Part shown: positions 1 through 64,000 of the stretch, one piece after another
Layout: every line of letters starts with the position of its first letter
Position numbering within the stretch: the stretch's first letter is position 1
NCBI GenBank assembly: GCA_025360785.1
Contig: JANYBN010000187.1
Coordinates: 1 to 64,000, forward strand
DNA from: Geobacter sp.
Lineage (GTDB): Bacteria > Desulfobacterota > Desulfuromonadia > Geobacterales > Pseudopelobacteraceae
DNA: 64,000 nt
Direction: 5' to 3'
Translations under genes and position numbers: made by a program
Notes under the pieces: generated by a model
What the model was told of the DNA's origin: nothing
Databases searched by the model: none
Seen by the model: the letters and a program-made list of their open reading frames with translations, nothing else

Positions 1-413
1 GCGTGATCGGAATCATTAAGCTTAAGGTGCTCGATGATAATAGTGAAAAACTTTACTCCAAGATCACCATGCCGATCAGCGATCTGGGACGGCTCCATCT
101 CAATCACTTCCTGAACGCTGTCGGCCAGCGCCCCAAGAACAATGTTTTCGCCGTCCATTGCCACTTCGACCACGATGATACAGGTATTGACGGTCTGTGC
201 AGTCTCCTGCATGCCGAACTTCAGCCGCAGGTCTATCACCGGCACCACGCAGCCGCGCAGGTTGATAACCCCTCGCATAAAATCAGGCACCTGCGGCACC
301 TTGGTGATGCCCGGCATCTCCAGAATCTCCCGCACCCTGGCAACATCGACGGCAAATACCTCGTCGGCCAGCGTAAAGGTCAAATACTGGGTTGTCTGTA
401 ACTCTTCAGCCAT
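1..413 (-). CDS. cheW: CheW-like chemotaxis coupling protein (partial, 3' end outside window)
   Basis: Translation from ATG at 413 reads MAEELQTTQYLTFTLADEVF and continues with CheW landmarks: a VDVARVREILEMP segment, then GVINLRGCVVPVIDLRLKFG, then an LGALADSVQEVIEME segment. CheW couples chemoreceptors to the CheA kinase at the inner face of the membrane. The gene runs off the left edge, so the last residues are not visible. The visible C-terminal stretch after the EMEPSQI segment does not look like the usual CheW ending, so divergence or a shift there is possible. It is the last visible gene of a minus-strand group with the sigma-54 regulator and FapA-like gene, with 252 bp of upstream spacer carrying repeated GTTACA sites. 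Confidence 0.82.
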   Translation of the reverse strand, partial: MAEELQTTQYLTFTLADEVFAVDVARVREILEMPGITKVPQVPDFMRGVINLRGCVVPVIDLRLKFGMQETAQTVNTCIIVVEVAMDGENIVLGALADSVQEVIEMEPSQIADRHGDLGVKFFTIIIEHLKLNDSDH

Positions 414-573
414 AGTACCCCTCCCCCTGCCTTGATATTAGTTATATGGACAGGAAATCTGTTTACATCAAATGTGCCAAGGAAAGCGGAAAACGCAGCA
501 AGTAAGGGACAAGACTGATTTAATGGAGGATATGGTGCTTAACTGGGGATTAGACGAGAAAGGCGGGACGACA

Positions 574-640
574 ACGGTGTAACTTGATACACTTATTTTA
601 GTTACATGTTACACATCAAGGATACACATTGTTACACCGT
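574..640. promoter_or_regulatory. Cluster of GTTACA half-sites upstream of cheW
   Basis: The 10-mer acggtgtaac (574-583) is repeated as its exact reverse complement gttacaccgt (631-640). Between them lie gttacat (601-607) and gttacac (608-614), so four GTTACA half-sites sit within 67 bp in mixed orientation. The 47-bp loop and lack of a T tract argue against a terminator. It lies about 160 bp upstream of the cheW start and reads as an operator or activator array. No known regulator was recognised. Confidence 0.45.
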
Positions 641-665
641 TTAACATCAAAAGGTCGGAAACCGG

Positions 666-2132
666 CTACTGCTCGATCTTCACCCCTTGCTTCACCACCA
701 TTTTATGTTCCCGGATAAAAGCCTGTTCAATATCGGCGGCTTTAACATCCAGGCTGGTCATTGACAGAAAGCGGAATCCGCCATCGATGCTGTTCTCAAT
801 AACCGTAAGTGGTCCATCCTTTTGCTCATTTATGGTCTCTGTGACGCTGCCAAGCGTCAGCTGGACGTTTTCATACAGCACAGCTTTAGCATTGATCCTG
901 GCGTTGTTTTCATCAGCAACTTTACTCCGAATGGCCATAATGCCGTCAGTCAATGCGGCAGCTGTCTTTCTCAATTCTGAAGCCTCGACCAGCGACTGGG
1001 ACTGTTTGGCTTTGTCCTGAGTTTCAGTCAGTGACGTGAACATTTTTTCCAATAATTCTACATCGTCGTAATCAACACCGGCATGCAGTTTTGTATGCTG
1101 TGATGATGCTGAGCCAAGCTTATTGGCCTCTATGCCGCCTCGCGCAATGTATGAACCTCCGGAAACAGCGCCCTTGTCAACGACAATTTTCCCGAGCGTT
1201 CTGATGGTGCAATTATGAATTTCAACTCCCACAATCACATCACCTGCGCACTCCACGACAACATCGTGAATAAAATTGGCTCGAAGCGTTCCGCCACAGA
1301 CGACAGTGCATTTGTCCTGCCCATCCATGCCGCAGAAGGTGATGTCGCCATCACTGACAATATTGCAAACCCCGATGTTACCGTTAACAGTCAACCCTTT
1401 GGACGCCGTGATATCGAAATTATCCAGAACATCACCACGCACTTCAACGACACCTTTGAAATTGATCGAGCCAACCTTGAAATTAACATCCCCCTTGACA
1501 ACATATTCTTCCTCAACAGAGATTTCGCCGGCAGATTGACAGAAGCGCCCTGTCGCATCGGCAACAAGATGAGCGCCGCCCTCTTCGGCACGGATGTTCT
1601 TGCCGATTTTCACATGCAGTGGCTTACCGGGCTGCGGAGGAATCGGCAGGCCCATGATGTTTTGACCTGGCGTGCCGGATCCGGCCGGAATAATGCGCCC
1701 GATTTCATCGCCGGAGGATACGTTGATAAATGTTTGTACAATATGCATATCAACATTGGTTTCGTCCTCTTCCATTCTATGGACAGCAGATGAAGAGTCC
1801 ACGGATATCGAGATATACTCATCTGCACCGGCAACCGGCGCTGTTCCGGAAGCCAGCAACACATCAACCTGCTGTTGTCCGGCAGCTGCCCTGACCAAAA
1901 AATCATCGAAGGCCTGCTGATCAACCCCATACAGCACGTTGTACTGATTCAGAACGTCAATCAGTTCATCGCGGGTCATCATTGAACCTTGTTCATGCGG
2001 GACATAGCTGCAGAGGCATTCCAGGCGATCGTCCGGAATTCTCAAATACATGCTGTAACCTTGTTTTCTGATTTCCGTCCCGCCAATTACCGGTTCCGCA
2101 GTTGACGACAGCGGTTCATTTTGATCTGTCAT
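666..2132 (-). CDS. FapA/DUF342 family polymer-forming protein
   Basis: This 488-residue protein matches the FapA (DUF342) family. It has an N-terminal alpha/beta part (roughly residues 20-150), then a central repetitive Gly/Val-rich part (about 200-330) with alternating short strands, as in VRGDVLDNFDITASKGLTV, typical of the family's right-handed beta-helix. A charged helical segment follows (about 350-430, likely coiled coil). The family is found in flagellated and signalling-rich bacteria, and its exact role is poorly known. The start at 2132 follows a GAGGG ribosome site. It lies between the sigma-54 regulator and cheW on the same strand, suggesting a link to motility or surface behaviour. 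That role is inference from context. Confidence 0.85.
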   Translation of the reverse strand: MTDQNEPLSSTAEPVIGGTEIRKQGYSMYLRIPDDRLECLCSYVPHEQGSMMTRDELIDVLNQYNVLYGVDQQAFDDFLVRAAAGQQQVDVLLASGTAPVAGADEYISISVDSSSAVHRMEEDETNVDMHIVQTFINVSSGDEIGRIIPAGSGTPGQNIMGLPIPPQPGKPLHVKIGKNIRAEEGGAHLVADATGRFCQSAGEISVEEEYVVKGDVNFKVGSINFKGVVEVRGDVLDNFDITASKGLTVNGNIGVCNIVSDGDITFCGMDGQDKCTVVCGGTLRANFIHDVVVECAGDVIVGVEIHNCTIRTLGKIVVDKGAVSGGSYIARGGIEANKLGSASSQHTKLHAGVDYDDVELLEKMFTSLTETQDKAKQSQSLVEASELRKTAAALTDGIMAIRSKVADENNARINAKAVLYENVQLTLGSVTETINEQKDGPLTVIENSIDGGFRFLSMTSLDVKAADIEQAFIREHKMVVKQGVKIEQ

Positions 2133-2206
2133 GGCATCACCCTCTTAATCGACAACTTCATTCAACAATCGTTCCAGTTTGCGCCCTGTTGAAAGCAATG
2201 TGACTA

Positions 2207-3925
2207 TTATGTCGTTTCCAACTGCCGATAGAGAGTCATGCGGCTGATGCCGAGCAGCCGTGCGGCGCGAGCCTTGTTGCCGTCAGAAGCGGCCAGCGCC
2301 TCTGCAAGAGATAATTTAGCGGCAGGAGCAAATGATGATGGATGTTTTCCAGCAGGTGTTGCTGATGCATGGACACTGTCCAGCAGATCCTTCGGCAGGT
2401 CGCAGACGGTAATTACGGAGGTTTTGCAGATAACACAGGCATGTTCGATGGCATGCTCCAGCTCGCGAACATTGCCGGGCCATCTGTAGGCACGAAAGAG
2501 AATCATGGCATCGTCCGAAACTGCAGTGACCATTTTGGAAAGCTTTACGTTGAACTTGGCAATGAAGTGTGGAACCAGCAATTCAAGATCGTCACTCCGT
2601 TCCCTCAATGGAGGCAGCTCGAGGCGAACCACATTCAGGCGGTAATACAGATCCTGCCTGAAGGTCCCCTGACTGACTTTTTCGGCCAGGCTCTGGTTGG
2701 TGGCGGCAACGATGCGCACATCCACCTTGATCGAATTAGAGTCGCCCACCCGCTCAAATTCACTTTCCTGAAGAACGCGTAAAAGCCGCATCTGGATCGC
2801 CGGAGAGATGTCTCCGATTTCGTCCAGAAAGAGCGTACCGCCATGCGCCTTCTGAAAACGCCCGATTTTATCTGATACAGCTCCGGTAAAAGCACCGCGA
2901 ACATGGCCGAACAGTTCGCTTTCCAGAAGATGCTCCGATAGCGCCGAACAGTTAACCTTCACGAAAGATCCTCCGGAGCGTGCTCCGCCATCATGCAGTG
3001 CCGCCGCGACCAATTCCTTGCCGGTGCCGCTCTCACCGTTGATCAAGACGGTTGTGGGAATATTTGCAAGCGACTCTATCAGTCTGTAAACCCGCTGCAT
3101 CGAATCAGAAACGCCGATTATACCGTGGAATTTCACCCTTTGGTGAAGCGACCGTTCCAACTCTACCAACTTTGTTTCATCATGTATCACAACCACCGCT
3201 CCGCTGACCGTGCCATCCGACTCGGACACCGGCGTTGCCGTCATGCTGACGATGCGTGTTTTTCCGGATGAGTGGTGACACTCGATACGCCGGTGTTCTC
3301 TGGTATAATTGTTGCTGAGCGCCTCCTGCAGGGCACTGCGGCAAACCCCGCGGCATCCCAGACCGATAGCTGTGGCAGCATCTCCGATCATATCATGGCG
3401 GTATCCGCAGATCCGCTCTGCCGTCGTGTTAAACTGCGCCAGCCGCCCATCCTGATCGATCATTACGATACTGTCGGAGACTGTCCGGAAAATGGCATCC
3501 AGATTGGCACGATAACGTTCCCGTTCATCATCCAGCGCCTTACTGCTCAGGGCATGGCGGGTAACCGCAAGCACAGTTTCGAAGCGCATCGGCTTGGTAA
3601 TGTAATCAAATGCGCCCAGGCGCACAGCTTCCGAAGCTGATTCAACCTGCGGATAACCGGTAATCATGACCACCTGCGTAGCCGGCACCGTCTTCTTTAT
3701 TTCACGCAGCAAATCAAGCCCGTTATCACCGGCAAGCATTATGTCGACAAACGCCAGATCAAAACGAAAGTTCCGGATCAATTCCATGGATTCTTCAAAA
3801 CTGCAAGCAGACTCAACCTGATACCCCTCTTTTTTTAGGAGAGTCCCCAATGTAGAGCAGATTCCCTCTTCATCATCAACAAGCAGAATGCGGTGTTGCG
3901 GTCGCTGCATCGGCACAGTTGTCAC
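2207..3925 (-). CDS. Sigma-54-dependent response regulator with PAS domain
   Basis: The 572-residue protein has four parts. A receiver domain (12-125) carries acidic residues DDEE, phospho-acceptor Asp61 and Lys111. A PAS domain spans about 140-250. The AAA+ sigma-54 activation domain (about 265-490) has Walker A GESGTGKE (287-294), the sigma-54 contact motif GAFTGA (334-339) and Walker B LFLDE (355-359). A Fis-type helix-turn-helix is at the end (about 545-572). It is an NtrC-family enhancer-binding protein with an extra PAS sensor between receiver and ATPase. It should activate sigma-54 promoters when phosphorylated. The partner histidine kinase is not in the window. FapA and CheW lie downstream and may be targets, which is inference. 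Confidence 0.93.
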   Translation of the reverse strand: MTTVPMQRPQHRILLVDDEEGICSTLGTLLKKEGYQVESACSFEESMELIRNFRFDLAFVDIMLAGDNGLDLLREIKKTVPATQVVMITGYPQVESASEAVRLGAFDYITKPMRFETVLAVTRHALSSKALDDERERYRANLDAIFRTVSDSIVMIDQDGRLAQFNTTAERICGYRHDMIGDAATAIGLGCRGVCRSALQEALSNNYTREHRRIECHHSSGKTRIVSMTATPVSESDGTVSGAVVVIHDETKLVELERSLHQRVKFHGIIGVSDSMQRVYRLIESLANIPTTVLINGESGTGKELVAAALHDGGARSGGSFVKVNCSALSEHLLESELFGHVRGAFTGAVSDKIGRFQKAHGGTLFLDEIGDISPAIQMRLLRVLQESEFERVGDSNSIKVDVRIVAATNQSLAEKVSQGTFRQDLYYRLNVVRLELPPLRERSDDLELLVPHFIAKFNVKLSKMVTAVSDDAMILFRAYRWPGNVRELEHAIEHACVICKTSVITVCDLPKDLLDSVHASATPAGKHPSSFAPAAKLSLAEALAASDGNKARAARLLGISRMTLYRQLETT

Positions 3926-4048
3926 CTCTTTTGTTGTATTGAAAGCCTTAAAGGGCGCGGCAAGCAGCGCCCCTGCATCGTAACGCTCTTTTATAGTACA
4001 TATTCATTGCTGAGCAAAATGAATTATATTGAAAAAACGGTATCAATA

Positions 4049-4077
4049 TTGACCTGACCTGCAGAGTAAGGTACTTT
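4049..4077 (+). promoter_or_regulatory. Predicted sigma-70 promoter of the dCMP deaminase-rib operon
   Basis: TTGACC (4049-4054), 17 bp, then TACTTT (4072-4077), with the first operon codon at 4114 preceded by GAAGGAAGG. The leader is too short for an FMN riboswitch and none is visible, so this operon does not seem to be controlled by that element here. Prediction by eye only. Confidence 0.45.
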
Positions 4078-4113
4078 ATCTCACATATCAACTGAAGGAA
4101 GGAAGCCCCGCAT

Positions 4114-4581
4114 ATGCAACGCCCATCCTGGGATCAGTATTTCATGGACATTACCCACCTGGTAGCCACCCGTTCCTCCTGTCTGCGGCGGCAGGTCGGG
4201 GCATTGCTGGTCAAGGACCGCAACATACTGGCCACCGGCTACAATGGCGTTCCGTCAGGGATTACCCACTGCGAAGTGGCCGGCTGCCTGCGGGAGCGTC
4301 TCAACGTCCCTTCCGGTGAGCGCCATGAACTCTGCCGGGGACTACATGCCGAGCAGAATGCTATCATACAGGCCGCAAAGCATGGCACCAACATAGACGG
4401 TGCGACCTTGTACTGCACTACCATGCCCTGTATTATCTGCACAAAAATGATTATCAATGCCGGTATTACCACCGTGGTCTATGGCGAAGGGTATGCCGAT
4501 GAACTGGCCCGGGAAATGATCTCTGAAGCGGCCATTGAAGTAGTACAATTTACCCCTGCAAGCCAAGGTGATACACTATGA
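4114..4581 (+). CDS. dCMP deaminase family protein (ComEB-like)
   Basis: This is a 155-residue zinc-dependent deaminase. The catalytic HAE motif is at 78-80 and the PCxxC motif at 105-109. Extra Cys/His residues (Cys53, Cys58, His71, Cys74) match the second zinc site of the dCMP deaminase/ComEB group. The expected reaction is dCMP to dUMP, feeding dTMP synthesis. It opens the operon and overlaps nrdR by 4 bp (ATGA). The order deaminase-nrdR-ribD is the one I know from Geobacter genomes. The ribosome site GAAGGAAGG supports the ATG at 4114. Confidence 0.9.
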
Positions 4582-5030
4582 AATGTCCGTTCTGCGGCAA
4601 TCCCGACAGCAAGGTAATCGATTCCCGCCCTGATAAAGGCGGCACAGCGATCCGCCGCCGCCGTGAATGCGAGGAATGCAGCAAGCGCTTTACTACTCAC
4701 GAGCGGGTGGAAGAGATGTTGCCGCAGGTCTGCAAGAAGGACGGTCGCCGCGAAGCGTTCGATCGCATGAAGATCATTTCCGGCATCAAGAAAGCCTGCG
4801 AAAAGCGCCCCATTCCGGTCGAGGATATCGAGCATATGGTCGATCGGCTGGAAACACGCCTGCAGGAATCGTCTGAGAAAGAAATTTCAACAACCACTAT
4901 AGGCGAATGGATCATGAAGGAGCTGCACGACATGGATGAGGTGGCCTACGTACGCTTCGCCTCGGTCTACCGCTCGTTCCGTGATATCGGTGAATTCATG
5001 CAGGAGCTGCAGGATCTTCTGAAGAAATGA
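4578..5030 (+). CDS. nrdR: Transcriptional repressor NrdR
   Basis: The 150 residues and domain order fit NrdR exactly. An N-terminal zinc ribbon has Cys3, Cys6, Cys31 and Cys34, with the arginine-rich RRRRE stretch before the second Cys pair. An ATP-cone domain follows (about 49-138). NrdR senses dATP/ATP and represses ribonucleotide reductase genes. Its place between a dCMP deaminase and ribD is common. It overlaps both neighbours by 4 bp, so translation is probably coupled. Confidence 0.96.
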
Positions 5031-6133
5031 CCGTCACCGACTCCAAATACATGAAACGTGCCCTGACACTGGCAAAAAAAGGGATCGGCAAGACATACCC
5101 GAACCCTGCAGTAGGGTGCGTAATCGTCAAAAACGGAATGATCATCGGTGAGGGGTGGCACAAAAAGGCGGGCGGACCGCATGCAGAGATTCATGCTCTG
5201 GAAATGGCCGGAAATAGGGCTAACGGTGCGGATGTCTATGTGACGTTGGAGCCATGCAGCCATACCGGCAAGACCCCACCATGTAGTGAAGCGCTGATCC
5301 GTGCCGGAGTCAAGCGGGTTGTCGCCGGGATGAGCGACCCTAATCCACTGGTCAATGGCGGCGGATTGCTCGCTCTGCAACAGGCCGGAATAGAGACTTT
5401 CAGTGGAGTGCTGGAAGAGGAGTGTCGCGCCATCAACAGACCTTTCCTCAAATTCATTGCAACCGGGAAACCGTACGTTACCTATAAATGTGCCATGACT
5501 CTGGACGGCAAGATCGCAAGCGTCACCGGCGATTCCCGCTGGATCAGCTGTGAGGCGTCGCGCAAAATTGTGCACCGGATGCGGGCTGGCAGCAATGCAA
5601 TCATGGTCGGCGTTGACACCATTATTGCCGACAACCCGCTGCTGACCGTGCGGCATGTCAAGGGACGCGATCCGCTGAGAGTCATTGTTGACAGCACCCT
5701 GCGCACCCCGGAGAACGTTGCTGTTTTAAGTGACCTGATGGCCCCGGGGACAGTAATTGCCACCACCGAGACCAACCCGAAAATCCATGCCGGATATTTG
5801 AAAAACGGTGCAAGATTGCTGGTCTGCAATTCAGAAAACGGCAAGGTGGATCTGCGTGATCTCTGGAGTAAACTGGGTAAACTCGGCATTCATTCTCTTC
5901 TGCTGGAGGGTGGGAGCCATCTGGCCGGAGAAGCTCTCAGGCAGGGGTTAATAGATGAATGCGTGTTCTTTTATGCACCCAAGGTTGTCGGCAGTGATGG
6001 ATTATCTCCTTTTGCTATCATCGGCGCCACCGACATGTCTCGTTCAATACCGTTTCGCGATCTCAGCATGCGGCGCGTCGGCACGGATATCATGGTTACC
6101 GCACACCCGGAGAATATATGTTTACTGGACTGA
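5027..6133 (+). CDS. ribD: Bifunctional riboflavin deaminase/reductase RibD
   Basis: This 368-residue protein carries two riboflavin steps. The N-terminal deaminase domain has HAE at 52-54 and zinc-binding Cys77 and Cys86 in the [11 protein letters not shown] motif. A C-terminal NADPH-dependent reductase domain (about 148-365) includes the Gly-rich [14 protein letters not shown] segment. It deaminates and then reduces the pyrimidine intermediate from GTP. It overlaps nrdR by 4 bp and ribE by 16 bp, giving a very compact operon. Confidence 0.96.
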
Positions 6134-6759
6134 TTGAGAACACCGGCCGTGTGGCCACCTTTCAACGTCGGGGCGAAGCAGGATTGCTTACCGTGGAAAC
6201 GGCCCTTCCGACAGCAGATATTGCCATCGGTGATTCGGTTGCCGTCAATGGCGCCTGCCTGACCGTTACCGCCAGAGAGAACCGAACCCTGACCTTCGAC
6301 GTTTCGCCCGAGAGCATTTCCCGCACATTGATCGGCAAACTATCCAGCGGCAGCCGTGTCAACCTGGAGCGGGCGCTCAAGCTGGGTGACCGCATGGGTG
6401 GGCATATCGTCAGCGGGCACATTGACTGCACCGGGAACCTGACACGTTCAGAGAGCCGTTCCGGAAATCACCAGTTGCAGTTCACTCTGCCGCAGGAACA
6501 TGCCCGTTATCTGGTTGAAAAGGGTTCGGTAACGATCGACGGCATCAGTCTTACGGTTAATACAGTTTCTCCGGAGGGCTTTTCGGTGAACATCATCCCG
6601 CTTACCTACTCCAGCACCACTCTTGGACAGCTTAAGGTCGGCGATAAAGTTAATATAGAAACCGACATCATCGGAAAGTATGTTGAACGGTTAACGGCCC
6701 CCTGGAAGTCAGCAGGCGGCTTAAGCATGAAAACTCTAGCAGAAAATGGATTTATCTAA
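6118..6759 (+). CDS. ribE: Riboflavin synthase alpha chain
   Basis: The protein starts [12 protein letters not shown], the diagnostic N-terminus of riboflavin synthase. It shows two homologous lumazine-binding barrels (about 1-95 and 96-195), each with a GxHxVSGHID or similar turn. It dismutates two 6,7-dimethyl-8-ribityllumazine molecules to make riboflavin. Length 213 residues is normal. It overlaps the end of ribD and is followed closely by ribBA. Its substrate is made by RibH, whose gene is not in this window. Confidence 0.95.
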
Positions 6760-6778
6760 ACAGGAAAGGTACTTGAAT

Positions 6779-7984
6779 ATGTCCGTAGCAACTATTGAAG
6801 AAGCAATCGAAGATATCCGTCTGGGTAAAATGGTCATCCTGGTTGATGATGAGGATCGTGAGAACGAGGGTGATCTGACACTGGCAGCTGAAGCGGCCAC
6901 GCCGGAGAATATCAATTTCATGGCAAAATACGGTCGAGGCCTGATCTGCCTGACTTTGACTGCCGACAAATGTGATGAGCTGGGGCTGCGCCCGATGGTG
7001 CGCGATAACACCTCCCCGTTTGAGACCGCGTTTACCGTTTCTATCGAGGCCAAGCATGGCGTGACCACCGGCATCTCGGCGGCTGACCGGGCTCTCACTA
7101 TCGTGACCGCTGTCGCCGACGGAGCCTCTGCTAATGACCTTGTCAGTCCCGGCCATGTCTTCCCGCTGAGAGCCAGAAAGGGCGGCGTACTCGTGCGACT
7201 TGGACAGACAGAAGGTTCCGTAGACCTGGCTCGTCTGGCGGGCTTGAAACCGGCCGGTGTAATCTGCGAAATAATGAATGACGACGGCACGATGGCCCGT
7301 ATGCCGGAACTGAAAGTATTCGCGAAAGAGCACAACATCAAAATCTGTACTATTGCCGATCTGGTGGCCTACCGGCTCAAGAACGAACGGCTGGTGCGCA
7401 CCGTAGCTGAAGCGCGCCTCCCCTCTTCTTTCGGCGGCGAATGGCGCGCAATCGGCTTTGAGAACGAAATCGACCATCTTGAGCACATTGCTCTGGTAAA
7501 GGGGGAGCTGAAAAAAGATCAGCCGGTGCTGGTCAGGGTTCATTCGGAATGTCTGACCGGAGACGTACTTGGAAGTCTGCGCTGTGACTGCGGCGATCAG
7601 CTGCATCGTGCAATGGGACAGATCGCGGCAGAGGGTAGCGGAGTGATACTGTATATGCGTCAGGAGGGGCGTGGCATCGGCCTGGTCAACAAGCTGAAAG
7701 CCTATGAACTGCAGGATCGCGGGCGTGATACGGTGGAAGCCAATCTTGAGCTTGGATTCAAAGCCGATCTCCGCGACTACGGGATCGGGGCACAAATTCT
7801 GCTGGCTCTTGGCATCACCAAGATTCGACTGCTGACCAATAATCCAAAAAAACTGATCGGCCTGCAAGGCTATGGAATAGATATCGTAGAGCGGGTTTCG
7901 ATAGAATCAGAACCAACTGACACCAACCGGGACTATCTTGAAACCAAACGTGCAAAGATGGGACATCTGCTGGGGAACCTGTAA
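6779..7984 (+). CDS. ribBA: Bifunctional DHBP synthase/GTP cyclohydrolase II
   Basis: The RibB half (1 to about 200) has the acidic [12 protein letters not shown] signature and makes 3,4-dihydroxy-2-butanone 4-phosphate. The RibA half (about 205-400) has zinc ligands Cys258, Cys269 and Cys271 and the RQEGRGIGL motif, opening GTP for the other branch. I chose ATG 6779 because AGGAAAGG (6762-6769) lies 9 bp ahead of it and the protein then starts [14 protein letters not shown]. An upstream in-frame start at 6746 would overlap ribE and lacks a site. RibH and nusB, which commonly follow, are replaced here by queH. Confidence 0.95.
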
Positions 7985-8523
7985 TGAAAATTCTGCTTCA
8001 CATCTGCTGCGGCCCATGCACCCTCTTCCCGCTGCAGCAGCTTAGAGCTGCCGGTCATGATGTGACCGGCTTTTTCTATAACCACAACATTCACCCCTAT
8101 CAAGAATATGTCAGGCGGCGTGATGCCGCCTTGCAAATGGCCGAGCTGGAATCTTTGCCACTGATCATGCGGGACGACTATGACCTGGAAGGCTTTCTGT
8201 CCCACGTTGCTGCTGAACCTGACAAACGCTGCAGCTATTGCTATGCCTCCCGTCTGAAGGTGACTGCAGAGGCGGCTGCCGATGGAGGCTTTGAGGCGTT
8301 TACCGCTTCACTGCTTTACAGCAGATATCAGAAGCATGACGAAATCAGAACATTGGGGGAACAGATCGGGAGTGAATCCGGGGTGGCGTTTTATTATCAG
8401 GATTTCAGGTCAGGATGGCAGGAAGGAATCCGGCTTTCCAAGGAACTGGGACTCTATCGCCAGCAGTACTGCGGCTGCATCTATAGCGAGAAGGAACGGT
8501 ATCTGCCGAAAGTTAAATCATAA
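7984..8523 (+). CDS. queH: Epoxyqueuosine reductase QueH (DUF208)
   Basis: This 179-residue protein matches QueH, the non-cobalamin reductase for the last step of queuosine synthesis in tRNA. Key features are Cys8-Cys9 in HICCGPC, Cys83/Cys86 in RCSYCY, and Cys163/Cys165 in QYCGCIYSE, the expected iron-sulfur and redox cysteines. It overlaps ribBA by one base and the next gene by one base, so it is transcribed with the riboflavin operon. The earlier queuosine genes queA and tgt lie elsewhere in this window (24.6-26.7 kb). Confidence 0.92.
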   Translation: MKILLHICCGPCTLFPLQQLRAAGHDVTGFFYNHNIHPYQEYVRRRDAALQMAELESLPLIMRDDYDLEGFLSHVAAEPDKRCSYCYASRLKVTAEAAADGGFEAFTASLLYSRYQKHDEIRTLGEQIGSESGVAFYYQDFRSGWQEGIRLSKELGLYRQQYCGCIYSEKERYLPKVKS

Positions 8524-8738
8524 TGAACGGACCGGGACGCGCACTCATAATTGCGGGGCTCATCCTGCTGGCAGCAGGACTGCTGGTTTCCTTCGCACCC
8601 AAGCTCCCCACCTGGCTCGGCAGACTGCCGGGTGATATCAGCTTCAAGCGCGGCAATTTCAGCTTTTACTTCCCTCTTGCAACCTGCCTGCTGCTCTCTG
8701 CAATCCTGTCGTTCATCATTTGGCTATTCAGAAAATAA
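8523..8738 (+). CDS. DUF2905 small membrane protein
   Basis: The 71-residue protein has two hydrophobic segments (about 7-25 and 48-68) around a conserved PKLPTWLGRLPGD loop, the signature of DUF2905. Function is unknown. It is the last gene of the dCMP deaminase-rib-queH operon, overlapping queH by one base, and is followed by a strong bidirectional terminator. Confidence 0.85.
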   Translation: MNGPGRALIIAGLILLAAGLLVSFAPKLPTWLGRLPGDISFKRGNFSFYFPLATCLLLSAILSFIIWLFRK

Positions 8739-8765
8739 ATCATTCTGAACAGGAAACTAAACAAC

Positions 8766-8798
8766 AAAAAAAAGCCCGTGCAAGCACGGGCTTTTTTT
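8766..8798. terminator. Bidirectional intrinsic terminator
   Basis: The GC stem gcccgtgc (8774-8781) pairs with gcacgggc (8784-8791). It is flanked by eight A on the left and seven T on the right, so it can stop both the rib operon (plus) and the ferredoxin gene (minus). Confidence 0.92.
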
Positions 8799-8820
8799 GT
8801 TGCAATGCGATCAATGTCAA

Positions 8821-8988
8821 TTAGGCATGGATAGCGCTTACGGGGCATGTATCAACGCATGCTCCGCAATCGATACAGGTATCGGCGTCAATAACACGCT
8901 TTGAACCCTGCTCGCTGATAGCGTTAACTGGACAGGAATCCTCACATGCTGCACAATTTGTGCAATCATCAGTAATAGTATGGGACAC
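8821..8988 (-). CDS. 2[4Fe-4S] ferredoxin
   Basis: A 55-residue ferredoxin starting at GTG (8988-8986) behind the strong ribosome site GGAGGTG. Two clusters are clear: CTNCAACEDSCP (first Cys at residue 9) and CIDCGACVDTCP (first Cys at residue 38), each with the CxxCxxCxxxCP pattern. It is a small clostridial-type electron carrier in the cytoplasm. It stands alone between two terminators, convergent with the rib operon and divergent from ackA. Confidence 0.93.
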   Translation of the reverse strand: MSHTITDDCTNCAACEDSCPVNAISEQGSKRVIDADTCIDCGACVDTCPVSAIHA

Positions 8989-9108
8989 GATTTCACCTCC
9001 TTGTTAGATTAGCTTGCCGAACGGAAAGCGATACGTAATTTACTATACCGTTTTTTAAATGTCCAGCAAAGAAATCTCCTCCCGGACAAATCCGCAACAC
9101 ATATTTTG

Positions 9109-9137
9109 TTGAATTCATTTCTCGATCCGTGTATATA
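9109..9137 (+). promoter_or_regulatory. Predicted sigma-70 promoter of ackA
   Basis: TTGAAT (9109-9114), 17 bp spacer, TATATA (9132-9137). The ackA start lies about 95 bp downstream, leaving an AT-rich leader with no clear structure. Confidence 0.5.
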
Positions 9138-9233
9138 TCAAAAACAGTTTTATTACAGCTAGTTATTTTAGTTTGGATGTTATTTTTTTACTGATATTAT
9201 AATCGAATTACCGTTTATTTGAAGGGGGCACAT

Positions 9234-10499
9234 ATGATTATCATGGCACTAAACTGCGGAAGCTCATCAGTAAAATACCAGCTTTTCGATTGGCAGAAGA
9301 TGGAGGTTGTCGCCAAAGGCATGGTAGAACGAGTTATTATTGGCGGCTCCTTTATCATGCATGAAATCCCCGGTCGTGAAAATTATCATCATGAACAAGA
9401 CTGCGCCAACCATCAGGAAGCGATCGATCTGCTTATCAAGACGGTAACAGATCCGGTTCATGGTGTCCTGAAAAGTGTAGACCAGATATCCGCTGTTGGT
9501 CATCGAGTCGTGCATGGTGGCGAAAAGTTCACCTGTTCCGTTATGATCGACGAAAGTGTGCTCGATGCAGTAAAAGAGGTGCAGCACCTTGCCCCCCTCC
9601 ACAACCCCCCTAACATCGAAGGAATCGAAGCTGCTCAGGCCCTGATGCCCAACGTCCCTCATGTTGCTATTTTCGACACAGCCTTTCATCAGACGATGCC
9701 AGAACATGCCTACATCTATCCGCTACCCTACGAATGGTATGAGCAGCACCAGGTCCGGCGTTACGGCTTTCACGGCACCTCGCACCTGTATGTATCCAAG
9801 CGCGCAGCCGTTCTGCTTGGCAAGGACCCCAAAGATACCAATATTGTCTCAATGCACATCGGCAACGGAGTTTCCCACTGCGCCATTAAAAATGGCATTT
9901 CGGTAGACACCACCATGGGGCTTACCCCGCTCGAAGGGGCGGTCATGGGCACCCGCTGCGGCGATATCGACCCGGCCATTCCCGCTTTCATGATGATGAA
10001 GACAAATCTCTCCGCCAAGGAGATCGACAGCATCCTTAACAAAAAAAGCGGCGTAATCGGCATTACCGGCCGATTCACGGACCGGCGTGACGTCATCGAA
10101 CACGCCAACGCCGGCGACAAGCGCTGCCAGCTATCGCTGGACATCGAATCCTACCGTTTGAAAAAATACATCGGCGCTTATATGGCCGCAGTCGGCAAAC
10201 TTGATGCGGTCGTGTTCACCGCCGGTGTTGGAGAAATGGGCGCCGCGATCCGTGAAAAAGCGATCGAAGGGCTTGAACACATCGGCATCATTCTTGACCG
10301 CGAACGGAACAAAGGCGCCATGACCCGTAAACGGGAAACCCTGATTACCACCGACGACTCCCCGGTCAAAGTATTCGTCATCCCGACCGATGAAGAGCTG
10401 GTTTTCACGGAAGATGTAGTCGGCATCCTGAACGGCACCTACACAGATCACATGCATTTCCAATATTCGTTCGCAAAAACGGATTTCGTCAGAAAATAG
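9234..10499 (+). CDS. ackA: Acetate kinase
   Basis: The 421-residue protein has the acetate/sugar kinase landmarks: the N-terminal NCGSSSVKY phosphate motif, HRVVHGGE, the FDTAFH segment with the catalytic Asp, RYGFHGTSH, and GLTPLEGAVMGTRCGDIDP. It interconverts acetate plus ATP with acetyl phosphate. ATG 9234 is preceded by AGGGGG (9223-9228); a TTG at 9219 in frame is less likely. The gene is monocistronic here, with a terminator straight after it. Phosphotransacetylase (pta), usually paired with it, is not in the window. Confidence 0.96.
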   Translation: MIIMALNCGSSSVKYQLFDWQKMEVVAKGMVERVIIGGSFIMHEIPGRENYHHEQDCANHQEAIDLLIKTVTDPVHGVLKSVDQISAVGHRVVHGGEKFTCSVMIDESVLDAVKEVQHLAPLHNPPNIEGIEAAQALMPNVPHVAIFDTAFHQTMPEHAYIYPLPYEWYEQHQVRRYGFHGTSHLYVSKRAAVLLGKDPKDTNIVSMHIGNGVSHCAIKNGISVDTTMGLTPLEGAVMGTRCGDIDPAIPAFMMMKTNLSAKEIDSILNKKSGVIGITGRFTDRRDVIEHANAGDKRCQLSLDIESYRLKKYIGAYMAAVGKLDAVVFTAGVGEMGAAIREKAIEGLEHIGIILDRERNKGAMTRKRETLITTDDSPVKVFVIPTDEELVFTEDVVGILNGTYTDHMHFQYSFAKTDFVRK

Positions 10500-10522
10500 A
10501 CGGATTTACTATGATAATGAAG

Positions 10523-10557
10523 CACAAAAAAACCGGCGTTATGCCGGTTTTTTTGTG
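10523..10557. terminator. Bidirectional intrinsic terminator between ackA and truD
   Basis: The palindrome cacaaaaaaaccggc (10523-10537) pairs with gccggtttttttgtg (10543-10557) across a 5-base loop, with A and T tracts on opposite sides. It serves both convergent genes. Confidence 0.9.
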
Positions 10558-10580
10558 TGTATCGAATCAGTTTTGCATCG

Positions 10581-11780
10581 TTAGAACGTTTTGGTAATCT
10601 CCCGAATCAGCGATGTTGCATAAGATCCCTTCGGCAAAACAAACTCCACCGTCACCGCATCTCCGGAAACACTCCAGGAGAGATCTTCCGGGGGCACTCG
10701 CAGCGGCCTCCGTTCACCTTCCATCCGCAGACCACCCGGCATATCAAAGAGAGGCAAATCCGCCCCCGCCTGCTCCAGAATCTCCTGTTCAAGCTCCCAT
10801 ACCGCGCCTTCGGGGCGCTTCATCTTGCAGCCGAACATCGGACCGCTGGCCGATATTTCAAACGATGCCGCCCTTCCCTGCTCCGCCTCAGCATCTTCAA
10901 CCAGGAAACAGGCGCCATTTACGTGCTTACATGCCAGGTCCCCGGTCATTACTTCATCGATATGATCAATACGCCGTGCTATGGTCTGGTCAAACAGAAA
11001 AGATTGAGCAGCCGACAGGTACAGCTTTTTCAGACGAGGATGAATGGCGGAAAACGCTTTTTCATATTCTCCAGGACGGGCGATCAGCCGTTGCAGCACA
11101 TCGCGCTCACTGCGACAGTGACGCGGAAAAAGCCGGAGCGCTTCATCCAGATTCCCCTGCTGATACGCTTCAATAGCAGAAGACCATCCCTCATCCCGCA
11201 CCGCTTTAGGTTCGCCGATCAGGTGGTCCACGCTCCCCTGCCAATCGCGACGCAGCATGGCCGCACCGATCAGATGCGAATTACCCTGTGCACCATAACG
11301 CTGATATCCGAAGTAGTTCGGAACGCCACGTTTGCCAAGCATCTCCAATATTGCCGGAACTTGCTGTGCCGCGACATCGGAAACACCTCGAATTACGATC
11401 CGAAAACGATTTCCCTTGAGATGCCCGACCTTCAGTTTGTTGGAGTGACGTTCCGCCGCAACTACCCTGACGCCGTCCAGTTCGAGGGCGAGCGTCTTTT
11501 CAGGAGTGAGCCACTGTATAGAAACAGTCTGAAGTGTAACGCCTACGGCATCCTTCATGCCGGCATAACCGATATCGCGTTCCTGTATTTTCAAGCTTTT
11601 TGCGATGCGACTGATCGCCTCCAGGGTGGTGATGCCGCGCTTTTCAATCGTAAGGTAACAGTGTTCGCCGGATCCGCATGGGAAATAGGAGGGGATCTCC
11701 TCAACATGAAAGTCCTCGGGGGATTCTTTAATTGTTCCGCCGATACCGGATATGTCAGCGGTCAGGTATGGGTGTGTCAT
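10581..11780 (-). CDS. truD: tRNA pseudouridine(13) synthase TruD
   Basis: This 399-residue protein has the TruD motifs: the FHVEEIP segment near residue 24, catalytic Asp77 in GYAGMKDAVG, the KGNRFRIVIRG segment, and the NYFGYQRYG motif in the TRUD insertion domain. It makes pseudouridine 13 in tRNA-Glu. A long opposite-strand reading frame covers the same DNA but shows no family features and is a shadow. Confidence 0.94.
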   Translation of the reverse strand: MTHPYLTADISGIGGTIKESPEDFHVEEIPSYFPCGSGEHCYLTIEKRGITTLEAISRIAKSLKIQERDIGYAGMKDAVGVTLQTVSIQWLTPEKTLALELDGVRVVAAERHSNKLKVGHLKGNRFRIVIRGVSDVAAQQVPAILEMLGKRGVPNYFGYQRYGAQGNSHLIGAAMLRRDWQGSVDHLIGEPKAVRDEGWSSAIEAYQQGNLDEALRLFPRHCRSERDVLQRLIARPGEYEKAFSAIHPRLKKLYLSAAQSFLFDQTIARRIDHIDEVMTGDLACKHVNGACFLVEDAEAEQGRAASFEISASGPMFGCKMKRPEGAVWELEQEILEQAGADLPLFDMPGGLRMEGERRPLRVPPEDLSWSVSGDAVTVEFVLPKGSYATSLIREITKTF

Positions 11781-11848
11781 TTGGATTCTTCCTTCTCTAT
11801 GTCGCGGGTCCTAGCCCCGATAAACGGGATAATTGCGTTAACGAAGTT

Positions 11849-11875
11849 ATTTTCTGCCTGAAAAGCGCAGAAAAT
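11849..11875. terminator. Inverted repeat, possible weak terminator after hicB
   Basis: attttctgc (11849-11857) pairs with gcagaaaat (11867-11875) across a 9-base loop. It lies just past the end of hicB on the minus strand. The AT-rich stem and weak T tract make it uncertain. Confidence 0.35.
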
Positions 11876-11888
11876 TACTTCTAACTTA

Positions 11889-12227
11889 CTAATGGCTCAA
11901 CTTTGCGCTTGCCAACCGGTTGAGGCTCACTCCAGCTTCTACAGCCTGGATTGTCAGCTGGCGGTGCACTTCGGGGGGAACGCGAATCATGAACTTTCCG
12001 CTGAAATGTTTTACAGCAATTGGTTCAGGAACTTTTTCTCCATTGCGAAGCATGTCAACAACAACCTCATTTACAAGCTTGCACACACCTTTCAGGGCTG
12101 CTTCAGGGGATTGTGCAAGCCAGCTGAGACTTGGAAACTCCGCGCAAAGTCCAACGTATTCGGCGTCATCTTCCGACCAGGTTATTCGATAAGTGAACTT
12201 ATCGTTATTATCTTTTTTCTGTGCCAT
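11889..12227 (-). CDS. hicB: HicB-family antitoxin
   Basis: The 112-residue protein combines a HicB-like partial RNase H fold (about 10-65, with EYVGLCAEFPSLSW) and a C-terminal ribbon-helix-helix-like part (FMIRVPPEVHRQLTIQAVEAG, residues about 80-100) for DNA binding. HicB antitoxins neutralise HicA mRNA interferase and repress their own operon. ATG 12227 follows GGAGG with a 6-base spacer; the longer frame upstream is inside hicA. It overlaps hicA by 20 bp, the usual toxin-first order. Confidence 0.85.
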   Translation of the reverse strand: MAQKKDNNDKFTYRITWSEDDAEYVGLCAEFPSLSWLAQSPEAALKGVCKLVNEVVVDMLRNGEKVPEPIAVKHFSGKFMIRVPPEVHRQLTIQAVEAGVSLNRLASAKLSH

Positions 12228-12471
12228 GTTCGACCTCCATCCGTTCAATTGCTTTGAGTACCTGCCTGACCTGATACGCTTTTGCCTTACCCTTGTCATT
12301 TTGGGCGTTTACCCTCGGGTCACCAATCCACGGAGTTTTATATACCCGATGACTTCCACTTGACTGCCTAGCTTGACCGAAAAAGTGATCGCATACCTTA
12401 CAGAGGTCTGCAAACCTAGTCCCTGAAGGATTGTTACGCATTTCATCAATGATGTCGGTTAATGTTGGCAT
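12208..12471 (-). CDS. hicA: HicA-family mRNA interferase toxin
   Basis: The 87-residue product starts MPTLTDIIDEMRNNP and has the HicA pattern GSHRVYKTPW (catalytic His in GSH), then DPRVN and KAKAYQVRQVL. HicA toxins fold like double-stranded RNA-binding domains and cleave mRNA. I chose ATG 12471 because a strong promoter sits directly ahead of it, its -10 box only 7 bp from the ATG, so the longer start at 12507 lies inside the promoter. This implies a leaderless or nearly leaderless message. Confidence 0.82.
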   Translation of the reverse strand: MPTLTDIIDEMRNNPSGTRFADLCKVCDHFFGQARQSSGSHRVYKTPWIGDPRVNAQNDKGKAKAYQVRQVLKAIERMEVEHGTEKR

Positions 12472-12478
12472 AGAATTA

Positions 12479-12507
12479 ATAGTATCAATATTGATATCGT
12501 TTGTCAA
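12479..12507 (-). promoter_or_regulatory. hicAB promoter with palindromic operator
   Basis: On the minus strand TTGACA (12502-12507), 17 bp, TACTAT (12479-12484). The spacer contains the perfect 14-bp palindrome tatcaatattgata (12483-12496), well placed for repression by HicB. Confidence 0.75.
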
Positions 12508-12535
12508 GCAAGTGGTAGACTGTGGCGAGTTGGAA

Positions 12536-13192
12536 TCAACTATTCGGTTTCGTTTTTTTGAGTTGTTTTCCTTGATCTTTTCTTTCCCGTTTTTCCACCA
12601 ATGCCAACAGCGCGGTCAACTACTGGTAGCGTTCGAACAGAAACGCAACCCGCTCAGCTTCGGTCTTAAAGGCAGTTTTGCCATAGGCTGCATCAACAGC
12701 ACGGTCAAGTGTCTGGTGGGCCTTGACCAGTTCTGGCGGCATTGTCAGAGGATCGTAAAGATCGGCCAAGGTGGCATCAGTAAATTTTGCGCGGACGTCG
12801 AGGACGGTTTGAGCTGCGGTTTCGATAGTGGCACGCTGTTTATCAGTCGTCTCCGACCAAGGGAAGTTGTTGTAGACGATGGAATTGGAGTAACGGTAAT
12901 CGCTTTTAATACGCCCACAGACCGCACGCATCCAGGAATTATGCATAGTGGATGAGAGAACACCAAAGTGATAGAGGGCGGCATTGGGAATTATGAGATT
13001 GGCATCACCAGAAACTATATTTGATGGCATGAAACCGAATGGAACATACTTTCTTCTTTCAGAGGAATGGCGAGGAACAAGTAGATATTTACCGGAAACA
13101 GGGTGACGAATTTCTCCGAATAGTGTGGGAATAGCTGCCAATGCCTGAGTAGCTGGGCGAGTACTTTTTTGTCGATATTGCCGTTCTCCCAC
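12536..13192 (-). pseudogene. C-terminal remnant of an MmeI-like type IIG restriction-methylation enzyme
   Basis: From about 13180 the minus strand encodes the C-terminal third of the MmeI-like family: a PTLFGEIRHP segment, VPRHSSERRKYVPFGF, then SDYRYSNSIVYNNFPW, and ADLYDPLTMPPELVKAHQTLD near the end. The methyltransferase and helicase parts (many hundreds of residues) are missing. The frame also meets an amber codon at 12620-12622 where a Gln is expected, after which it continues in frame to a TGA at 12536-12538. Both facts mark a dead gene. It sits between hicA and a broken antitoxin, consistent with a decayed restriction locus. Confidence 0.82.
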
Positions 13193-13270
13193 ATCTCCTC
13201 ACCAACACTCACCTCTCCAAAACTGAAAAAACCGCTGCCCGGCCTTACACCGGCACAAACGGCCCTTAAC

Positions 13271-13638
13271 TCAACCACTGCGCGCCCAACTGAAACAAAG
13301 CCATACTCCTTGACACACCAATGCCGCCAGTTTCTTCATCCGTTGCAGGGTATCAGGATATTTCCGCACCAGCATGATAAGCGTAGCGGCCTGGTCATTT
13401 GCCCCTGTTCCCATTTTTCAAGCGTCCGGGGGGATACAAGCAACTCATGTGCAAACACCGGACGGGACAGGTTCAACCGCTCCCGAGTATCCCGGATAAG
13501 CGCCGGTGTGACCTCCGGCTTGGTCGTTTGTTCCACTTTATAGGTTTTCAGGGTGATCTTGCCTTCTTTCCACTGTTTCAGTTCATCGAAGGCTTCAACC
13601 AGTTCATCAAACAATCAACGTTTCTTTGTTTCAGGCAT
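13271..13638 (-). pseudogene. Broken HigA/Xre-type antitoxin gene
   Basis: The frame from ATG 13638 (behind GGAGG) reads MPETKKR then stops at TGA, and continues in frame with LFDELVEAFDELKQW and a helix-turn-helix region ending LLVSPRTLEKWEQG. There the family's next residues (ANDQAATLIMLVRKYPDTL) appear in another frame, so one base has been lost in a run of G near 13402-13410. The shifted frame ends at 13271. This is the layout of HigA-like antitoxins with a cytoplasmic Xre domain. Two separate lesions make sequencing error an unlikely full explanation. No intact toxin partner is visible. Confidence 0.72.
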
Positions 13639-13693
13639 TGTTCCATTCCTCCACGATTTTCTTAAGGAGTTTTATTTCATTTGTTGCAGACAT
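13631..13693 (-). CDS. Possible 20-residue ORF between trmL and the broken antitoxin
   Basis: An ATG overlapping the trmL stop (TGATG) opens a 20-codon frame, MSATNEIKLLKKIVEEWNNA, ending 7 bases inside the antitoxin start region. It could be a truncated gene end or a translational coupler. There is no family match and support is weak. Confidence 0.2.
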   Translation of the reverse strand: MSATNEIKLLKKIVEEWNNA

Positions 13694-14157
13694 CACCCAA
13701 GCCCCCCGCATTGCCGCAGCGCCTCATACAGCACGATCCCGGCCGAGGTGGACAGATTAAGACTGCGCACCTTTTCCGACGGCATCGGAATGGTGAAGGA
13801 TGTGTCCGGATTTGCTTGAAGTAGCTCTTCGGGCAAACCTTTGGTCTCCTTGCCGAAGACGATATAGTCTCCCGGCTGAAAACCGGCATTCAGATAGCTC
13901 CGGTCGACCTTGGTGCTCAGATAGAAGAAACGCCCCTCCACTGCTGCAGCCTGTAGTGATTCCAGATCAGGCCACAGTTTCAGAGAAACAAATTCCCAGT
14001 AATCAAGACCGGCCCTCTTGAGATAACGGTCATCAAGGGAGAATCCGAGTTTGCCGACCAAATGCAGCACCGTGCCGGTGGCGGCACACAAACGGGCAAT
14101 ATTACCGGTATTGGGGGGGATTTCAGGTTCGATCAGTACGATATTGAATGGTTTCAT
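13693..14157 (-). CDS. trmL: tRNA (cytidine(34)-2'-O)-methyltransferase TrmL
   Basis: This 154-residue SPOUT methyltransferase has the family motifs: EPEIPPNTGNIARLC near residues 10-24, the YIVFGKETKGLPEE segment, and the knotted C-terminal IPMPSEKVRSLNLSTSAGIVLYE. It methylates the wobble base of tRNA-Leu. I set the start at ATG 14157 (MKPFNIVLIEPEIPP), the normal N-terminus, rather than an upstream in-frame start. It is divergent from serA. Confidence 0.92.
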   Translation of the reverse strand: MKPFNIVLIEPEIPPNTGNIARLCAATGTVLHLVGKLGFSLDDRYLKRAGLDYWEFVSLKLWPDLESLQAAAVEGRFFYLSTKVDRSYLNAGFQPGDYIVFGKETKGLPEELLQANPDTSFTIPMPSEKVRSLNLSTSAGIVLYEALRQCGGLG

Positions 14158-14193
14158 AATTGAAATGTATACCATCATTCACGGCTGCCACGC

Positions 14194-14222
14194 TTGCATT
14201 TTTTTCTCTGCAAGGCTATTGT
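14194..14222 (+). promoter_or_regulatory. Predicted sigma-70 promoter of serA
   Basis: TTGCAT (14194-14199), 17 bp, TATTGT (14217-14222), 38 bp ahead of the serA ATG. Confidence 0.55.
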
Positions 14223-14259
14223 GTTGGATCAAAATTCCACAGCATCGGGAGATTCGATC

Positions 14260-15885
14260 ATGAAGATAATTGTAACTGATGAAGTTTCAGCAGAGGGCTT
14301 GGCGCTCTTAACACAAGAACCACGCATTCAGCTTGATGTTAAACTTGGCTTGAAAAAAGAGGAGCTGTTGGCCGTTATCGGCGATTATGATGTCATCATT
14401 ACCCGCAGCGGCACAACTGTTGACAAGGCACTCCTGGACGCGGCCACACGCCTGAAGATGGTTGCCAGGGCGGGTGTCGGCATCGACAATGTCGATGTTG
14501 ACTATGCCAGTTCCAAAGGGGTGATCGTTGTCAACGCGCCATTCGGCAATACCAACAGTGCCGCAGAGCATACGATGGCGCTGTTGCTATCTTACTGCCG
14601 CAACGTTCCGGTTGCCAATAACAGCCTCAAATCTGGTGAATGGAAACGAGCTCCTTTTACCGGATATGAGCTGAAGGGTAAAATTGCCGGGGTAATCGGT
14701 ATCGGTAAAGTAGGAGGCCGTGTCGCTACCCGCCTGAAAGCCTTTGAATGTGAAGTGCTCGCCTGCGATCCTTATATTTCCGTCAAGCGGGCTCAAGACC
14801 TTGGCGTCAAGCTGGTGTCTCATGACGAAATTTATAAAAACTGCGATATTATTACCGTTCACACCCCGCTCAACGAAGAGACCAAGGGGATGATCGGTGC
14901 GCGAGAGTTCGGCCTGATGAAAAGCGGAGTGATCGTTCTCAACGTGGCTCGCGGGGGCATCATCGAAGAACAGGCCATGCTTGACAACCTGAACTCCGGT
15001 AAAGTATTAGGCGGAGCTTTTGATGTCTGGAGCGCAGAGCCACCAGCTTCCGAAACGCTCAAGCAGCTGATCGCCCATAAGAACATGGTGGTCACTCCAC
15101 ATCTGGGAGCCAACACCTTCGAAGCGCAGATCAATGTTGCCATCGATGTATCACAGGAAATTATCAACTACCTGGATGACAAGCCGCTCGAAAACGCCGT
15201 CAACATCCCCCGTTTCGACATGGCCCTGATGGATCAGATGCGGCCGTTCCTTAACCTGATGAGTGTTATCTGCGATTTCGGCGTGCAGTTGGTCGATACA
15301 AACCTGGAAAAAGTTACCTTCGGTTTCAGCGGCGCGATTGCTCACTACGACTGCTCACCGTTAGCCGTTTGCGGACTTTCGGCGCTTTTGAATCGTAAAC
15401 TCGATCAGGATGTCAATATGGTCAATGCTTCTTTGATCGCCGAGCAGATGAGGATTGTAGTTGAAGAGACAAAATCTACCCAGTCTGACGCCTTCTCTAA
15501 TGTCATCACCCTCACCCTCGAAGGACAGGGTAAAAGGAGACTGGTTGCCGGCACCCTCTTTGAAGGGCAGCCACGCATCGTCCGGCTGCGCGACTACTCG
15601 ATGGATTTCACCCCTGACGAGCATATGCTGCTGCTGAATTACGAAGATCGCCCCGGCATGATCGGCAGAATCGGCACAATCATGGGGCAGCATGACATCA
15701 ACATCGCCTCGATGAACCTCGGACGTAGTGAGAAGAAGGGAGAAGCAATGGTAATCCTGTCGCTTGACTCTCCTGTACCGGCTCCAGTCGTCAATGAGCT
15801 CCAGGCGGCAACCGAGGCATCCTTTATAAAAGCCCTCAAAATGAGAGCCGGTGCCTGCAACCGCAACTGCGGCTGCGGCGTGTAA
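14260..15885 (+). CDS. serA: D-3-phosphoglycerate dehydrogenase
   Basis: This is the long form of SerA (541 residues), the first step of serine synthesis. The NAD-binding GIGKVGG motif is at 147-153 and the catalytic residues are Arg231, Glu260 and His281. An intervening regulatory domain (about 320-455) precedes a C-terminal ACT domain (about 465-530) starting near MLLLNYEDRPGMIGRIG. ATG 14260 gives MKIIVTDEVS, the normal start. Unusually, the protein ends in a Cys-rich tail, ACNRNCGCGV, after the ACT fold. Confidence 0.95.
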   Translation: MKIIVTDEVSAEGLALLTQEPRIQLDVKLGLKKEELLAVIGDYDVIITRSGTTVDKALLDAATRLKMVARAGVGIDNVDVDYASSKGVIVVNAPFGNTNSAAEHTMALLLSYCRNVPVANNSLKSGEWKRAPFTGYELKGKIAGVIGIGKVGGRVATRLKAFECEVLACDPYISVKRAQDLGVKLVSHDEIYKNCDIITVHTPLNEETKGMIGAREFGLMKSGVIVLNVARGGIIEEQAMLDNLNSGKVLGGAFDVWSAEPPASETLKQLIAHKNMVVTPHLGANTFEAQINVAIDVSQEIINYLDDKPLENAVNIPRFDMALMDQMRPFLNLMSVICDFGVQLVDTNLEKVTFGFSGAIAHYDCSPLAVCGLSALLNRKLDQDVNMVNASLIAEQMRIVVEETKSTQSDAFSNVITLTLEGQGKRRLVAGTLFEGQPRIVRLRDYSMDFTPDEHMLLLNYEDRPGMIGRIGTIMGQHDINIASMNLGRSEKKGEAMVILSLDSPVPAPVVNELQAATEASFIKALKMRAGACNRNCGCGV

Positions 15886-15905
15886 CGAATATTTGGTGAA
15901 CTTTC

Positions 15906-16691
15906 ATGCAATTTCCGCACATTGACCCTATTTTCCTGAGCATCGGCCCGCTCCACTTCCGCTGGTACGGGCTGATGTATGTGTTCTCCTTTATCGCTAC
16001 CTATTTCATCATCCGTTCTGAAGTCAAGCGCAAGCAGCTGGCACTGACGAAGGATGACATTGCCGATCTGGTTTTTTACGGTGCCATGGGCGTGGTTCTA
16101 GGGGGGCGCACCGGCTACATCCTGTTTTACAACCTCGGCTTTTATCTGACCAATCCGCTCAAACTATTTGCCGTTTGGGAAGGCGGCATGTCTTTCCATG
16201 GCGGTTTTTTGGGAGTAATGCTCGCCTTTTTCCTTTATGCACGCCGCAAGAAGATCCTGTATCTGACACTGATTGACATGGCGGCGCTCTGTGCGCCGGT
16301 CGGGTTGGGGCTGGGGAGAATCGGCAATTTCATAAACGGGGAATTATACGGCAGAGCTACTGATGCCCCATGGGGGATTATATTTCCCGGCAGTGACGGA
16401 GTCCCAAGACACCCGTCGCAACTCTATGAGGCGTTTTTGGAAGGATTCGTGCTGTTTTTCATCGTGTGGTTCGTCTCAAAAAAATCCACCGTGAATGGCG
16501 TAACGACATGCACGGCAATAGCCGGTTATGGATTATTCCGTTTTATCGTGGAATTCTTTCGCCAGCCGGATGCCCAGATTGGGCTCTTCCTCGGAGTGTT
16601 TTCCATGGGTCAACTGCTCAGCCTGCCAATGTTCATCGTTGGCATCTCTGCCGCAGTCCTGCTGTCAAGACGCAAGGCAATAAAACAGTAA
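15906..16691 (+). CDS. lgt: Prolipoprotein diacylglyceryl transferase
   Basis: The 261-residue inner-membrane protein has about seven hydrophobic spans, the N-terminal LHFRWYGLMY motif, the SFHGGFLG segment with the essential His, and the signature GRIGNFINGELYGR with the catalytic Arg. It transfers diacylglycerol to the Cys of prolipoproteins, such as the one encoded at 37.9 kb. It follows serA by 20 bp on the same strand. Confidence 0.95.
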   Translation: MQFPHIDPIFLSIGPLHFRWYGLMYVFSFIATYFIIRSEVKRKQLALTKDDIADLVFYGAMGVVLGGRTGYILFYNLGFYLTNPLKLFAVWEGGMSFHGGFLGVMLAFFLYARRKKILYLTLIDMAALCAPVGLGLGRIGNFINGELYGRATDAPWGIIFPGSDGVPRHPSQLYEAFLEGFVLFFIVWFVSKKSTVNGVTTCTAIAGYGLFRFIVEFFRQPDAQIGLFLGVFSMGQLLSLPMFIVGISAAVLLSRRKAIKQ

Positions 16692-16704
16692 TGAACATCC
16701 ATAA

Positions 16705-16732
16705 TTGAACAAGTCCTGTTTTGAGTTATAAT
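16705..16732 (+). promoter_or_regulatory. Predicted sigma-70 promoter of the ferritin gene
   Basis: TTGAAC (16705-16710), 16 bp, consensus TATAAT (16727-16732), about 30 bp ahead of the ferritin ATG. No Fur-like palindrome was seen over it. Confidence 0.6.
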
Positions 16733-16761
16733 GTAATAAAAACAATTCGGAGGGTACCAAC

Positions 16762-17283
16762 ATGATCAGCAAGAAAATGTCCGATGCGCTTAATACCCAC
16801 ATGAACCTTGAACTTTTCTCCGCTCACCTCTACCTCGTCATGTCGTCATGTGCCAACGAACTGGGTCTGAAAGGCGCAGCCAACTGGTTCTTCGTGCAGT
16901 ACCGTGAGGAGATGATTCACTTTATGAAATTTTACACCTACATGGCTGATCAGGGAGTTGTAATTTCAATGCCGGCGAGCAAGGCGGTACCGAACAAATA
17001 TAAATCACTGCTCGATATGATGCAGAAAACCTTTGCCCACGAGCAGCTGATCACCTCCTGCATCAATAATCTAAGCGAGCAGGCAGTTCAGGAGAAGGAT
17101 CACGCCACCCAGATCTTCCTGCAATGGTTTGTAACCGAGCAGATCGAGGAAGAGAATAACGACCGCGACCTGATTGCCAAACTCAAACTGGTTGGTGACA
17201 ACGGGCACGGTATTTTGATGATCGACGCAGAAATGGGACAGCGCATTTTTGTTGCGCCGGTCGGCTCCCCGTTGGCGGTGTAG
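16762..17283 (+). CDS. ftn: Ferritin
   Basis: This 173-residue four-helix protein matches bacterial non-heme ferritin. The ferroxidase ligands are visible as Glu17 in MNLELFSAHLY, the REEMIHFMKFY segment (EExxH), Glu in FAHEQL, and the EQIEEENN helix. It oxidises and stores iron in a 24-mer shell. A GGAGGG ribosome site precedes the ATG. A DUF1450 gene follows by 9 bp. Confidence 0.94.
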   Translation: MISKKMSDALNTHMNLELFSAHLYLVMSSCANELGLKGAANWFFVQYREEMIHFMKFYTYMADQGVVISMPASKAVPNKYKSLLDMMQKTFAHEQLITSCINNLSEQAVQEKDHATQIFLQWFVTEQIEEENNDRDLIAKLKLVGDNGHGILMIDAEMGQRIFVAPVGSPLAV

Positions 17284-17292
17284 CCGATACCT

Positions 17293-17523
17293 ATGAAAAT
17301 TCGTTTCTGCGAAAACAACAAGGGAAAAGGCAAGGTAATCCGCCGCCTCGAAGAAGAGTTTCCAGACCTGAACATCAAAATCAAGGGTTGCGTCAAACAG
17401 TGCGGAACCTGTCATGATCAACCGGTGGCGGTGGTTGATAAGATAAAGGTAACCGGCAAAGATGGCGATGACTTGTATGCCAGGATTCTTGAGCTGATTA
17501 GGAAGGATGCGGCATCAAAGTGA
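17293..17523 (+). CDS. DUF1450/YuzB-like thioredoxin-fold protein
   Basis: The 76-residue protein starts MKIRFCENN and has a CVKQCGTCHD motif (three Cys, about residues 33-39), the pattern of the DUF1450/YuzB group of small thioredoxin-like proteins. No function is established. Closeness to ferritin suggests co-transcription and perhaps a redox or iron-linked role, which is inference. It has no strong ribosome site of its own. Confidence 0.75.
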   Translation: MKIRFCENNKGKGKVIRRLEEEFPDLNIKIKGCVKQCGTCHDQPVAVVDKIKVTGKDGDDLYARILELIRKDAASK

Positions 17524-17560
17524 CAAAAAAAAACGCCGGGATCATGAAGAACCGGCGTTT
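17524..17560. terminator. Intrinsic terminator, strongest for the minus strand
   Basis: aaacgccgg (17531-17539) pairs with ccggcgttt (17552-17560). The run of A at 17525-17533 gives a long U tail for minus-strand transcripts (the recJ-CDF-ResB operon). The plus-strand side has only a short T tail. Confidence 0.82.
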
Positions 17561-17607
17561 ATCTATAATTACACTCTACCTCTTGGACAAAGCCGTGCGC
17601 TCTAATC

Positions 17608-18321
17608 TCACACCTCTTCCCGCCGTCTCGACCTGATAACCACCAGCAGCACATTCCCGACTGTAAACAGCAGTGCTCCGGCCAGCGCCATCGCAGCACC
17701 AGGCTCGCGATGAATTTCAAGAAGGGCCCGTTTGAATGGGTATGCCTCCGCCTGTTTAATATACACTCCAAATCCGTTGGAGAACCAGGGGTGATTTGGC
17801 GAGATAACAACTCTCTCATCAGGCCTGTTAAGGTCTGGCGCCAGCTCGCAGCTGAAGGCTATAGGCATACCCTGGGGAGATGTATTGACTATTATTGAGG
17901 CGACTCCAAACTTGTTGCCATCAGGCAGTTCCGCAATGGTCATCTCTCTGACCTCTACCGCGTGGAGCGAAGATCCGGCTGCACTAAGAAGGTGTGCAAG
18001 AACGATCAAAAGAAAACCAGCATGAATCAGTTGAGGAGCCAGTAAAGCAGTCACCCCGGGTTTACCCCATCGCGTCCAGAGCGTTTCTGATGAGCAGAGG
18101 ATCGTGTTCAGCGCCAGCAAAGCAAGAAGAACCAGTGTCACCCAGAGCCACCACGAAATGGAGAGTGGCACGTCTCTCAGCCAAGCCAGCAGTGGCATGC
18201 CATTAATGGCAGCGGCATACTCACCTGAAAGAGAGAACGATCCAGCCGCCATGAAGACACATGCCAGGGCCAGCAGCCCCAGACAGAGTTCGATAGATAT
18301 CAAAAAGCGCCATACCTTCAT
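17608..18321 (-). CDS. ResB-like cytochrome c biogenesis membrane protein
   Basis: The 237-residue protein has four hydrophobic spans (about 8-30, 52-75, 92-118 and 208-230). An extracytoplasmic region of about 90 residues lies between spans 3 and 4, including ISPNHPWFSNGFGVYIKQAE. This resembles a short ResB/Ccs1 family member, part of system II heme delivery to apocytochromes. The usual ResB is longer and is paired with ResC, which is not seen here, so this may be a divergent member. It overlaps the CDF transporter gene by 4 bp. Confidence 0.7.
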   Translation of the reverse strand: MKVWRFLISIELCLGLLALACVFMAAGSFSLSGEYAAAINGMPLLAWLRDVPLSISWWLWVTLVLLALLALNTILCSSETLWTRWGKPGVTALLAPQLIHAGFLLIVLAHLLSAAGSSLHAVEVREMTIAELPDGNKFGVASIIVNTSPQGMPIAFSCELAPDLNRPDERVVISPNHPWFSNGFGVYIKQAEAYPFKRALLEIHREPGAAMALAGALLFTVGNVLLVVIRSRRREEV

Positions 18322-19220
18322 AACCTGATCAAATCCTCGTGCTCCTCGTCGTGTGGATTAATATGAATCATGACATCACCAACGCCCGGGTAGCGTTCAA
18401 AAATAAGTTTTTTAACACTTGTCGCCACGTCATGTGATTGCTTGACAGTCATGTTCGGGTCCATTTCCAGCTTCAGGTCAACAATCATGTACTGCCCGGA
18501 ACGTCTGGCACGCATTTCATGGACATGTTCGACATTCTCTACACTTTCAGCCAGGGTTTGCAGAGCGGCGATAAAATTAGCCGGCGCTGTGCCGTCCATC
18601 AGATCATGGGCGGCTTCACGAAACGTCTGATAACCGATATGCAGAATAAAGAATGAAGTCAGGCCTGCCGCAATCGGATCCATGATTCCAAAACCGAAAA
18701 AAGCGCCAATGACTCCGATAAGCGTTGAAACAGAAGTGATAGCATCTTTACGATGATCTTTGGCAATTGCCAGAAGAGCCGGACTTTCAAGTTTTTTACC
18801 GGTGCGGGTTGAGAAGCGATAGAGCCATTCTTTAATGACTATTGTCAAGGCCGCAGCAGCGACAGCTACCCATCCGGGTGATTTGAAGTCTCCGGCAAAG
18901 ATGGAAACAACTGAATCATACAAAATCCAACCACCGGTGGCAGCAATTACCAGAGAGACCAGAAGCGCCGCCAGACTTTCAGCACGACCATGACCGTAGG
19001 GGTGGTTGGCGTCAAAGGGCTGGCGTCCCAATTTAAGAGCCATCATGGTTGCAAATATTGCTACGAAATCGCAAGCGCTCTCTATACCGTCTGCGAAAAC
19101 GGCATCAGACCGTCCCCAGTAACCGGCCGACAGCTTCATAACCATCAACACGCTGTTTACCCAGAAGCCAATTTTAATGATCCGGTCAGCACTGTCAAAT
19201 CGCTCATTTCGTTGCATCAT
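18318..19220 (-). CDS. Cation diffusion facilitator family metal transporter
   Basis: This 300-residue protein has six predicted membrane spans and a cytoplasmic C-terminal ferredoxin-like domain (about 215-290). Metal-site motifs are visible as ADGIESACDF in span 2 and HPYGHGRAE after span 3, with a third acidic site near GIMDP in span 5. CDF proteins export Zn, Fe, Co or Mn in exchange for protons. The substrate is not predictable here. It overlaps recJ and the ResB-like gene by 4 bp each. Confidence 0.9.
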   Translation of the reverse strand: MMQRNERFDSADRIIKIGFWVNSVLMVMKLSAGYWGRSDAVFADGIESACDFVAIFATMMALKLGRQPFDANHPYGHGRAESLAALLVSLVIAATGGWILYDSVVSIFAGDFKSPGWVAVAAAALTIVIKEWLYRFSTRTGKKLESPALLAIAKDHRKDAITSVSTLIGVIGAFFGFGIMDPIAAGLTSFFILHIGYQTFREAAHDLMDGTAPANFIAALQTLAESVENVEHVHEMRARRSGQYMIVDLKLEMDPNMTVKQSHDVATSVKKLIFERYPGVGDVMIHINPHDEEHEDLIRL

Positions 19221-20926
19221 GCCTCCGCATTTCGTATTGATTTTATGCGTAATTGCAGTGTTGTCGAGTTATTCCAAAGGTTGGACTCCGGAAAAAATGC
19301 TATATCCAGCAGCCCGTCAGTCGGACATTCTGCCTGCCGGAACGCTATGGCATTAAAGACCTGACCATCTGTTGATACACGTAGTTTGAGATGTCCATCT
19401 CCGACAATACGGCGTTCCAGTACAGTAACACCGCGCATCATAAGAACAGGTTCCGGATTCCCGGCGCCAAATGGCTCCATGCGCTGCAACTCATTTGCCA
19501 AAGCAAGATTCACCTCCGCAGATCGAACATCAGCATCTACATCAAGCAGCGGCACCAGTTCGGAATCCCCCAGAATATGAAGCGCTGCAGCTTCAAACGC
19601 AATAATTAAACCGTCAATACCACCCTCTTTCAAGCCAACTCCGGCAGCATACCGGTGCCCCCCGAAACGTTCAAGATGATCAGAACAAACGGTTAGCGCT
19701 TCCAGGAGATGAAAACCTGGAATGCTTCGCCCGGAACCCTTTGCGTTTCCTTGCTCATCAATTGCAATAAGGATTGTCGGTCGGTGATAGCGCTCAACCA
19801 ATCGGGACGCAACAATGCCGATAACCCCTTGGTGCCAGTTACGAGAAGCAAGCACTATGCTCTTGCAGGCCGGGTAGGTGCCGCCTCCATCAACCATAGC
19901 AACGGCCTGTTCCAAAATTCCCCGTTCAATTGTCTGACGTTCGGAATTTGCCGCATCCAGTTCATCAGCAATCATTGTACATTCGTCAGCACGCTCACTA
20001 AGCAGCAATTCCACACCAGGCACAGCACTTTCCATGCGACCGGCAGCATTAAGCCGCGGAGCCAGCCTAAATCCGACATGGCCGCATGAAACAGTTTCCT
20101 TGATAACTGAAACTTTTTTTAACGCTACAATACCGGGCCTTAGGCTGTTTTGAAGTTTTTGCAAACCATAAAATGCATAAATCCGGTTCTGACCGACCAG
20201 CGGCACGACATCTGCTATTGTCCCTAGTGCAACCAGATCCAGCCAATCGCGAAGATCCGGCTCATTTCCAACACCAAACAACCCATCCTGCCTCATGCGA
20301 CTGCGCAGGGCAACCAGCAGATTAAAGGCAACACCGACACCTGCCAACATTTTAAATGGATATGTGCAGCCAAGTTGCAGAGGGTCTACTACTGCAGTTG
20401 CCTCGGGAATACTTTCCATAGGTGTATGATGATCCAGTATGATAAGATTCACACCCGCCTTCTGACAGAACTTAGCTTCCTTTACCGCAGTAATACCGCA
20501 ATCAACAGAAATGATTAGCGAGGCACCTGAATCAATAATTTTCTGAAGGGCGTCTTCGTTAAGACCATAGCCATCATCAAAGCGATTGGGTATGAAATAG
20601 TTGCAAGTCAACCCCACTTGACGCAGAAAGGAAACCAGCAGAGCAGTGCCGCTGATTCCGTCTACATCATAATCGCCGTAGATGCATACCGATTCACCGC
20701 TAATCCTGGCCATCAACACACGCTCTACCGCAGCATGCATACCTTTCAACTGAAATGGATCATGCATGGCTGAAAGAGCAGGAGCTAGGAACTGACTGCC
20801 AACTTCAACTGTATCTATGCCCCTGCCGACAAGAATTCGTGCGGTTATGCGGCTCACCCCGAGCAATGTAGAGAGATAATTGACTTTTGTATCGGCAACA
20901 GTTTTGATAATCCATTTTTTATGCAT
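19217..20926 (-). CDS. recJ: Single-stranded-DNA-specific exonuclease RecJ
   Basis: The 569-residue protein shows the DHH phosphoesterase motifs: YGDYDVDGISG (about 82-92), the SVDCGI segment, and LDHHTP (DHH motif III). The C-terminal DHHA1 region contains the GGHRYAAGVGL motif. RecJ degrades single-stranded DNA 5' to 3' in recombination and repair. It leads a three-gene overlapping set with the CDF transporter and ResB-like protein, and is separated from the sec genes by a terminator. Confidence 0.95.
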   Translation of the reverse strand: MHKKWIIKTVADTKVNYLSTLLGVSRITARILVGRGIDTVEVGSQFLAPALSAMHDPFQLKGMHAAVERVLMARISGESVCIYGDYDVDGISGTALLVSFLRQVGLTCNYFIPNRFDDGYGLNEDALQKIIDSGASLIISVDCGITAVKEAKFCQKAGVNLIILDHHTPMESIPEATAVVDPLQLGCTYPFKMLAGVGVAFNLLVALRSRMRQDGLFGVGNEPDLRDWLDLVALGTIADVVPLVGQNRIYAFYGLQKLQNSLRPGIVALKKVSVIKETVSCGHVGFRLAPRLNAAGRMESAVPGVELLLSERADECTMIADELDAANSERQTIERGILEQAVAMVDGGGTYPACKSIVLASRNWHQGVIGIVASRLVERYHRPTILIAIDEQGNAKGSGRSIPGFHLLEALTVCSDHLERFGGHRYAAGVGLKEGGIDGLIIAFEAAALHILGDSELVPLLDVDADVRSAEVNLALANELQRMEPFGAGNPEPVLMMRGVTVLERRIVGDGHLKLRVSTDGQVFNAIAFRQAECPTDGLLDIAFFPESNLWNNSTTLQLRIKSIRNAEA

Positions 20927-20942
20927 TCATTTCTGCTTCCGT

Positions 20943-20968
20943 AAAAAAAAACCCCCGGCTAGCGGGGG
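20943..20968 (-). terminator. Intrinsic terminator after the sec/TPR operon
   Basis: cccccg (20952-20957) pairs with cggggg (20963-20968). The A run at 20943-20951 gives the U tail on the minus strand. It lies between the TPR gene and recJ. Confidence 0.85.
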
Positions 20969-21078
20969 ATGTATTTCGTACCAGTTTTCAATCAAACAAT
21001 CGTGCAGGAGCGCCTTGCAAGCGCGAACATTTAGGCAACATCAAGCTCCTACAGTATCCTTCCGGCAGCAACTCGCAA

Positions 21079-21654
21079 TTATTTCATTGCCGGCGACATG
21101 GCCTTGCCCGGCTGTTCCATCAAACTTTTTATCTGCATGGCAGTCTGGCTGTTTGAGTCAAGCTTGAGATACCTGTTCCAATACCCATAGCCTTTTTCCG
21201 GCTGTTTCAAATCAACAACATACACAATCCCGGCATTGTACAAACTTTGTAGATGGTTAGGGTCAATCTTGTTGGCTTTTTCAAAATTAGCCAGCGCTTT
21301 GTCATACCAGCCAACCTTTCTGAACATAACCCCCTGGTCAGTCAGAATATTCGGATTATTCGGCTCTATCTCCAGCGCTTTGGTATAAGCGTTGATCGAT
21401 TTCTGTGTCTGCTCGGTATCAAAATAATCGTTGCCGAGAGATATCCAGGCGTTTAGATTCTTAGGGTCTTGAGCAACTACCTTCTCAGCCTGGGCAATAC
21501 GCTGTGTATAGTCAGTTGGTGATCCTGAACCTGCCTGAATTGCGGTATTTGGCTGCTGGGTTTTACCGGCACTACTGATACTGAAGACCAGATACCCTCC
21601 CAACAATCCAACGACAAGGGCAACAACAGCTATCAAAGTTGATTCTTTATTCAC
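21079..21654 (-). CDS. TPR-repeat membrane-anchored protein
   Basis: The 191-residue protein has an N-terminal membrane anchor (about 7-28), a low-complexity linker, then about three tetratricopeptide repeats (60-165) with typical NPNNPNILTDQG and DPNHLQSLYNAG turns. TPR proteins mediate protein contacts, here on the outer face of the inner membrane. It follows secF by 42 bp, so it may assist export or envelope assembly, but the sequence does not show a specific partner. Confidence 0.8.
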   Translation of the reverse strand: MNKESTLIAVVALVVGLLGGYLVFSISSAGKTQQPNTAIQAGSGSPTDYTQRIAQAEKVVAQDPKNLNAWISLGNDYFDTEQTQKSINAYTKALEIEPNNPNILTDQGVMFRKVGWYDKALANFEKANKIDPNHLQSLYNAGIVYVVDLKQPEKGYGYWNRYLKLDSNSQTAMQIKSLMEQPGKAMSPAMK

Positions 21655-21696
21655 GGCGACACCTCTCTGTTTGGTTGTATAACCGGCTTACGCGGT

Positions 21697-22599
21697 TTAA
21701 GCTTTATTTGCCAAGGCGCGATTTTCAAGAATTACAACGATTGGACTAGCAACAAATACTGATGAATAAGTGCCTACAACCACGCCAACCAAAAGCGCAA
21801 ATGAAAAATCGTGAATTACTTCCCCGCCGAAAAGGTAAAGAGAAATAGCGGCAAGAAAAACCGTAGTCGAAGTAACAATAGTACGGGAAAGCACTTCGTT
21901 AATACTATCATTGAAAATGGTGTTCATCGAATTTTTTAAGTTCTTATGCAGGTTTTCACGAATACGGTCAAAAACTACGACCGTATCAGTCAGTGAATAA
22001 CCGGCGATTGTCAGTACGGCAGTGATGAACATCAGGTTAATCTCTTTATTCATCAGGTAAAAAGCCGCAAACATGGCCAGACAATCATGCATGGTAGCAC
22101 AGGTAGCACCAACCCCGAACTTGAAATCAAAACGCCAGGCGATATACATGATAATCCCCAGCATTGAAAGCAGCGCAGCAATCATGGTGTCCTTGCGCAG
22201 TTTATCGCCAATTGAAGGTCCTATTTCTGTAGAACTTTCAACCGAAAAGGCATTGTCGGCAAATTCTTTTTTGAAAGCGGTCTGAACCATTTCTGATGGC
22301 TTACCGACCGCAGCCCCGGCCATTTTTACCAGCAGTTTATTGCCGTCCTTTATCTCCTGAAGATCAGCTTTAGCTATGCCATTCTTATGCAGCGCAGTTC
22401 TGGCATCGGCAATCGAAATCGGCTTACTGAACTTCAACTGCATGGCGGTGCCGCCGGAAAAGTCTATCCCCATATTGGCAGCACCACGACCGACCTGAAT
22501 GACTCCTATTATTCCGATAATCGAAATAATAGCCGATATAACGAAGGATATATTTCGTTTACCAATAAAATCTATGTTTGTTTTCCCAAGAAGTTCCAT
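21697..22599 (-). CDS. secF: Protein translocase subunit SecF
   Basis: The 300-residue protein has the N-terminal span, the periplasmic domain with the GIDFSGGTAMQLKF motif, and the five C-terminal spans with the GYSLTDTVVVFDRIREN motif. With SecD and YajC it uses proton-motive force to help pull proteins through SecYEG. It lies 15 bp from secD. Confidence 0.96.
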   Translation of the reverse strand: MELLGKTNIDFIGKRNISFVISAIISIIGIIGVIQVGRGAANMGIDFSGGTAMQLKFSKPISIADARTALHKNGIAKADLQEIKDGNKLLVKMAGAAVGKPSEMVQTAFKKEFADNAFSVESSTEIGPSIGDKLRKDTMIAALLSMLGIIMYIAWRFDFKFGVGATCATMHDCLAMFAAFYLMNKEINLMFITAVLTIAGYSLTDTVVVFDRIRENLHKNLKNSMNTIFNDSINEVLSRTIVTSTTVFLAAISLYLFGGEVIHDFSFALLVGVVVGTYSSVFVASPIVVILENRALANKA

Positions 22600-22614
22600 A
22601 AACGGTGTTACCCC

Positions 22615-24207
22615 CTATATGCTCATTTTTTTAACTTTGCCCTTGTGCAGAAACAGGTCAAAGGTCACCTTGGTCCCGATCAGTGAGGTAAACAGGTTGA
22701 TGATGACACCCAGGCTTAAGGAAACTGCAAAACCTTTTACCGGACCAGTGCCAAACTGAAACAGAACAGCTGCAGTAATCAAGGTGGTGATATGGGAGTC
22801 CATGATCGTCAGGAAAGCCTTGTCATAGCCGGCATCAAGAGCCGCTTTGGGGGACTTGCCCAGTTTAAGCTCTTCTCGGATACGTTCAAATATAATGACG
22901 TTAGAGTCTACCGACATACCAACCAAAAGTACTATGGCGGCAATACCGGGCAGAGTGAGAGTTGCGCCCAATGCGGCCAATGCCCCCATCAAATACACGA
23001 TGTTCAGAATCATTCCAAGGTTGGCAATCATTCCGGATAACTTGTAATATATCGCCATGAAGGCAACGACCAGCAACACTCCGATCAGGCCGGCATAAAG
23101 TCCCTTATTAATGGAATCCTGGCCCAAAGATGGGCCTACGGTCACATTCTGGATTATCTTGACCGGTGCAGGCAATGCTCCGGCACGAAGCACAATCGCA
23201 AGGTCGGCAGCGGTTTTCTCAGTAAAATTACCGGAAATCTGAGCACTACCACCGGAAATCCGCTCACGAATGACCGGAGCAGAATGAATATTGTTATCAA
23301 GGACAATGGCAAAGCGTTTGCCGACATTTGCTGCCGTGACCTGATCAAACAACTTGGCACCCAACGAATTGAATTCAATGGCTACATATGGCTGGTTGAA
23401 CTGTGAATCGATTCTGACTTGGGCGTCAGTCAACAAATCGCCGGTAATCATCGATTTTTTCTGAACTACGATAGGAATTTCCGATACGGCACCGGTTACA
23501 GAATCGACGGATTTTTCTTTAAGCAGTTCTGCGTCATCAGGGATCGTTCCGGATGTTGGCGAAATATCTTCGCGCACCATTTTGAAATCAAGCCTGGCGG
23601 TACGTCCAATAAGATCAATCGCCCGCTGCGGATCTTTAATGCCTGGCAGCTGAACAACAATATGATTAATGCCTTCTCGCTGGATAGTAGGCTCAGAAAC
23701 GCCAAACTGGTCAATTCTGTTGCGGATCGTCTCCAGAGCCTGCTGAACAGCCTTGTCTTTGCGATCCTGCGCATCCTTCTCGCTAACTCGCAGAGTCAAG
23801 GCAACAAAGCCGCCCTCATCAAAAGTAGGGCTCTGTTCATATGTAGGATATTTATCCTTAATCAGTTTTTGTACGGTATCAGCGGTCCCCTTTTCGTATA
23901 AAACTACGGAAACCTTATCAGAACCATTTCTGGTGATACGTTTAAATCGAAGATTTTTACCGTTCAGTGTATCTTCCAGGTCAGTGGCGACAAGATCCAG
24001 TGACCCTTCAATCGCCCTCTGGGTATCAACCTCCATCACCAGATGGGTTCCACCCTGCAGGTCAAGTCCAAGATGGATTTTGTCCTTTGGCAAAAAGGTT
24101 CCCCACCACGCCGGCAATTTGCTCGCCAGGGTCGGAGTCAGGTACAGAAATGATAGTACAACAAAGGCAGCTATAAGGCTTATACGCCAGCCAGTTTCTT
24201 TCGGCAT
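22615..24207 (-). CDS. secD: Protein translocase subunit SecD
   Basis: The 530-residue protein has the first membrane span, the LGLDLQGGTHLVMEVD motif, a large periplasmic P1 domain (about 60-330), and C-terminal spans containing the SVDSNVIIFERIREEL motif. It is the larger partner of SecF in the RND-related SecDF complex. It sits between yajC and secF in the usual order. Confidence 0.96.
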   Translation of the reverse strand: MPKETGWRISLIAAFVVLSFLYLTPTLASKLPAWWGTFLPKDKIHLGLDLQGGTHLVMEVDTQRAIEGSLDLVATDLEDTLNGKNLRFKRITRNGSDKVSVVLYEKGTADTVQKLIKDKYPTYEQSPTFDEGGFVALTLRVSEKDAQDRKDKAVQQALETIRNRIDQFGVSEPTIQREGINHIVVQLPGIKDPQRAIDLIGRTARLDFKMVREDISPTSGTIPDDAELLKEKSVDSVTGAVSEIPIVVQKKSMITGDLLTDAQVRIDSQFNQPYVAIEFNSLGAKLFDQVTAANVGKRFAIVLDNNIHSAPVIRERISGGSAQISGNFTEKTAADLAIVLRAGALPAPVKIIQNVTVGPSLGQDSINKGLYAGLIGVLLVVAFMAIYYKLSGMIANLGMILNIVYLMGALAALGATLTLPGIAAIVLLVGMSVDSNVIIFERIREELKLGKSPKAALDAGYDKAFLTIMDSHITTLITAAVLFQFGTGPVKGFAVSLSLGVIINLFTSLIGTKVTFDLFLHKGKVKKMSI

Positions 24208-24237
24208 TGGGCTCGTTCTCCTTTTTCCGATTTTGAA

Positions 24238-24564
24238 CTAGTCCTTCTTGATTGCTGCGATATAGCTCTTGGTAATTTTGATATTTACGTTGTTTGCAAC
24301 TTCAAGAGTTACAAGATCATTTTCTACTGCAGTAATTTTACCGTGAACCCCGCCGGCTGTGATAACGTTATCACCCTTTTTCATCGATTCAAGCAGCGCT
24401 TTATGCTCTTTAGCTTTTTTCTGCTGCGGACGAATAAGTAAAAAATAAAATATTGCAAACATGAAAACCAGCGGAATTATCTGCTGAAACGCCGCCATTC
24501 CACCGCCGGCTCCGCCTGTTGCTCCTCCAGGAGCACTTCCCATCGCAAAAGCCAATCCAAACAT
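24238..24564 (-). CDS. yajC: Preprotein translocase subunit YajC
   Basis: The 108-residue protein has one membrane span ending in the FYFLLIRPQQKKAKEH motif, followed by GDNVITAGGVHGKI, both diagnostic of YajC. An unusual Gly/Ala-rich stretch (about residues 9-25) precedes the span. It lies between tgt and secD in the common tgt-yajC-secD-secF order. Confidence 0.94.
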   Translation of the reverse strand: MFGLAFAMGSAPGGATGGAGGGMAAFQQIIPLVFMFAIFYFLLIRPQQKKAKEHKALLESMKKGDNVITAGGVHGKITAVENDLVTLEVANNVNIKITKSYIAAIKKD

Positions 24565-24589
24565 GTTGTTATCCTCCCTTTTCAGTTTA

Positions 24590-26742
<2,153 letters not shown>

Positions 26743-26753
26743 TAAATCCACAT

Positions 26754-27887
26754 TCAACGAATATCAGAGAGCTTTTTCAACTCCGTGCCGGGATAGTAGT
26801 AAGATAAAATTTCTCCACAGCCAAAACCGTCAAGAGCGCGTTGCTTCGCTCCCCATTGGCATAGACCGACACCGTGTCCATTGCCGCTTCCAGAGAAGGT
26901 GATTTCATTTTTTGAGTTCTTCAACGTAAAACGAGTGCTCTTTATGACACCATACCCGACAGCCTTGCGAAACTGTTCCCCGCTGACCGTGCTGGCACCC
27001 TTTGACGTCAGCAAGGCGACCTGTTTCAGACGGCCACGCGAATTAATCGCTCCGGGCTTTATATCGTATAAACCTGACACTTTATGCCCGTAAGATACCA
27101 GCCGTTCCTCTATCTCTTTTAATTGAATCTTGTATTCCCAGGTTGTAGCCGTCTGAGAAGTCAGACAATACTGACAGTCAACACCTTTCAGATAAGGCAG
27201 CGAAGCCCCCCATACATTCTCGGAAGCCTCGGTCCGTCCACCGCAACTGGAGTGATAAAAAGCCTGAATGATGCTGCCGCCGAATGTCAGCACCTCTCCT
27301 TCAGTCTCAATAACCGCGCGACGTGAACGGCTGTCTTCAATAAGACACCCCTCATACACCTGATCGATTACCGATGACTCAAGATGATACGGGGAGTTTA
27401 TGCGGGCCATTTTCCTGTTTAAAGCGTATGTCCTTGCAATAACAGCCTGAGCTTTTACCGCCTCAATTGGCCATGCAGAAGATATTTCGCAATTAATCAG
27501 TCCGACCAGATATTCTTCAAGAGGCAACTGGTTTACCACCAGAATTCCCTTATCCGCCACCGACAGTTCCGCAAGCCCACGATACGGTTTATTATTAACA
27601 TACACTGCAGAGGAAGCAGAAAAAGTGAGAACCCGGTACAGTTTTCCCTCAACCAATAAACCTTCCTTAACAGGTTTCACTATGGCCGGAAATGACAAGA
27701 CAAGCGCTTCGCCTGTCTCATTAGTTACAAGAAGTCCGTCACCATCAACAGTCACTTTGGAAGCTGATTTGACAATAGCAACCCGGATGGTTTCATCCAG
27801 AACTGCTGCATTTATCCTGTTCATCCCCGACCACGACAAAACGGTCGCTGCCAGCACCAGAAAGATAATTATGCGCGTACGATACAT
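26754..27887 (-). CDS. SpoIID/LytB domain protein
   Basis: From ATG 27887 the protein has a signal peptide-like N-terminus (MYRTRIIIFLVLAATVLSW) and then a SpoIID domain. Landmarks are LPLEEYLVGLINCEISSAWP with the catalytic Glu, the AVKAQAVIARTYAL motif, and HSSCGGRTEASE. The C-terminal GNGHGVGLCQWGAKQRA motif completes the family. SpoIID-type proteins are lytic transglycosylases that act on denuded peptidoglycan, and Gram-negative members act in the periplasm. A longer frame begins at 28019 but adds a non-signal-like N-terminus. Confidence 0.85.
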   Translation of the reverse strand: MYRTRIIIFLVLAATVLSWSGMNRINAAVLDETIRVAIVKSASKVTVDGDGLLVTNETGEALVLSFPAIVKPVKEGLLVEGKLYRVLTFSASSAVYVNNKPYRGLAELSVADKGILVVNQLPLEEYLVGLINCEISSAWPIEAVKAQAVIARTYALNRKMARINSPYHLESSVIDQVYEGCLIEDSRSRRAVIETEGEVLTFGGSIIQAFYHSSCGGRTEASENVWGASLPYLKGVDCQYCLTSQTATTWEYKIQLKEIEERLVSYGHKVSGLYDIKPGAINSRGRLKQVALLTSKGASTVSGEQFRKAVGYGVIKSTRFTLKNSKNEITFSGSGNGHGVGLCQWGAKQRALDGFGCGEILSYYYPGTELKKLSDIR

Positions 27888-28253
27888 TGGCTGCAAAACC
27901 TGAGGATAGAAACACATTTTGCTACTTCGTGTCAATTTTTTTGATTGCCGTATTTTTATATTTGTTGCCTGAATATCGTTATTGCACAATTTGGCACGCA
28001 TACTGTATATATCAATCATTACAAGTTCCGTAACTAATAAGTATTACTAATATTATGCAGAGATATACATGTGATTCTTACAAAGTTTTTTGATTACATT
28101 GAGATCAACTATCCATTGCTACAACCATTTTTTACTTATGACAACACATGCAACGACAACAAAGATAAGTGCATTATAACATTACAGTTTTAGTTATATC
28201 GCCATTGTCAACTGCGGGAAATGACGCAATTCCATTTTTTCTGAAAGAAACTC
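27888..28253. other. AT-rich divergent intergenic region
   Basis: This 366-bp stretch separates the spoIID-like gene (minus) from the HD-GYP gene (plus). A TTGACA on the minus strand at about 27935-27940 may be part of the spoIID-like promoter, but its -10 is poor. No RNA gene, strong hairpin or ORF was seen. Confidence 0.5.
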
Positions 28254-30350
28254 GTGATTTTTAATTCTCTAAAAATTAAAATAGTCGGCATGGTGTCGCT
28301 CATCGTCATTGCGGTCATTTCTTTCGTATCGTGGAACCATTACCACGGCCAGAAAGCAATGATTGAAAGTATTGTTGAGAAAAGTTCTGTCGTGTTGAGC
28401 GAGAGTGTCGCATCAAACATCCAAAGCTCCATGAAAAACGGTCATACAACCTCATTAAACCAGATTTTGCACGACACAAAAATACATGACCACATAAAAG
28501 CCTTGCGAATAATCAATATGGAAGGCACCATAATTCATTCTGCAAACAAGAATGATATTGGTAATGAGCTTTCCTTAGAAGAACGAGATCACATTTCAAA
28601 AACAAAACAAAATCATTTCTATTTCACCAACAGTGAAAACAACCTTGACTCATACACCCGTATCGTTAACACTCCCGACTGTCATGGTTGCCATGATGCG
28701 CGCAAGCCATTCATAGCAATCATTGAAACCGAAATATCACTTAACGATTTAACCAGTTATGTAAGCATTGAAAAGAAAAACGCTATTTTTTCTTCTGTAG
28801 TGATGATCTTGCTGATAGTTGGGACCATTTTTGCCTTTCTAACACTCTATGTTGACCGTCCGGTTCGTTCTTTAATTGCTAACATGCAACAGATTGAACT
28901 CGGAGATTTCGAAGTAAGCAGTTCAATTCCCAGTTCAAATGAAATGAACCTCCTCTCGCTTCACTTCAACTCAATGGCCTCAAAACTGAAAGACCTGATG
29001 CATACCACGGTTTTCAATGAACGTGAACTGGCACGGGCAGAAGAAAAACTTGTCCATCATCACGATACTCAGCTTATGAACCAGAAGCTTGAAGAGCAAC
29101 TAAAAGAAATTGAGAATCTGAATGTTTCACTTGAAGAAAGAATCGAGGAGGTAGAAAAGGCAAGCTTCACCATTGCCGATCTTGCCGCCGAACTTGAAGA
29201 TAAAAATTCAAACCTCGAACATGCGATTGACAGACTTTCAACTATCTACAAAATCGGTTTGGCAATCAATTCAACTATGGATATAGATCGGCTATTCAAC
29301 CTGATTGTGCGCAGCACAACGAGTACATTAAATGCTCAAATCGGCTACATAATTCTTTATGACGATAAGCTGAAAACTCTTAACGTAACAAATCTTATTG
29401 GAAACGGAAAACTGATTGCACCGCAAAAAGCATTAAAAATAAAGGATACCAGCGTTTCATCATGGGTTATCAATAACCGCCAACCACTACTGATTGCTGA
29501 CATAGATCAAGCACCACAGTTTGACCGTTTCAGTGAATTGGGCTATGAGCGCAAAACCTTGATATGTGCGCCTCTAATGGTCATGGATGATATCATTGGC
29601 ACCATAAGTGTCGTGAACAAGACTGACAATTCACAATTTTACTCATATGAACTGGAAATGCTTACAACTATAGCAGCCCAGGCCGCGATAGCCATAAAAA
29701 ATGCTACACTTTACGATGAACAGCAGCAAACCTACCTGAACACGATTCAGGCTCTGGTGACAGCCATCGAAGCAAGCGACAGCTACACCAAGGGACACTC
29801 AGAGCGGGTCACTCGCTATAGCGTGGAAATCGGTCGCCGATTCAACCTTTCCAGTGATCGATTGCAAATACTCGAACGGGCTGCCATTCTGCACGATATC
29901 GGAAAAATCGGCATTGATTTGAGCCTGCTGCACAAAGAGGGCAAGCTTTCAGCACATGATGTCAGCGAACTGCACTTACACCCCAAAATCGGCATGAAGA
30001 TTCTTGAGCCAATTGAATTTCTAAAGGATGTCCGTACCTGTATCGGTCAACACCATGAGCGCTATGACGGCTTGGGATATCCGGACCGCATCAAACACAC
30101 TGATCAACTTCTGGAATCACGCATTATCGGTGTGGCTGACGCGTTTGATGCCATGACATCTGATCGCCCCTATCGCAAAGCGCTTACATTGGATGTTGCC
30201 ATCGCGGAGTTATCAGAGAACTCCGGAACGCAGTTTGATCCTGCCATTGTAGAAATCTTTTCATCCATTCTTGAAGAAGGGGAATTTTTCGCATCACGCT
30301 TCGACAAACTCCCTGTAACCTCACACGCTCAATCATCTTTTCGTGCCTGA
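28254..30350 (+). CDS. HD-GYP phosphodiesterase with periplasmic c-type heme sensor and GAF domain
   Basis: The 698-residue protein begins with a membrane span (about 10-27), then a periplasmic domain with one c-type heme motif, CHGCH at 143-147. A second span (about 180-200), a HAMP region, a coiled coil (about 255-320) and a GAF domain (about 340-490) follow. The C-terminal HD-GYP domain has HDIGKIGI and HHERYDGLGYP. HD-GYP enzymes hydrolyse cyclic di-GMP. The covalent heme suggests sensing of redox state or a gas. Heme-c-binding periplasmic sensors are known in Geobacter chemoreceptors and kinases. The start is GTG with a weak ribosome site. Confidence 0.9.
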   Translation: MIFNSLKIKIVGMVSLIVIAVISFVSWNHYHGQKAMIESIVEKSSVVLSESVASNIQSSMKNGHTTSLNQILHDTKIHDHIKALRIINMEGTIIHSANKNDIGNELSLEERDHISKTKQNHFYFTNSENNLDSYTRIVNTPDCHGCHDARKPFIAIIETEISLNDLTSYVSIEKKNAIFSSVVMILLIVGTIFAFLTLYVDRPVRSLIANMQQIELGDFEVSSSIPSSNEMNLLSLHFNSMASKLKDLMHTTVFNERELARAEEKLVHHHDTQLMNQKLEEQLKEIENLNVSLEERIEEVEKASFTIADLAAELEDKNSNLEHAIDRLSTIYKIGLAINSTMDIDRLFNLIVRSTTSTLNAQIGYIILYDDKLKTLNVTNLIGNGKLIAPQKALKIKDTSVSSWVINNRQPLLIADIDQAPQFDRFSELGYERKTLICAPLMVMDDIIGTISVVNKTDNSQFYSYELEMLTTIAAQAAIAIKNATLYDEQQQTYLNTIQALVTAIEASDSYTKGHSERVTRYSVEIGRRFNLSSDRLQILERAAILHDIGKIGIDLSLLHKEGKLSAHDVSELHLHPKIGMKILEPIEFLKDVRTCIGQHHERYDGLGYPDRIKHTDQLLESRIIGVADAFDAMTSDRPYRKALTLDVAIAELSENSGTQFDPAIVEIFSSILEEGEFFASRFDKLPVTSHAQSSFRA

Positions 30351-30381
30351 CGCCCCCCCTTCACCACTCATTGAGTTTCCA

Positions 30382-31344
30382 GTGACAGAGCTGCTATCAA
30401 TACATAATCTTCAGGTTTCCTTTCCTACAGAAGAAGGTATCTTTCAAGCTGTCCGGGAAATATCTCTTTCCCTTTCAAAAGGATCCGTACTGGCACTTGT
30501 TGGTGAGTCCGGGTCAGGAAAGACGATGACGGCTCTCTCGATAATGCGGCTTGTACCGCCGCCAGGATTTATCAGTTCAGGTGAAATTGTTTTTGAGGGA
30601 CAGGATTTGTTACTGCTCTCGCAAAAAGCTCTGCAGAACATTCGGGGACGAATGATTTCAATGGTCTTTCAGGAGCCAATGACCTCGTTGAATCCGGTGT
30701 TGCGAATTGCTGATCAACTCTGCGAGCCGCTGATTCTGCATATGAACATGTCCAGGCGGGATGCTCTGGAACAAGGAATCGAGCTGCTGACAAACGTCGG
30801 CATCCCCTCTGCCGGTGATCGCATGCGCGACTATCCGCACCAGCTGAGTGGCGGTATGAGACAGCGAGTCATGATTGCCATGTCTCTGGCGTGTCACCCC
30901 TCTTTGCTGATAGCCGATGAGCCGACAACTGCCCTGGATGTAACTATTCAGGCGCAAATACTGGAACTTCTAGACGCCAGGATAAAATCCAGCGGGTTAT
31001 CGATGCTGCTTATTACGCATGATCTGGGAATAGTTGCCGAACGTGCCGGCCATACCGCTGTAATGTATGCCGGCCAGATTGTTGAGTCAGCTCCTACCGG
31101 CACTCTACTGACTGCTCCACGGCATCCGTATACCCAGGCGCTCCTGGCTTCACTGCCGCAGTACGCCGAACCTGGCAAGCCCCTGCCTACAATGGCGGGC
31201 CAATTGAATATCCGGGCAGCTTCTGCAGGTGGCTGCTGTTTCGCGGAGCGCTGTCCAATCAAAACCTCCGGGTGCTGCGATGAACCTCAGCAGCTTCGTG
31301 AAATTGCTCCGTCACATCTAGTGCGTTGCTGGAAATGTTCATGA
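30382..31344 (+). CDS. oppD: Oligopeptide/dipeptide ABC transporter ATPase OppD
   Basis: The ATPase has Walker A GESGSGKT, signature LSGGMRQR and Walker B SLLIADEPTTALD. The family-specific C-terminal Cys-rich oligopeptide region (CCFAERCPIKTSGCC) follows. I favour GTG 30382 (MTELLSIHNLQVSF), the normal N-terminus; an upstream GTG at 30343 overlaps the HD-GYP stop and has no ribosome site. It forms a pair with oppF. The permease and binding-protein genes oppABC are not visible, so they lie elsewhere or are absent. Confidence 0.9.
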   Translation: MTELLSIHNLQVSFPTEEGIFQAVREISLSLSKGSVLALVGESGSGKTMTALSIMRLVPPPGFISSGEIVFEGQDLLLLSQKALQNIRGRMISMVFQEPMTSLNPVLRIADQLCEPLILHMNMSRRDALEQGIELLTNVGIPSAGDRMRDYPHQLSGGMRQRVMIAMSLACHPSLLIADEPTTALDVTIQAQILELLDARIKSSGLSMLLITHDLGIVAERAGHTAVMYAGQIVESAPTGTLLTAPRHPYTQALLASLPQYAEPGKPLPTMAGQLNIRAASAGGCCFAERCPIKTSGCCDEPQQLREIAPSHLVRCWKCS

Positions 31345-32315
31345 GCAATACCCATCTTCTCAGTGCAGTCGATCTGCATAAAAAATTCAAAGTATCTTCA
31401 CAGAGACATTCAACCCGTTTTCTGACCGCACTTGATCAGGTGTCTCTGCATTTGTCAGCCGGTGAAACGCTCGGAATTGCCGGAGAGTCCGGTTGCGGCA
31501 AATCAACCCTGGCGAAAATCATGGCCGGGCTTCTAACGCAAAACGGGGGTAATGTTTTTTACAAGGGTACGCTGCTGTCACAGCTGGAGCAGAAAGATCG
31601 GATCAATTTTCGTCGTAAAACACAAATGATCTTTCAGGATCCCTTTTCATCTTTAAACCCCCGTATGCGAGTTGGCGACAGCATCAAAGAGCCGCTCAAG
31701 ATTGCCGGTGTATCGGTTCCGCTGCAACGCGTAGAGCTTGAACGGATCATGGCGGCAGTCGGACTGCCCGGCGACACTGCCAATCGCTTTCCAGACGAGT
31801 TTTCGGGAGGACAGCGCCAGCGCATCGGTATTGCGAGGGCCCTGGCTGCTTCACCAGAAATTCTGATCGCAGATGAGCCTGTTTCATCTCTTGATATTTC
31901 GATACAAGCCCAGATCATCAATATCCTGCTGCAAATGAAGATCGACTTCAAGTTGTCCATGATGATTGTCTCACACAATTTGCTGATATTACGTCATATA
32001 TGCGACCGTGTAATCATCATGTATCTTGGAATTATTGTTGAGTGCGGACCCGCTTCGGAACTATTTCAACGCTGTCGACACCCGTATACCGAGGCACTCA
32101 TCGCTGCAATCCCCGGCTTTCACTCATTATCCGCTTCCAAAGACGAATTATTGCGGGATGACCTTCCTTCAGCTTTATCAATCCCGCCAGGGTGCCGATT
32201 TCATCCACGCTGTCGACATGCGGTTGACATCTGTCGTCACGAGGTTCCGAAGTTGGTGGAACATGCAACCGGACATACTGCAGCCTGCCATCTGAGCGAC
32301 AGCCTCTATGGCTGA
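31341..32315 (+). CDS. oppF: Oligopeptide/dipeptide ABC transporter ATPase OppF
   Basis: The second ATPase has Walker A GESGCGKS, signature FSGGQRQR, Walker B ILIADEPVSSLD, and a C-terminal Cys-containing region (CRFHPRC). ATG 31341 overlaps the oppD stop (ATGA); a TTG at 31326 is less likely. OppD and OppF work as a heterodimer powering a peptide permease at the inner membrane. The gene is followed by an arsR-family gene with its own promoter. Confidence 0.9.
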   Translation: MSNTHLLSAVDLHKKFKVSSQRHSTRFLTALDQVSLHLSAGETLGIAGESGCGKSTLAKIMAGLLTQNGGNVFYKGTLLSQLEQKDRINFRRKTQMIFQDPFSSLNPRMRVGDSIKEPLKIAGVSVPLQRVELERIMAAVGLPGDTANRFPDEFSGGQRQRIGIARALAASPEILIADEPVSSLDISIQAQIINILLQMKIDFKLSMMIVSHNLLILRHICDRVIIMYLGIIVECGPASELFQRCRHPYTEALIAAIPGFHSLSASKDELLRDDLPSALSIPPGCRFHPRCRHAVDICRHEVPKLVEHATGHTAACHLSDSLYG

Positions 32316-32348
32316 TAGAGATACATCTGCTCAAAACACAGTTTTAGA

Positions 32349-32377
32349 TTGACTAGCGTAAATTCCATATATATGAT
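32349..32377 (+). promoter_or_regulatory. Predicted sigma-70 promoter of the arsR-family gene
   Basis: TTGACT (32349-32354), 17 bp, TATGAT (32372-32377), about 29 bp ahead of the ATG. An AGGAG ribosome site lies near 32393. Confidence 0.6.
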
Positions 32378-32405
32378 AATCAAAAATATTACAGGAGCCT
32401 AAGCC

Positions 32406-32678
32406 ATGGCCTTTGATAAAGATAAGAAATTTACTGCAGAAGCAGATGTTTTAAAGGTGCTTGGTCATCCGATCCGCTTGAAAATCGTTGCTGGTCTTTG
32501 TACACATGAGTGCAACGTAAAGCATATCTGGGAATGCCTCGGACTGCCTCAGGCAACTGTGTCGCAACATCTGGCACTGCTTAAGAACAAGGGAATAATT
32601 GATGGCAAGCGTGAAGGAGTGGAAGTACACTACAGCGTCATTAATGAATTCGCGAAAAGAATTATAAGTTCGTTATAA
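32406..32678 (+). CDS. ArsR-family winged-helix regulator
   Basis: This 90-residue protein has the ArsR winged-helix core: the EADVLKVLGHPIRLKIV start, then LPQATVSQHLALLKNKGII recognition helix and GVEVHYSVI wing. Cys residues in GLCTHECNVKHIWEC (about 34-48) could bind a metal or thiol, as in ArsR sensors, but the canonical ELCVCDL motif is changed. Such regulators usually release DNA when bound. Its stop codon sits inside a TTATAA that also ends bioC on the other strand. Confidence 0.85.
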   Translation: MAFDKDKKFTAEADVLKVLGHPIRLKIVAGLCTHECNVKHIWECLGLPQATVSQHLALLKNKGIIDGKREGVEVHYSVINEFAKRIISSL

Positions 32679-33497
32679 TTTGGTACGAGCGATCAGGTAG
32701 ACGACCTTATATGTAGCCGGAATCCTGCTATTATGCCCATACCGTTCCATGTAAAGCCGTGAAGCTTCCTGTAATATCCCCCGCCATCCCAAGCCGCTTC
32801 CAGATCCACCCGATACGGTACCAGCACCGATGTTTTTTATCGATCGCAGCAGAGAATTAAGATTGTCGTACCAGTCTACTTCCGTATCAACCGTAACAAC
32901 CGCCCTTTCAAAATCCATGCTGTTCACAATTGACTTTACATCGTCAACAGTCCAGAAATTATGCAGGCGGGACATTTTTTGGCTGCTGTCGCGGCTGCAC
33001 CGACCGGCCGCATCCCTAAAACAGCCCTGAAGCTCAGCCAGTGTTCCATCACAAAAAAATGCCAGACTAACATCTCCTCCAGGTCGTGTAACTCTGCTCA
33101 ATTCATGCAAAGCAGCAGATAAATTGCCTACCCACTGCAATGCAGACGCCGACATGGTTAGATCAAATGCCCCGGTTCTGAACGGAAGATATTCGACACC
33201 AGCGTTAACGGCCTGACAGATAGCACCCAGCTTTTGCTGTGTGCGCAGACACATGTTTAATGCGATATCAACGCCAGTAAGTCCGGCCTCCTGATACCGC
33301 GAATGCAGCCTTTCCAGCAGTGCTCCGGTTCCGGTTCCGACATCAAGTATTTGCTCCGGCTCCCGGTTCAGATGAAGCTCGATTGAATTGGCCAACTGCT
33401 CCACAACCCGCTTCTGAACGAGAACGTGCTGATCATAATCGGCAGCTTTTCGATGAAATGCAGCGGCAATCTTGCCGGTATCAGGCAATTTGTCCAC
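32673..33497 (-). CDS. bioC: Malonyl-ACP O-methyltransferase BioC
   Basis: The 274-residue SAM-dependent methyltransferase has motif I LDVGTGTGALLER, the VDIALNMC acidic loop, and the MSASALQWVGNL motif typical of BioC. It methylates malonyl-ACP to start pimelate synthesis on fatty acid enzymes. GTG 33497 is preceded by AAGGAG with a 5-base spacer and overlaps the bioH end; the longer frame to 33530 lies further inside bioH. It is the last gene of the bio operon. Confidence 0.9.
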   Translation of the reverse strand: MDKLPDTGKIAAAFHRKAADYDQHVLVQKRVVEQLANSIELHLNREPEQILDVGTGTGALLERLHSRYQEAGLTGVDIALNMCLRTQQKLGAICQAVNAGVEYLPFRTGAFDLTMSASALQWVGNLSAALHELSRVTRPGGDVSLAFFCDGTLAELQGCFRDAAGRCSRDSSQKMSRLHNFWTVDDVKSIVNSMDFERAVVTVDTEVDWYDNLNSLLRSIKNIGAGTVSGGSGSGLGWRGILQEASRLYMERYGHNSRIPATYKVVYLIARTKL

Positions 33498-34320
33498 TGA
33501 TGCTCCTTGTAAATCGTAACATTTCGGCATTGAATTGATGACTGTGCGTCAGAAAGGGCGCATGTCCGCAGTGCGGATAAATTGTCTGTTCTGCGCCAGG
33601 AATATGTTCTTTAAGATAACTCGACGCCCCAGGCAGACATATCCGATCATCTGTTCCATTAACAATTAAAGTCGGAACGCTAATTGCGGCCAACAGTTTG
33701 CGCATGTCTGTCCCGGCAAGGGCATCAAGGGAGTCAAGCGCTGCAGCGGCATCCGGCAGCGGTATTGACGAGAGCATAGACCTGATCTCTGGTGCAGCAG
33801 GGTGGCCTTCCAACTCTTTTTCTGCAAACATTCGGGTATAAAATCCATCTCTTGCGCGCTGCATATTGCGCTGCACCTTGAGACGCATACCACTCGCTTC
33901 ATTAGCTGCAAGGCCGTAAGGGAAATCCTCTGTAGCTGTAAAGCTGGGAGTTGCAGAAACCAGCATCAGGCCGGTAAGCCTTACTGACAACTCTGCAAAT
34001 GAACGCAATGCAACTTGCCCCCCCATCGACCAACCGACCAGGAAAGCCTTCGAAAGTTTCAGACTATCAAAAAGATCGATCAAATCTTCAGAAAAACTGT
34101 CAAAATTCAATGGTCCAGATATTTCCCGCGAGCGGCCGTGACCTCTAAGATCAGGCGCCAAGAATCGCATTGAATCTGGATTTGAACCCATGAGGCCGTC
34201 AAACTGATACTTCCAGACCGCCGAGGACATGCACCAGCCATGCAGCAGTACGACCGGACACCCTGCCCCCTGGTCTTCATACCATAACGGCTCACCTCTG
34301 CGGTTCTCATACCAGGGCAT
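33481..34320 (-). CDS. bioH: Pimeloyl-ACP methyl ester esterase BioH-like
   Basis: The 279-residue alpha/beta hydrolase has oxyanion-loop LLHGWCMSSAVW, the nucleophile elbow GWSMGG (Ser in GxSxG), the acid in VNGTDDRICLPG and the base in HCGHAPF. BioH removes the methyl ester from pimeloyl-ACP, ending the BioC cycle. The order bioF-bioH-bioC supports this assignment over a general hydrolase. It overlaps bioF and bioC. Confidence 0.87.
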   Translation of the reverse strand: MPWYENRRGEPLWYEDQGAGCPVVLLHGWCMSSAVWKYQFDGLMGSNPDSMRFLAPDLRGHGRSREISGPLNFDSFSEDLIDLFDSLKLSKAFLVGWSMGGQVALRSFAELSVRLTGLMLVSATPSFTATEDFPYGLAANEASGMRLKVQRNMQRARDGFYTRMFAEKELEGHPAAPEIRSMLSSIPLPDAAAALDSLDALAGTDMRKLLAAISVPTLIVNGTDDRICLPGASSYLKEHIPGAEQTIYPHCGHAPFLTHSHQFNAEMLRFTRSISGQIA

Positions 34321-35492
34321 CAGACGACCCCAAGACTTCTGCCGACATGGCAGATACGTTCGACCGCTCCAGCCAGATCAGCCAGTGTATGAGTGGCCAT
34401 CAAGGTAAACCGGAGGCGACTGGTGCCGACCGGCACCGTCGGCGGACGAATTCCCTGGGCAAAAAGCCCTTCCGCCAGCAGCGCATCTGAAAACTCCATG
34501 GTTGTAACTGCAGAGCCAATGACGATAGGCACAATCTGAGTCGAGCCGGCTGGTATCTTGAAGCCGGCATCTACGAGGCTATTCCTGAAGAACGTGCTGT
34601 TGGCCCTAAGCTGTTCCCTCAACCCGTCCCCTTCCGAGGTCTGCACCAGTTCTACCGCCGCCAGTGAAGCCGCCAATACCGACGGGGGCAATGAGGTCGA
34701 AAAGATGAAGCTGCGGGCGCGATTTATCAGCAGCTCGCGCAGTTCCGCCGTCACAGCGGCATAGGCCCCAAAACTCCCCAGAGCCTTGCCAAACGTGCCC
34801 ATCTGGATATCGACATCATTCCCGAGCCCCTGCAGTTCAGCACTTCCCCTCCCCTGTCTCCCCAGGACACCGCAGCCATGTGCATCATCGACCATAAGCA
34901 GCGCCCCATGTCTGCGTTTGAGCTGCACCAGTTCAGCCAGCGGCGCGATATCACCATCCATGCTGAAAACACCATCGCTGACAATCAGGCTACGCCCCTT
35001 GGCATGTTTTTCCATGAGCAACGCCAGGCTCTGGTGGTCGTTATGGGGGTAGCGCACCAGACGTGCCCCTGAGAGCAGGATACCATCAACAATACTGGCA
35101 TGATTGAGCCGGTCAGAAAACACTACATCACCCCGACCGACCAGAGCAGGGATTATGCCGGTATTTGCCGCATGACCGCTGTTGAAGACCAGCGCAGCTT
35201 CACACTTCTTAAATGTGGCGACAGCAGCTTCAAGCCGTTCGTGCAGCTCCATGGTTCCGGATACCAGCCGGGAGGCGCCGCTTGAGGTCCCGTACTGCTC
35301 GATTGCCTCAATTGAAGCTGCCGCCAGGGCGGGGTGATCGGCCAACCCAAGATAATTATTGGAACAGAGCAGCAGCACGTCATGATCGTTGCACGTAACA
35401 CGCGCTGCCTGCCTGCTGCTAACCAGCCTGGTACTTCGCAGCAGTCCCCGGCTTCTGATATCTTCAAGTTCATTTTGTATTGTTCTGTTCAT
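34320..35492 (-). CDS. bioF: 8-amino-7-oxononanoate synthase BioF
   Basis: The 390-residue PLP enzyme from ATG 35492 ([16 protein letters not shown]) has the [10 protein letters not shown] motif, [25 protein letters not shown], and the Lys-bearing [13 protein letters not shown] segment. It condenses pimeloyl-ACP with alanine. It is the first gene of the operon, behind a BirA box that covers its -10. The downstream steps (bioA, bioD, bioB) are not in the window. Confidence 0.95.
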
Positions 35493-35503
35493 GTCAGCCC
35501 CAG

Positions 35504-35536
35504 TGGTCAACCGGCATATTATATCAAGGTTGACAA
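35504..35536 (-). promoter_or_regulatory. BirA operator overlapping the bioF promoter
   Basis: On the minus strand ttgtcaacc (35528-35536), 15 bp, ggttgacca (35504-35512). This matches the known BirA box TTGTnAACC-N14/15-GGTTnACAA at 17 of 18 arm positions or nearly so. A consensus -10 TATAAT (35518-35523) lies in the spacer, so BirA bound to biotinyl-AMP would block RNA polymerase. It starts 12 bp upstream of the bioF ATG. Confidence 0.82.
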
Positions 35537-35672
35537 TGTGTCCAAAAAAAAACATTCATATTTCAGTTAAGATGATTCCGACAGCTATCAACCTGCATTG
35601 TTGCGCTGTAGCGAGTAATCCAGCCGGATGTAATTTATGTTTCATTTTTATTGGTATAACGGGCATGGCTTT

Positions 35673-35697
35673 GACCTGCCGGGTTTTCGGGCAGGTC
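35673..35697. repeat. Inverted repeat in the degraded bioF-RES spacer
   Basis: gacctgcc (35673-35680) pairs with ggcaggtc (35690-35697) across 9 bases. It lies just past the metallo-hydrolase remnant and may be its old terminator, but there is no T tract. Confidence 0.4.
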
Positions 35698-35725
35698 GTA
35701 AGCCTTGTTGGACACTCACTCTTTG

Positions 35726-35872
35726 TTAGACTTGTAACGCTTCGCCATCTTGCAGGAGGAATACGTTCTCGAAGAAGTTTGCGTAGTCTGCTGCTTTTTC
35801 AGTATGTACTGGCACGAGACGTTTCGGGTTGAGTTTTGCTGCAAACCGCTGGATAAGTCTGGCGGGACGCTG
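35726..35872 (-). pseudogene. C-terminal remnant of an MBL-fold metallo-hydrolase
   Basis: A 48-codon open stretch with no start codon reads FAAKLNPKRLVPVHTEKAAD and ends NVFLLQDGEALQV and a stop. The LVPVHTE segment followed by F.NV.LL.DGE is the C-terminal end of MBL/beta-CASP-like metallo-hydrolases. The frame is closed upstream by TAA at 35873-35875 and nothing of the catalytic His-rich part is present. This is a clear gene remnant, probably left by a deletion. Confidence 0.62.
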
Positions 35873-35924
35873 TTATCTATTTTTCTATTGAGTTTAGCAA
35901 AAACAAAAAAACGTCCTCCCGCAG

Positions 35925-36030
35925 TAAAAATAAAAAAACCGCTTAAGCCGGAATCAGTCACGATTCAGCGGCTTTTATTAGTTGTCTGTTTGTTCCATAA
36001 ATCCAATCCCTAAATCCATAACATAAAAAG
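35925..36030 (-). ncRNA. Candidate small RNA or attenuated leader
   Basis: A promoter-like TTGACA-N17-TAATGT (36037-36065) is followed about 105 bp later by a hairpin with a long U tail. The hairpin has outer stem ccgct/agcgg (35939-35943 with 35966-35970) and inner gattc/gaatc pairs. The T-rich tract is at 35925-35938 on the minus strand. No gene lies between, only a 6-codon frame MEQTDN. It may be a small RNA, or the leader of a gene now lost. This is a prediction by eye. Confidence 0.3.
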
Positions 36031-36036
36031 TACTTC

Positions 36037-36065
36037 ACATTACTCCGGCGCTACCCTCCTGTCAA
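36037..36065 (-). promoter_or_regulatory. Promoter-like element sharing sequence with the cytochrome c promoter
   Basis: TTGACA (36060-36065), 17 bp, TAATGT (36037-36042). About 48 bp here (36021-36067) closely match the region 54170-54218 ahead of the five-heme cytochrome gene, including tactccggc, ccct, tgtcaacg and acataaaaag. Confidence 0.5.
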
Positions 36066-36123
36066 CGTGTTCCGGCGGTAGGAGTATTCCAATCTACCCC
36101 CGCAACGCCCGCATAACCGTTTT

Positions 36124-36735
36124 CTACTCCCACCGAGCTGTCCGAAATGAAAACGATTCATCATCCTGACGCATCCAGATCACCTCTTTGGTTGATATGG
36201 TCAGCACCCATGTTTGTGTCGCACCGTCAGGCTTTTTTGCCGCAAAAGCCAGCGGGGTCAATACGGCCACACAAAAGTGCAGTTCCGGGTCACGCACGGA
36301 CTGATACATAATTGCGCCCAAGCCGATGTCTCGTGCTATTCGCCCGAACGCTTGTGTTGCGGAATAATCTAATGGATTGTGCCATTGAGAAGCATTGATG
36401 TCGAATGGCGGTTTACGTAAGTCTACGCAGCTTGTTGTGATCGGCACCCTGAAGGCGGTGAAGGAGCAAGGCTGAAGGCGTTCCAGCCCGGTGGTATCCT
36501 GAAGAAAGCGCCATCGCCAATAGCCGACTTCGGCGGCGGCTATCCGGACGGTTTCAGCTGCGTAGAACAGTCCGGGATCTTGAACTGCCCGAAAGCGTGT
36601 GCCGGAAGGATGGCGGGTTTCGTAGCGGAAGGGACTAAAAAGCAAATAGTGAAGATCGGTAGCTTCTTGGGGGATTGGCGGCTTGCGCTCTTCCAGAATA
36701 TCCTCAAGCAGCTCCTGTTCTGCACGGGTATCCAC
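36124..36735 (-). CDS. RES-domain toxin (orphan)
   Basis: This 203-residue protein matches the RES toxin family: LHYLLFSPFRY, then SGTRFRAV (Arg47), GLFYAAE (Tyr58) and AAAEVGYWRWR (Glu69), the Arg-Tyr-Glu set of the NAD-degrading RES fold. RES toxins normally follow a Xre/DUF2384 antitoxin gene on the same strand. Here the gene upstream is manC, 45 bp away, and no antitoxin is seen. The start is GTG 36735; the frame opens only slightly further upstream, so the N-terminus may have been trimmed. It might be harmless or silent. Confidence 0.75.
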   Translation of the reverse strand: MDTRAEQELLEDILEERKPPIPQEATDLHYLLFSPFRYETRHPSGTRFRAVQDPGLFYAAETVRIAAAEVGYWRWRFLQDTTGLERLQPCSFTAFRVPITTSCVDLRKPPFDINASQWHNPLDYSATQAFGRIARDIGLGAIMYQSVRDPELHFCVAVLTPLAFAAKKPDGATQTWVLTISTKEVIWMRQDDESFSFRTARWE

Positions 36736-36780
36736 AAGCTTGGATGTGGGAGGCAGGGGGTGGGTTTAGAGAGGTTACTA

Positions 36781-37869
36781 TTACAGATAGTCGGTCAAAC
36801 CGGCGGTTCCCAGCAGTTCAACAACTTTTTTAACATCCTGGCAGCGTTCGCGGTCACAGACCAGAATAGCGTCCGGAGTAGATACGATGACGATGTTGTG
36901 AACGCCCACCGTTGCAACCATCCTGTTGTCGGCATAAATCAGACAGTCTGACGAATCGACAGCAATATGCCCGGCGACATTAATGCAAACCGTCCCGTCA
37001 GCATCAGGCTCAATCACCTCCGGCAGAGCACTCCAGCTCCCGACATCACTCCACCCCATCTCGACCGGCACCATCTGAACTATGGAAGATTTTTCCATAA
37101 CCCCGTAATCAATCGAAACGCTCTCGATATCCTGATAAAGAGTCGCAATCTTCTCCTTCAGAAGGGTCTGATCGCACAGAGTACCGCTTGGGAGCAGAGG
37201 CACCAGCTTTTCGTGAAGAGCTGGCATATATTTCCCCATCTCCTCAAGGATTGTGTCGGCCCGCCAGACAAACATTCCGCTGTTCCAAAAATAGTTGCCC
37301 TCCTCCAGATAACGTACAGCTTCTGCCAGCGGCGGTTTTTCAACAAAACGCTGTACCTGGAACGGCCCCTGGGAGATCCCCTCATTAATTGAATCGACAC
37401 CAGCTTCAATATACCCGTAACCGGTTTCGGGGCGTGACGGTAAAATGCCAAGGGTAACCAGGACGCCGTTGCGCGCAGCGTCTCCCGCAAAAACCAGCGT
37501 GTCACGCAGCATTTTTTCATTTTTTATAAAATGATCCGCTGGCAGGACGGCCATAATCCCCGAGGGGTCAATGGAAGAAACAAGTGCTGCGGCCAAACCT
37601 ATTGCCGGAGCGGTATTGCAAGCTGAGGGTTCGGCAATGACGTAAATCGGGACCGAGTCATAAAGCTGCATCTGGCGCCCGGTTTCGTCTGCCTGGAGGT
37701 GGTTGGTTATTATCAGGATCCGCTTCGGATTGAGCGGCAGTACCCGCTCCACGGTTCTCTGCAACATGCTGCGATCACCAGTGATCGAAATCAGCTGCTT
37801 GGGGCGGGCAGCGCGCGAAAGCGGCCAGAATCTGGTTCCTGACCCTCCAGCCAGAATAACAATGTACAT
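36781..37869 (-). CDS. manC: Mannose-1-phosphate guanylyltransferase
   Basis: The 362-residue protein has the nucleotidyltransferase start VILAGGSGTRFWPLSR, AVLPADHFI, and the FVEKP and NSGMFVW motifs of the family. It makes GDP-mannose from mannose-1-phosphate and GTP. It is the short form without the fused isomerase domain. That isomerase-like cupin is encoded separately at 38.4 kb, with a lipoprotein gene between. It belongs to a sugar-nucleotide operon with rfbB and rfbD. Confidence 0.93.
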   Translation of the reverse strand: MYIVILAGGSGTRFWPLSRAARPKQLISITGDRSMLQRTVERVLPLNPKRILIITNHLQADETGRQMQLYDSVPIYVIAEPSACNTAPAIGLAAALVSSIDPSGIMAVLPADHFIKNEKMLRDTLVFAGDAARNGVLVTLGILPSRPETGYGYIEAGVDSINEGISQGPFQVQRFVEKPPLAEAVRYLEEGNYFWNSGMFVWRADTILEEMGKYMPALHEKLVPLLPSGTLCDQTLLKEKIATLYQDIESVSIDYGVMEKSSIVQMVPVEMGWSDVGSWSALPEVIEPDADGTVCINVAGHIAVDSSDCLIYADNRMVATVGVHNIVIVSTPDAILVCDRERCQDVKKVVELLGTAGLTDYL

Positions 37870-37882
37870 AGACGCCCTCCTG

Positions 37883-38419
37883 TTATTTGTACTGAATTCG
37901 ATAAATGAAATCAGCTATCTCGCGCCCGAGATCACCGAATGAGTCGGTAGTGTCCAGAACATCCCACAGCGTCTGGCGGAAGGAAGCCACTTCTTGACCG
38001 CTCGCACCATCGAGCAAGCTGGCCACAACCGTTATCTTAAAACGTCCAAGACGGATAAATTTACCGGTCAGCACCAGTGTCGAAACATCCGGTTTCCCGT
38101 CACGGGATATTTGTTTATAGATTCGATGAGATTTGACATAGCGTTCGATATACCCGGACAACTCCCCGGGGAGCTTCGTATAGCGGAGTTCACGCTGGCT
38201 CATTCCGACGACATCAGGAGCATCGGAATACAACTCCCGCTTGAGCTCGAAATCCTGAATTACGAGTGACGTGTAACTGTACATGGGCTTAGGATTTGTA
38301 ACTACTTCCTTTTCAATAATCGTAGCCGATGATGCTGCACACCCACCACTGATGAACATTAGACAGGCACATAAAATGGTCAGAAATGATTTACTTATGA
38401 AGACGGCATTATTAGACAT
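37883..38419 (-). CDS. Predicted lipoprotein of unknown function
   Basis: From ATG 38419 the 178-residue protein has a lipoprotein signal (ILCACLMFISGGC, lipobox Cys about residue 27) and a soluble domain with alternating strands. The domain resembles DUF4410-type proteins (SLVIQDFELKRELY, then LVLTGKFIRLGRF), but I am not certain of the family. An in-frame ATG at 38446 overlapping the cupin gene is the other start. It lies inside the sugar-nucleotide operon between the cupin and manC, so an outer-membrane role in polysaccharide export is possible, which is inference. Confidence 0.65.
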   Translation of the reverse strand: MSNNAVFISKSFLTILCACLMFISGGCAASSATIIEKEVVTNPKPMYSYTSLVIQDFELKRELYSDAPDVVGMSQRELRYTKLPGELSGYIERYVKSHRIYKQISRDGKPDVSTLVLTGKFIRLGRFKITVVASLLDGASGQEVASFRQTLWDVLDTTDSFGDLGREIADFIYRIQYK

Positions 38420-38426
38420 TAGTACG

Positions 38427-38837
38427 TTAAATGTTATTTTCTGCATTTTTCTGGCAAGACACAACTTCATTAACCTGTTTATCAGGGCTCGGGCTTTCAC
38501 AGCGATTATAATCATCGTTAAAACGGACTATATCATCTTCTCCAAGATATTCCCCGCTCTGAACCTCAATAATAACAAGCGGTATCTTGCCCGGATTTTC
38601 CAGGCGATGATTCTGGCCGATTGGAATAAAAGTTGATTCGTTGACGTTAACAACCTGCTGGTTGTCTCCGCAGGAAACAAGGGCTGTGCCGGATACCACG
38701 ATCCAGTGTTCACTGCGATGGTGATGTTTCTGCAACGACAGGCGCTGGCCGGGCAGGACTTCAATACGTTTGATTTTATAATTCGTGTTCTCATCGAGAA
38801 CGGTATAAGTTCCCCACGGGCGTTCACCACGTTCCAT
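38427..38837 (-). CDS. Cupin, mannose-6-phosphate isomerase type II domain
   Basis: The 136-residue cupin starts MERGERPWGTYTVLDE and has RLSLQKHHHRSEHWIVVSG (metal-binding His cluster), then the FIPIGQNHRLENPG motif. It matches the type II phosphomannose isomerase domain usually fused to the C-terminus of ManC. Here it is free-standing. ATG 38837 follows GAGAGGA; an in-frame TTG at 38843 is less likely. The tail after the cupin fold (about 110-136) is polar and Cys-containing. Confidence 0.88.
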   Translation of the reverse strand: MERGERPWGTYTVLDENTNYKIKRIEVLPGQRLSLQKHHHRSEHWIVVSGTALVSCGDNQQVVNVNESTFIPIGQNHRLENPGKIPLVIIEVQSGEYLGEDDIVRFNDDYNRCESPSPDKQVNEVVSCQKNAENNI

Positions 38838-38848
38838 TGTCAATCCTC

Positions 38849-39688
38849 TCAGAATGTATTAGGAGCACGAAGCTTCAGATATGCTTGTAGTGCATTTCGC
38901 CATGTTTGCGGCTGGAAGCCGGTGTCGCCTGCCAGTTTACTGCAGTCCAGGGTTGAATAGAGCGGGCGCTTTGCCGGCCGGTTCAACTCTGTAGTTGTCA
39001 TAGGCTTGACTGTAACACTTAGACCAGCCTCTTCAAAGATCGCCTTGGCAAAGCCGTTCCACGAGCAGTAATCTGAATTGGCTGCGTGATAAATCCCTCT
39101 GCAACCGCTTTCAACCAGAGCGATAATTGCCTGAGCAAGATCCACAGTCCAGGTCGGCGAACCGATCTGATCATCGACAACGGAAAGTTCATCCTTTTCA
39201 GACCCAAGACGGAGCATGGTCTCGACAAAGTTTTTGCCATGCAGGCCGTACAGCCACTGCGTCCTCACGATTAAATAATCCGGACAGAAGGCAGCATTCA
39301 TTTCCCCGACCAGCTTTGATTCACCATAGACACTTAGCGGGCATGGAGCATCATCCTCAACGTACGGCGTGCCTTTACCGCCATCGAAAACATAGTCGGT
39401 GCTGACTTGCACCAACAGGGCACCGCAGTCCCGGCAGGCCATCGCCAGATACCCCACCCCTTCACCATTGACCGCCATTGCAGTTTCGATATTGCTTTCG
39501 CAACCATCAACATCGGTATAGGCGGCACAGTTAATGACCACCTCCGGCTTTAAGTCACCGATGACTTTCATCACCGACTCGGGTGACGTGATGTCGATAT
39601 CGGCAATGTCAACGCCGTGCCCCCTGTCGCCCAGAAGCGCGATGAGATCTCGCCCCAGCATACCGTTTGCTCCTACGACCAGGATCAA
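38849..39688 (-). CDS. rfbD: dTDP-4-dehydrorhamnose reductase
   Basis: The 279-residue short-chain dehydrogenase has the NAD(P)-binding VVGANGMLG motif, VINCAAYTDVD, the STDYVFDGG segment, and the catalytic YGESKLVGE (Tyr-x-x-x-Lys). It makes dTDP-L-rhamnose in the last step. The start is TTG 39688, overlapping the rfbB stop (TTGA), chosen because GGAGGTG lies 5 bases ahead. A longer in-frame start at 39757 lies inside rfbB. Confidence 0.93.
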   Translation of the reverse strand: MILVVGANGMLGRDLIALLGDRGHGVDIADIDITSPESVMKVIGDLKPEVVINCAAYTDVDGCESNIETAMAVNGEGVGYLAMACRDCGALLVQVSTDYVFDGGKGTPYVEDDAPCPLSVYGESKLVGEMNAAFCPDYLIVRTQWLYGLHGKNFVETMLRLGSEKDELSVVDDQIGSPTWTVDLAQAIIALVESGCRGIYHAANSDYCSWNGFAKAIFEEAGLSVTVKPMTTTELNRPAKRPLYSTLDCSKLAGDTGFQPQTWRNALQAYLKLRAPNTF

Positions 39689-40758
39689 GCGACACCTCCG
39701 CCATACTGACTCTGATAATATTCCCGATACGCGCCGGAAGTAACTTCTGCCACCCATTTCTGATTGGCAAGATACCAGTCAATCGTTTCAGCGATGCCTT
39801 GCTCGAAGGTATAAGCCGGGCTCCAGCCGAGATCGTCTTTAAGTCGCGCGGCATCAATGGCATAACGTCGATCATGGCCAAGACGATCCTTGACAAAAGT
39901 TATCAGTGTGCGGTTCTCACCGGCGGCACGGCCAAGACGCTCATCCAACAGGTCACAGACCAGATTAACTATATCGATATTTTTCCATTCGTTGTTGCCG
40001 CCGATATTATAGACAGAGCCGGGAGCAGCTTTTTTCAGAACGGTTTCAATCGCCACGGCATGATCGCCTACATGCAGCCAGTCGCGGATATTCAGGCCGT
40101 CTCCATAGACCGGCAGCGGTTTTTTATTGATGATATTGTGAATCAGAAGCGGTATCAACTTCTCCGGGAAATGGTAGGGTCCATAATTATTCGAGCAACG
40201 GGTATTAAGAGTAGGCATACCGAATGTTTCATGATAAGCGCGCACCAGCAGGTCGGCACCAGCCTTGCTGGCCGAATACGGAGAATTGGCAGCAAGCGGC
40301 GTTTCTTCGGTAAAGTAGCCTGTATCACCCAGACTGCCGTAGACTTCATCAGTTGATATCTGAAGGTAACGGAAGTCGGCAACAGCGCCTGACTGCCAAT
40401 GTTTGCGGCATTCTTCGAGCAAAATCTGTGTACCGAGAACGTTCGTACGGACAAAAATTTCCGGCCCGGTGATGGAACGGTCAACATGTGACTCAGCGGC
40501 AAAATGCACAACAGCATCAATTCGCTGATCGGCAAGAATCCGGGCCACCAAGGCTGCGTCGCCAATATCCCCTTTAATAAATCGGTAAGCCGGATTCCCT
40601 TCGAGAGCGGTCAGGTTTTTCAGATTTCCGGCATAGGTAAGACAATCCAGATTGGTGACCGTACACCCCGGATTATTGCCGATGAATGAGTGAATGAAAT
40701 TGGATCCGATAAAACCGGCTCCTCCGGTAACGAGAATAGCAGTGGGAGTAAATGACAT
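39685..40758 (-). CDS. rfbB: dTDP-glucose 4,6-dehydratase
   Basis: The 357-residue enzyme has the NAD-binding TGGAGFIGSNF motif, FAAESHVDRS, the STDEVYGSLG segment with catalytic Asp-Glu, and YSASKAGADLL. The NNYGPYHFPEKLIP motif follows. It converts dTDP-glucose to the 4-keto-6-deoxy form for rhamnose synthesis. It leads the operon rfbB-rfbD-cupin-lipoprotein-manC. The other rhamnose genes rfbA and rfbC are not in the window. Confidence 0.96.
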   Translation of the reverse strand: MSFTPTAILVTGGAGFIGSNFIHSFIGNNPGCTVTNLDCLTYAGNLKNLTALEGNPAYRFIKGDIGDAALVARILADQRIDAVVHFAAESHVDRSITGPEIFVRTNVLGTQILLEECRKHWQSGAVADFRYLQISTDEVYGSLGDTGYFTEETPLAANSPYSASKAGADLLVRAYHETFGMPTLNTRCSNNYGPYHFPEKLIPLLIHNIINKKPLPVYGDGLNIRDWLHVGDHAVAIETVLKKAAPGSVYNIGGNNEWKNIDIVNLVCDLLDERLGRAAGENRTLITFVKDRLGHDRRYAIDAARLKDDLGWSPAYTFEQGIAETIDWYLANQKWVAEVTSGAYREYYQSQYGGGVA

Positions 40759-40792
40759 AATGCTGATATCCTTTCAGATTAAACAGTCAGTA

Positions 40793-40827
40793 TTCAGGTA
40801 TTTTCTTTTCTATAATGTTCAGGTATT
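40793..40827. repeat. Direct repeat in the rfbB divergent promoter region
   Basis: ttcaggtatt occurs at 40793-40802 and again at 40818-40827, 25 bp apart. A TATAGA-like -10 for the minus strand lies between them. The spacing places both on nearly the same DNA face, as expected for a regulator binding site. No regulator was recognised. Confidence 0.4.
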
Positions 40828-40874
40828 GTTGCGAAAATCTTAGCTGCATGACATTTTAATCAGGAGGAATCACC

Positions 40875-41057
40875 ATGAATGCCAATTCTAAATGCCGTTG
40901 CGGCGCCGATCACCATGGGCATCTCTGTATGTTGAAAAGTAACGGACTATATGATGAAATAGCAAACGTAACAAGTGACCCGAAATTCTATTGTTTCACC
41001 TGCGGCGGCGAAGCCAACTGCGCCGAAAATTTGTGCGAGCCAGCCCCTATCGAATAG
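40875..41057 (+). CDS. Cys-rich 60-residue protein of unknown function
   Basis: A strong ribosome site (AGGAGG, about 40862-40867) precedes ATG 40875, so this short gene is likely real. The product has seven Cys: CRCGADHHGHLC near the start (Cys7, Cys9, Cys18) and CFTCGGEANCAENLC near the end (Cys40, 43, 49, 54), with His13, His14 and His16. The layout suggests zinc or other metal binding. I recognise no family. It is divergent from rfbB and convergent with the HDOD gene. Confidence 0.7.
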   Translation: MNANSKCRCGADHHGHLCMLKSNGLYDEIANVTSDPKFYCFTCGGEANCAENLCEPAPIE

Positions 41058-41083
41058 AAACGCATATTGTTCACAAAGTCAGG

Positions 41084-41929
41084 TCACTCTTCCAGAGCAG
41101 CTTCCCTGGAATCCTCCAACATCGCCTCAAGCTGGACAATCTGGGCTTCGGTTATATCTAGGACCTCTGCTTCCAGCGTGTTAATCAGAACAAGGTCAGG
41201 CTCATGTTTCAGGCCAAGTCCGATTCTGTGACAGGCCAGGTTGGCAAACCGGACGATTGCCAGCATCTTGTTGACATGGTCCCATTTCTCAGCGTGGTGA
41301 TCACGGATAACATCACAGTACATTGCCGGAAAATTCCAATGCTGCATCATGCGATATCCCTGCTCCACATGCATCACTTCAAAGATTTCCTGGATCAGCT
41401 CGTCATCAAAAAGCGAATTAATCCCCCCTGCTGCCACCAGTTTCTCAATTGATTTCAGAAGATAGAGCTTGCCGACATCGTGCAGAAGTGCTGCCAGATA
41501 GGTTTCATCGGCAACTCCGCGCATACCGCAGGAATGGGCTAACCAGCGGGCTCCGAGAGCACAGCTGTGGCTATGCAGCCACATTTCTTTCATATAGTGA
41601 TCAAGCGCCGGATTGTTTGAGGAATGAACTGAAGCCTGCGAAGCCGCAATCACCAGGTTAACAACCTGCTGTGCCCCAAGCCGGATAACCGCTTCTTTGA
41701 TGGTAGCAACCTTGGAGCGACCCATATACATAGGAGAGTTGGCAATTTTAAGCATCTGGCTGGCCAGCGACATATCCTCGTTTGCAACTTGAGACACCTC
41801 TTCAACCGTAAAATCATAGTTTGAAAGCATCCTCTGCAGCTTTAACGCGACCGGATGAAAGATCGGCAGATCAATCGGCTGCGAAGCAAGCAACCTTCGT
41901 ACGGTATCCGGAATAGATGCTGATGACAT
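41084..41929 (-). CDS. HDOD-domain signalling protein
   Basis: The 281-residue protein from ATG 41929 (ribosome site AAGGAG) is mostly one HDOD domain (PF08668; about 15-220), with SLASQMLKIANSPMY, AVIRLGAQQVVNLV and the LLHDVGKLYLL segment. HDOD proteins relate to HD phosphohydrolases and act in signalling in Geobacter and Xanthomonas, though most lack shown enzyme activity. It is the last gene of a minus-strand run with two unknowns and the M29 aminopeptidase. Confidence 0.9.
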   Translation of the reverse strand: MSSASIPDTVRRLLASQPIDLPIFHPVALKLQRMLSNYDFTVEEVSQVANEDMSLASQMLKIANSPMYMGRSKVATIKEAVIRLGAQQVVNLVIAASQASVHSSNNPALDHYMKEMWLHSHSCALGARWLAHSCGMRGVADETYLAALLHDVGKLYLLKSIEKLVAAGGINSLFDDELIQEIFEVMHVEQGYRMMQHWNFPAMYCDVIRDHHAEKWDHVNKMLAIVRFANLACHRIGLGLKHEPDLVLINTLEAEVLDITEAQIVQLEAMLEDSREAALEE

Positions 41930-41987
41930 GACAGATCTCCTTAACACACTTTGAGTGGACAACAATGACGGTAAATCGAACCTATCC

Positions 41988-42389
41988 CTAACATCCACAG
42001 CCGCAATTATGGCAGACTTTTCTGAACTCGCTGGAAGGTGCAACCGTTTCAGGTGCAAATGCCACGCGCCTGACAGCCGTGCCGATATCTTCCATAATAT
42101 TCAACTGATTACTTTTCCCTATGATATGCCCGACACACTGGTTGCTATGCCCGTCCTGGGGAGATGATATTTTCACTACATTCAACAGGTCGGCATAACT
42201 GTTGATCGAAATGACCACGTCCTGATTACGCACAACAGCCAAAATCACACCCAGCCGCTTCATCTCGGCCTTTAACTCTGTCAGATAATCCTGAAAAAGC
42301 CGACTGTCAAAATCAAAATACCAATCACTTCTAAGATGTTTCTGATCATGAACAGTAATAATCATCTGTTTTGATTTTTTGCACGTCAT
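41988..42389 (-). CDS. Unknown protein with Cys-rich C-terminus
   Basis: From ATG 42389 (GGAG site) the protein has 133 residues. The middle (about 25-75) has charged helical character, and the tail ends in CHNCGCGC with four Cys. No domain is recognised. The CxxCGCGC tail resembles the end of SerA in this window (CNRNCGCGV). It may bind a metal or an iron-sulfur cluster, which is inference. It overlaps or abuts its neighbours in the HDOD operon. Confidence 0.6.
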   Translation of the reverse strand: MTCKKSKQMIITVHDQKHLRSDWYFDFDSRLFQDYLTELKAEMKRLGVILAVVRNQDVVISINSYADLLNVVKISSPQDGHSNQCVGHIIGKSNQLNIMEDIGTAVRRVAFAPETVAPSSEFRKVCHNCGCGC

Positions 42390-42411
42390 TTCAGTTACTC
42401 CGCAACAGTAG

Positions 42412-42918
42412 TCACAATACTGCCGGACACCCGGCATCCCAATCAGCATACCCCTGGCCGGAAATATTCAAAAAAGAATCGATCCGCTGCCGATAATAAT
42501 CACAATCCCCGGCCTCTTTTAAAAGGAAAGCAAGCTCTTCGACAGAAATCAGATGTTGGCGATTCATAAAACGGTACAACTCGGTTATAGCCGTTAAATG
42601 CCGCTCCAACATGACAAACTCAGGATCAAGTGTATGGGTGATAAACCAGGAACCTGCAAATTTGGTCACGATTCCGTGCTGCGGACGCACAATATTCTGC
42701 CGACCAAAGTCAATCAGATAATCCCGCAAATAGAGATCGGCGCTAAAGGCGAGCTCAGAAGCCTGCTCAGCAGCCATACCCTGCTGCTGGAGAAAAAGAT
42801 AAAATTGTTTCAGAACCTGCTGACAGCGCTCATCAACCAGTAGTTCTTCGTCTATTGAATCAAACTCAAAATCATCCTGCTCAAATTCTATTTCTGTACT
42901 TTGTATCATAGTAGTCAA
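42412..42918 (-). CDS. Unknown acidic protein
   Basis: The 168-residue protein has a very acidic N-terminus (about 10-30, rich in Glu/Asp), then helical segments with LFLQQQG and RHLTAITELYRFM. No domain is recognised. TTG 42918 is preceded by AGGA with 6-base spacing; ATG 42909 is the alternative start. It lies between the M29 aminopeptidase and the Cys-tailed protein, 9 bp from the former, so it is probably co-transcribed. Confidence 0.6.
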   Translation of the reverse strand: MTTMIQSTEIEFEQDDFEFDSIDEELLVDERCQQVLKQFYLFLQQQGMAAEQASELAFSADLYLRDYLIDFGRQNIVRPQHGIVTKFAGSWFITHTLDPEFVMLERHLTAITELYRFMNRQHLISVEELAFLLKEAGDCDYYRQRIDSFLNISGQGYADWDAGCPAVL

Positions 42919-42927
42919 TACTCTTCC

Positions 42928-44028
42928 TTAGGCTGGATTAAGCTCCAGCAACTCTTTGTGAACAAACCGGCCATGTTTCTGTATCAAAACGTCGTCGAAG
43001 AAGATCTCACCATCGGCAAGAATCCTCACCAGATCCCAGTGAACAGAGGAACGGTTGCCATTATCACACTCATCATATGCCTGTCCGGGAGTAAAGTGAA
43101 TTGAGCCGAATATCTTTTCATCAAACAGGATATTACGCATCGGCTGGCGGATTCCAGGGTTGACTCCAATCGCAAATTCACCGATATAACGGGCTCCTTC
43201 ATCGGCATCCAGAATTTTGTTAAGGGATTTACTCATACCCCCATCCGCAGTTGCCTTGACAATTTTACCGTCAACGAACTCGAACCGGACACCGTTATAT
43301 TCTTTGCCTTGATAAATACTGGGGCAGTTATAGCTGATATGCCCCTGAACAGATTTTTTAACCGGGGCGGTGAACACTTCACCGTCAGGCATATTGAGGC
43401 GGCCATCGCATTTAATACCGGGCAGGCCATCAATACTGAATCGGAGATCAGTATCAGGAGCCAGGATACGCACCTTTTTCGTGCGATCGATTAATTTTTT
43501 TAGTTTTTCCTGCTTCTTTGACTCAGCTTTCCAGTCAATGCAGCAAGCCGAGAAAAGGTAATCCTCGTATTCGTCCAGACTCATACGGGCTTCCTGGGCT
43601 GCGGCATGGGTTGGATAGCGGGTCACGCACCAGCGGGTATGCTTGACACGCTGGTCGATCAGAGGCCTGATAAGCTTGGAATACGCGACCACAGCTTCCT
43701 GACGGGCGTTAGCCATAACCATGGAATTATTGCCGGCTGAAATACCGATATAGACTGTAACCGTTTTATAGAAATCCAGTTTATGTTGCGGGAAGTAATC
43801 AAGCTGTTGTTTATTGGCGCTATTAAAGAAATAGCGATCTATCTCCGACACTGAGAAATTGTATTCGACGTATTTAGCGCCGCGCACGAGGCAGAGTGCA
43901 TACAGTTCCTTAACCAGCGGCATTGCCTCAAGGCCGGCGGCATTTATGAGCACAACATCGCCTTTTTTAACCCTGGTTGAGTAATCAACCAGTATCTCTG
44001 CAAACTGCCTAATTCTGGGATCGTTCAT
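42928..44028 (-). CDS. M29 family aminopeptidase
   Basis: This 366-residue protein matches the M29 (thermophilic/AmpS) aminopeptidases. Key parts are the KKGDVVLINAAGLEAMPLVKEL start, the KIVKATADGG segment, the GEFAIGVNPGI motif with the metal-binding Glu, and SIHFTPGQAYDECDNGNRSSVHWD with metal His and Asp. It removes N-terminal residues from peptides in the cytoplasm. It starts a run of four minus-strand genes ending in the HDOD protein. Confidence 0.9.
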   Translation of the reverse strand: MNDPRIRQFAEILVDYSTRVKKGDVVLINAAGLEAMPLVKELYALCLVRGAKYVEYNFSVSEIDRYFFNSANKQQLDYFPQHKLDFYKTVTVYIGISAGNNSMVMANARQEAVVAYSKLIRPLIDQRVKHTRWCVTRYPTHAAAQEARMSLDEYEDYLFSACCIDWKAESKKQEKLKKLIDRTKKVRILAPDTDLRFSIDGLPGIKCDGRLNMPDGEVFTAPVKKSVQGHISYNCPSIYQGKEYNGVRFEFVDGKIVKATADGGMSKSLNKILDADEGARYIGEFAIGVNPGIRQPMRNILFDEKIFGSIHFTPGQAYDECDNGNRSSVHWDLVRILADGEIFFDDVLIQKHGRFVHKELLELNPA

Positions 44029-44051
44029 CAGTAAACCTCAAGATGTAATAT

Positions 44052-44732
44052 TTAGTGCATCATCAGCCTGGTAACGCTAAGGACAAGACCACTTTGAGGA
44101 CCAGCCAGAAGCTGAACGCCGATTTTGAGAACCGGAGAAATAATGTACGAAAACATGTTGGTGAAAAAGACCAGCGCGATAATAATCATCATTCCGTATG
44201 GCTCAATGCGAGACCAGGCAGCTGCCTGCCTGTACGGAAGCAGCCCAACCAATACCCTGCCACCATCCAGAGGCGGCACCGGTATCATATTGAAGATTGC
44301 CAGAAGGAGGTTGATATAGACAGAAAAAGCCAACATCAGAACCACCGGTTCCACCAACATGGCAAGCGGAGAAGCGGAAGCGGCCGGGTTACCAATAGCC
44401 ACAAGACCACGCAGTAGAAATGCTGAAACTGTCGCCAGCAAGATGTTGGTAATCGGCCCGGCGGCCGCCACCCAGATCATATCTCGTTTGGGATTACGCA
44501 GATTTTCAAAAACCACCGGCACCGGTTTGGCCCACCCGATTCCGATAAAAAATATCATGAGAGTTCCAATGATATCAATATGTTTAATAGGGTTAAGTGT
44601 AAGACGACCCATCATTTTGGCCGTCGGATCACCGAAACGCCAGGCAACATAACCATGGGAAACTTCGTGACAAACAATTGCCAGCATACCTGGTACAAGC
44701 ATTACTGAAAGCTTGAGGAAAAAACTTTCCAT
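44052..44732 (-). CDS. Site-2 protease family membrane metallopeptidase
   Basis: From ATG 44732 (AAGGAT site) the 226-residue protein has HEVSH at 22-26 (HExxH zinc motif) in the first hydrophobic span, NPIKHIDIIGT, and the second metal motif in PVPPLDGGRVLVG. Five to six spans are visible. It belongs to the short M50 site-2 protease group, which cuts within membranes. A longer frame to 44858 adds a non-membrane N-terminus without a ribosome site. Confidence 0.9.
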   Translation of the reverse strand: MESFFLKLSVMLVPGMLAIVCHEVSHGYVAWRFGDPTAKMMGRLTLNPIKHIDIIGTLMIFFIGIGWAKPVPVVFENLRNPKRDMIWVAAAGPITNILLATVSAFLLRGLVAIGNPAASASPLAMLVEPVVLMLAFSVYINLLLAIFNMIPVPPLDGGRVLVGLLPYRQAAAWSRIEPYGMMIIIALVFFTNMFSYIISPVLKIGVQLLAGPQSGLVLSVTRLMMH

Positions 44733-44823
44733 TAATAAATCCTTTGAACTGAATAAATCTGCATCGTTTCTAGCAGAGTAGGCGGGTAAAGTCAATTGCA
44801 AGGACAGCCACCAAAACTCGGAC

Positions 44824-44843
44824 AGGCGGGATTTCTCCCACCT
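44824..44843. repeat. GGCGGGA hairpin, copy 1 (also at 47.6 kb)
   Basis: aggcggga (44824-44831) pairs with tcccacct (44836-44843) with one wobble, across the loop tttc. The sequence aggcgggatttctccc followed by cctttca recurs at 47618-47641 with one change. The two copies flank glnN. Confidence 0.55.
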
Positions 44844-45012
44844 TTCACACACTTTCAACCTCTTGTAATTACGGCATTTAAACTCTGAACCTAATAGCTG
44901 CTAATGTACTGGGGGATGCATTGCGTAAGGCGTAGCGGTAAGGTATGCGATGTCGTGGTAACAGTTTCAGTTAGATTGGTCGAAATGGCGACCGGCCCAA
45001 CCACAAAAGATT

Positions 45013-45028
45013 TGGCACTCATCTTGCT
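45013..45028 (+). promoter_or_regulatory. Sigma-54 promoter of glnN
   Basis: TGGCAC (45013-45018), 5 bp, TTGCT (45024-45028), a near-perfect -24/-12 sigma-54 promoter. It lies 112 bp ahead of the glnN ATG. Confidence 0.8.
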
Positions 45029-45139
45029 CTAAATTAGAATTCCAACGCAATAATTCCCTAAACTATTAAAACAACGACAATATTGAATAAGCCATTTGCT
45101 TATTTTTTACACACCGCTGTATAAAAAGGAGGCTGTACG

Positions 45140-47227
45140 ATGGAAATTTTTGGCAAAAACGTGTTTAACCAGACGGTTATGAGAGAAAGGCTGCCGAAAG
45201 GTGTTTTCAAAAACCTGAAAAAGACCATAGACGAAGGTCTGCCACTGGATCCTACAATCGCAGATGTTGTAGCGACAGCAATGAAAGAGTGGGCTGTTGA
45301 AAGAGGTGCAACACATTTTACTCATTGGTTCCAGCCGATGACCGGGATTACTGCAGAAAAACATGACTCATTCCTTACACCGACAGAAAATGGTGCTCTG
45401 CTGGAGTTTTCCGGAAAAGAGCTGGTCAAAGGCGAGCCGGATGCTTCGTCTTTCCCCAGCGGCGGCCTGAGAGCAACCTTTGAAGCCAGAGGCTATACAG
45501 CCTGGGATTGCACCTCTCCTGCATTCCTTAGAGAAGAAGCAGATGTCATAACCCTCTGCATTCCTTCCGCCTTCTGTTCGTACACCGGTGAGGCCCTGGA
45601 CAAAAAAACCCCTCTGCTCCGCTCCATGCAAGCGCTTTCCACACAGGCATTGCGTGTTCTTAAATTGTTCGGCAATACAACTGCCAGCAGGGTTACATCA
45701 ACTGTCGGCGCTGAGCAGGAATACTTCCTTGTGGACAAGTCTTTTTTCCTGAAAAGACCCGACCTGATGATGGCCGGCAGAACACTCTTCGGGGCCATGC
45801 CCTCAAAAGGTCAGGAGCTAGAGGATCACTATTTCGGCACTATCAAGGAAAGAGTGCTGTCTTACATGAAAGAAGTAAATGAAGAGCTTTGGAAACTGGG
45901 CGTTACCGCAAAGACCCAGCACAATGAAGTTGCACCCGGACAGTTTGAACTAGCCCCGATTTTTGAGAACACAAACATTGCCACTGACCACAATCAGATG
46001 GTTATGGATGTTCTGAAGCGGGTCGCCATCAGACATGATATGGTCTGCCTGATGCACGAAAAACCATTTGCCGGCGTAAACGGTTCCGGCAAGCACAACA
46101 ACTGGTCCATGAGCTCAAATGACGGACAGAACCTGCTTGAGCCCGGTAATACCCCACATGAAAACGCCCAGTTCCTTACCTTCCTGATGGCAACCATCAA
46201 AGCTGTAGATACGTATGCCGGGCTCCTGCGCTGCTCTTGCGCCAACGCCGGCAATGACCACCGTCTGGGCGCCAATGAGGCACCCCCGGCAATCATTTCG
46301 GTTTTCCTTGGCGACCAGCTTGCCGATATCCTCGACCAGATCGTGGCTGGCAAAGCAAAATCATCCTCAGCACACGCTGATATGAAGATCGGTGTAACCA
46401 CACTTCCCGCACTGATCAAGGACGCCACCGACAGAAACAGAACCTCACCGTTCGCCTTTACCGGCAACAAGTTTGAATTCAGGATGCTCGGTTCATCCTT
46501 CTCCATCTCAGGCCCCAACATTATCATCAATACAATCATTGCCGATGCGCTGAAGGGATTTGCCGACAAACTTGAAAAATCGAAAAGCTTTTCAGCCGAC
46601 CTTGAGAAGCTACTTCAGGAAACCGCCAAGAAACATAAGCGCGTTGTGTTTAACGGCAACAACTACTCCGACGAATGGGTCAAGGAAGCCAAGAAACGCG
46701 GCCTGCTGAATATTCCCAACACTCCTCTGGCACTGAAGGAACTGGTAACAAAAGAAGCTGTTGCATTGTTTGTTGCACACAAGGTCTTCACCGAAAAAGA
46801 AATTCATTCCCGTTATGAAATTATGGTCGAACAATATGTGAAGGCCCTGAATATTGAAGCCCTGACCATGATCGACATGGCCAACCACAGCATAATTCCT
46901 ACAGCCATAGAATTTGCAACAACGGTAGCATCATCTATCATTGCCGTTGCGGCAGTATCTGGAAAGCTGAACGTCTCGACCCAGAAGGAGCTGCTGGAAG
47001 AACTCACCAACAAACTTGCCTCTATGAACAGCAATGTCAAAGCACTGGAGAAAGCCCTTGAAAGCGCACTGAACATTGCCGATCTTGAAAAACAGGCCGT
47101 TGCGTTCAGGGAAAAGGTGTTTACGAAAATGCTTGAACTGCGTGCCGATGGTGATGCGCTGGAAAAAATCATTGCAGCCAAATACTGGCCGCTGCCGACC
47201 TATGGGGAAATGCTTTTCATTCTGTAA
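45140..47227 (+). CDS. glnN: Glutamine synthetase type III
   Basis: The 695-residue protein is GSIII. It begins [20 protein letters not shown] and has [12 protein letters not shown], the [16 protein letters not shown] segment with catalytic and metal residues, and [17 protein letters not shown]. The [16 protein letters not shown] motif is distinctive for type III enzymes. GSIII makes glutamine from glutamate and ammonia as a dodecamer. It is monocistronic, driven by a sigma-54 promoter, and lies next to glnB-glnA, so this genome has two unrelated glutamine synthetases under nitrogen control. Confidence 0.96.
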
Positions 47228-47255
47228 TCCCAAATTCTTTACTTGCTAGCCTAGA

Positions 47256-47290
47256 ATAGGAGCCTCCTGACGGGGGCTCCTATTTTTTTG
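47256..47290 (+). terminator. Intrinsic terminator of glnN
   Basis: ataggagcc (47256-47264) pairs with ggctcctat (47275-47283), followed by seven T. Confidence 0.9.
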
Positions 47291-47610
47291 CTTTCATCCT
47301 GTAATCAAAGCATGATTTTGCTCTTTTACAATTGCAAAACATGCGTTCCATCAAGTAACTAACTTGTAAGCATGGCCGACCATTCCACCTGAAAGAGAAA
47401 CCCATATTTATCAAGCAGCTTAACTCCAGCTATAAGGTTTAGCACCGAATTAGTTGAAAGTAAGAATCCCAAAATATTGATCGCCATTGAGCGAGATCTA
47501 CGTACCGTTGTACATGATGTAATTGTAAATGGAAGCGGAAGCGGCTAATGTTTTTGCGGGGAAGCAGAGGAAGAGAAAGTGGGTAATCCACAATTATTCA
47601 AGGTTTGTTA
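47291..47610. other. Intergenic region with no recognised feature
   Basis: About 320 bp between the glnN terminator and the glnA terminator. A short plus-strand frame (47529-47726) crosses the glnA hairpin and shows no family features or ribosome site, so I do not call it. No RNA or repeat was recognised. Confidence 0.5.
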
Positions 47611-47614
47611 CAAA

Positions 47615-47640
47615 GAAAGGCGGGATTTCTCCCGCCTTTC
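47615..47640 (-). terminator. Intrinsic terminator of glnBA (GGCGGGA hairpin, copy 2)
   Basis: gaaaggcggga (47615-47625) pairs perfectly with tcccgcctttc (47630-47640) over a four-base loop that reads GAAA on the minus strand. It lies 28 bp past the glnA stop. The U tail is short. It is nearly the same sequence as the hairpin at 44824-44843. Confidence 0.75.
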
Positions 47641-47667
47641 ATAACTGCTTGAAACGCCAGTTTAGAT

Positions 47668-49080
47668 TTAAATGTCGTAGTACAATTCAAACTCAAGCGG
47701 AACCGGACGCATACGGACCGGGTTGACTTCAGCTTCGGTTTTGTACTCGATCCACTTCTCGATTACATCAGGGGTAAAGACATCACCCTTCAGTAGGAAC
47801 TCATGGTCATCCTTGAGGCATTTGAGAGCGTCCTCAAGAGTACCCGGTGCGGATGGAATATCTTTAAGCTCTTCTGGCGAAAGACCGTAGATATCCTTGT
47901 CCAGAGGCTGCCCCGGATCAATTTTGTTTTCGATTCCGTCAAGGCCGGCCATCAACATGGCGGCAAATGCCAGATAACCGTTGCATGAAGGATCCGGAGT
48001 ACGATATTCAACGCGCTTGGCCTTAGGGTTGGTTGACATCATCGGAATACGGAGTGAAGCAGAGCGGTTACGACTTGAATAGGCCATATTCACTGGGGCC
48101 TCGAAACCTGGCACCAGTCGTTTGTACGAGTTGGTGGTAGGGTTGGTGATCGCACAGAGCGCCTTGGCATGCTTGATGATCCCGCCAATGTACCAGAGCG
48201 CCATCTGGGAAAGACCGCCGTATTTGTCACCGGCAAAAAGGTTCTGACCATCTTTCCAGATTGACTGGTGACAGTGCATCCCCGAACCGTTGTCGCCGTA
48301 AAGCGGCTTCGGCATAAAGGTTGCTGTTTTGCCGTTGCGGTAGGCAACGTTCTTGATAATGTATTTGAACCACTGCAACTGGTCAGCCATATCAACCAGA
48401 GAGGAAAAACGCATATCAATTTCAGCCTGTCCACCAGTGGCAACCTCATGATGCTGGCACTCTACGCGAATCCCGACACTCTGCAGCACTTCAACCATTT
48501 CGTTACGCAGATCATTCTGGGAATCTACAGGTGAGCAGGGGAAGTAACCTTCTTTGTGGCGCGGTTTGTAGCCAAGATTGGGGAACTCTTCGCGACCGCT
48601 ATTCCATGCGCCTTCGGAGGAGTCAACAGCAAAAAAGGACTGATTGGCTGTCGAAGAAAAACGGACATCGTCAAAAATGAAGAATTCTGCTTCCGGGCCA
48701 AAGAATGCGGTATCGCCAATGCCGGTTGATTTCAGGTACATTTCAGCTTTTTTGGCAATGTTACGAGGATCACGGGTGTAATCTTCTTTGGTGATTGGAT
48801 CGAAAATATCGCAGATGATCGACATCGTCGGCACTTTAATAAAAGGATCCATTTTGGCGGTGGTCGGATCGGGAAGCAGGATCATGTCTGACGCGTGAAT
48901 TGGCTGCCAGCCACGAATTGAAGAACCGTCAAACCCTTGACCTTCTTCAAAAGTGTCCTCGCTAAACTCAGACATTGGTACTGACACATGTTGCCAGGTT
49001 CCAATAAAATCCATAAATTTGTAATCGACCATTTTTGCGCCGTTTTTTTCGGCAAATTCAAGTACTTGCTTTGGGGTCAT
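47668..49080 (-). CDS. glnA: Glutamine synthetase type I
   Basis: The 470-residue protein starts [19 protein letters not shown] and has the DGSSIRGW motif, [20 protein letters not shown] and the [10 protein letters not shown] segment. The adenylylation site appears as DIYGLSPEE with the target Tyr, so activity is likely switched off by adenylylation. It is the main ammonium-assimilating enzyme and lies directly downstream of glnB, probably one transcript from a sigma-54 promoter. Confidence 0.97.
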
Positions 49081-49108
49081 CTGTTACTCCTTTCGAGATT
49101 TGTTTTTG

Positions 49109-49462
<354 letters not shown>

Positions 49463-49537
49463 TTACTTGAGATTTTATGAAAGCAAGGAAACTGGTTCTC
49501 GAAGCTTATGCTATCGCATCTATTTATAGACACCAAA

Positions 49538-49553
49538 AGCAAGCTCCTTGCCA
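49538..49553 (-). promoter_or_regulatory. Sigma-54 promoter of glnBA
   Basis: On the minus strand TGGCAA (49548-49553), 5 bp, TTGCT (49538-49542), with the required GG-N10-GC spacing. The glnB ATG lies about 90 bp downstream. Confidence 0.7.
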
Positions 49554-49704
49554 ATATATTCAACTAAATCATTATGCCGCATATTTGAATAGTTAGAAAG
49601 CATGCCATCGTCTCGGCAGCACTTACCACGTCCGTGCACGCCTAATAAAAAGTCACACGTAAACCAATTGTGCTCAAAACACAGGCACAAAATAAAAAAA
49701 ATCC

Positions 49705-50418
49705 TCAGGTATTTATATCCTTAAGTTCCTTGATTATCTCGACCTGGCGCTGGTTAATATAATAGGCAATCTGCTGTTGAGAATGTTTTTCTGCGTGAAA
49801 CTCTATCAAGCAGATAAAAGGAGCATTTTCCCCTGTAACTTTGACAATTGTCGCGCTCATGCCAACTTCAATTACGGAGTTTCTATTAAGCTCCGGAAGC
49901 TTTAAAAACATGTTTATGTCAAGACCCGGCGTCAAAGAATCGGATGACATGACGCTAACAGCAGCACCTCCGAGTGAGATGTCCTTTACATTGCCTTTTA
50001 TAATATCACCTTCAACAAGCAACTCCGCTTCAACCGGATTATCTAGAAGTACCCGGACAAACCTCCTCATATCCGATAGAATATGCGCATAACCGAAATT
50101 GCATAAAATTACACGTTTTTTGGCAGAACTCACATAAAAAGCCTCACCAATAATATCTTCCGGAAAGGTACTCATCGAATGCGAATAAATGAGCGATTTC
50201 TTTTCCATGTTGATAACCTTGGCCTGATACTCATGTACGGCAAACTCAGCCATCTCGTTTTCTACATGCAGCAAGGTCGCATCGTATGAAACAGGAATTT
50301 CCTTGTAGTAGTTCAAAAAAGAAAATTGCTGACCGATCATCCCCGACAAAAACTGGAGAACAACCAACATATCTTCCCGTTCAGTTCCCCGCACGACTTT
50401 GTCGTAATATTGAAACAC
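49705..50418 (-). CDS. PilZ-domain protein
   Basis: The 237-residue protein has an N-terminal domain of unknown type (about 1-120) and a PilZ domain (about 125-225). The cyclic di-GMP contact motifs are visible as RRFVR (about 116-120) and DISLGG (D/NxSxxG, about 147-152). Thus it probably binds cyclic di-GMP and controls motility, adhesion or secretion. It is divergent from the M23 peptidase gene with only 40 bp between them. Confidence 0.85.
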   Translation of the reverse strand: MFQYYDKVVRGTEREDMLVVLQFLSGMIGQQFSFLNYYKEIPVSYDATLLHVENEMAEFAVHEYQAKVINMEKKSLIYSHSMSTFPEDIIGEAFYVSSAKKRVILCNFGYAHILSDMRRFVRVLLDNPVEAELLVEGDIIKGNVKDISLGGAAVSVMSSDSLTPGLDINMFLKLPELNRNSVIEVGMSATIVKVTGENAPFICLIEFHAEKHSQQQIAYYINQRQVEIIKELKDINT

Positions 50419-50458
50419 CCTGTCACCCCGGAGATGATGAATTGAACTATTTTACAAA

Positions 50459-51349
50459 ATGGGATATATAGTAGAAGTGAACTTAATTATCAGAAAATGT
50501 GCCGAACAACAAGCACAATTGACAGCCACTGTCAAAGCCCCTCGCCTGCTTGAGATCAGGTGCGTTTATTTATACTCACTATCTCTGGCCCTTCTGTTTT
50601 GCCTGGTCAGCTCTATTGCAAAAGCCGATATTTATCGCTTTGTCACCATCGACGGTGTTGAAACATTCACTGACGCTCCCAGCAACAAAAATGCTACCGT
50701 AGTCATTAAAGACCACACCGTTCCTGTCGCCAAACAGCGCAAATCAACCAAGAAGCAGAAAACTCATGACATTTCTCTGGATGAAATCGTCCAGAAGGCA
50801 GTTACTGCGGCGCTTAATCCGCAAGAAGCCGAACATAACAGCTTCGAACCTCACCTGCCGCTGGTAGGTGGCATAATTACATCAAAAGTCGGAATGAGAA
50901 TCGACCCAATCGACGGGATCTGGCGCCAGCACAACGGAATAGACATTGCGATACCTGCCGGAACCCTGGTCAAAGCGGTAGCTCCAGGCGTAGTCGTCTA
51001 CACCGGAAGCCGCTCCGGATATGGCAACACGGTCGTCGTAGAGCATGATAACGGGGTCATTACTCTGTACGCGCACAACAGCCGGATTCTGGTAGCACAG
51101 GGACAACTGGTTACCGCAGAGAGTACCCTGGCTCTTTCCGGCTCGACTGGAAGATCAACCGGTCCGCATCTCCACTTCGAGGCCTGGCAAGCTGGAACAA
51201 ATGTCTCCACCGCCTTTCTTCCCGACAGCGGCATAACTCTGCCGAAAACAGCACTTATCGCCAGCAGTCAGCGTGCAGCCCACTTCCGGAGTGAAACGCT
51301 TTCCGATGGCTCAATTCTGTTTACAAATATTCCTTCGTCTACTCCCTGA
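50459..51349 (+). CDS. M23 family metallopeptidase (DUF4124-like N-terminus)
   Basis: The 296-residue protein has a hydrophobic signal segment (about 36-55) and a DUF4124-like region starting ADIYRFVTIDGVETFTD. A LytM/M23 domain (about 135-245) has His158 and Asp162 in HNGIDIA and the HLHFE motif (His237, His239). It should cut peptidoglycan cross-links in the periplasm. The start at 50459 has no clear ribosome site, and the N-terminal 30 residues before the signal are unusual, so the true start may be further in (for example TTG 50519). Confidence 0.82.
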   Translation: MGYIVEVNLIIRKCAEQQAQLTATVKAPRLLEIRCVYLYSLSLALLFCLVSSIAKADIYRFVTIDGVETFTDAPSNKNATVVIKDHTVPVAKQRKSTKKQKTHDISLDEIVQKAVTAALNPQEAEHNSFEPHLPLVGGIITSKVGMRIDPIDGIWRQHNGIDIAIPAGTLVKAVAPGVVVYTGSRSGYGNTVVVEHDNGVITLYAHNSRILVAQGQLVTAESTLALSGSTGRSTGPHLHFEAWQAGTNVSTAFLPDSGITLPKTALIASSQRAAHFRSETLSDGSILFTNIPSSTP

Positions 51350-52524
51350 TGCTCGACCAAATTGCCAAATACACCGCAAAACTGATTTCAGACGGCTCAG
51401 CAACCGCCGGGCAGATAGCTTTTGCAGCCCAGGATGACATCATGATTTCAGCCGGTGAGCCGACCTTGGCATCGCTGGCAGAATCAGTCCTATCCCGTCT
51501 GAATTGCCTCGCACTGGCCGTTGCCGCGCCTTCAGTCACCTTTGCTGACTTTCTCATTCTGAGAGCCGATAGTCATGAGCGTGAAATCGTACCTCGCGAC
51601 ACCGAAACACGCACGTTTCTGCACGACATCCCGATTTTACGCAAAAATGACATCGGCGCTGATGCTTCAGAAATTATTGCCACTCTGTTAGGAAATCGAA
51701 AAGGGATCGTCGTTGAGGGGGTCGGAATAATTGCCGCCGGTGCATTAACAGTCGAACAGGCTTATATCAACTGGTCTTCGGTTTTCCACTCAACTTACAT
51801 AAAGTATCTTGAAGATCTGCTCGAAAACGGCTTCATGCTTCCTGGTGAAAAGGATGCTTTTGATCATTTCCGCAGCGAATTGCTAGTTCCGCTCTCGGCA
51901 GATGGACTGGAGTTTAGACAGGGGCCGTTCTCTGAAAAAAAAGTTATTCTTGACGAGATCGCCCGTGTCGGTCGATATACCGTCCAGCGTCGCCTGGTTG
52001 ACTCTTTTTTCGGCAACATTTCATATTCAAACGGAAGCTTGATCTATATATCGCAAACCGCCTCCAGCCTGGACGAACTTCCCGGCTGTATCGATCCGGT
52101 CCCTTTCGAAAACAACTCAACAGTCGGCATAACCGCCTCCAGCGAACTGGTTGCGCACCGCTCAATTTTTGAGCAAACCGCCTGTCGTGCTATTTTACAT
52201 GGCCATCCACGCTTCGCGGTTGTTATGAGTATGATATGTGCTGAAAAAGAATCGTGTCATGTTACCGACTGTTGGAAGGATTGCACAAAAGTTCGCTTTT
52301 TGGGAACTACTCCGGTGGTAGCGGGAGAGATCGGCGCCGGAGGTATTGCCAGGAATGTCCCGCCGGTGATAGGCATTACCGGATCGGCCATTGTCTACGG
52401 TCACGGCATCTTCAGTATCGGCATGACCGATTTCCGCGAAGCGTTCGAGGCTCTGGTAAATATTGAGAACTGGTGCAGGGTTGAATATTTCAGGCGTCTT
52501 GATGAAAAGTATGCAACATCCTGA
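51349..52524 (+). CDS. Tandem class II aldolase/adducin-fold protein
   Basis: The 391-residue protein appears to be two class II aldolase/adducin folds in a row. The second half (about 205-385) has the RLVDSFFGNISY start, the HGHPRFAVVMS zinc motif and a C-terminal VYGHGIFSIG. The first half (about 1-190) has the same layout (NRKGIVVEGVGIIAAG) but lacks the His-x-His zinc motif, so it is likely inactive. Class II aldolases act on sugar phosphates. The substrate is unknown. It overlaps the M23 gene by one base (TGATG). Confidence 0.78.
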   Translation: MLDQIAKYTAKLISDGSATAGQIAFAAQDDIMISAGEPTLASLAESVLSRLNCLALAVAAPSVTFADFLILRADSHEREIVPRDTETRTFLHDIPILRKNDIGADASEIIATLLGNRKGIVVEGVGIIAAGALTVEQAYINWSSVFHSTYIKYLEDLLENGFMLPGEKDAFDHFRSELLVPLSADGLEFRQGPFSEKKVILDEIARVGRYTVQRRLVDSFFGNISYSNGSLIYISQTASSLDELPGCIDPVPFENNSTVGITASSELVAHRSIFEQTACRAILHGHPRFAVVMSMICAEKESCHVTDCWKDCTKVRFLGTTPVVAGEIGAGGIARNVPPVIGITGSAIVYGHGIFSIGMTDFREAFEALVNIENWCRVEYFRRLDEKYATS

Positions 52525-52542
52525 AAAACAGGGCCGATTAAC

Positions 52543-52767
52543 TTAAATATCAGAAATGATATTCCACGACTCAGTCGTATTATCGTAAACAATCCTGGCC
52601 CGCTTGTCATGCAGCTGCTGAAGTACCTGTTCAACCTTCTCATTCAGCGTATATTCAGAGTCAGCCAGTTCACTCCAATCACGTGTTACAAACTCCTCAA
52701 CCATCTTCCGCAGAGTATCCGGGTTAATCCGATCCAAAGGAATATTCAAGAAATCTTCGTTCATCAT
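52543..52767 (-). CDS. YheU family protein (UPF0270)
   Basis: The 74-residue protein has the family pattern IPLDRINPDTLRKMVEEFVTRD followed by LNEKVEQVLQQLHDKRARIVYD. YheU-like proteins are small and of unknown function, known mostly from gammaproteobacteria. It ends 19 bp from the convergent aldolase-fold gene and lies downstream of a terminator for the cytochrome gene. Start is ATG 52767 or the next ATG at 52764. Confidence 0.8.
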   Translation of the reverse strand: MMNEDFLNIPLDRINPDTLRKMVEEFVTRDWSELADSEYTLNEKVEQVLQQLHDKRARIVYDNTTESWNIISDI

Positions 52768-52803
52768 ACATCTCCGTCAATTGGACTTAAACACATTTCA
52801 AAA

Positions 52804-52837
52804 TCAAGGGCCCGATGCTGATGCACCGGGCCCTTGA
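52804..52837 (-). terminator. Hairpin terminator after the cytochrome gene
   Basis: tcaagggcccg (52804-52814) pairs with cgggcccttga (52827-52837) across 12 bases. On the minus strand it is followed by a T-rich stretch. It lies 56 bp past the cytochrome stop. Confidence 0.65.
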
Positions 52838-52892
52838 AAATTCATACTCAACAAAAGATCCAGCAATGTCCACCAGGACTTCGCCAGCGCTA

Positions 52893-54149
52893 TTATTTTA
52901 CCACTGACACATCCAGATTTGTTGACTTGAACAAAGTCTGATCACCCATATCGGCCAGATCATTATAGCGGTTCAGATCGTACACAAGACGCGCCTGAAT
53001 CGTATAACTGCCCGGCTTCAGCACAGGAGTCCAGGCCAGTATTCGCTCTTCTCCGGCACGGATAATGTTTTCGTGAGGTCCCTGGGCATCAGCCTGCATC
53101 GCGGCTTTGGCATCAGGCAGTTTTTTGTCTTCCTCAAGAAAGGCTTTGTCATCAGGCCTGGATCCATACCAGGGAGAGAACATCCAACTGTTGCCGGCAA
53201 CGACCTTTCCCTGGGAATCGCGCGCTTCAACCTGGAGATACACCGCACGACGATTGGATCCGGTCGGTACGGAATGACCAGCCCCGATATTGATCACATG
53301 AAATTCGAGTTTAGACACACCTTTATCCGGCTGAACGGCTACCAGATTCAGGGCGTTCTGCAAACGCTGCGATGAGCGCCCTCCGGTCCAGAGATGCCGC
53401 GATGAAACACGATCGGGAACTTTGTAATCTTCAGCCAGCTTGCGATTGGTGCGCGGCATGTGGCAATCCTGACAGTTCTGGCTGCCAAGGCCCTGCTTCC
53501 AGAAATCATCGCGCCATTCAAGGAAAGTCTGGGTTTGTTTACCCGCCACACGTTTCCCCAGGCTGTGGCAGTAAGCGCACATGATCGAGGTTTTCATGCG
53601 AACATCGGGATTGTTTTCATGTGGGGCCCGCAGATTGTACGGACCGCGGATTTTGCCCTCCGGAGTCAGGTGGCAACTGGCGCAGCTCAATCCGGCCGTC
53701 TCTGCATCTTTGGAGCGCGGCTTCGGCTTGAAGATTTCTGACACATTCAAATCGGGAAGGTTAAAGGCTTCCGGGAAATGGCAGACATTGCACGATTTTC
53801 CTTCAACCTCATTTTCACGGGCATGCCGTGGGAATGGGTCGGTGCCGGCCATCGCATGAGCGGTAGTCATGGACGACATGTTTATGGGATGGCTGATATC
53901 CCGCTTGTCGGAAATCACGGCTGCGATATCTTGTATGCGGTTGTCGCCACCGAAACCGAACGCATATTCACGATAAATCGCTTTGTGACACTCTCCGCAC
54001 ACCTCGGATGGTGTCGCCGTCCCCTGGGGAAATTTAACAGTAACGGTCGCGGGTATTGGCTTCAATGGCTCTGCTGCCTGGACAGCGCAAGGTGCCTGTA
54101 CTGCCAGAAACAATGCCGCCAGAAGCAACGTAAGTTTAATCAAATGCAT
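52893..54149 (-). CDS. Periplasmic multiheme cytochrome c (five heme motifs)
   Basis: From ATG 54149 (AAGGAG site) the 418-residue protein has a signal peptide (about 1-26) and five CxxCH motifs: CGECH (51-55), CNVCH (120-124), CASCH (156-160), CAYCH (181-185) and CQDCH (216-220). The arrangement suggests the cytochrome c554 group. After the hemes, a beta-rich C-terminal domain (about 260-415) with HSVPTGSNRRAVYL may be a sensor or partner domain. The role is likely electron transfer. A strong promoter precedes it. Confidence 0.9.
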   Translation of the reverse strand: MHLIKLTLLLAALFLAVQAPCAVQAAEPLKPIPATVTVKFPQGTATPSEVCGECHKAIYREYAFGFGGDNRIQDIAAVISDKRDISHPINMSSMTTAHAMAGTDPFPRHARENEVEGKSCNVCHFPEAFNLPDLNVSEIFKPKPRSKDAETAGLSCASCHLTPEGKIRGPYNLRAPHENNPDVRMKTSIMCAYCHSLGKRVAGKQTQTFLEWRDDFWKQGLGSQNCQDCHMPRTNRKLAEDYKVPDRVSSRHLWTGGRSSQRLQNALNLVAVQPDKGVSKLEFHVINIGAGHSVPTGSNRRAVYLQVEARDSQGKVVAGNSWMFSPWYGSRPDDKAFLEEDKKLPDAKAAMQADAQGPHENIIRAGEERILAWTPVLKPGSYTIQARLVYDLNRYNDLADMGDQTLFKSTNLDVSVVK

Positions 54150-54187
54150 GGAATACTCCTTTCCTGTAAACATAAAAAGCGATTCAC

Positions 54188-54216
54188 CTTATACTCCGGC
54201 AGTGCCCTGCTGTCAA
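54188..54216 (-). promoter_or_regulatory. Sigma-70 promoter of the cytochrome gene
   Basis: On the minus strand TTGACA (54211-54216), 17 bp, TATAAG (54188-54193), about 40 bp ahead of the ATG. The region 54170-54218 is closely repeated at 36021-36067. Confidence 0.75.
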
Positions 54217-54233
54217 CGGATCACATGTAATAA

Positions 54234-54902
54234 TCATGGATGCTTTTTATCCCAGTATTCCCTTTCAAAAGGCCAATATTCTTTCATGTAGCCGACTAGA
54301 CCCGACATCCGGGCACTGAAGCCGCTGATAAACTCTTCCTGCTCCGGAAATTTCCGTTGTCCGGCAACAGCCCCGCAGAGCTCACGCCCCAGGTTTTGGG
54401 CTTTTGCATAAAGGTTCGTCTCATCGGGAAAAGTTCTGATCCCGGCCATGGGGGAGCCGATCCCGCCGACCGAGTTTGCGCCGAGAGTGTTCACGAAACG
54501 CCCCATATAGGTAACCACCTCCGCATCCTCGCCACCGCCGGAGGTCTCGACCACGGCCGCATACTTCCCCTCCAGAGCCATGCAGTGGATCAGGCCGTTA
54601 CAGCGGTCAAACAGCGCCTTCATCTGGGCCGTGACGCTGAAGATATAGTTGGGACTGGCGAGGATGAAGCCATCACAGGCAAGCAGCTTTTCCTTGATAC
54701 TCTCATAGTCGTCCTTGATGTTGCAGATGCCGGTCTTGTGGCAGACATCGCAGGCCACACAGGGCTGGACATCCAGCGTTTTCAAGGAGATGATTTCCGT
54801 CTCGGCACCGGTTTCCCTTACTCCGGCCAACACCTCGTCCAGCAGGCGGCCGGTATTTCCCAGCATCCCGCGTGGGCTTCCAATAATGGCGAGTATCTTC
54901 AT
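54234..54902 (-). CDS. Flavodoxin-fold NADPH-dependent FMN reductase
   Basis: The 222-residue protein begins MKILAIIGSPRGMLGNTGRL, the phosphate-binding loop of FMN-reductase-like flavodoxins, and has SPNYIFSVTAQMKALFDR. A CVACDVCHKTGIC motif (about 48-60) adds four Cys, as in the iron-sulfur flavoprotein group. It likely carries FMN and shuttles electrons. It is the last of a minus-strand set with the polyferredoxin and DUF362 genes, just upstream of the cytochrome promoter. Confidence 0.85.
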   Translation of the reverse strand: MKILAIIGSPRGMLGNTGRLLDEVLAGVRETGAETEIISLKTLDVQPCVACDVCHKTGICNIKDDYESIKEKLLACDGFILASPNYIFSVTAQMKALFDRCNGLIHCMALEGKYAAVVETSGGGEDAEVVTYMGRFVNTLGANSVGGIGSPMAGIRTFPDETNLYAKAQNLGRELCGAVAGQRKFPEQEEFISGFSARMSGLVGYMKEYWPFEREYWDKKHP

Positions 54903-54957
54903 CGTCTGTCTCCTTGTTTACTTTCGTTTGTTAGTTAAAATCATCCCTTCATCAAGA

Positions 54958-56508
54958 TCAGGGGTATGGATTTTCAGGCAGGGGCTCCCGCCCGGCCGAC
55001 TGGAGTGCGATCGGGGTCCTGCTCTTCACGGCAAACACCTCGATGCCGACCTTGGTCTCCAGCGGGCAGACATTTTCGCAGATGCCGCAGCCGTTGCAGA
55101 TTTCCTCAACCAGATACGGTTCCTTGACCGTCTTTAGCCGTCCGTCCAGCCCCATGACCTGCACATCACGCGAGCGGATCGCCTTCTCGGGGATCGGGCA
55201 ATGCTCTTCACAGACGATGCAGTCGGTCCTGCGGGCAAACGGCAGACAATGATTCTTGTCGAACACCGCCTTGCCGATCACTTCCCGCCGTTTGGCTTCC
55301 ACCGGCAGGGCCGGGATCGCCCCGGTCGGGCAGACCTGGCCGCAGAGGGTGCAGTTGTACTCGCAATATCCCAGCCGGGGAATGACCAGCGGGGTGTAGA
55401 TTCCCTCCAGACCAGACTGGTATGCTGAAGGATACAGGGCATTCTTCAGGCAGACCTTCATGCACTCGCCGCAGCGGACGCATTTCTCAAGAAAGTCATC
55501 CTCACTCCGGACTCCCGGCGGACGGAGCAGGCGCGACTGTTTTTCAGGATAGCGGAACCGGAGCGGCAGCGCCAACAGCAGCCCGCCTGCAATCCCCCCC
55601 AGAAACACCCGCCGTTCCGGCAGCAGCGAAGCGCTCCACGGCAGCTTCAGTGACGGCCGGAACGACACCCTGCCGTGAGGGCACCCCTCAAGGCACTCCA
55701 TGCAGAGGATACACTCCTCCTTGAGCAGAATCTCGCTGTCGAAGCCGGTCGGACAGAGCTCGCGGCACTTCCCGCAGTCGCCGCACAACGTCGCCGGCGC
55801 CCGCTTGAAGGGGGAAAAACGCCCCAGCCACCCGAGCAGGGTGCCCAACGGGCAGAGGTTCCGGCACCAGTTTCGCGTTTCAAAACGCTCCAGAGCGATG
55901 ATGCCGAGCAGGATGGCCATCGACAGCAGTGACAGCGGGTAGAGTGTATCGCGGAACGGCAGCAGATTGTCACGGATCAGGTTGTATGCGGGCGCCAGCG
56001 TATCACGCCGTTCCCCGATCAGGCGGTACAGCCCGACCCACCCTTCCCTTCCGGCCAGGCCGAGCAGCGGGTAGAACAGGAATGTCAGGGCACGCAGCAG
56101 AATGGCGATCGGGTCGAGCAGGCCACTCAGGTTGAGATTGAACAGCGAGGATCCCAGGAGAGGCAGCAGCAGCCAGTATTTGATGTTCCCCTTGAGAGCC
56201 CTGAGCGGCGCGCTCTTGCGGATCCGCGAGGTCACGAGATCGAGGATGGTTCCGAGCGGACAGATCCAACCGCAGAAAAAGCGCCCCAGCAGCAGCGTCG
56301 CCACGACCATCAGCACGGCCGGAAGCAGGAGCCGGCTCCAGGACTTCGCGGCCAGCAGGTAGCTGAACAGCACCAGCGGATCAACCCTGAAAAAGGCGTT
56401 GACTGCGGCATTGATCTCGTCGCGGCCGCGATATTCGGTCTGCACGAACAAAAACAGGAACAGGGCCAGGAAAAACAGCTGGCAGATGCGGGCCGGGGTG
56501 AATCTCAC
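54958..56508 (-). CDS. Membrane polyferredoxin (4Fe-4S, NapH/YccM-like)
   Basis: The 516-residue protein has about five N-terminal spans with FFCGWICPLGT and the second CRNLCPLGT motif of the NapH-type family. Several [4Fe-4S] sites follow: CGDCGKCRELCP, CILCMECLEGCP, CVRCGECMKVC, CTLCGQVCP, CIVCEEHCP and CNGCGICENVCP. It could carry electrons from membrane quinol through many clusters. It is co-directional with the DUF362 gene (4 bp apart) and the flavodoxin-like gene. The region is visibly more GC-rich than its neighbours. Confidence 0.88.
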   Translation of the reverse strand: MRFTPARICQLFFLALFLFLFVQTEYRGRDEINAAVNAFFRVDPLVLFSYLLAAKSWSRLLLPAVLMVVATLLLGRFFCGWICPLGTILDLVTSRIRKSAPLRALKGNIKYWLLLPLLGSSLFNLNLSGLLDPIAILLRALTFLFYPLLGLAGREGWVGLYRLIGERRDTLAPAYNLIRDNLLPFRDTLYPLSLLSMAILLGIIALERFETRNWCRNLCPLGTLLGWLGRFSPFKRAPATLCGDCGKCRELCPTGFDSEILLKEECILCMECLEGCPHGRVSFRPSLKLPWSASLLPERRVFLGGIAGGLLLALPLRFRYPEKQSRLLRPPGVRSEDDFLEKCVRCGECMKVCLKNALYPSAYQSGLEGIYTPLVIPRLGYCEYNCTLCGQVCPTGAIPALPVEAKRREVIGKAVFDKNHCLPFARRTDCIVCEEHCPIPEKAIRSRDVQVMGLDGRLKTVKEPYLVEEICNGCGICENVCPLETKVGIEVFAVKSRTPIALQSAGREPLPENPYP

Positions 56509-56512
56509 GAAG

Positions 56513-57397
56513 TTACGCCCTCACGATCCTGATTTTATCCAGGTTCATCTCTCCGAGGCCGCGCTTGAAAGCCGCCACCGTCACCGGGATGTCGGCCGGT
56601 TTCATGCCGAACAGCGTGGTGGCAAAGGCGTCGGCGGCAACAATATCGGTCGAGGCAATCACCTTGTTCAGCACCTTGACATCGGCAATATTGCCCCCCT
56701 GCGGCCCATGGGCGGTCAGGATGCGAGTCGCGTCGATGATCGTGAGATGGCTTTTAAGATGCGCGTTGACATCGGCCAGGGCCACATCGATGTTCCTGTG
56801 GATGAAGCCGCGATTCCCTCCCATGACCCCCATGACATTCTTCAATCCGAGGGTCAGTTTGGAAAGCCCGTGGTGTTTGGCGACCGGCACGTTGATATAG
56901 ACATTGGCCGAGAGCGCCTCGTCGTACAGCTCCCACTCCTTCAGGAACTGGCCGTTAAGGGCAAATTTTTTGAACCGTTCCGGCTCGATATGCTTGCACT
57001 CGACCCCCTTGATCCCCTTCATGGCACCCTCGATCCCGCTATTGACATAGCAGCGGCGCGAATCGTTGCAGGTGTTGTCGAACACCTTGACCTTTTTGGC
57101 CCCGGCGGCCAGACACTCCTCAACCACCGCCCGCACTACCAGCGGGTTGGTGTTGGCGGCAAATTCGCTCGCCCGGTCCCACCCCATGTTCGGCTTTACG
57201 ACTACCACGTCCCCCGGCTTGACAAACCTTTTCATACCGCCCACAGCGTTGATGGCCTTGCGGGTAATGGCGGCATGGTCGGCCCCTTCCGCGACCGCGA
57301 CCAGAGACTGTTCGCGAGCAGCAAAAGCTTCCTTTACCAGCGTGGGAGCCAGTAACACAGCGGCTCCAGTGGTTTTTATGAACGTTCGTCTGTCCAT
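56513..57397 (-). CDS. DUF362 family protein with twin-arginine signal
   Basis: The 294-residue protein starts MDRRTFIKTTGAAVLLAP, a twin-arginine (RRTFIK) export signal, so it probably goes to the periplasm folded with a cofactor. The DUF362 domain (about 40-280) shows VVVKPNMGWDRA and the VPVAKHHGLSKLTLGLKNVMG motif. DUF362 proteins often sit next to ferredoxin-like genes. The function is unknown. It leads the polyferredoxin-flavodoxin set behind its own promoter. Confidence 0.85.
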   Translation of the reverse strand: MDRRTFIKTTGAAVLLAPTLVKEAFAAREQSLVAVAEGADHAAITRKAINAVGGMKRFVKPGDVVVVKPNMGWDRASEFAANTNPLVVRAVVEECLAAGAKKVKVFDNTCNDSRRCYVNSGIEGAMKGIKGVECKHIEPERFKKFALNGQFLKEWELYDEALSANVYINVPVAKHHGLSKLTLGLKNVMGVMGGNRGFIHRNIDVALADVNAHLKSHLTIIDATRILTAHGPQGGNIADVKVLNKVIASTDIVAADAFATTLFGMKPADIPVTVAAFKRGLGEMNLDKIRIVRA

Positions 57398-57444
57398 GCG
57401 GTTCTCCTTCTATTTATGGTAGAATATAACGTGCCGACGGCGTG

Positions 57445-57472
57445 ATTGTACGCTTTTGGACGTATTTATCAA
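57445..57472 (-). promoter_or_regulatory. Predicted promoter of the DUF362 gene set
   Basis: On the minus strand TTGATA (57467-57472), 16 bp, TACAAT (57445-57450), about 45 bp ahead of the DUF362 start. Confidence 0.5.
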
Positions 57473-57527
57473 GTGAACAAAAACGATATTATCAGCTTGT
57501 ATACACTGACCTTACGAAGATAAAGCG

Positions 57528-58760
57528 TCAAACTATCTTCATGACGATCATGGTTACATCGTCCTCCATGACCGTGGTGCCGCAAAAAGCAGCGACTTCC
57601 ATGAGTATGGCATCGATAATAGACTGGGGTGATCCCGTATGAGTGTCATTAAGAATGCTGCACAGTCTGGAACGACCAAACTGCTCACCAGAACTGTTCA
57701 ATGCCTCGATAATGCCATCGGTGTAAAGAAGGAGCACGTCATCCTTCTGCATTTGAATTTGTTTTTCTTCGTATATCTCATCCTTCCTGACCCCGATGAT
57801 AAGCCCTTCGGCATCCAGTTCCCGGCAGGCTGTCTCGGATTGTCGAAAGAGCAGCGGCGGCACATGCCCGGCGTTGGAATAGGACAGGGTGCGGTTTATC
57901 GCGTCGTATCTGACATAAAACAGGGTAATAAAGAGTTCGGCCTGGTCAAGATCATCGTAGAGGATCCGGTTTAGTGAAGCGAGGATATCTCCGGTGCCGC
58001 TGGATGAGAGAATCTGCGCGCGCAGCACCGACCGGGCTTCAGCCGTCATCAGGGCTGCACCGATGTTATGGCCCGACACATCCGCGACGACCAGATCCAC
58101 TACGCAGTTGTCGTGCTTGTAATAGTCGTAATAGTCGCCCCCGACATGGGTGGCGGGAACGCAGTACCCGGCAAGCTGGATGCCGGGCAGTTCCGGCGGA
58201 GTAGCCGGCAGAAGCGAAAGCTGGATCTGCCGGGCAAGCTCCATGTCCCGCAGCATCCTGGAGTTCTCCAAAAGCGCCTTTTCGGTCCGTTTCCTCTCGG
58301 TGATATCACGGGCAACAGCCACTCCATACAGCTCCTTGTTAAAGGTAACCAGGCGAATGGCGATTTCCGCCGGAATCTCTGCCCCGGAACATTTATACAG
58401 ATGAGTAGTTATCGTATCCCGGTCCTTGCCTTCGGCAAGACCAACTTCGGCAAGTTCCCTGATTCTGGACATGGCCTCCTCCGGGACAAAGTTCCCGAAT
58501 GGAAGAGAAAGGAGATCTTCACGTGAACAACCGAGCTGGCGGCAGGCTGATTCATTGACATCGACAAAGGCAAGGGAAGGGATCCTGACAAGTAATATGC
58601 AATCGTTACTCTGGTCCAAGAGGGACCTGAACCGTTCCAGTTCATCAAGTCTTTGCTGAAGCTCCGGATAATAGGTCTTATGCAGGGAACGCTCCCCCAT
58701 TCCTATGATCTTTTCCCGCTGAGCGCTCCAGTTTTTTTCCTCTTCAGAGGGCTTTTTCAT
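57528..58760 (-). CDS. PAS-SpoIIE (PP2C) phosphatase
   Basis: From ATG 58760 (GAGG site) the 410-residue protein has a coiled segment (about 5-45), a PAS domain (about 45-165) ending in VARDITERKRTEK, and a SpoIIE/PP2C phosphatase domain (about 195-410). The phosphatase has MELARQIQLSLLP, the GGDYYDYY metal site, DVSGHNIGAALM, and LLYTDGIIEA. It removes phosphate from a regulator, often in partner-switch systems. It overlaps the ErcA-like gene by 17 bp, consistent with joint action. Confidence 0.9.
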   Translation of the reverse strand: MKKPSEEEKNWSAQREKIIGMGERSLHKTYYPELQQRLDELERFRSLLDQSNDCILLVRIPSLAFVDVNESACRQLGCSREDLLSLPFGNFVPEEAMSRIRELAEVGLAEGKDRDTITTHLYKCSGAEIPAEIAIRLVTFNKELYGVAVARDITERKRTEKALLENSRMLRDMELARQIQLSLLPATPPELPGIQLAGYCVPATHVGGDYYDYYKHDNCVVDLVVADVSGHNIGAALMTAEARSVLRAQILSSSGTGDILASLNRILYDDLDQAELFITLFYVRYDAINRTLSYSNAGHVPPLLFRQSETACRELDAEGLIIGVRKDEIYEEKQIQMQKDDVLLLYTDGIIEALNSSGEQFGRSRLCSILNDTHTGSPQSIIDAILMEVAAFCGTTVMEDDVTMIVMKIV

Positions 58761-59910
58761 AGATGGCCTCAATATCCTGCCGACTCATCTGTCGCGGGTT
58801 GGTAAAGATGCAGGTATCGTGTATCGCTTTTTCTGCAAGTTCCCGGAGGTCGCCCTTGGTAACCCCCAATCGGCTCAGGGTATCTGTCACACCTGCTGCC
58901 TCGGCCAAATGGAAGAGCGCGGATACGATGGCCGATCTTACCCCGGCAGGCGCCATGCCGTTGATCTCCAGCCCCATTGATTTTCCGATTTCTCCGTAGC
59001 GTTCCGAAACGGCGTTAAAATTGAACTCAATCACGTAAGGAAGCAGGATGGCATTACATTCACCGTGCGGGCAGTCAAGAAGCCCTCCCAGGCTGTGTGC
59101 CATCGCGTGGACCGCCCCCAGACTCGCATTGGAAAAGGCCAGTCCCGCTTCGAGACTGGCCAGCATCATCCTGCCGCGCCGTACAATGTTGTCCGGCTCA
59201 TTGATCGTCGGGATAAGATTTGACATGACGAGGTGTATTGCCTGCAAGGCATGTACATCGGTAATCGGGGAATGGGCCGTGGAGACAAACGCTTCGATGG
59301 CATGGCAGAGTGCATCCATCCCCGTGCAGGCCGTCAGATCCGGGGACATCGTTGTCGTGGTTACCGGATCTATCAGGGCGACATCCGGGACAACCATTTT
59401 GCTGATTATGGCAATTTTAACCTTTTTCAGATTGTCGGTGATGATGGCGAACTGGGAAACATCCGCAGCAGAGCCGGCAGTTGTCGGAACGCAGATCAAA
59501 GGGGGGGTGGTTAATTCCACCTTGTCCACCCCTGCGAACTCAAGGATGTTCATTTTGCCGGAACTGACAATGCCGATCCCTTTGGCACAATCCATAGGAC
59601 TTCCGCCCCCCACCGCGACAATGGCGTTGCAACCTTCGCTCCGGTACAGTTCAGCCCCCGCCATGACTTCTTCTGCCCTGGGATTGCTGCTGACGGCAGA
59701 AAACAGCGTGTAATCCAGATCGGCAGCGTCCAGAGTGGCGATCACATCCTGAGTCCATCCGGCGGCCATCACTCCAGGGTCTGTAACAACCATCACCTTG
59801 CGGGCGCCAAAGTTTTTTGCATAGCGACCGGTCAATTTTCGCGCATCAACACCGAAGATGAACTCGGGAGCAACAAATTTTCGCAACTCAAATTCAGTTG
59901 GTTCTATCAT
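58744..59910 (-). CDS. ercA: Iron-containing alcohol dehydrogenase, ErcA-like
   Basis: The 388-residue protein from ATG 59910 (GGAGGAAGG site) has LRKFVAPEFIFGV at the start, AVGGGSPMDCAKGIGI (NAD-binding), CVPTTAGSAADVSQFAII, and metal ligands around TGMDALCHAIEA and GAVHAMAHSLGG. The sequence is close to ErcA, a regulatory iron-ADH-like protein I recall from Pseudomonas signalling loci, often next to a PAS-containing sensor. The overlap with the PAS-SpoIIE gene fits that pattern. Enzyme activity may or may not be kept. Confidence 0.82.
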   Translation of the reverse strand: MIEPTEFELRKFVAPEFIFGVDARKLTGRYAKNFGARKVMVVTDPGVMAAGWTQDVIATLDAADLDYTLFSAVSSNPRAEEVMAGAELYRSEGCNAIVAVGGGSPMDCAKGIGIVSSGKMNILEFAGVDKVELTTPPLICVPTTAGSAADVSQFAIITDNLKKVKIAIISKMVVPDVALIDPVTTTTMSPDLTACTGMDALCHAIEAFVSTAHSPITDVHALQAIHLVMSNLIPTINEPDNIVRRGRMMLASLEAGLAFSNASLGAVHAMAHSLGGLLDCPHGECNAILLPYVIEFNFNAVSERYGEIGKSMGLEINGMAPAGVRSAIVSALFHLAEAAGVTDTLSRLGVTKGDLRELAEKAIHDTCIFTNPRQMSRQDIEAIYEKAL

Positions 59911-59971
59911 ACGGACCTTCCTCCGCATTGAATGAATTACCAGCAGGTCTGATTATTGAAAAGACTGCACC

Positions 59972-60394
59972 TCACTCCTGAACTTTTTCAAACGCCTGCC
60001 GGATTTCCTCCATACGACTGCGATTCTTCCCCAGATCCCAATAGCCGAGACGGGCGGCTGACCGAACATGAATGAAGCCGTTGGCGGCATCCAGCACAAA
60101 CAGGGCGTCATCCACAAAACCGAGCAAGGTTCTAAACTCGACCCGGATCGTCGTACCGTCGGTTGAAATTACTGTTGTGTCACTGCGTCCGGCTAGCAGC
60201 TTCCGGAGCTTCTCAAACGCAAGCGCGGCGTTCCCAGCAACCTTGAACGGCTCGATGCGGTGACTCTCCGTGGCCTGGCTGGAAACGCAATTGGGGCTTG
60301 CCGGACAAGACGGAAGCATTGATGCCGAACCTGCCTGCAAATTTGATGTCAAGAGTATCACCATTGCCAGTATGAAAATTAAGGTTTTAATAAT
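59972..60394 (-). CDS. DUF1499 secreted protein, possible ATT start
   Basis: The body is DUF1499: CPASPNCVSSQA, then VAGNAALAFEKLRKLL and the FVDDALFVLD segment. ATG 60364 gives only a stub of a signal peptide and has no ribosome site. Reading 10 codons further up yields IIKTLIFILAMVILL, a proper signal sequence, beginning with ATT (60394-60392 or 60391-60389) 5-8 bases behind a perfect GGGAGG. So ATT may be the start codon, or an ATG has been lost. The function of DUF1499 is unknown. Confidence 0.75.
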   Translation of the reverse strand: MIKTLIFILAMVILLTSNLQAGSASMLPSCPASPNCVSSQATESHRIEPFKVAGNAALAFEKLRKLLAGRSDTTVISTDGTTIRVEFRTLLGFVDDALFVLDAANGFIHVRSAARLGYWDLGKNRSRMEEIRQAFEKVQE

Positions 60395-60516
60395 GCCGCC
60401 CTCCCGGTTTCAGAACCCTGGTTTTTCGCATCATGTTTTCCACTTTTACACGACAATTTTACCACAGATTTGGCTGGAGGTATATTCCTGGGAAAGGACT
60501 GATTATACGAGGAAGG

Positions 60517-60816
60517 TTAGCACAACTCCAGCTGTCCGATGACCGCCGGCAGGCGTTTGGGCGCCTTGATCCGCAGCTGTTTATTGACATTCATGCGCCC
60601 GAACATGACCTGAATATCACCCACCGACACGCCAAACTCTTCAGCCAGAAAACGCACCATATGGTCGGTCGCCTTCCCGGCACGCGGCACCGCTGTGACA
60701 CTGACGCAGAGCTGATGTCCCTTTACCTTGCCGATGGCATCCCGCTTTGAATTGGGCGTACCGAGAATATTAAGCACCAGGGTGTCACCATCCCATGTAC
60801 AAAACTGTTTTTTCAT
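60517..60816 (-). CDS. YggU/DUF167 family protein
   Basis: The 99-residue protein has the DUF167 (UPF0235) pattern: the LVLNILGTPNSKRDAIG start, then VTAVPRAGKATDHMVRFLAEEFGV and VMFGRMNVNKQLRI. YggU-like proteins are small, cytoplasmic and of unknown function. A GGAGGAATA ribosome site precedes the ATG. The upstream DNA is a degraded BRO-N gene, which the start overlaps by a few codons. Confidence 0.88.
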   Translation of the reverse strand: MKKQFCTWDGDTLVLNILGTPNSKRDAIGKVKGHQLCVSVTAVPRAGKATDHMVRFLAEEFGVSVGDIQVMFGRMNVNKQLRIKAPKRLPAVIGQLELC

Positions 60817-61003
60817 TATTCCTCCGAGGGTGGTACGGTAATCCCTTACGTCTTTTCCCGTCTGGAGCTAACAGTACTACTGGGGTACAATTTGTACCCC
60901 AGTAGGAATCAAGTTCAGGGTCGCGCTGATTCAGCCGCTTGATGTACTGGCGTGAATCAACGCTGTCGGTCAGTACCGTGCCATTCTCCATAACAGTGCC
61001 CAA
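60785..61003 (-). pseudogene. BRO-N domain (phage antirepressor) remnant
   Basis: The frame shows TVLTDSVDSRQYIKRLNQRD and then SYWGTNCTPVVLLAPDGKRR, the middle of a BRO-N domain like those in prophage antirepressors and DinD-type proteins. In-frame sequence a few codons further upstream (GDGRWFSYR) hints at the N-terminal part, and the C-terminal part is missing, running instead into the YggU start. It lies just downstream of the AbiEii-like toxin gene. It is probably a leftover of a mobile element. Confidence 0.65.
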
Positions 61004-61025
61004 CCGATAGCTGAACCAACGACCG

Positions 61026-61907
61026 TCACCCCACCTGTTCTTCTACAATCACGATTCGCGCAGCCACATCCCGAAAAAACTCCTTCGACCAGATTGCCAG
61101 GACTTGCCGATCCTTCACGAACGGCGCTACATCTTGCCGCGCCTGATCCAGATCCAGACGATCTATGGCATCATTGATCAATTCGTCGAACCTCTCCCGT
61201 GTCAGACGGGCATCACCGCTCCACTGCCCGGTCTGCCGTATCCGCTGTTCCAGGTGATAGAGATTCAACTGCGGATGATGGGCGGCATACCAGACCAGAT
61301 CATACCAGTCGCGCCCCTTGACCCGGTTGTTCCACCTGCGGAAAAGCAGCGCATGCAATTTACCGGCAAACAGGCTGGGGAGCGTGTAACAGCGGACTGC
61401 AAATGGTATCGGTTGTAAAAGATAGCGCGTAGTGGTCACAAAACCGGGCGGCGGATCGGTATCCACCTCTATCTTGATCTTCAGCACCTGTCCCGGCGGA
61501 ATGTTTCGGGCGATGCGCTCGTCAGCCTCGATCACCAACAGCTCGTTGCGGGTATTGGCCTTGAGAAAAGCAGACTGAACCGCGCTTTCCACCGACTTAT
61601 TGACCGATTCCACTCGGAGGTTAAACCCGAAGGCCCGCACCTCTACCTCAAGAGCGGCACTGAACCGCTCCAGGGAAAACTCCGGGTTCGGCTGCAGGAG
61701 GGAAAAGTCCAGATCCTCCGAAAACCGGCCGATACCGTGAAGAATGCGCAGGGCCGTACCGCCGTAAAACGCGGCATGTTCAAAAAACCTGGCGCGCCAC
61801 AGCCCCAGCAGAGCAGTTTCCTGAATAATCTCCCGCAGTGCTCGCACCGTGTCGTCCACGCTTTTGGTGTCGTATTTGGCAAGCATCCGCTCGATGGCAT
61901 CATGCAT
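61026..61907 (-). CDS. AbiEii-like nucleotidyltransferase toxin
   Basis: The 293-residue protein has the nucleotidyltransferase motif GGTALR (49-54) and the metal-binding DLDF (Asp65, Asp67), then KGRDWYDLVWY and a helical C-terminus. This matches the AbiEii toxin family of type IV toxin-antitoxin and phage-abortive systems. Its gene overlaps the antitoxin gene by 8 bp, the usual arrangement. Confidence 0.88.
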   Translation of the reverse strand: MHDAIERMLAKYDTKSVDDTVRALREIIQETALLGLWRARFFEHAAFYGGTALRILHGIGRFSEDLDFSLLQPNPEFSLERFSAALEVEVRAFGFNLRVESVNKSVESAVQSAFLKANTRNELLVIEADERIARNIPPGQVLKIKIEVDTDPPPGFVTTTRYLLQPIPFAVRCYTLPSLFAGKLHALLFRRWNNRVKGRDWYDLVWYAAHHPQLNLYHLEQRIRQTGQWSGDARLTRERFDELINDAIDRLDLDQARQDVAPFVKDRQVLAIWSKEFFRDVAARIVIVEEQVG

Positions 61908-62562
61908 GAGATTTATCCTGTTGAACCGGGTGTAGCCGCCTGATCAGACTGGCCAGCAGCTTCAGGCGTCGCGAGCGATAGGCAGCGGCGATTGCCAGCA
62001 GTCTGTCCGGGTCGAGTAAACTGAGCGCTTCTGTATCAATACGCAGATTATCATTCAGATAGCTCAGAAGACCTTTTTGGGTACTGACACCAATCCCCCG
62101 TTCCATCATGACTCGGTCGGCCAGCGCCTTTTCCGGTATAGCCATCAGGAAAGAACGCCCATCGGCCAACTCGATCCGGTCAATGCCGATGCTGAAAGCA
62201 GCCATCGGGATCATCCGGTAACTGAAACAGCCTACCGGCGTTTCGAAACTACGCGAGCGGCCGCAGGTCACCGAAGTGATGGTCTCGACCCGTTCCGGCG
62301 TCAGGCCATGATAATGCAGGGCATATTCAAGAGAGATGCAGGATGGGCCGCAGATGAGGTTGGCAAGAAGTTCCCGGCAGTAGGGGGAGCGACGCTGTCC
62401 TTCGCCGAACAGGTAAAGTCCCTTTTTGACCCGGATGATCTCTCCTTTGCGCAACAGAGAGGTGATCTTTTTGCGCGGGTAGGCATACGTCCGCAACGAG
62501 TCCAGCAGGGACTGGTAGTCAAATTCCTCAAACGGTATGGTCTGCCGCAGTTGTTCGTACAT
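61900..62562 (-). CDS. AbiEi-like antitoxin/regulator
   Basis: The 220-residue protein has an N-terminal winged-helix part (about 10-55, with ITSLLRKGEIIRVKKGLYLFG) and a C-terminal domain with LLANLICGPSCISLEYALHYHG and TPVGCFSYRMIP, as in AbiEi antitoxins that bind promoter repeats. ATG 62562 is used; an in-frame GTG at 62571 is the alternative. Its promoter region carries a perfect 15-bp inverted repeat, probably its own operator. Confidence 0.82.
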   Translation of the reverse strand: MYEQLRQTIPFEEFDYQSLLDSLRTYAYPRKKITSLLRKGEIIRVKKGLYLFGEGQRRSPYCRELLANLICGPSCISLEYALHYHGLTPERVETITSVTCGRSRSFETPVGCFSYRMIPMAAFSIGIDRIELADGRSFLMAIPEKALADRVMMERGIGVSTQKGLLSYLNDNLRIDTEALSLLDPDRLLAIAAAYRSRRLKLLASLIRRLHPVQQDKSHA

Positions 62563-62594
62563 GATAGCCACTTGCCTCGTGAGGATAAAATACC

Positions 62595-62643
62595 TTATTC
62601 AGCATAGTATGTCTACAAAAACGGTACTTACTATGCTGAATAA
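62595..62643. promoter_or_regulatory. Operator of the AbiE-like operon
   Basis: ttattcagcatagta (62595-62609) and its exact reverse complement tactatgctgaataa (62629-62643) are spaced by 19 bp. The right half on the minus strand contains TACTAT (62604-62609), a likely -10. AbiEi proteins are known to repress by binding such repeats. Confidence 0.8.
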
Positions 62644-62681
62644 TGCATTATATGTTTAAAAGGGCGACCAACCGGTCGCTT

Positions 62682-63122
62682 CTACGGCAGCACCACCAAC
62701 ACTACCCCGCCCGCCAGCACGGTCAGATTACAGACCGCCGAAACGGCGTGAAGCTTTGCAAATTCCTTCCGGAGCGGATGATCCTTGCTGGTTGTCTCAA
62801 ACGAACCTATCTGCCGCTTCAACTCTGCGGCGCGCGGCTCCACGTAGAACGCCTGGAATGATGTCACCGCCAGCATGAGGGCCAACACGATCACCGGCAC
62901 TTTAAGATCAAAACCACGACCGGCCAGACGGCAGACCAGCGCAATTACGCCGCAGGCCAACCCCCACCGGAAATAGCCCGGGAACAGGTTGCCCACGATG
63001 CGGGCTGCGATGTCGCGGCCTTCGGTTTTGAAGAGGATCGGCGTCAGCATCAGTGTAAAAATGGCGTTGCCTCCGGCCCAGAGACTGACCGCCAATCGGT
63101 ATAACATTTCCAGATATTGCAT
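62682..63122 (-). CDS. DUF4149 membrane protein
   Basis: The 146-residue protein has four hydrophobic spans (about 7-30, 50-70, 76-95 and 125-145). It shows the SLWAGGNAIFTLMLTPILF start and the FQAFYVEPRA segment of DUF4149 (TMEM205-like). Function unknown. It is divergent from the kinase gene and has its own upstream region. Confidence 0.82.
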   Translation of the reverse strand: MQYLEMLYRLAVSLWAGGNAIFTLMLTPILFKTEGRDIAARIVGNLFPGYFRWGLACGVIALVCRLAGRGFDLKVPVIVLALMLAVTSFQAFYVEPRAAELKRQIGSFETTSKDHPLRKEFAKLHAVSAVCNLTVLAGGVVLVVLP

Positions 63123-63345
63123 AGTGCCTCCTTAAAACAAAGTGGATCTATATTCTACTGAAATTTAACATTTAAACGCACATTATACACCCGTTTTTCC
63201 ATTGTACAGAGCAGTTATTAATCATCAGAATTTGGACTTGCCAAAAGCATTTCTTAGGTAATAATTGAAGCTGGAAAGAGTATTTTTCAATCACTTACGC
63301 AAGCCCGAACATGAACCGGTATCGACATAAAGTACGGAGGACGCC

Positions 63346-64000
63346 ATGGCTACATATGAAAAATTAAGCCGGCACATTGCTGCCCTGAAAGATGGGGAGA
63401 GAGTCTTCGAGAATGCCTTTCAGTCTGTAGCCAGGATGATTCTAGGGGCTGGGTTCGAAAAAGTAGTGGTGAACGGCAGAACCACCTATGACTTCAATCT
63501 GTTCCGGACCGGCAGGAAACACACTATCGGTATGTTCGACGAGATCAACAGCTTCGTCTCATATGTAAAGGATGCCGCCGAAGGTGGCTCCAGCAAGGAG
63601 ATGGCCTTTGTGCTGGTCGGAGAACCGGGCAACGGCAAGACCTTCTTCGTCGAGTTCCTCTGCAGCCAGTACCGCGCCTTCCTGACAGAGCCGAAAAACC
63701 GCCGTTATACCTACCGCTTTAACGGTCTCGCCCAGCTGGGACATTACGGCAAGATCAATATCATCGACTCGCAGACCTACGAGGACCCGATGATCCTGGC
63801 GATGAACCTGAGTGACACGCCGGGGGATAATCGCCGTTTCCTGGCCGAACAGGGGGGACTGGAGGAGGCCGCCATCGACGTCCTCTACGAAAACTACCGC
63901 CCGCTGGGAGCCTGCAGCGGCTATATCTGGAACGATATCCGTGAGTTCTGCGACGGGAACATGGAGCAGATGCTCGACTTCATCGAGGTGACCCCGGTGC
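63346..64000 (+). CDS. prkA: PrkA-family serine protein kinase (partial, 3' end outside window)
   Basis: The first 218 residues fit the PrkA family: SFVSYVKDAAEGG and then Walker A GEPGNGKT at 92-99, followed by RYTYRFNGLAQLGHYGKI and IIDSQTYEDPMILAMNL. PrkA is an AAA+ protein kinase linked to starvation and stress, usually next to YeaH and SpoVR genes. ACGGAGG lies 6 bp ahead of ATG 63346. The C-terminal kinase part is beyond the window. Confidence 0.9.
   Translation, partial: MATYEKLSRHIAALKDGERVFENAFQSVARMILGAGFEKVVVNGRTTYDFNLFRTGRKHTIGMFDEINSFVSYVKDAAEGGSSKEMAFVLVGEPGNGKTFFVEFLCSQYRAFLTEPKNRRYTYRFNGLAQLGHYGKINIIDSQTYEDPMILAMNLSDTPGDNRRFLAEQGGLEEAAIDVLYENYRPLGACSGYIWNDIREFCDGNMEQMLDFIEVTPV

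Follow-up and report, generated by a model that had tools for sequence, protein, structure and literature searches.

The window, a 64,000-nucleotide stretch of Geobacter DNA, contains a conserved unit of two genes, one for a Tat-exported DUF362 protein and one for a NapH-Tat-NapG polyferredoxin, and the predicted fold of the DUF362 protein is that of the N-domain of lactate racemase (LarA). We propose, with a confidence that falls just short of even, that these genes encode a redox module in which the exported DUF362 protein carries the nickel-pincer nucleotide (NPN), or a cofactor very like it, and the polyferredoxin acts as a quinone-linked wire. The DUF362 protein would then act in the periplasm as an oxidoreductase of the NPN type, connected to the quinone pool. 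The pairing, the co-occurrence, the predicted fold, the residue correspondence, the Tat motifs and the cluster sites were established by computation. The original prediction for this region did not include the LarA fold and the NPN-site residues of the DUF362 protein, which are the more telling feature. The features are as follows.

56513..57397, minus strand: DUF362 protein, 294 aa, predicted to be Tat-exported, with the predicted LarA N-domain fold (PF04015, E 2.6e-47)
57311..57397, minus strand: Tat signal of the DUF362 protein, residues 1-29, MDRRTFIKTTGAA... (TAT_signal E 0.0074, below the cut-off; R3, R4 and F6 of the N-terminal RRxF invariant in 61/61 aligned sequences)
56798..56878, minus strand: DUF362 codons K174, H176, K186, N187 and H200 (invariant in 61/61 aligned sequences)
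54958..56508, minus strand: membrane polyferredoxin, NapH-Tat-NapG fusion, 516 aa, seven predicted [4Fe-4S] sites
55609..55614, minus strand: internal twin arginine R299-R300 of the polyferredoxin, ahead of its last hydrophobic helix
54234..54902, minus strand: FMN-reductase-family (flavodoxin-fold) protein (PF03358, E 4.9e-28), a neighbour outside the conserved unit
52893..54173, minus strand: cytochrome with five CXXCH motifs, a neighbour outside the conserved unit
57445..57472, minus strand: weak promoter-like site 5' of the DUF362 gene (10/12 matches)

The polyferredoxin gene starts with GTG, 4 bases past the DUF362 stop codon, and gaps of 55 and 60 bases separate it from the FMN-reductase gene and the latter from the cytochrome gene (84 bases for the last gap if a later cytochrome ATG is used). 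As originally described, the first three genes are adjacent and co-directional, running on the minus strand from 57397 down to 54234. The region contains five promoter-like sites (2.9 expected from shuffles).

This arrangement had been read as a new electron-transfer route, which as a four-gene extracellular system would comprise a flavodoxin, the polyferredoxin, the DUF362 protein and the cytochrome. Besides the short gaps, the terminator-like sites are compatible with such a route, since all those found on the minus strand are intragenic and the total on both strands is close to that in shuffles (7 against 5.2). However, the set is not conserved. Polyferredoxin loci were collected from genome_contigs as the best 80 of 566; among these, an FMN-reductase gene lies immediately 3' of the pair in only 1/68 loci (L070), and the five-CXXCH cytochrome was found in 0/59 (both by tblastn at E 1e-8). 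We therefore rejected a conserved four-gene system, and consider the four-gene route very improbable. The part of the claim that stands is that a membrane protein with many iron-sulfur clusters beside a Tat-exported protein points to electron transfer between quinone and periplasm. One further partial FMN-reductase match was distant and on the opposite strand. The protein labelled flavodoxin is a flavodoxin-fold member of the NADPH-dependent FMN reductases (PF03358); it has Cys at positions 48/51/54/60, a spacing known from iron-sulfur flavoproteins.

The gene set had also been described as GC-rich. This is strongly so for the pair, the GC content of which (60.9%) is 3.0 sd above the mean of 50.0 (sd 3.6) for segments of 2440 bases from the same 64-kb stretch, only weakly so for the FMN-reductase gene and hardly so for the cytochrome gene. 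The individual values are 58.3% (DUF362), 62.3% (polyferredoxin), 56.1% (FMN-reductase) and 52.8% (cytochrome) against 50.1% for the window, and GC3 is 75 and 80% in the DUF362 and polyferredoxin genes and 70% in the FMN-reductase gene. A foreign origin was rejected as the explanation because orthologues show the same excess: the polyferredoxin gene is richer in GC than its own flanks in 65 of the 68 loci for which 5 kb or more of flank is available, and the pair occurs in 82/117 Geobacterales genomes.

The two genes are almost always found together. Among the 117 Geobacterales genomes, 82 contain both, 3 the polyferredoxin alone, none the DUF362 gene alone, and 32 neither. Five of the 82 genomes retain both genes in unlinked form, either on different contigs (three genomes) or 8.7 kb or 1.1 Mb apart; breaks in draft assemblies could also explain the different contigs. 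Among the best 80 of 566 polyferredoxin loci, 71 have sufficient upstream DNA; a DUF362 gene is present in 68 of these, and in 60 it lies at most 300 bases upstream, including records from Acidobacteriota, Nitrospirae, Phycisphaerales and CSSED10-310.

Beyond the two genes, no cluster of neighbours occurs in more than 12/80 loci, again among the best 80 of 566. Genes for CbiX, tetrapyrrole methylase, NosD/OpuAC, Nramp and nitroreductase each lie near the pair in a few loci, and deduction of the substrate from neighbours was rejected because no neighbour is conserved across loci. The lack of a stable operon partner that betrays a substrate favours an alternative in which the DUF362 protein helps to mature or repair cytochromes or metalloenzymes in the periplasm, with reductant supplied by the polyferredoxin; CcoG- and NosR-like accessory systems are parallels. 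An Nramp-type gene directly after the DUF362 gene in L058, L071 and L078 (one cluster, with the Pfam assignment from L058) agrees with this. We nevertheless regard it as improbable, since the LarA-type active-site residues described below are invariant and look catalytic; as a weaker point, the pair is absent from some genomes of the same genus, which manage without it.

The polyferredoxin matches the NapH profile best over residues 7-145 and the NapG profile over 314-493, although it misses the NCBIfam equivalog cut-offs of both (87.7/234 and 82.9/269 bits, respectively). In 58/58 aligned orthologues 28 Cys are invariant, 12 before the twin arginine and 16 after it, and so the protein has room for seven [4Fe-4S] clusters, three of which are predicted to lie inside and four outside. 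The twin arginine is present in 56/58 polyferredoxins (R300 invariant and R299 at least 90% conserved in the A2 alignment), and the predicted model (pLDDT 81.8) has a hydrophobic helix at 299-317. A search of the PDB with this model found no solved-structure relatives at E 0.001.

By its predicted features, the polyferredoxin fits the known family of Sec/Tat dual-targeted proteins represented by PFD (Q1NSB0) of delta proteobacterium MLMS-1 (Tooke et al. 2017, PMC5449189). PFD is likewise a NapH-NapG fusion with a twin arginine ahead of TMD5; three of its cluster sites are cytoplasmic and four lie on the outer side, and Tat-dependent translocation of its outer half was shown with reporter fusions in E. 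coli. The window polyferredoxin differs from PFD in having a near-constant DUF362 partner, in a comparison of described features; the main text of PMC5449189 contains neither the term DUF362 nor the term Geobacter. The quinol dehydrogenase NapGH has the same domain make-up but is not fused. By analogy with NapGH, we infer that the polyferredoxin contacts quinone.

The DUF362 protein passes the Pfam gathering score of PF04015 by a wide range (161.9 bits vs 24), and its predicted model has a pLDDT of 92.3. When compared with solved structures, the model matches eleven LarA-type entries with Z 16.9-19.2 (15.9-19.2 with 4nar included), overlaying on these at 2.6-3.4 A over 199-213 residues; the best match has Z 19.2 at 2.6 A over 205 residues. 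The next structure has Z 5.8, and unrelated chains stay below 6. Residues 37..267 of the model pair with 35..270 of LarA1 (5huq), which fits the placement of H176, K186 and H200 on H174, K184 and H200 of LarA; all three are invariant in 61/61 sequences. In LarA, H174 is catalytic, K184 is the NPN lysine and H200 is a Ni ligand, according to PMC11770544. LarA homologues loaded with NPN are reported to show bands at 420/550 nm (PMC12611868). H176 and K186 were aligned with their LarA counterparts in two separate alignments, whereas H200 is two residues closer to the Lys than in LarA, so that its alignment needs a gap. The pattern K-x-H-x9-K-N followed by a His 13-16 residues past that K occurs in 47/47 sampled DUF362 proteins, and H-x9-K-x15-H in 38/38 LarA.

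Sequence also links the two families. The paralogue L114 from the same genome matches the Pfam Lar_N profile under the cut-off (E 1.3e-4, residues 136-185), over a stretch that contains H156, K166 and H182 in exact LarA spacing, and the genome's own LarA (L131) matches the DUF362 profile, also under the cut-off (E 0.0032). Profile-profile comparison of DUF362 and LarA is weak alone: one run aligned only residues 37-68 (probability 17%), and a run with cropped profiles aligned the active-site stretch (probability 3%, E 0.013), placing H200 two residues before its LarA counterpart. The global alignment of uncropped profiles was discarded as its pairing is meaningless, and the active-site register comes from cropped profiles only. 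Three PDB matches by sequence at E 0.11 were judged to be chance.

R75, which binds phosphate in LarA, is aligned with W73, and an Arg lies two residues further (R75 in WDR) in 58/61 sequences. Other parts of LarA are not retained. Its second catalytic His, His108, has no counterpart, as the stretch between residues 42 and 135 of the window protein contains no His. Neither the LarA C-terminal domain PF21113, for which the genome's own LarA is positive, nor the Lar_N profile matches the window protein at E up to 10. Selenocysteine was considered because the match in G089 contains a TGA and those in G062 and L061 are truncated, but it was rejected: in G062 the frame changes near residue 132, residues 165-264 are missing from the match in G089, and L061 has an inserted open frame that resembles an IS200-type transposase.

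One alternative keeps the two-gene redox module but assumes that the DUF362 protein has lost NPN; its old pocket would then serve a different cofactor or metal, or the protein would bind the substrate itself, with electrons coming from the polyferredoxin. The pairing and co-occurrence do not require NPN, R75 and H108 of LarA are not strictly retained, and Cys110 and Cys116, at least 90% conserved within the exported clade, might bind something else. On the other hand, every one of the 47 sampled proteins has the Lys that tethers NPN, one catalytic His and a His near the nickel-ligand place, and in genomes without LarA the presence of LarC follows that of DUF362, albeit with exceptions. We consider loss of NPN unlikely, though of appreciable weight.

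LarB, LarC and LarE are all present in the genome itself, as is LarA. Among LarA-less genomes of the order, LarC is found in 20/20 with the polyferredoxin and 6/9 without it (p 0.023); in the phylum, it is found in 44/49 with any DUF362 and 6/14 without (p 5.9e-4), or 30/33 and 3/6 when counted by family (p 0.036). However, LarC is so common (125/148 and 111/117) that the test has little power. For the strict DUF362 clade, LarC is found in 12/13 LarA-less genomes of the phylum with it vs 38/50 without (p 0.27). In a further table of the strict clade against LarC, from which low-completeness genomes were removed by a hand-made, partial list, the counts are 30/31 vs 83/97 (p 0.12), significance being lost.

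There are exceptions in both directions. Five LarA-less genomes have DUF362 and no LarC (G138, with a strict-clade DUF362, and G148, G164, G192 and G237), and six, in families f22, f39 and f51, have LarC and no DUF362; looser DUF362 relatives occur in seven LarC-less genomes, all with LarA. Among the controls, LarB/LarC occur in M. jannaschii and C. glutamicum with neither DUF362 nor LarA, B. ihuae has DUF362 and no LarC, and the H. volcanii DUF362 was above the cut-off in one search and not listed at E 1e-10 in another. In neither G000 nor G008 do contig positions show linkage between lar and DUF362 genes. With these exceptions, the co-occurrence supports the NPN reading.

According to PMC11796402, about 15% of analysed genomes have larB, larE and larC without larA, in E. 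coli the Synechocystis LarB, LarE and LarC together sustain lactate racemase activity, and for most cyanobacteria the NPN-using protein still awaits identification. The same source expects that protein to have a fold unlike LarA, which counts against the DUF362 reading. In Synechococcus elongatus, DUF362, LarB and LarC are present and LarA has no match. The only DUF362-LarA link found in the open-licence literature consulted is the use of DUF362 as an outgroup and clan mate (PMC11770544); a link may exist elsewhere.

In the proposed NPN-type module, the DUF362 protein would fold and acquire its cofactor in the cytoplasm and then exit via Tat. Because the cofactor half of the LarA-type active site is kept, the cofactor would most likely be NPN or something close to it, and Lys186 and His200 would hold it. 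Since a single catalytic His (His176) is present and the LarA C-terminal domain is missing, the protein would be expected to perform net hydride or electron transfer instead of racemisation. The polyferredoxin would sit in the inner membrane, three cluster sites on the inner side and four on the outer, and would relay electrons between the menaquinone pool and the DUF362 protein. NPN binding, contact between the two proteins and the quinone link are what we infer here.

Compared with LarA and other NPN racemases (PF09861; PDB 5huq, 9eid, 6d6z), the DUF362 protein has the predicted N-domain fold in common, and its Lys, one catalytic His and the Ni-ligand His fall in register, but it lacks the LarA_C domain and the second catalytic His, is predicted to be exported and has a ferredoxin-chain partner; racemase activity is not expected. 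The soluble DUF362-ferredoxin paralogues of the genome (L112, L113 and L114) likewise have K-x-H, KN and His in the DUF362 domain, but have ferredoxin motifs fused or inserted in cis and no N-terminal twin arginine. Two such Fe-S motifs in cis were found in 31/31 other sampled DUF362 proteins and in 0/61 of the exported clade, which has a polyferredoxin in trans instead. More generally, and with rather less than even confidence, DUF362 proteins may be the non-LarA users of NPN. They would form a second branch of the LarA fold, one for redox chemistry, whose C-terminal racemase domain has given way to a ferredoxin module, either in cis in the cytoplasm or, through a Sec/Tat polyferredoxin, in trans in the periplasm of anaerobes.

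The predicted LarA N-domain fold, the NPN lysine, the His at the nickel place and the presence in LarA-less Synechococcus elongatus make DUF362 a concrete candidate for the NPN-using protein of NPN makers without LarA. If this is true, NPN would be a respiratory cofactor too, beyond racemases, a nickel organometallic cofactor would join anaerobic respiration, and a very common gene pair of Geobacterales and other anaerobes would gain a specific, testable function.

The genes considered here lie on the minus strand of the window, in a source genome of 3.9 Mb distributed over 229 contigs:

57397-56513, minus strand, DUF362 protein
56508-54958, minus strand, membrane polyferredoxin
54902-54234, minus strand, FMN-reductase-family protein
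54173-52893, minus strand, cytochrome with five CXXCH motifs

To delimit the conserved unit, the window polyferredoxin was used as a query against genome_contigs, and the best 80 of 566 confirmed places were retained. The nearest polyferredoxins among these belong to records labelled Geobacter sp., Deltaproteobacteria, Desulfuromonadaceae and similar; Syntrophus, Desulfobulbaceae, Desulfobacterales, Acidobacteriota, Nitrospirae, CSSED10-310 and Phycisphaerales also appear as record names in the same 80 loci. When at least 1200 bases were available upstream, DUF362 was present in 68 of 71 loci (not found at L043, L105 and L111), and in 60 of these 68 it lies on the same strand within 300 bases upstream. 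Downstream, tblastn (E 1e-8) gave an FMN-reductase match in 2 of the 68 loci that extend for 1500 bases or more, directly after the polyferredoxin at L070 and as a partial, distant, opposite-strand match at L099, and the five-CXXCH cytochrome in none of 59 loci with 4000 bases. The original prediction of a redox module is real for DUF362 and the polyferredoxin, but its border, which took in the FMN-reductase-family gene (as a flavodoxin) and the cytochrome, was too wide.

The pairing also holds across the order Geobacterales (117 genomes; DUF362 threshold E 1e-60): the polyferredoxin occurs in 85 genomes and DUF362 in 82, all of which have both genes. The three genomes with the polyferredoxin alone are G110, where the contig ends within DUF362, whose tail is visible (L019); G068, where a contig end intervenes; and G031, which is 81% complete and lacks DUF362 in the accessible 1 kb. 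The spacing is at most 60 bases in 58 of the 82 pairs, 61-300 in 6 and 301-6000 in 13, and the genes are 8.7 kb apart in G021, 1.1 Mb apart in G006, and on separate contigs in G003, G007 and G040, possibly through draft breaks. That both genes are retained even when separated speaks for a shared function.

Several loci deviate in layout. In L058:1289-3444, L071:37-1942 and L078:1529-3686, the gene that begins 16-22 bases after DUF362 is of the Nramp metal-transporter type (on Pfam evidence from the L058 copy), and the polyferredoxin gene is 3.6-5.3 kb from DUF362. A ferredoxin-nitroreductase fusion gene lies between the pair at L046:5047-5871, and L068:5060-5941 is an open frame similar in size and place. 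At L061:4943-5956, DUF362 is broken by an inserted frame, which we take to resemble an IS200-type transposase. A shared gene cluster precedes the pair in L069, L103 and L109, and the L109 copy contains NosD/beta-helix and OpuAC-type genes. Immediately upstream in the window (57528-59928, minus strand), a PAS-SpoIIE phosphatase gene overlaps a gene for an ErcA-type alcohol dehydrogenase, and L060 has an ErcA relative followed by a protein similar to the PAS part. Two overlapping genes at 61026-62571, minus strand, presumably resemble an AbiEii/AbiEi-type toxin-antitoxin pair.

The first part of the polyferredoxin matches NapH and the last part NapG, with scores far below the equivalog cut-offs. 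All 58 aligned sequences share 28 invariant Cys residues, a predicted capacity for seven [4Fe-4S] clusters. An internal twin arginine, which starts the last predicted hydrophobic helix, divides them into 12 on its N-terminal and 16 on its C-terminal side. The same make-up is found in the PFD family, which, as Tooke et al. established, requires Sec and Tat together (PMC5449189); a term search of the main text of that paper returned neither DUF362 nor Geobacter.

The relation of DUF362 to lactate racemase (LarA) is an addition to the first reading, which had missed it. All 61 aligned proteins of the exported clade carry an N-terminal RRxF. The structure is predicted with confidence (pLDDT 92.3). 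Of the 19 Foldseek matches to it at E <0.001, all but one were chains of lactate/malate racemases or LarA-like proteins (18), the exception being 4nar, a Thermotoga protein without a name; VIA-align placed eleven LarA-type entries at Z 16.9-19.2 and 4nar at 15.9, followed by a methyltransferase at Z 5.8. PMC11770544 places DUF362 and DUF2088 (LarA) in the same Pfam clan and states that, in LarA1, K184 holds the nickel-pincer nucleotide (NPN), R75 holds its phosphate, H200 ligates nickel, and H108 and H174 are catalytic. In DUF362, H176, K186 and H200 are invariant; the H-K spacing of 10 is that of LarA, and H200 is closer by two residues. The structural pairing runs over residues 37-267 of the model and 35-270 of LarA1 (5huq), which, as far as the model goes, fits this register.

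The profile search gave no Lar_N match for the window protein. An ungapped 54-column profile alignment, weak alone (E 0.013, probability 3%), brings H176 and K186 into line with their LarA counterparts. By its sequence, the own-genome paralogue L114 (G000:C200:7226-8041), which has an inserted ferredoxin and matches both DUF362 and Lar_N, is a bridge between the families and stronger evidence than this alignment: it scores 21.7 bits against Lar_N, just below the 23.3 cut-off (E 1.3e-4, residues 136-185), and the stretch contains H156, K166 and H182 at exact LarA spacing. From the other side of the bridge, the own LarA matches the DUF362 profile at E 0.0032 (18 bits, below the 24 cut-off). DUF362 has no counterpart to LarA His108 or to the LarA C-terminal domain; PMC12611868 describes LarA homologues that have only one catalytic His, the second being replaced by Asn.

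The other DUF362 proteins that could be extracted number 31: three paralogues from the source genome and 28 proteins from 29 new loci, the loci being chosen by best score and not at random. All 31 have two CxxCxxCxxxC motifs, whereas none of the 61 exported-clade proteins has them; L114 carries its ferredoxin inside the DUF362 domain. On these counts, a ferredoxin appears to occupy the place of the LarA second domain, within the same chain (in cis) in the other DUF362 proteins and as a separate protein (in trans) in the exported clade.

The source genome holds LarA and the NPN biosynthesis genes LarB, LarC and LarE; in the order, LarC is found in 111 genomes, LarB above cut-off in 110 and LarA in 88. 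Among the 29 LarA-less genomes of the order, LarC is present in 20/20 with the polyferredoxin and 6/9 without (p 0.023). In the phylum sample (148 genomes; strict clade defined by our own cut of >350 bits), LarC occurs in 33/34 genomes with the strict clade and 92/114 without (p 0.028); in LarA-less genomes, the figures are 12/13 and 38/50 (p 0.27) for the strict clade, and 44/49 and 6/14 (p 5.9e-4) for any DUF362, or 30/33 and 3/6 (p 0.036) when counted by family. Except for the family count, these values ignore kinship; several tables were tried, and exceptions exist. The size of the detection error can be read from LarA itself, which occurs in 85 genomes, 10 of them with no LarC detected.

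Export in the folded state is the usual reason for using Tat, and DUF362 would receive its cofactor in the cytoplasm and then leave folded. With a single catalytic His, and a site left open where the second domain of LarA would sit, it would be expected to hand hydride or electrons onward rather than give them back. Its natural partner would be the four predicted outer cluster sites of the polyferredoxin, which, by analogy with NapGH, may lead to menaquinone. That this cofactor is NPN stands as a strong hypothesis, distinct from a result, and is cheap to test; the components of the module have ordinary names, and their implications are unusual.
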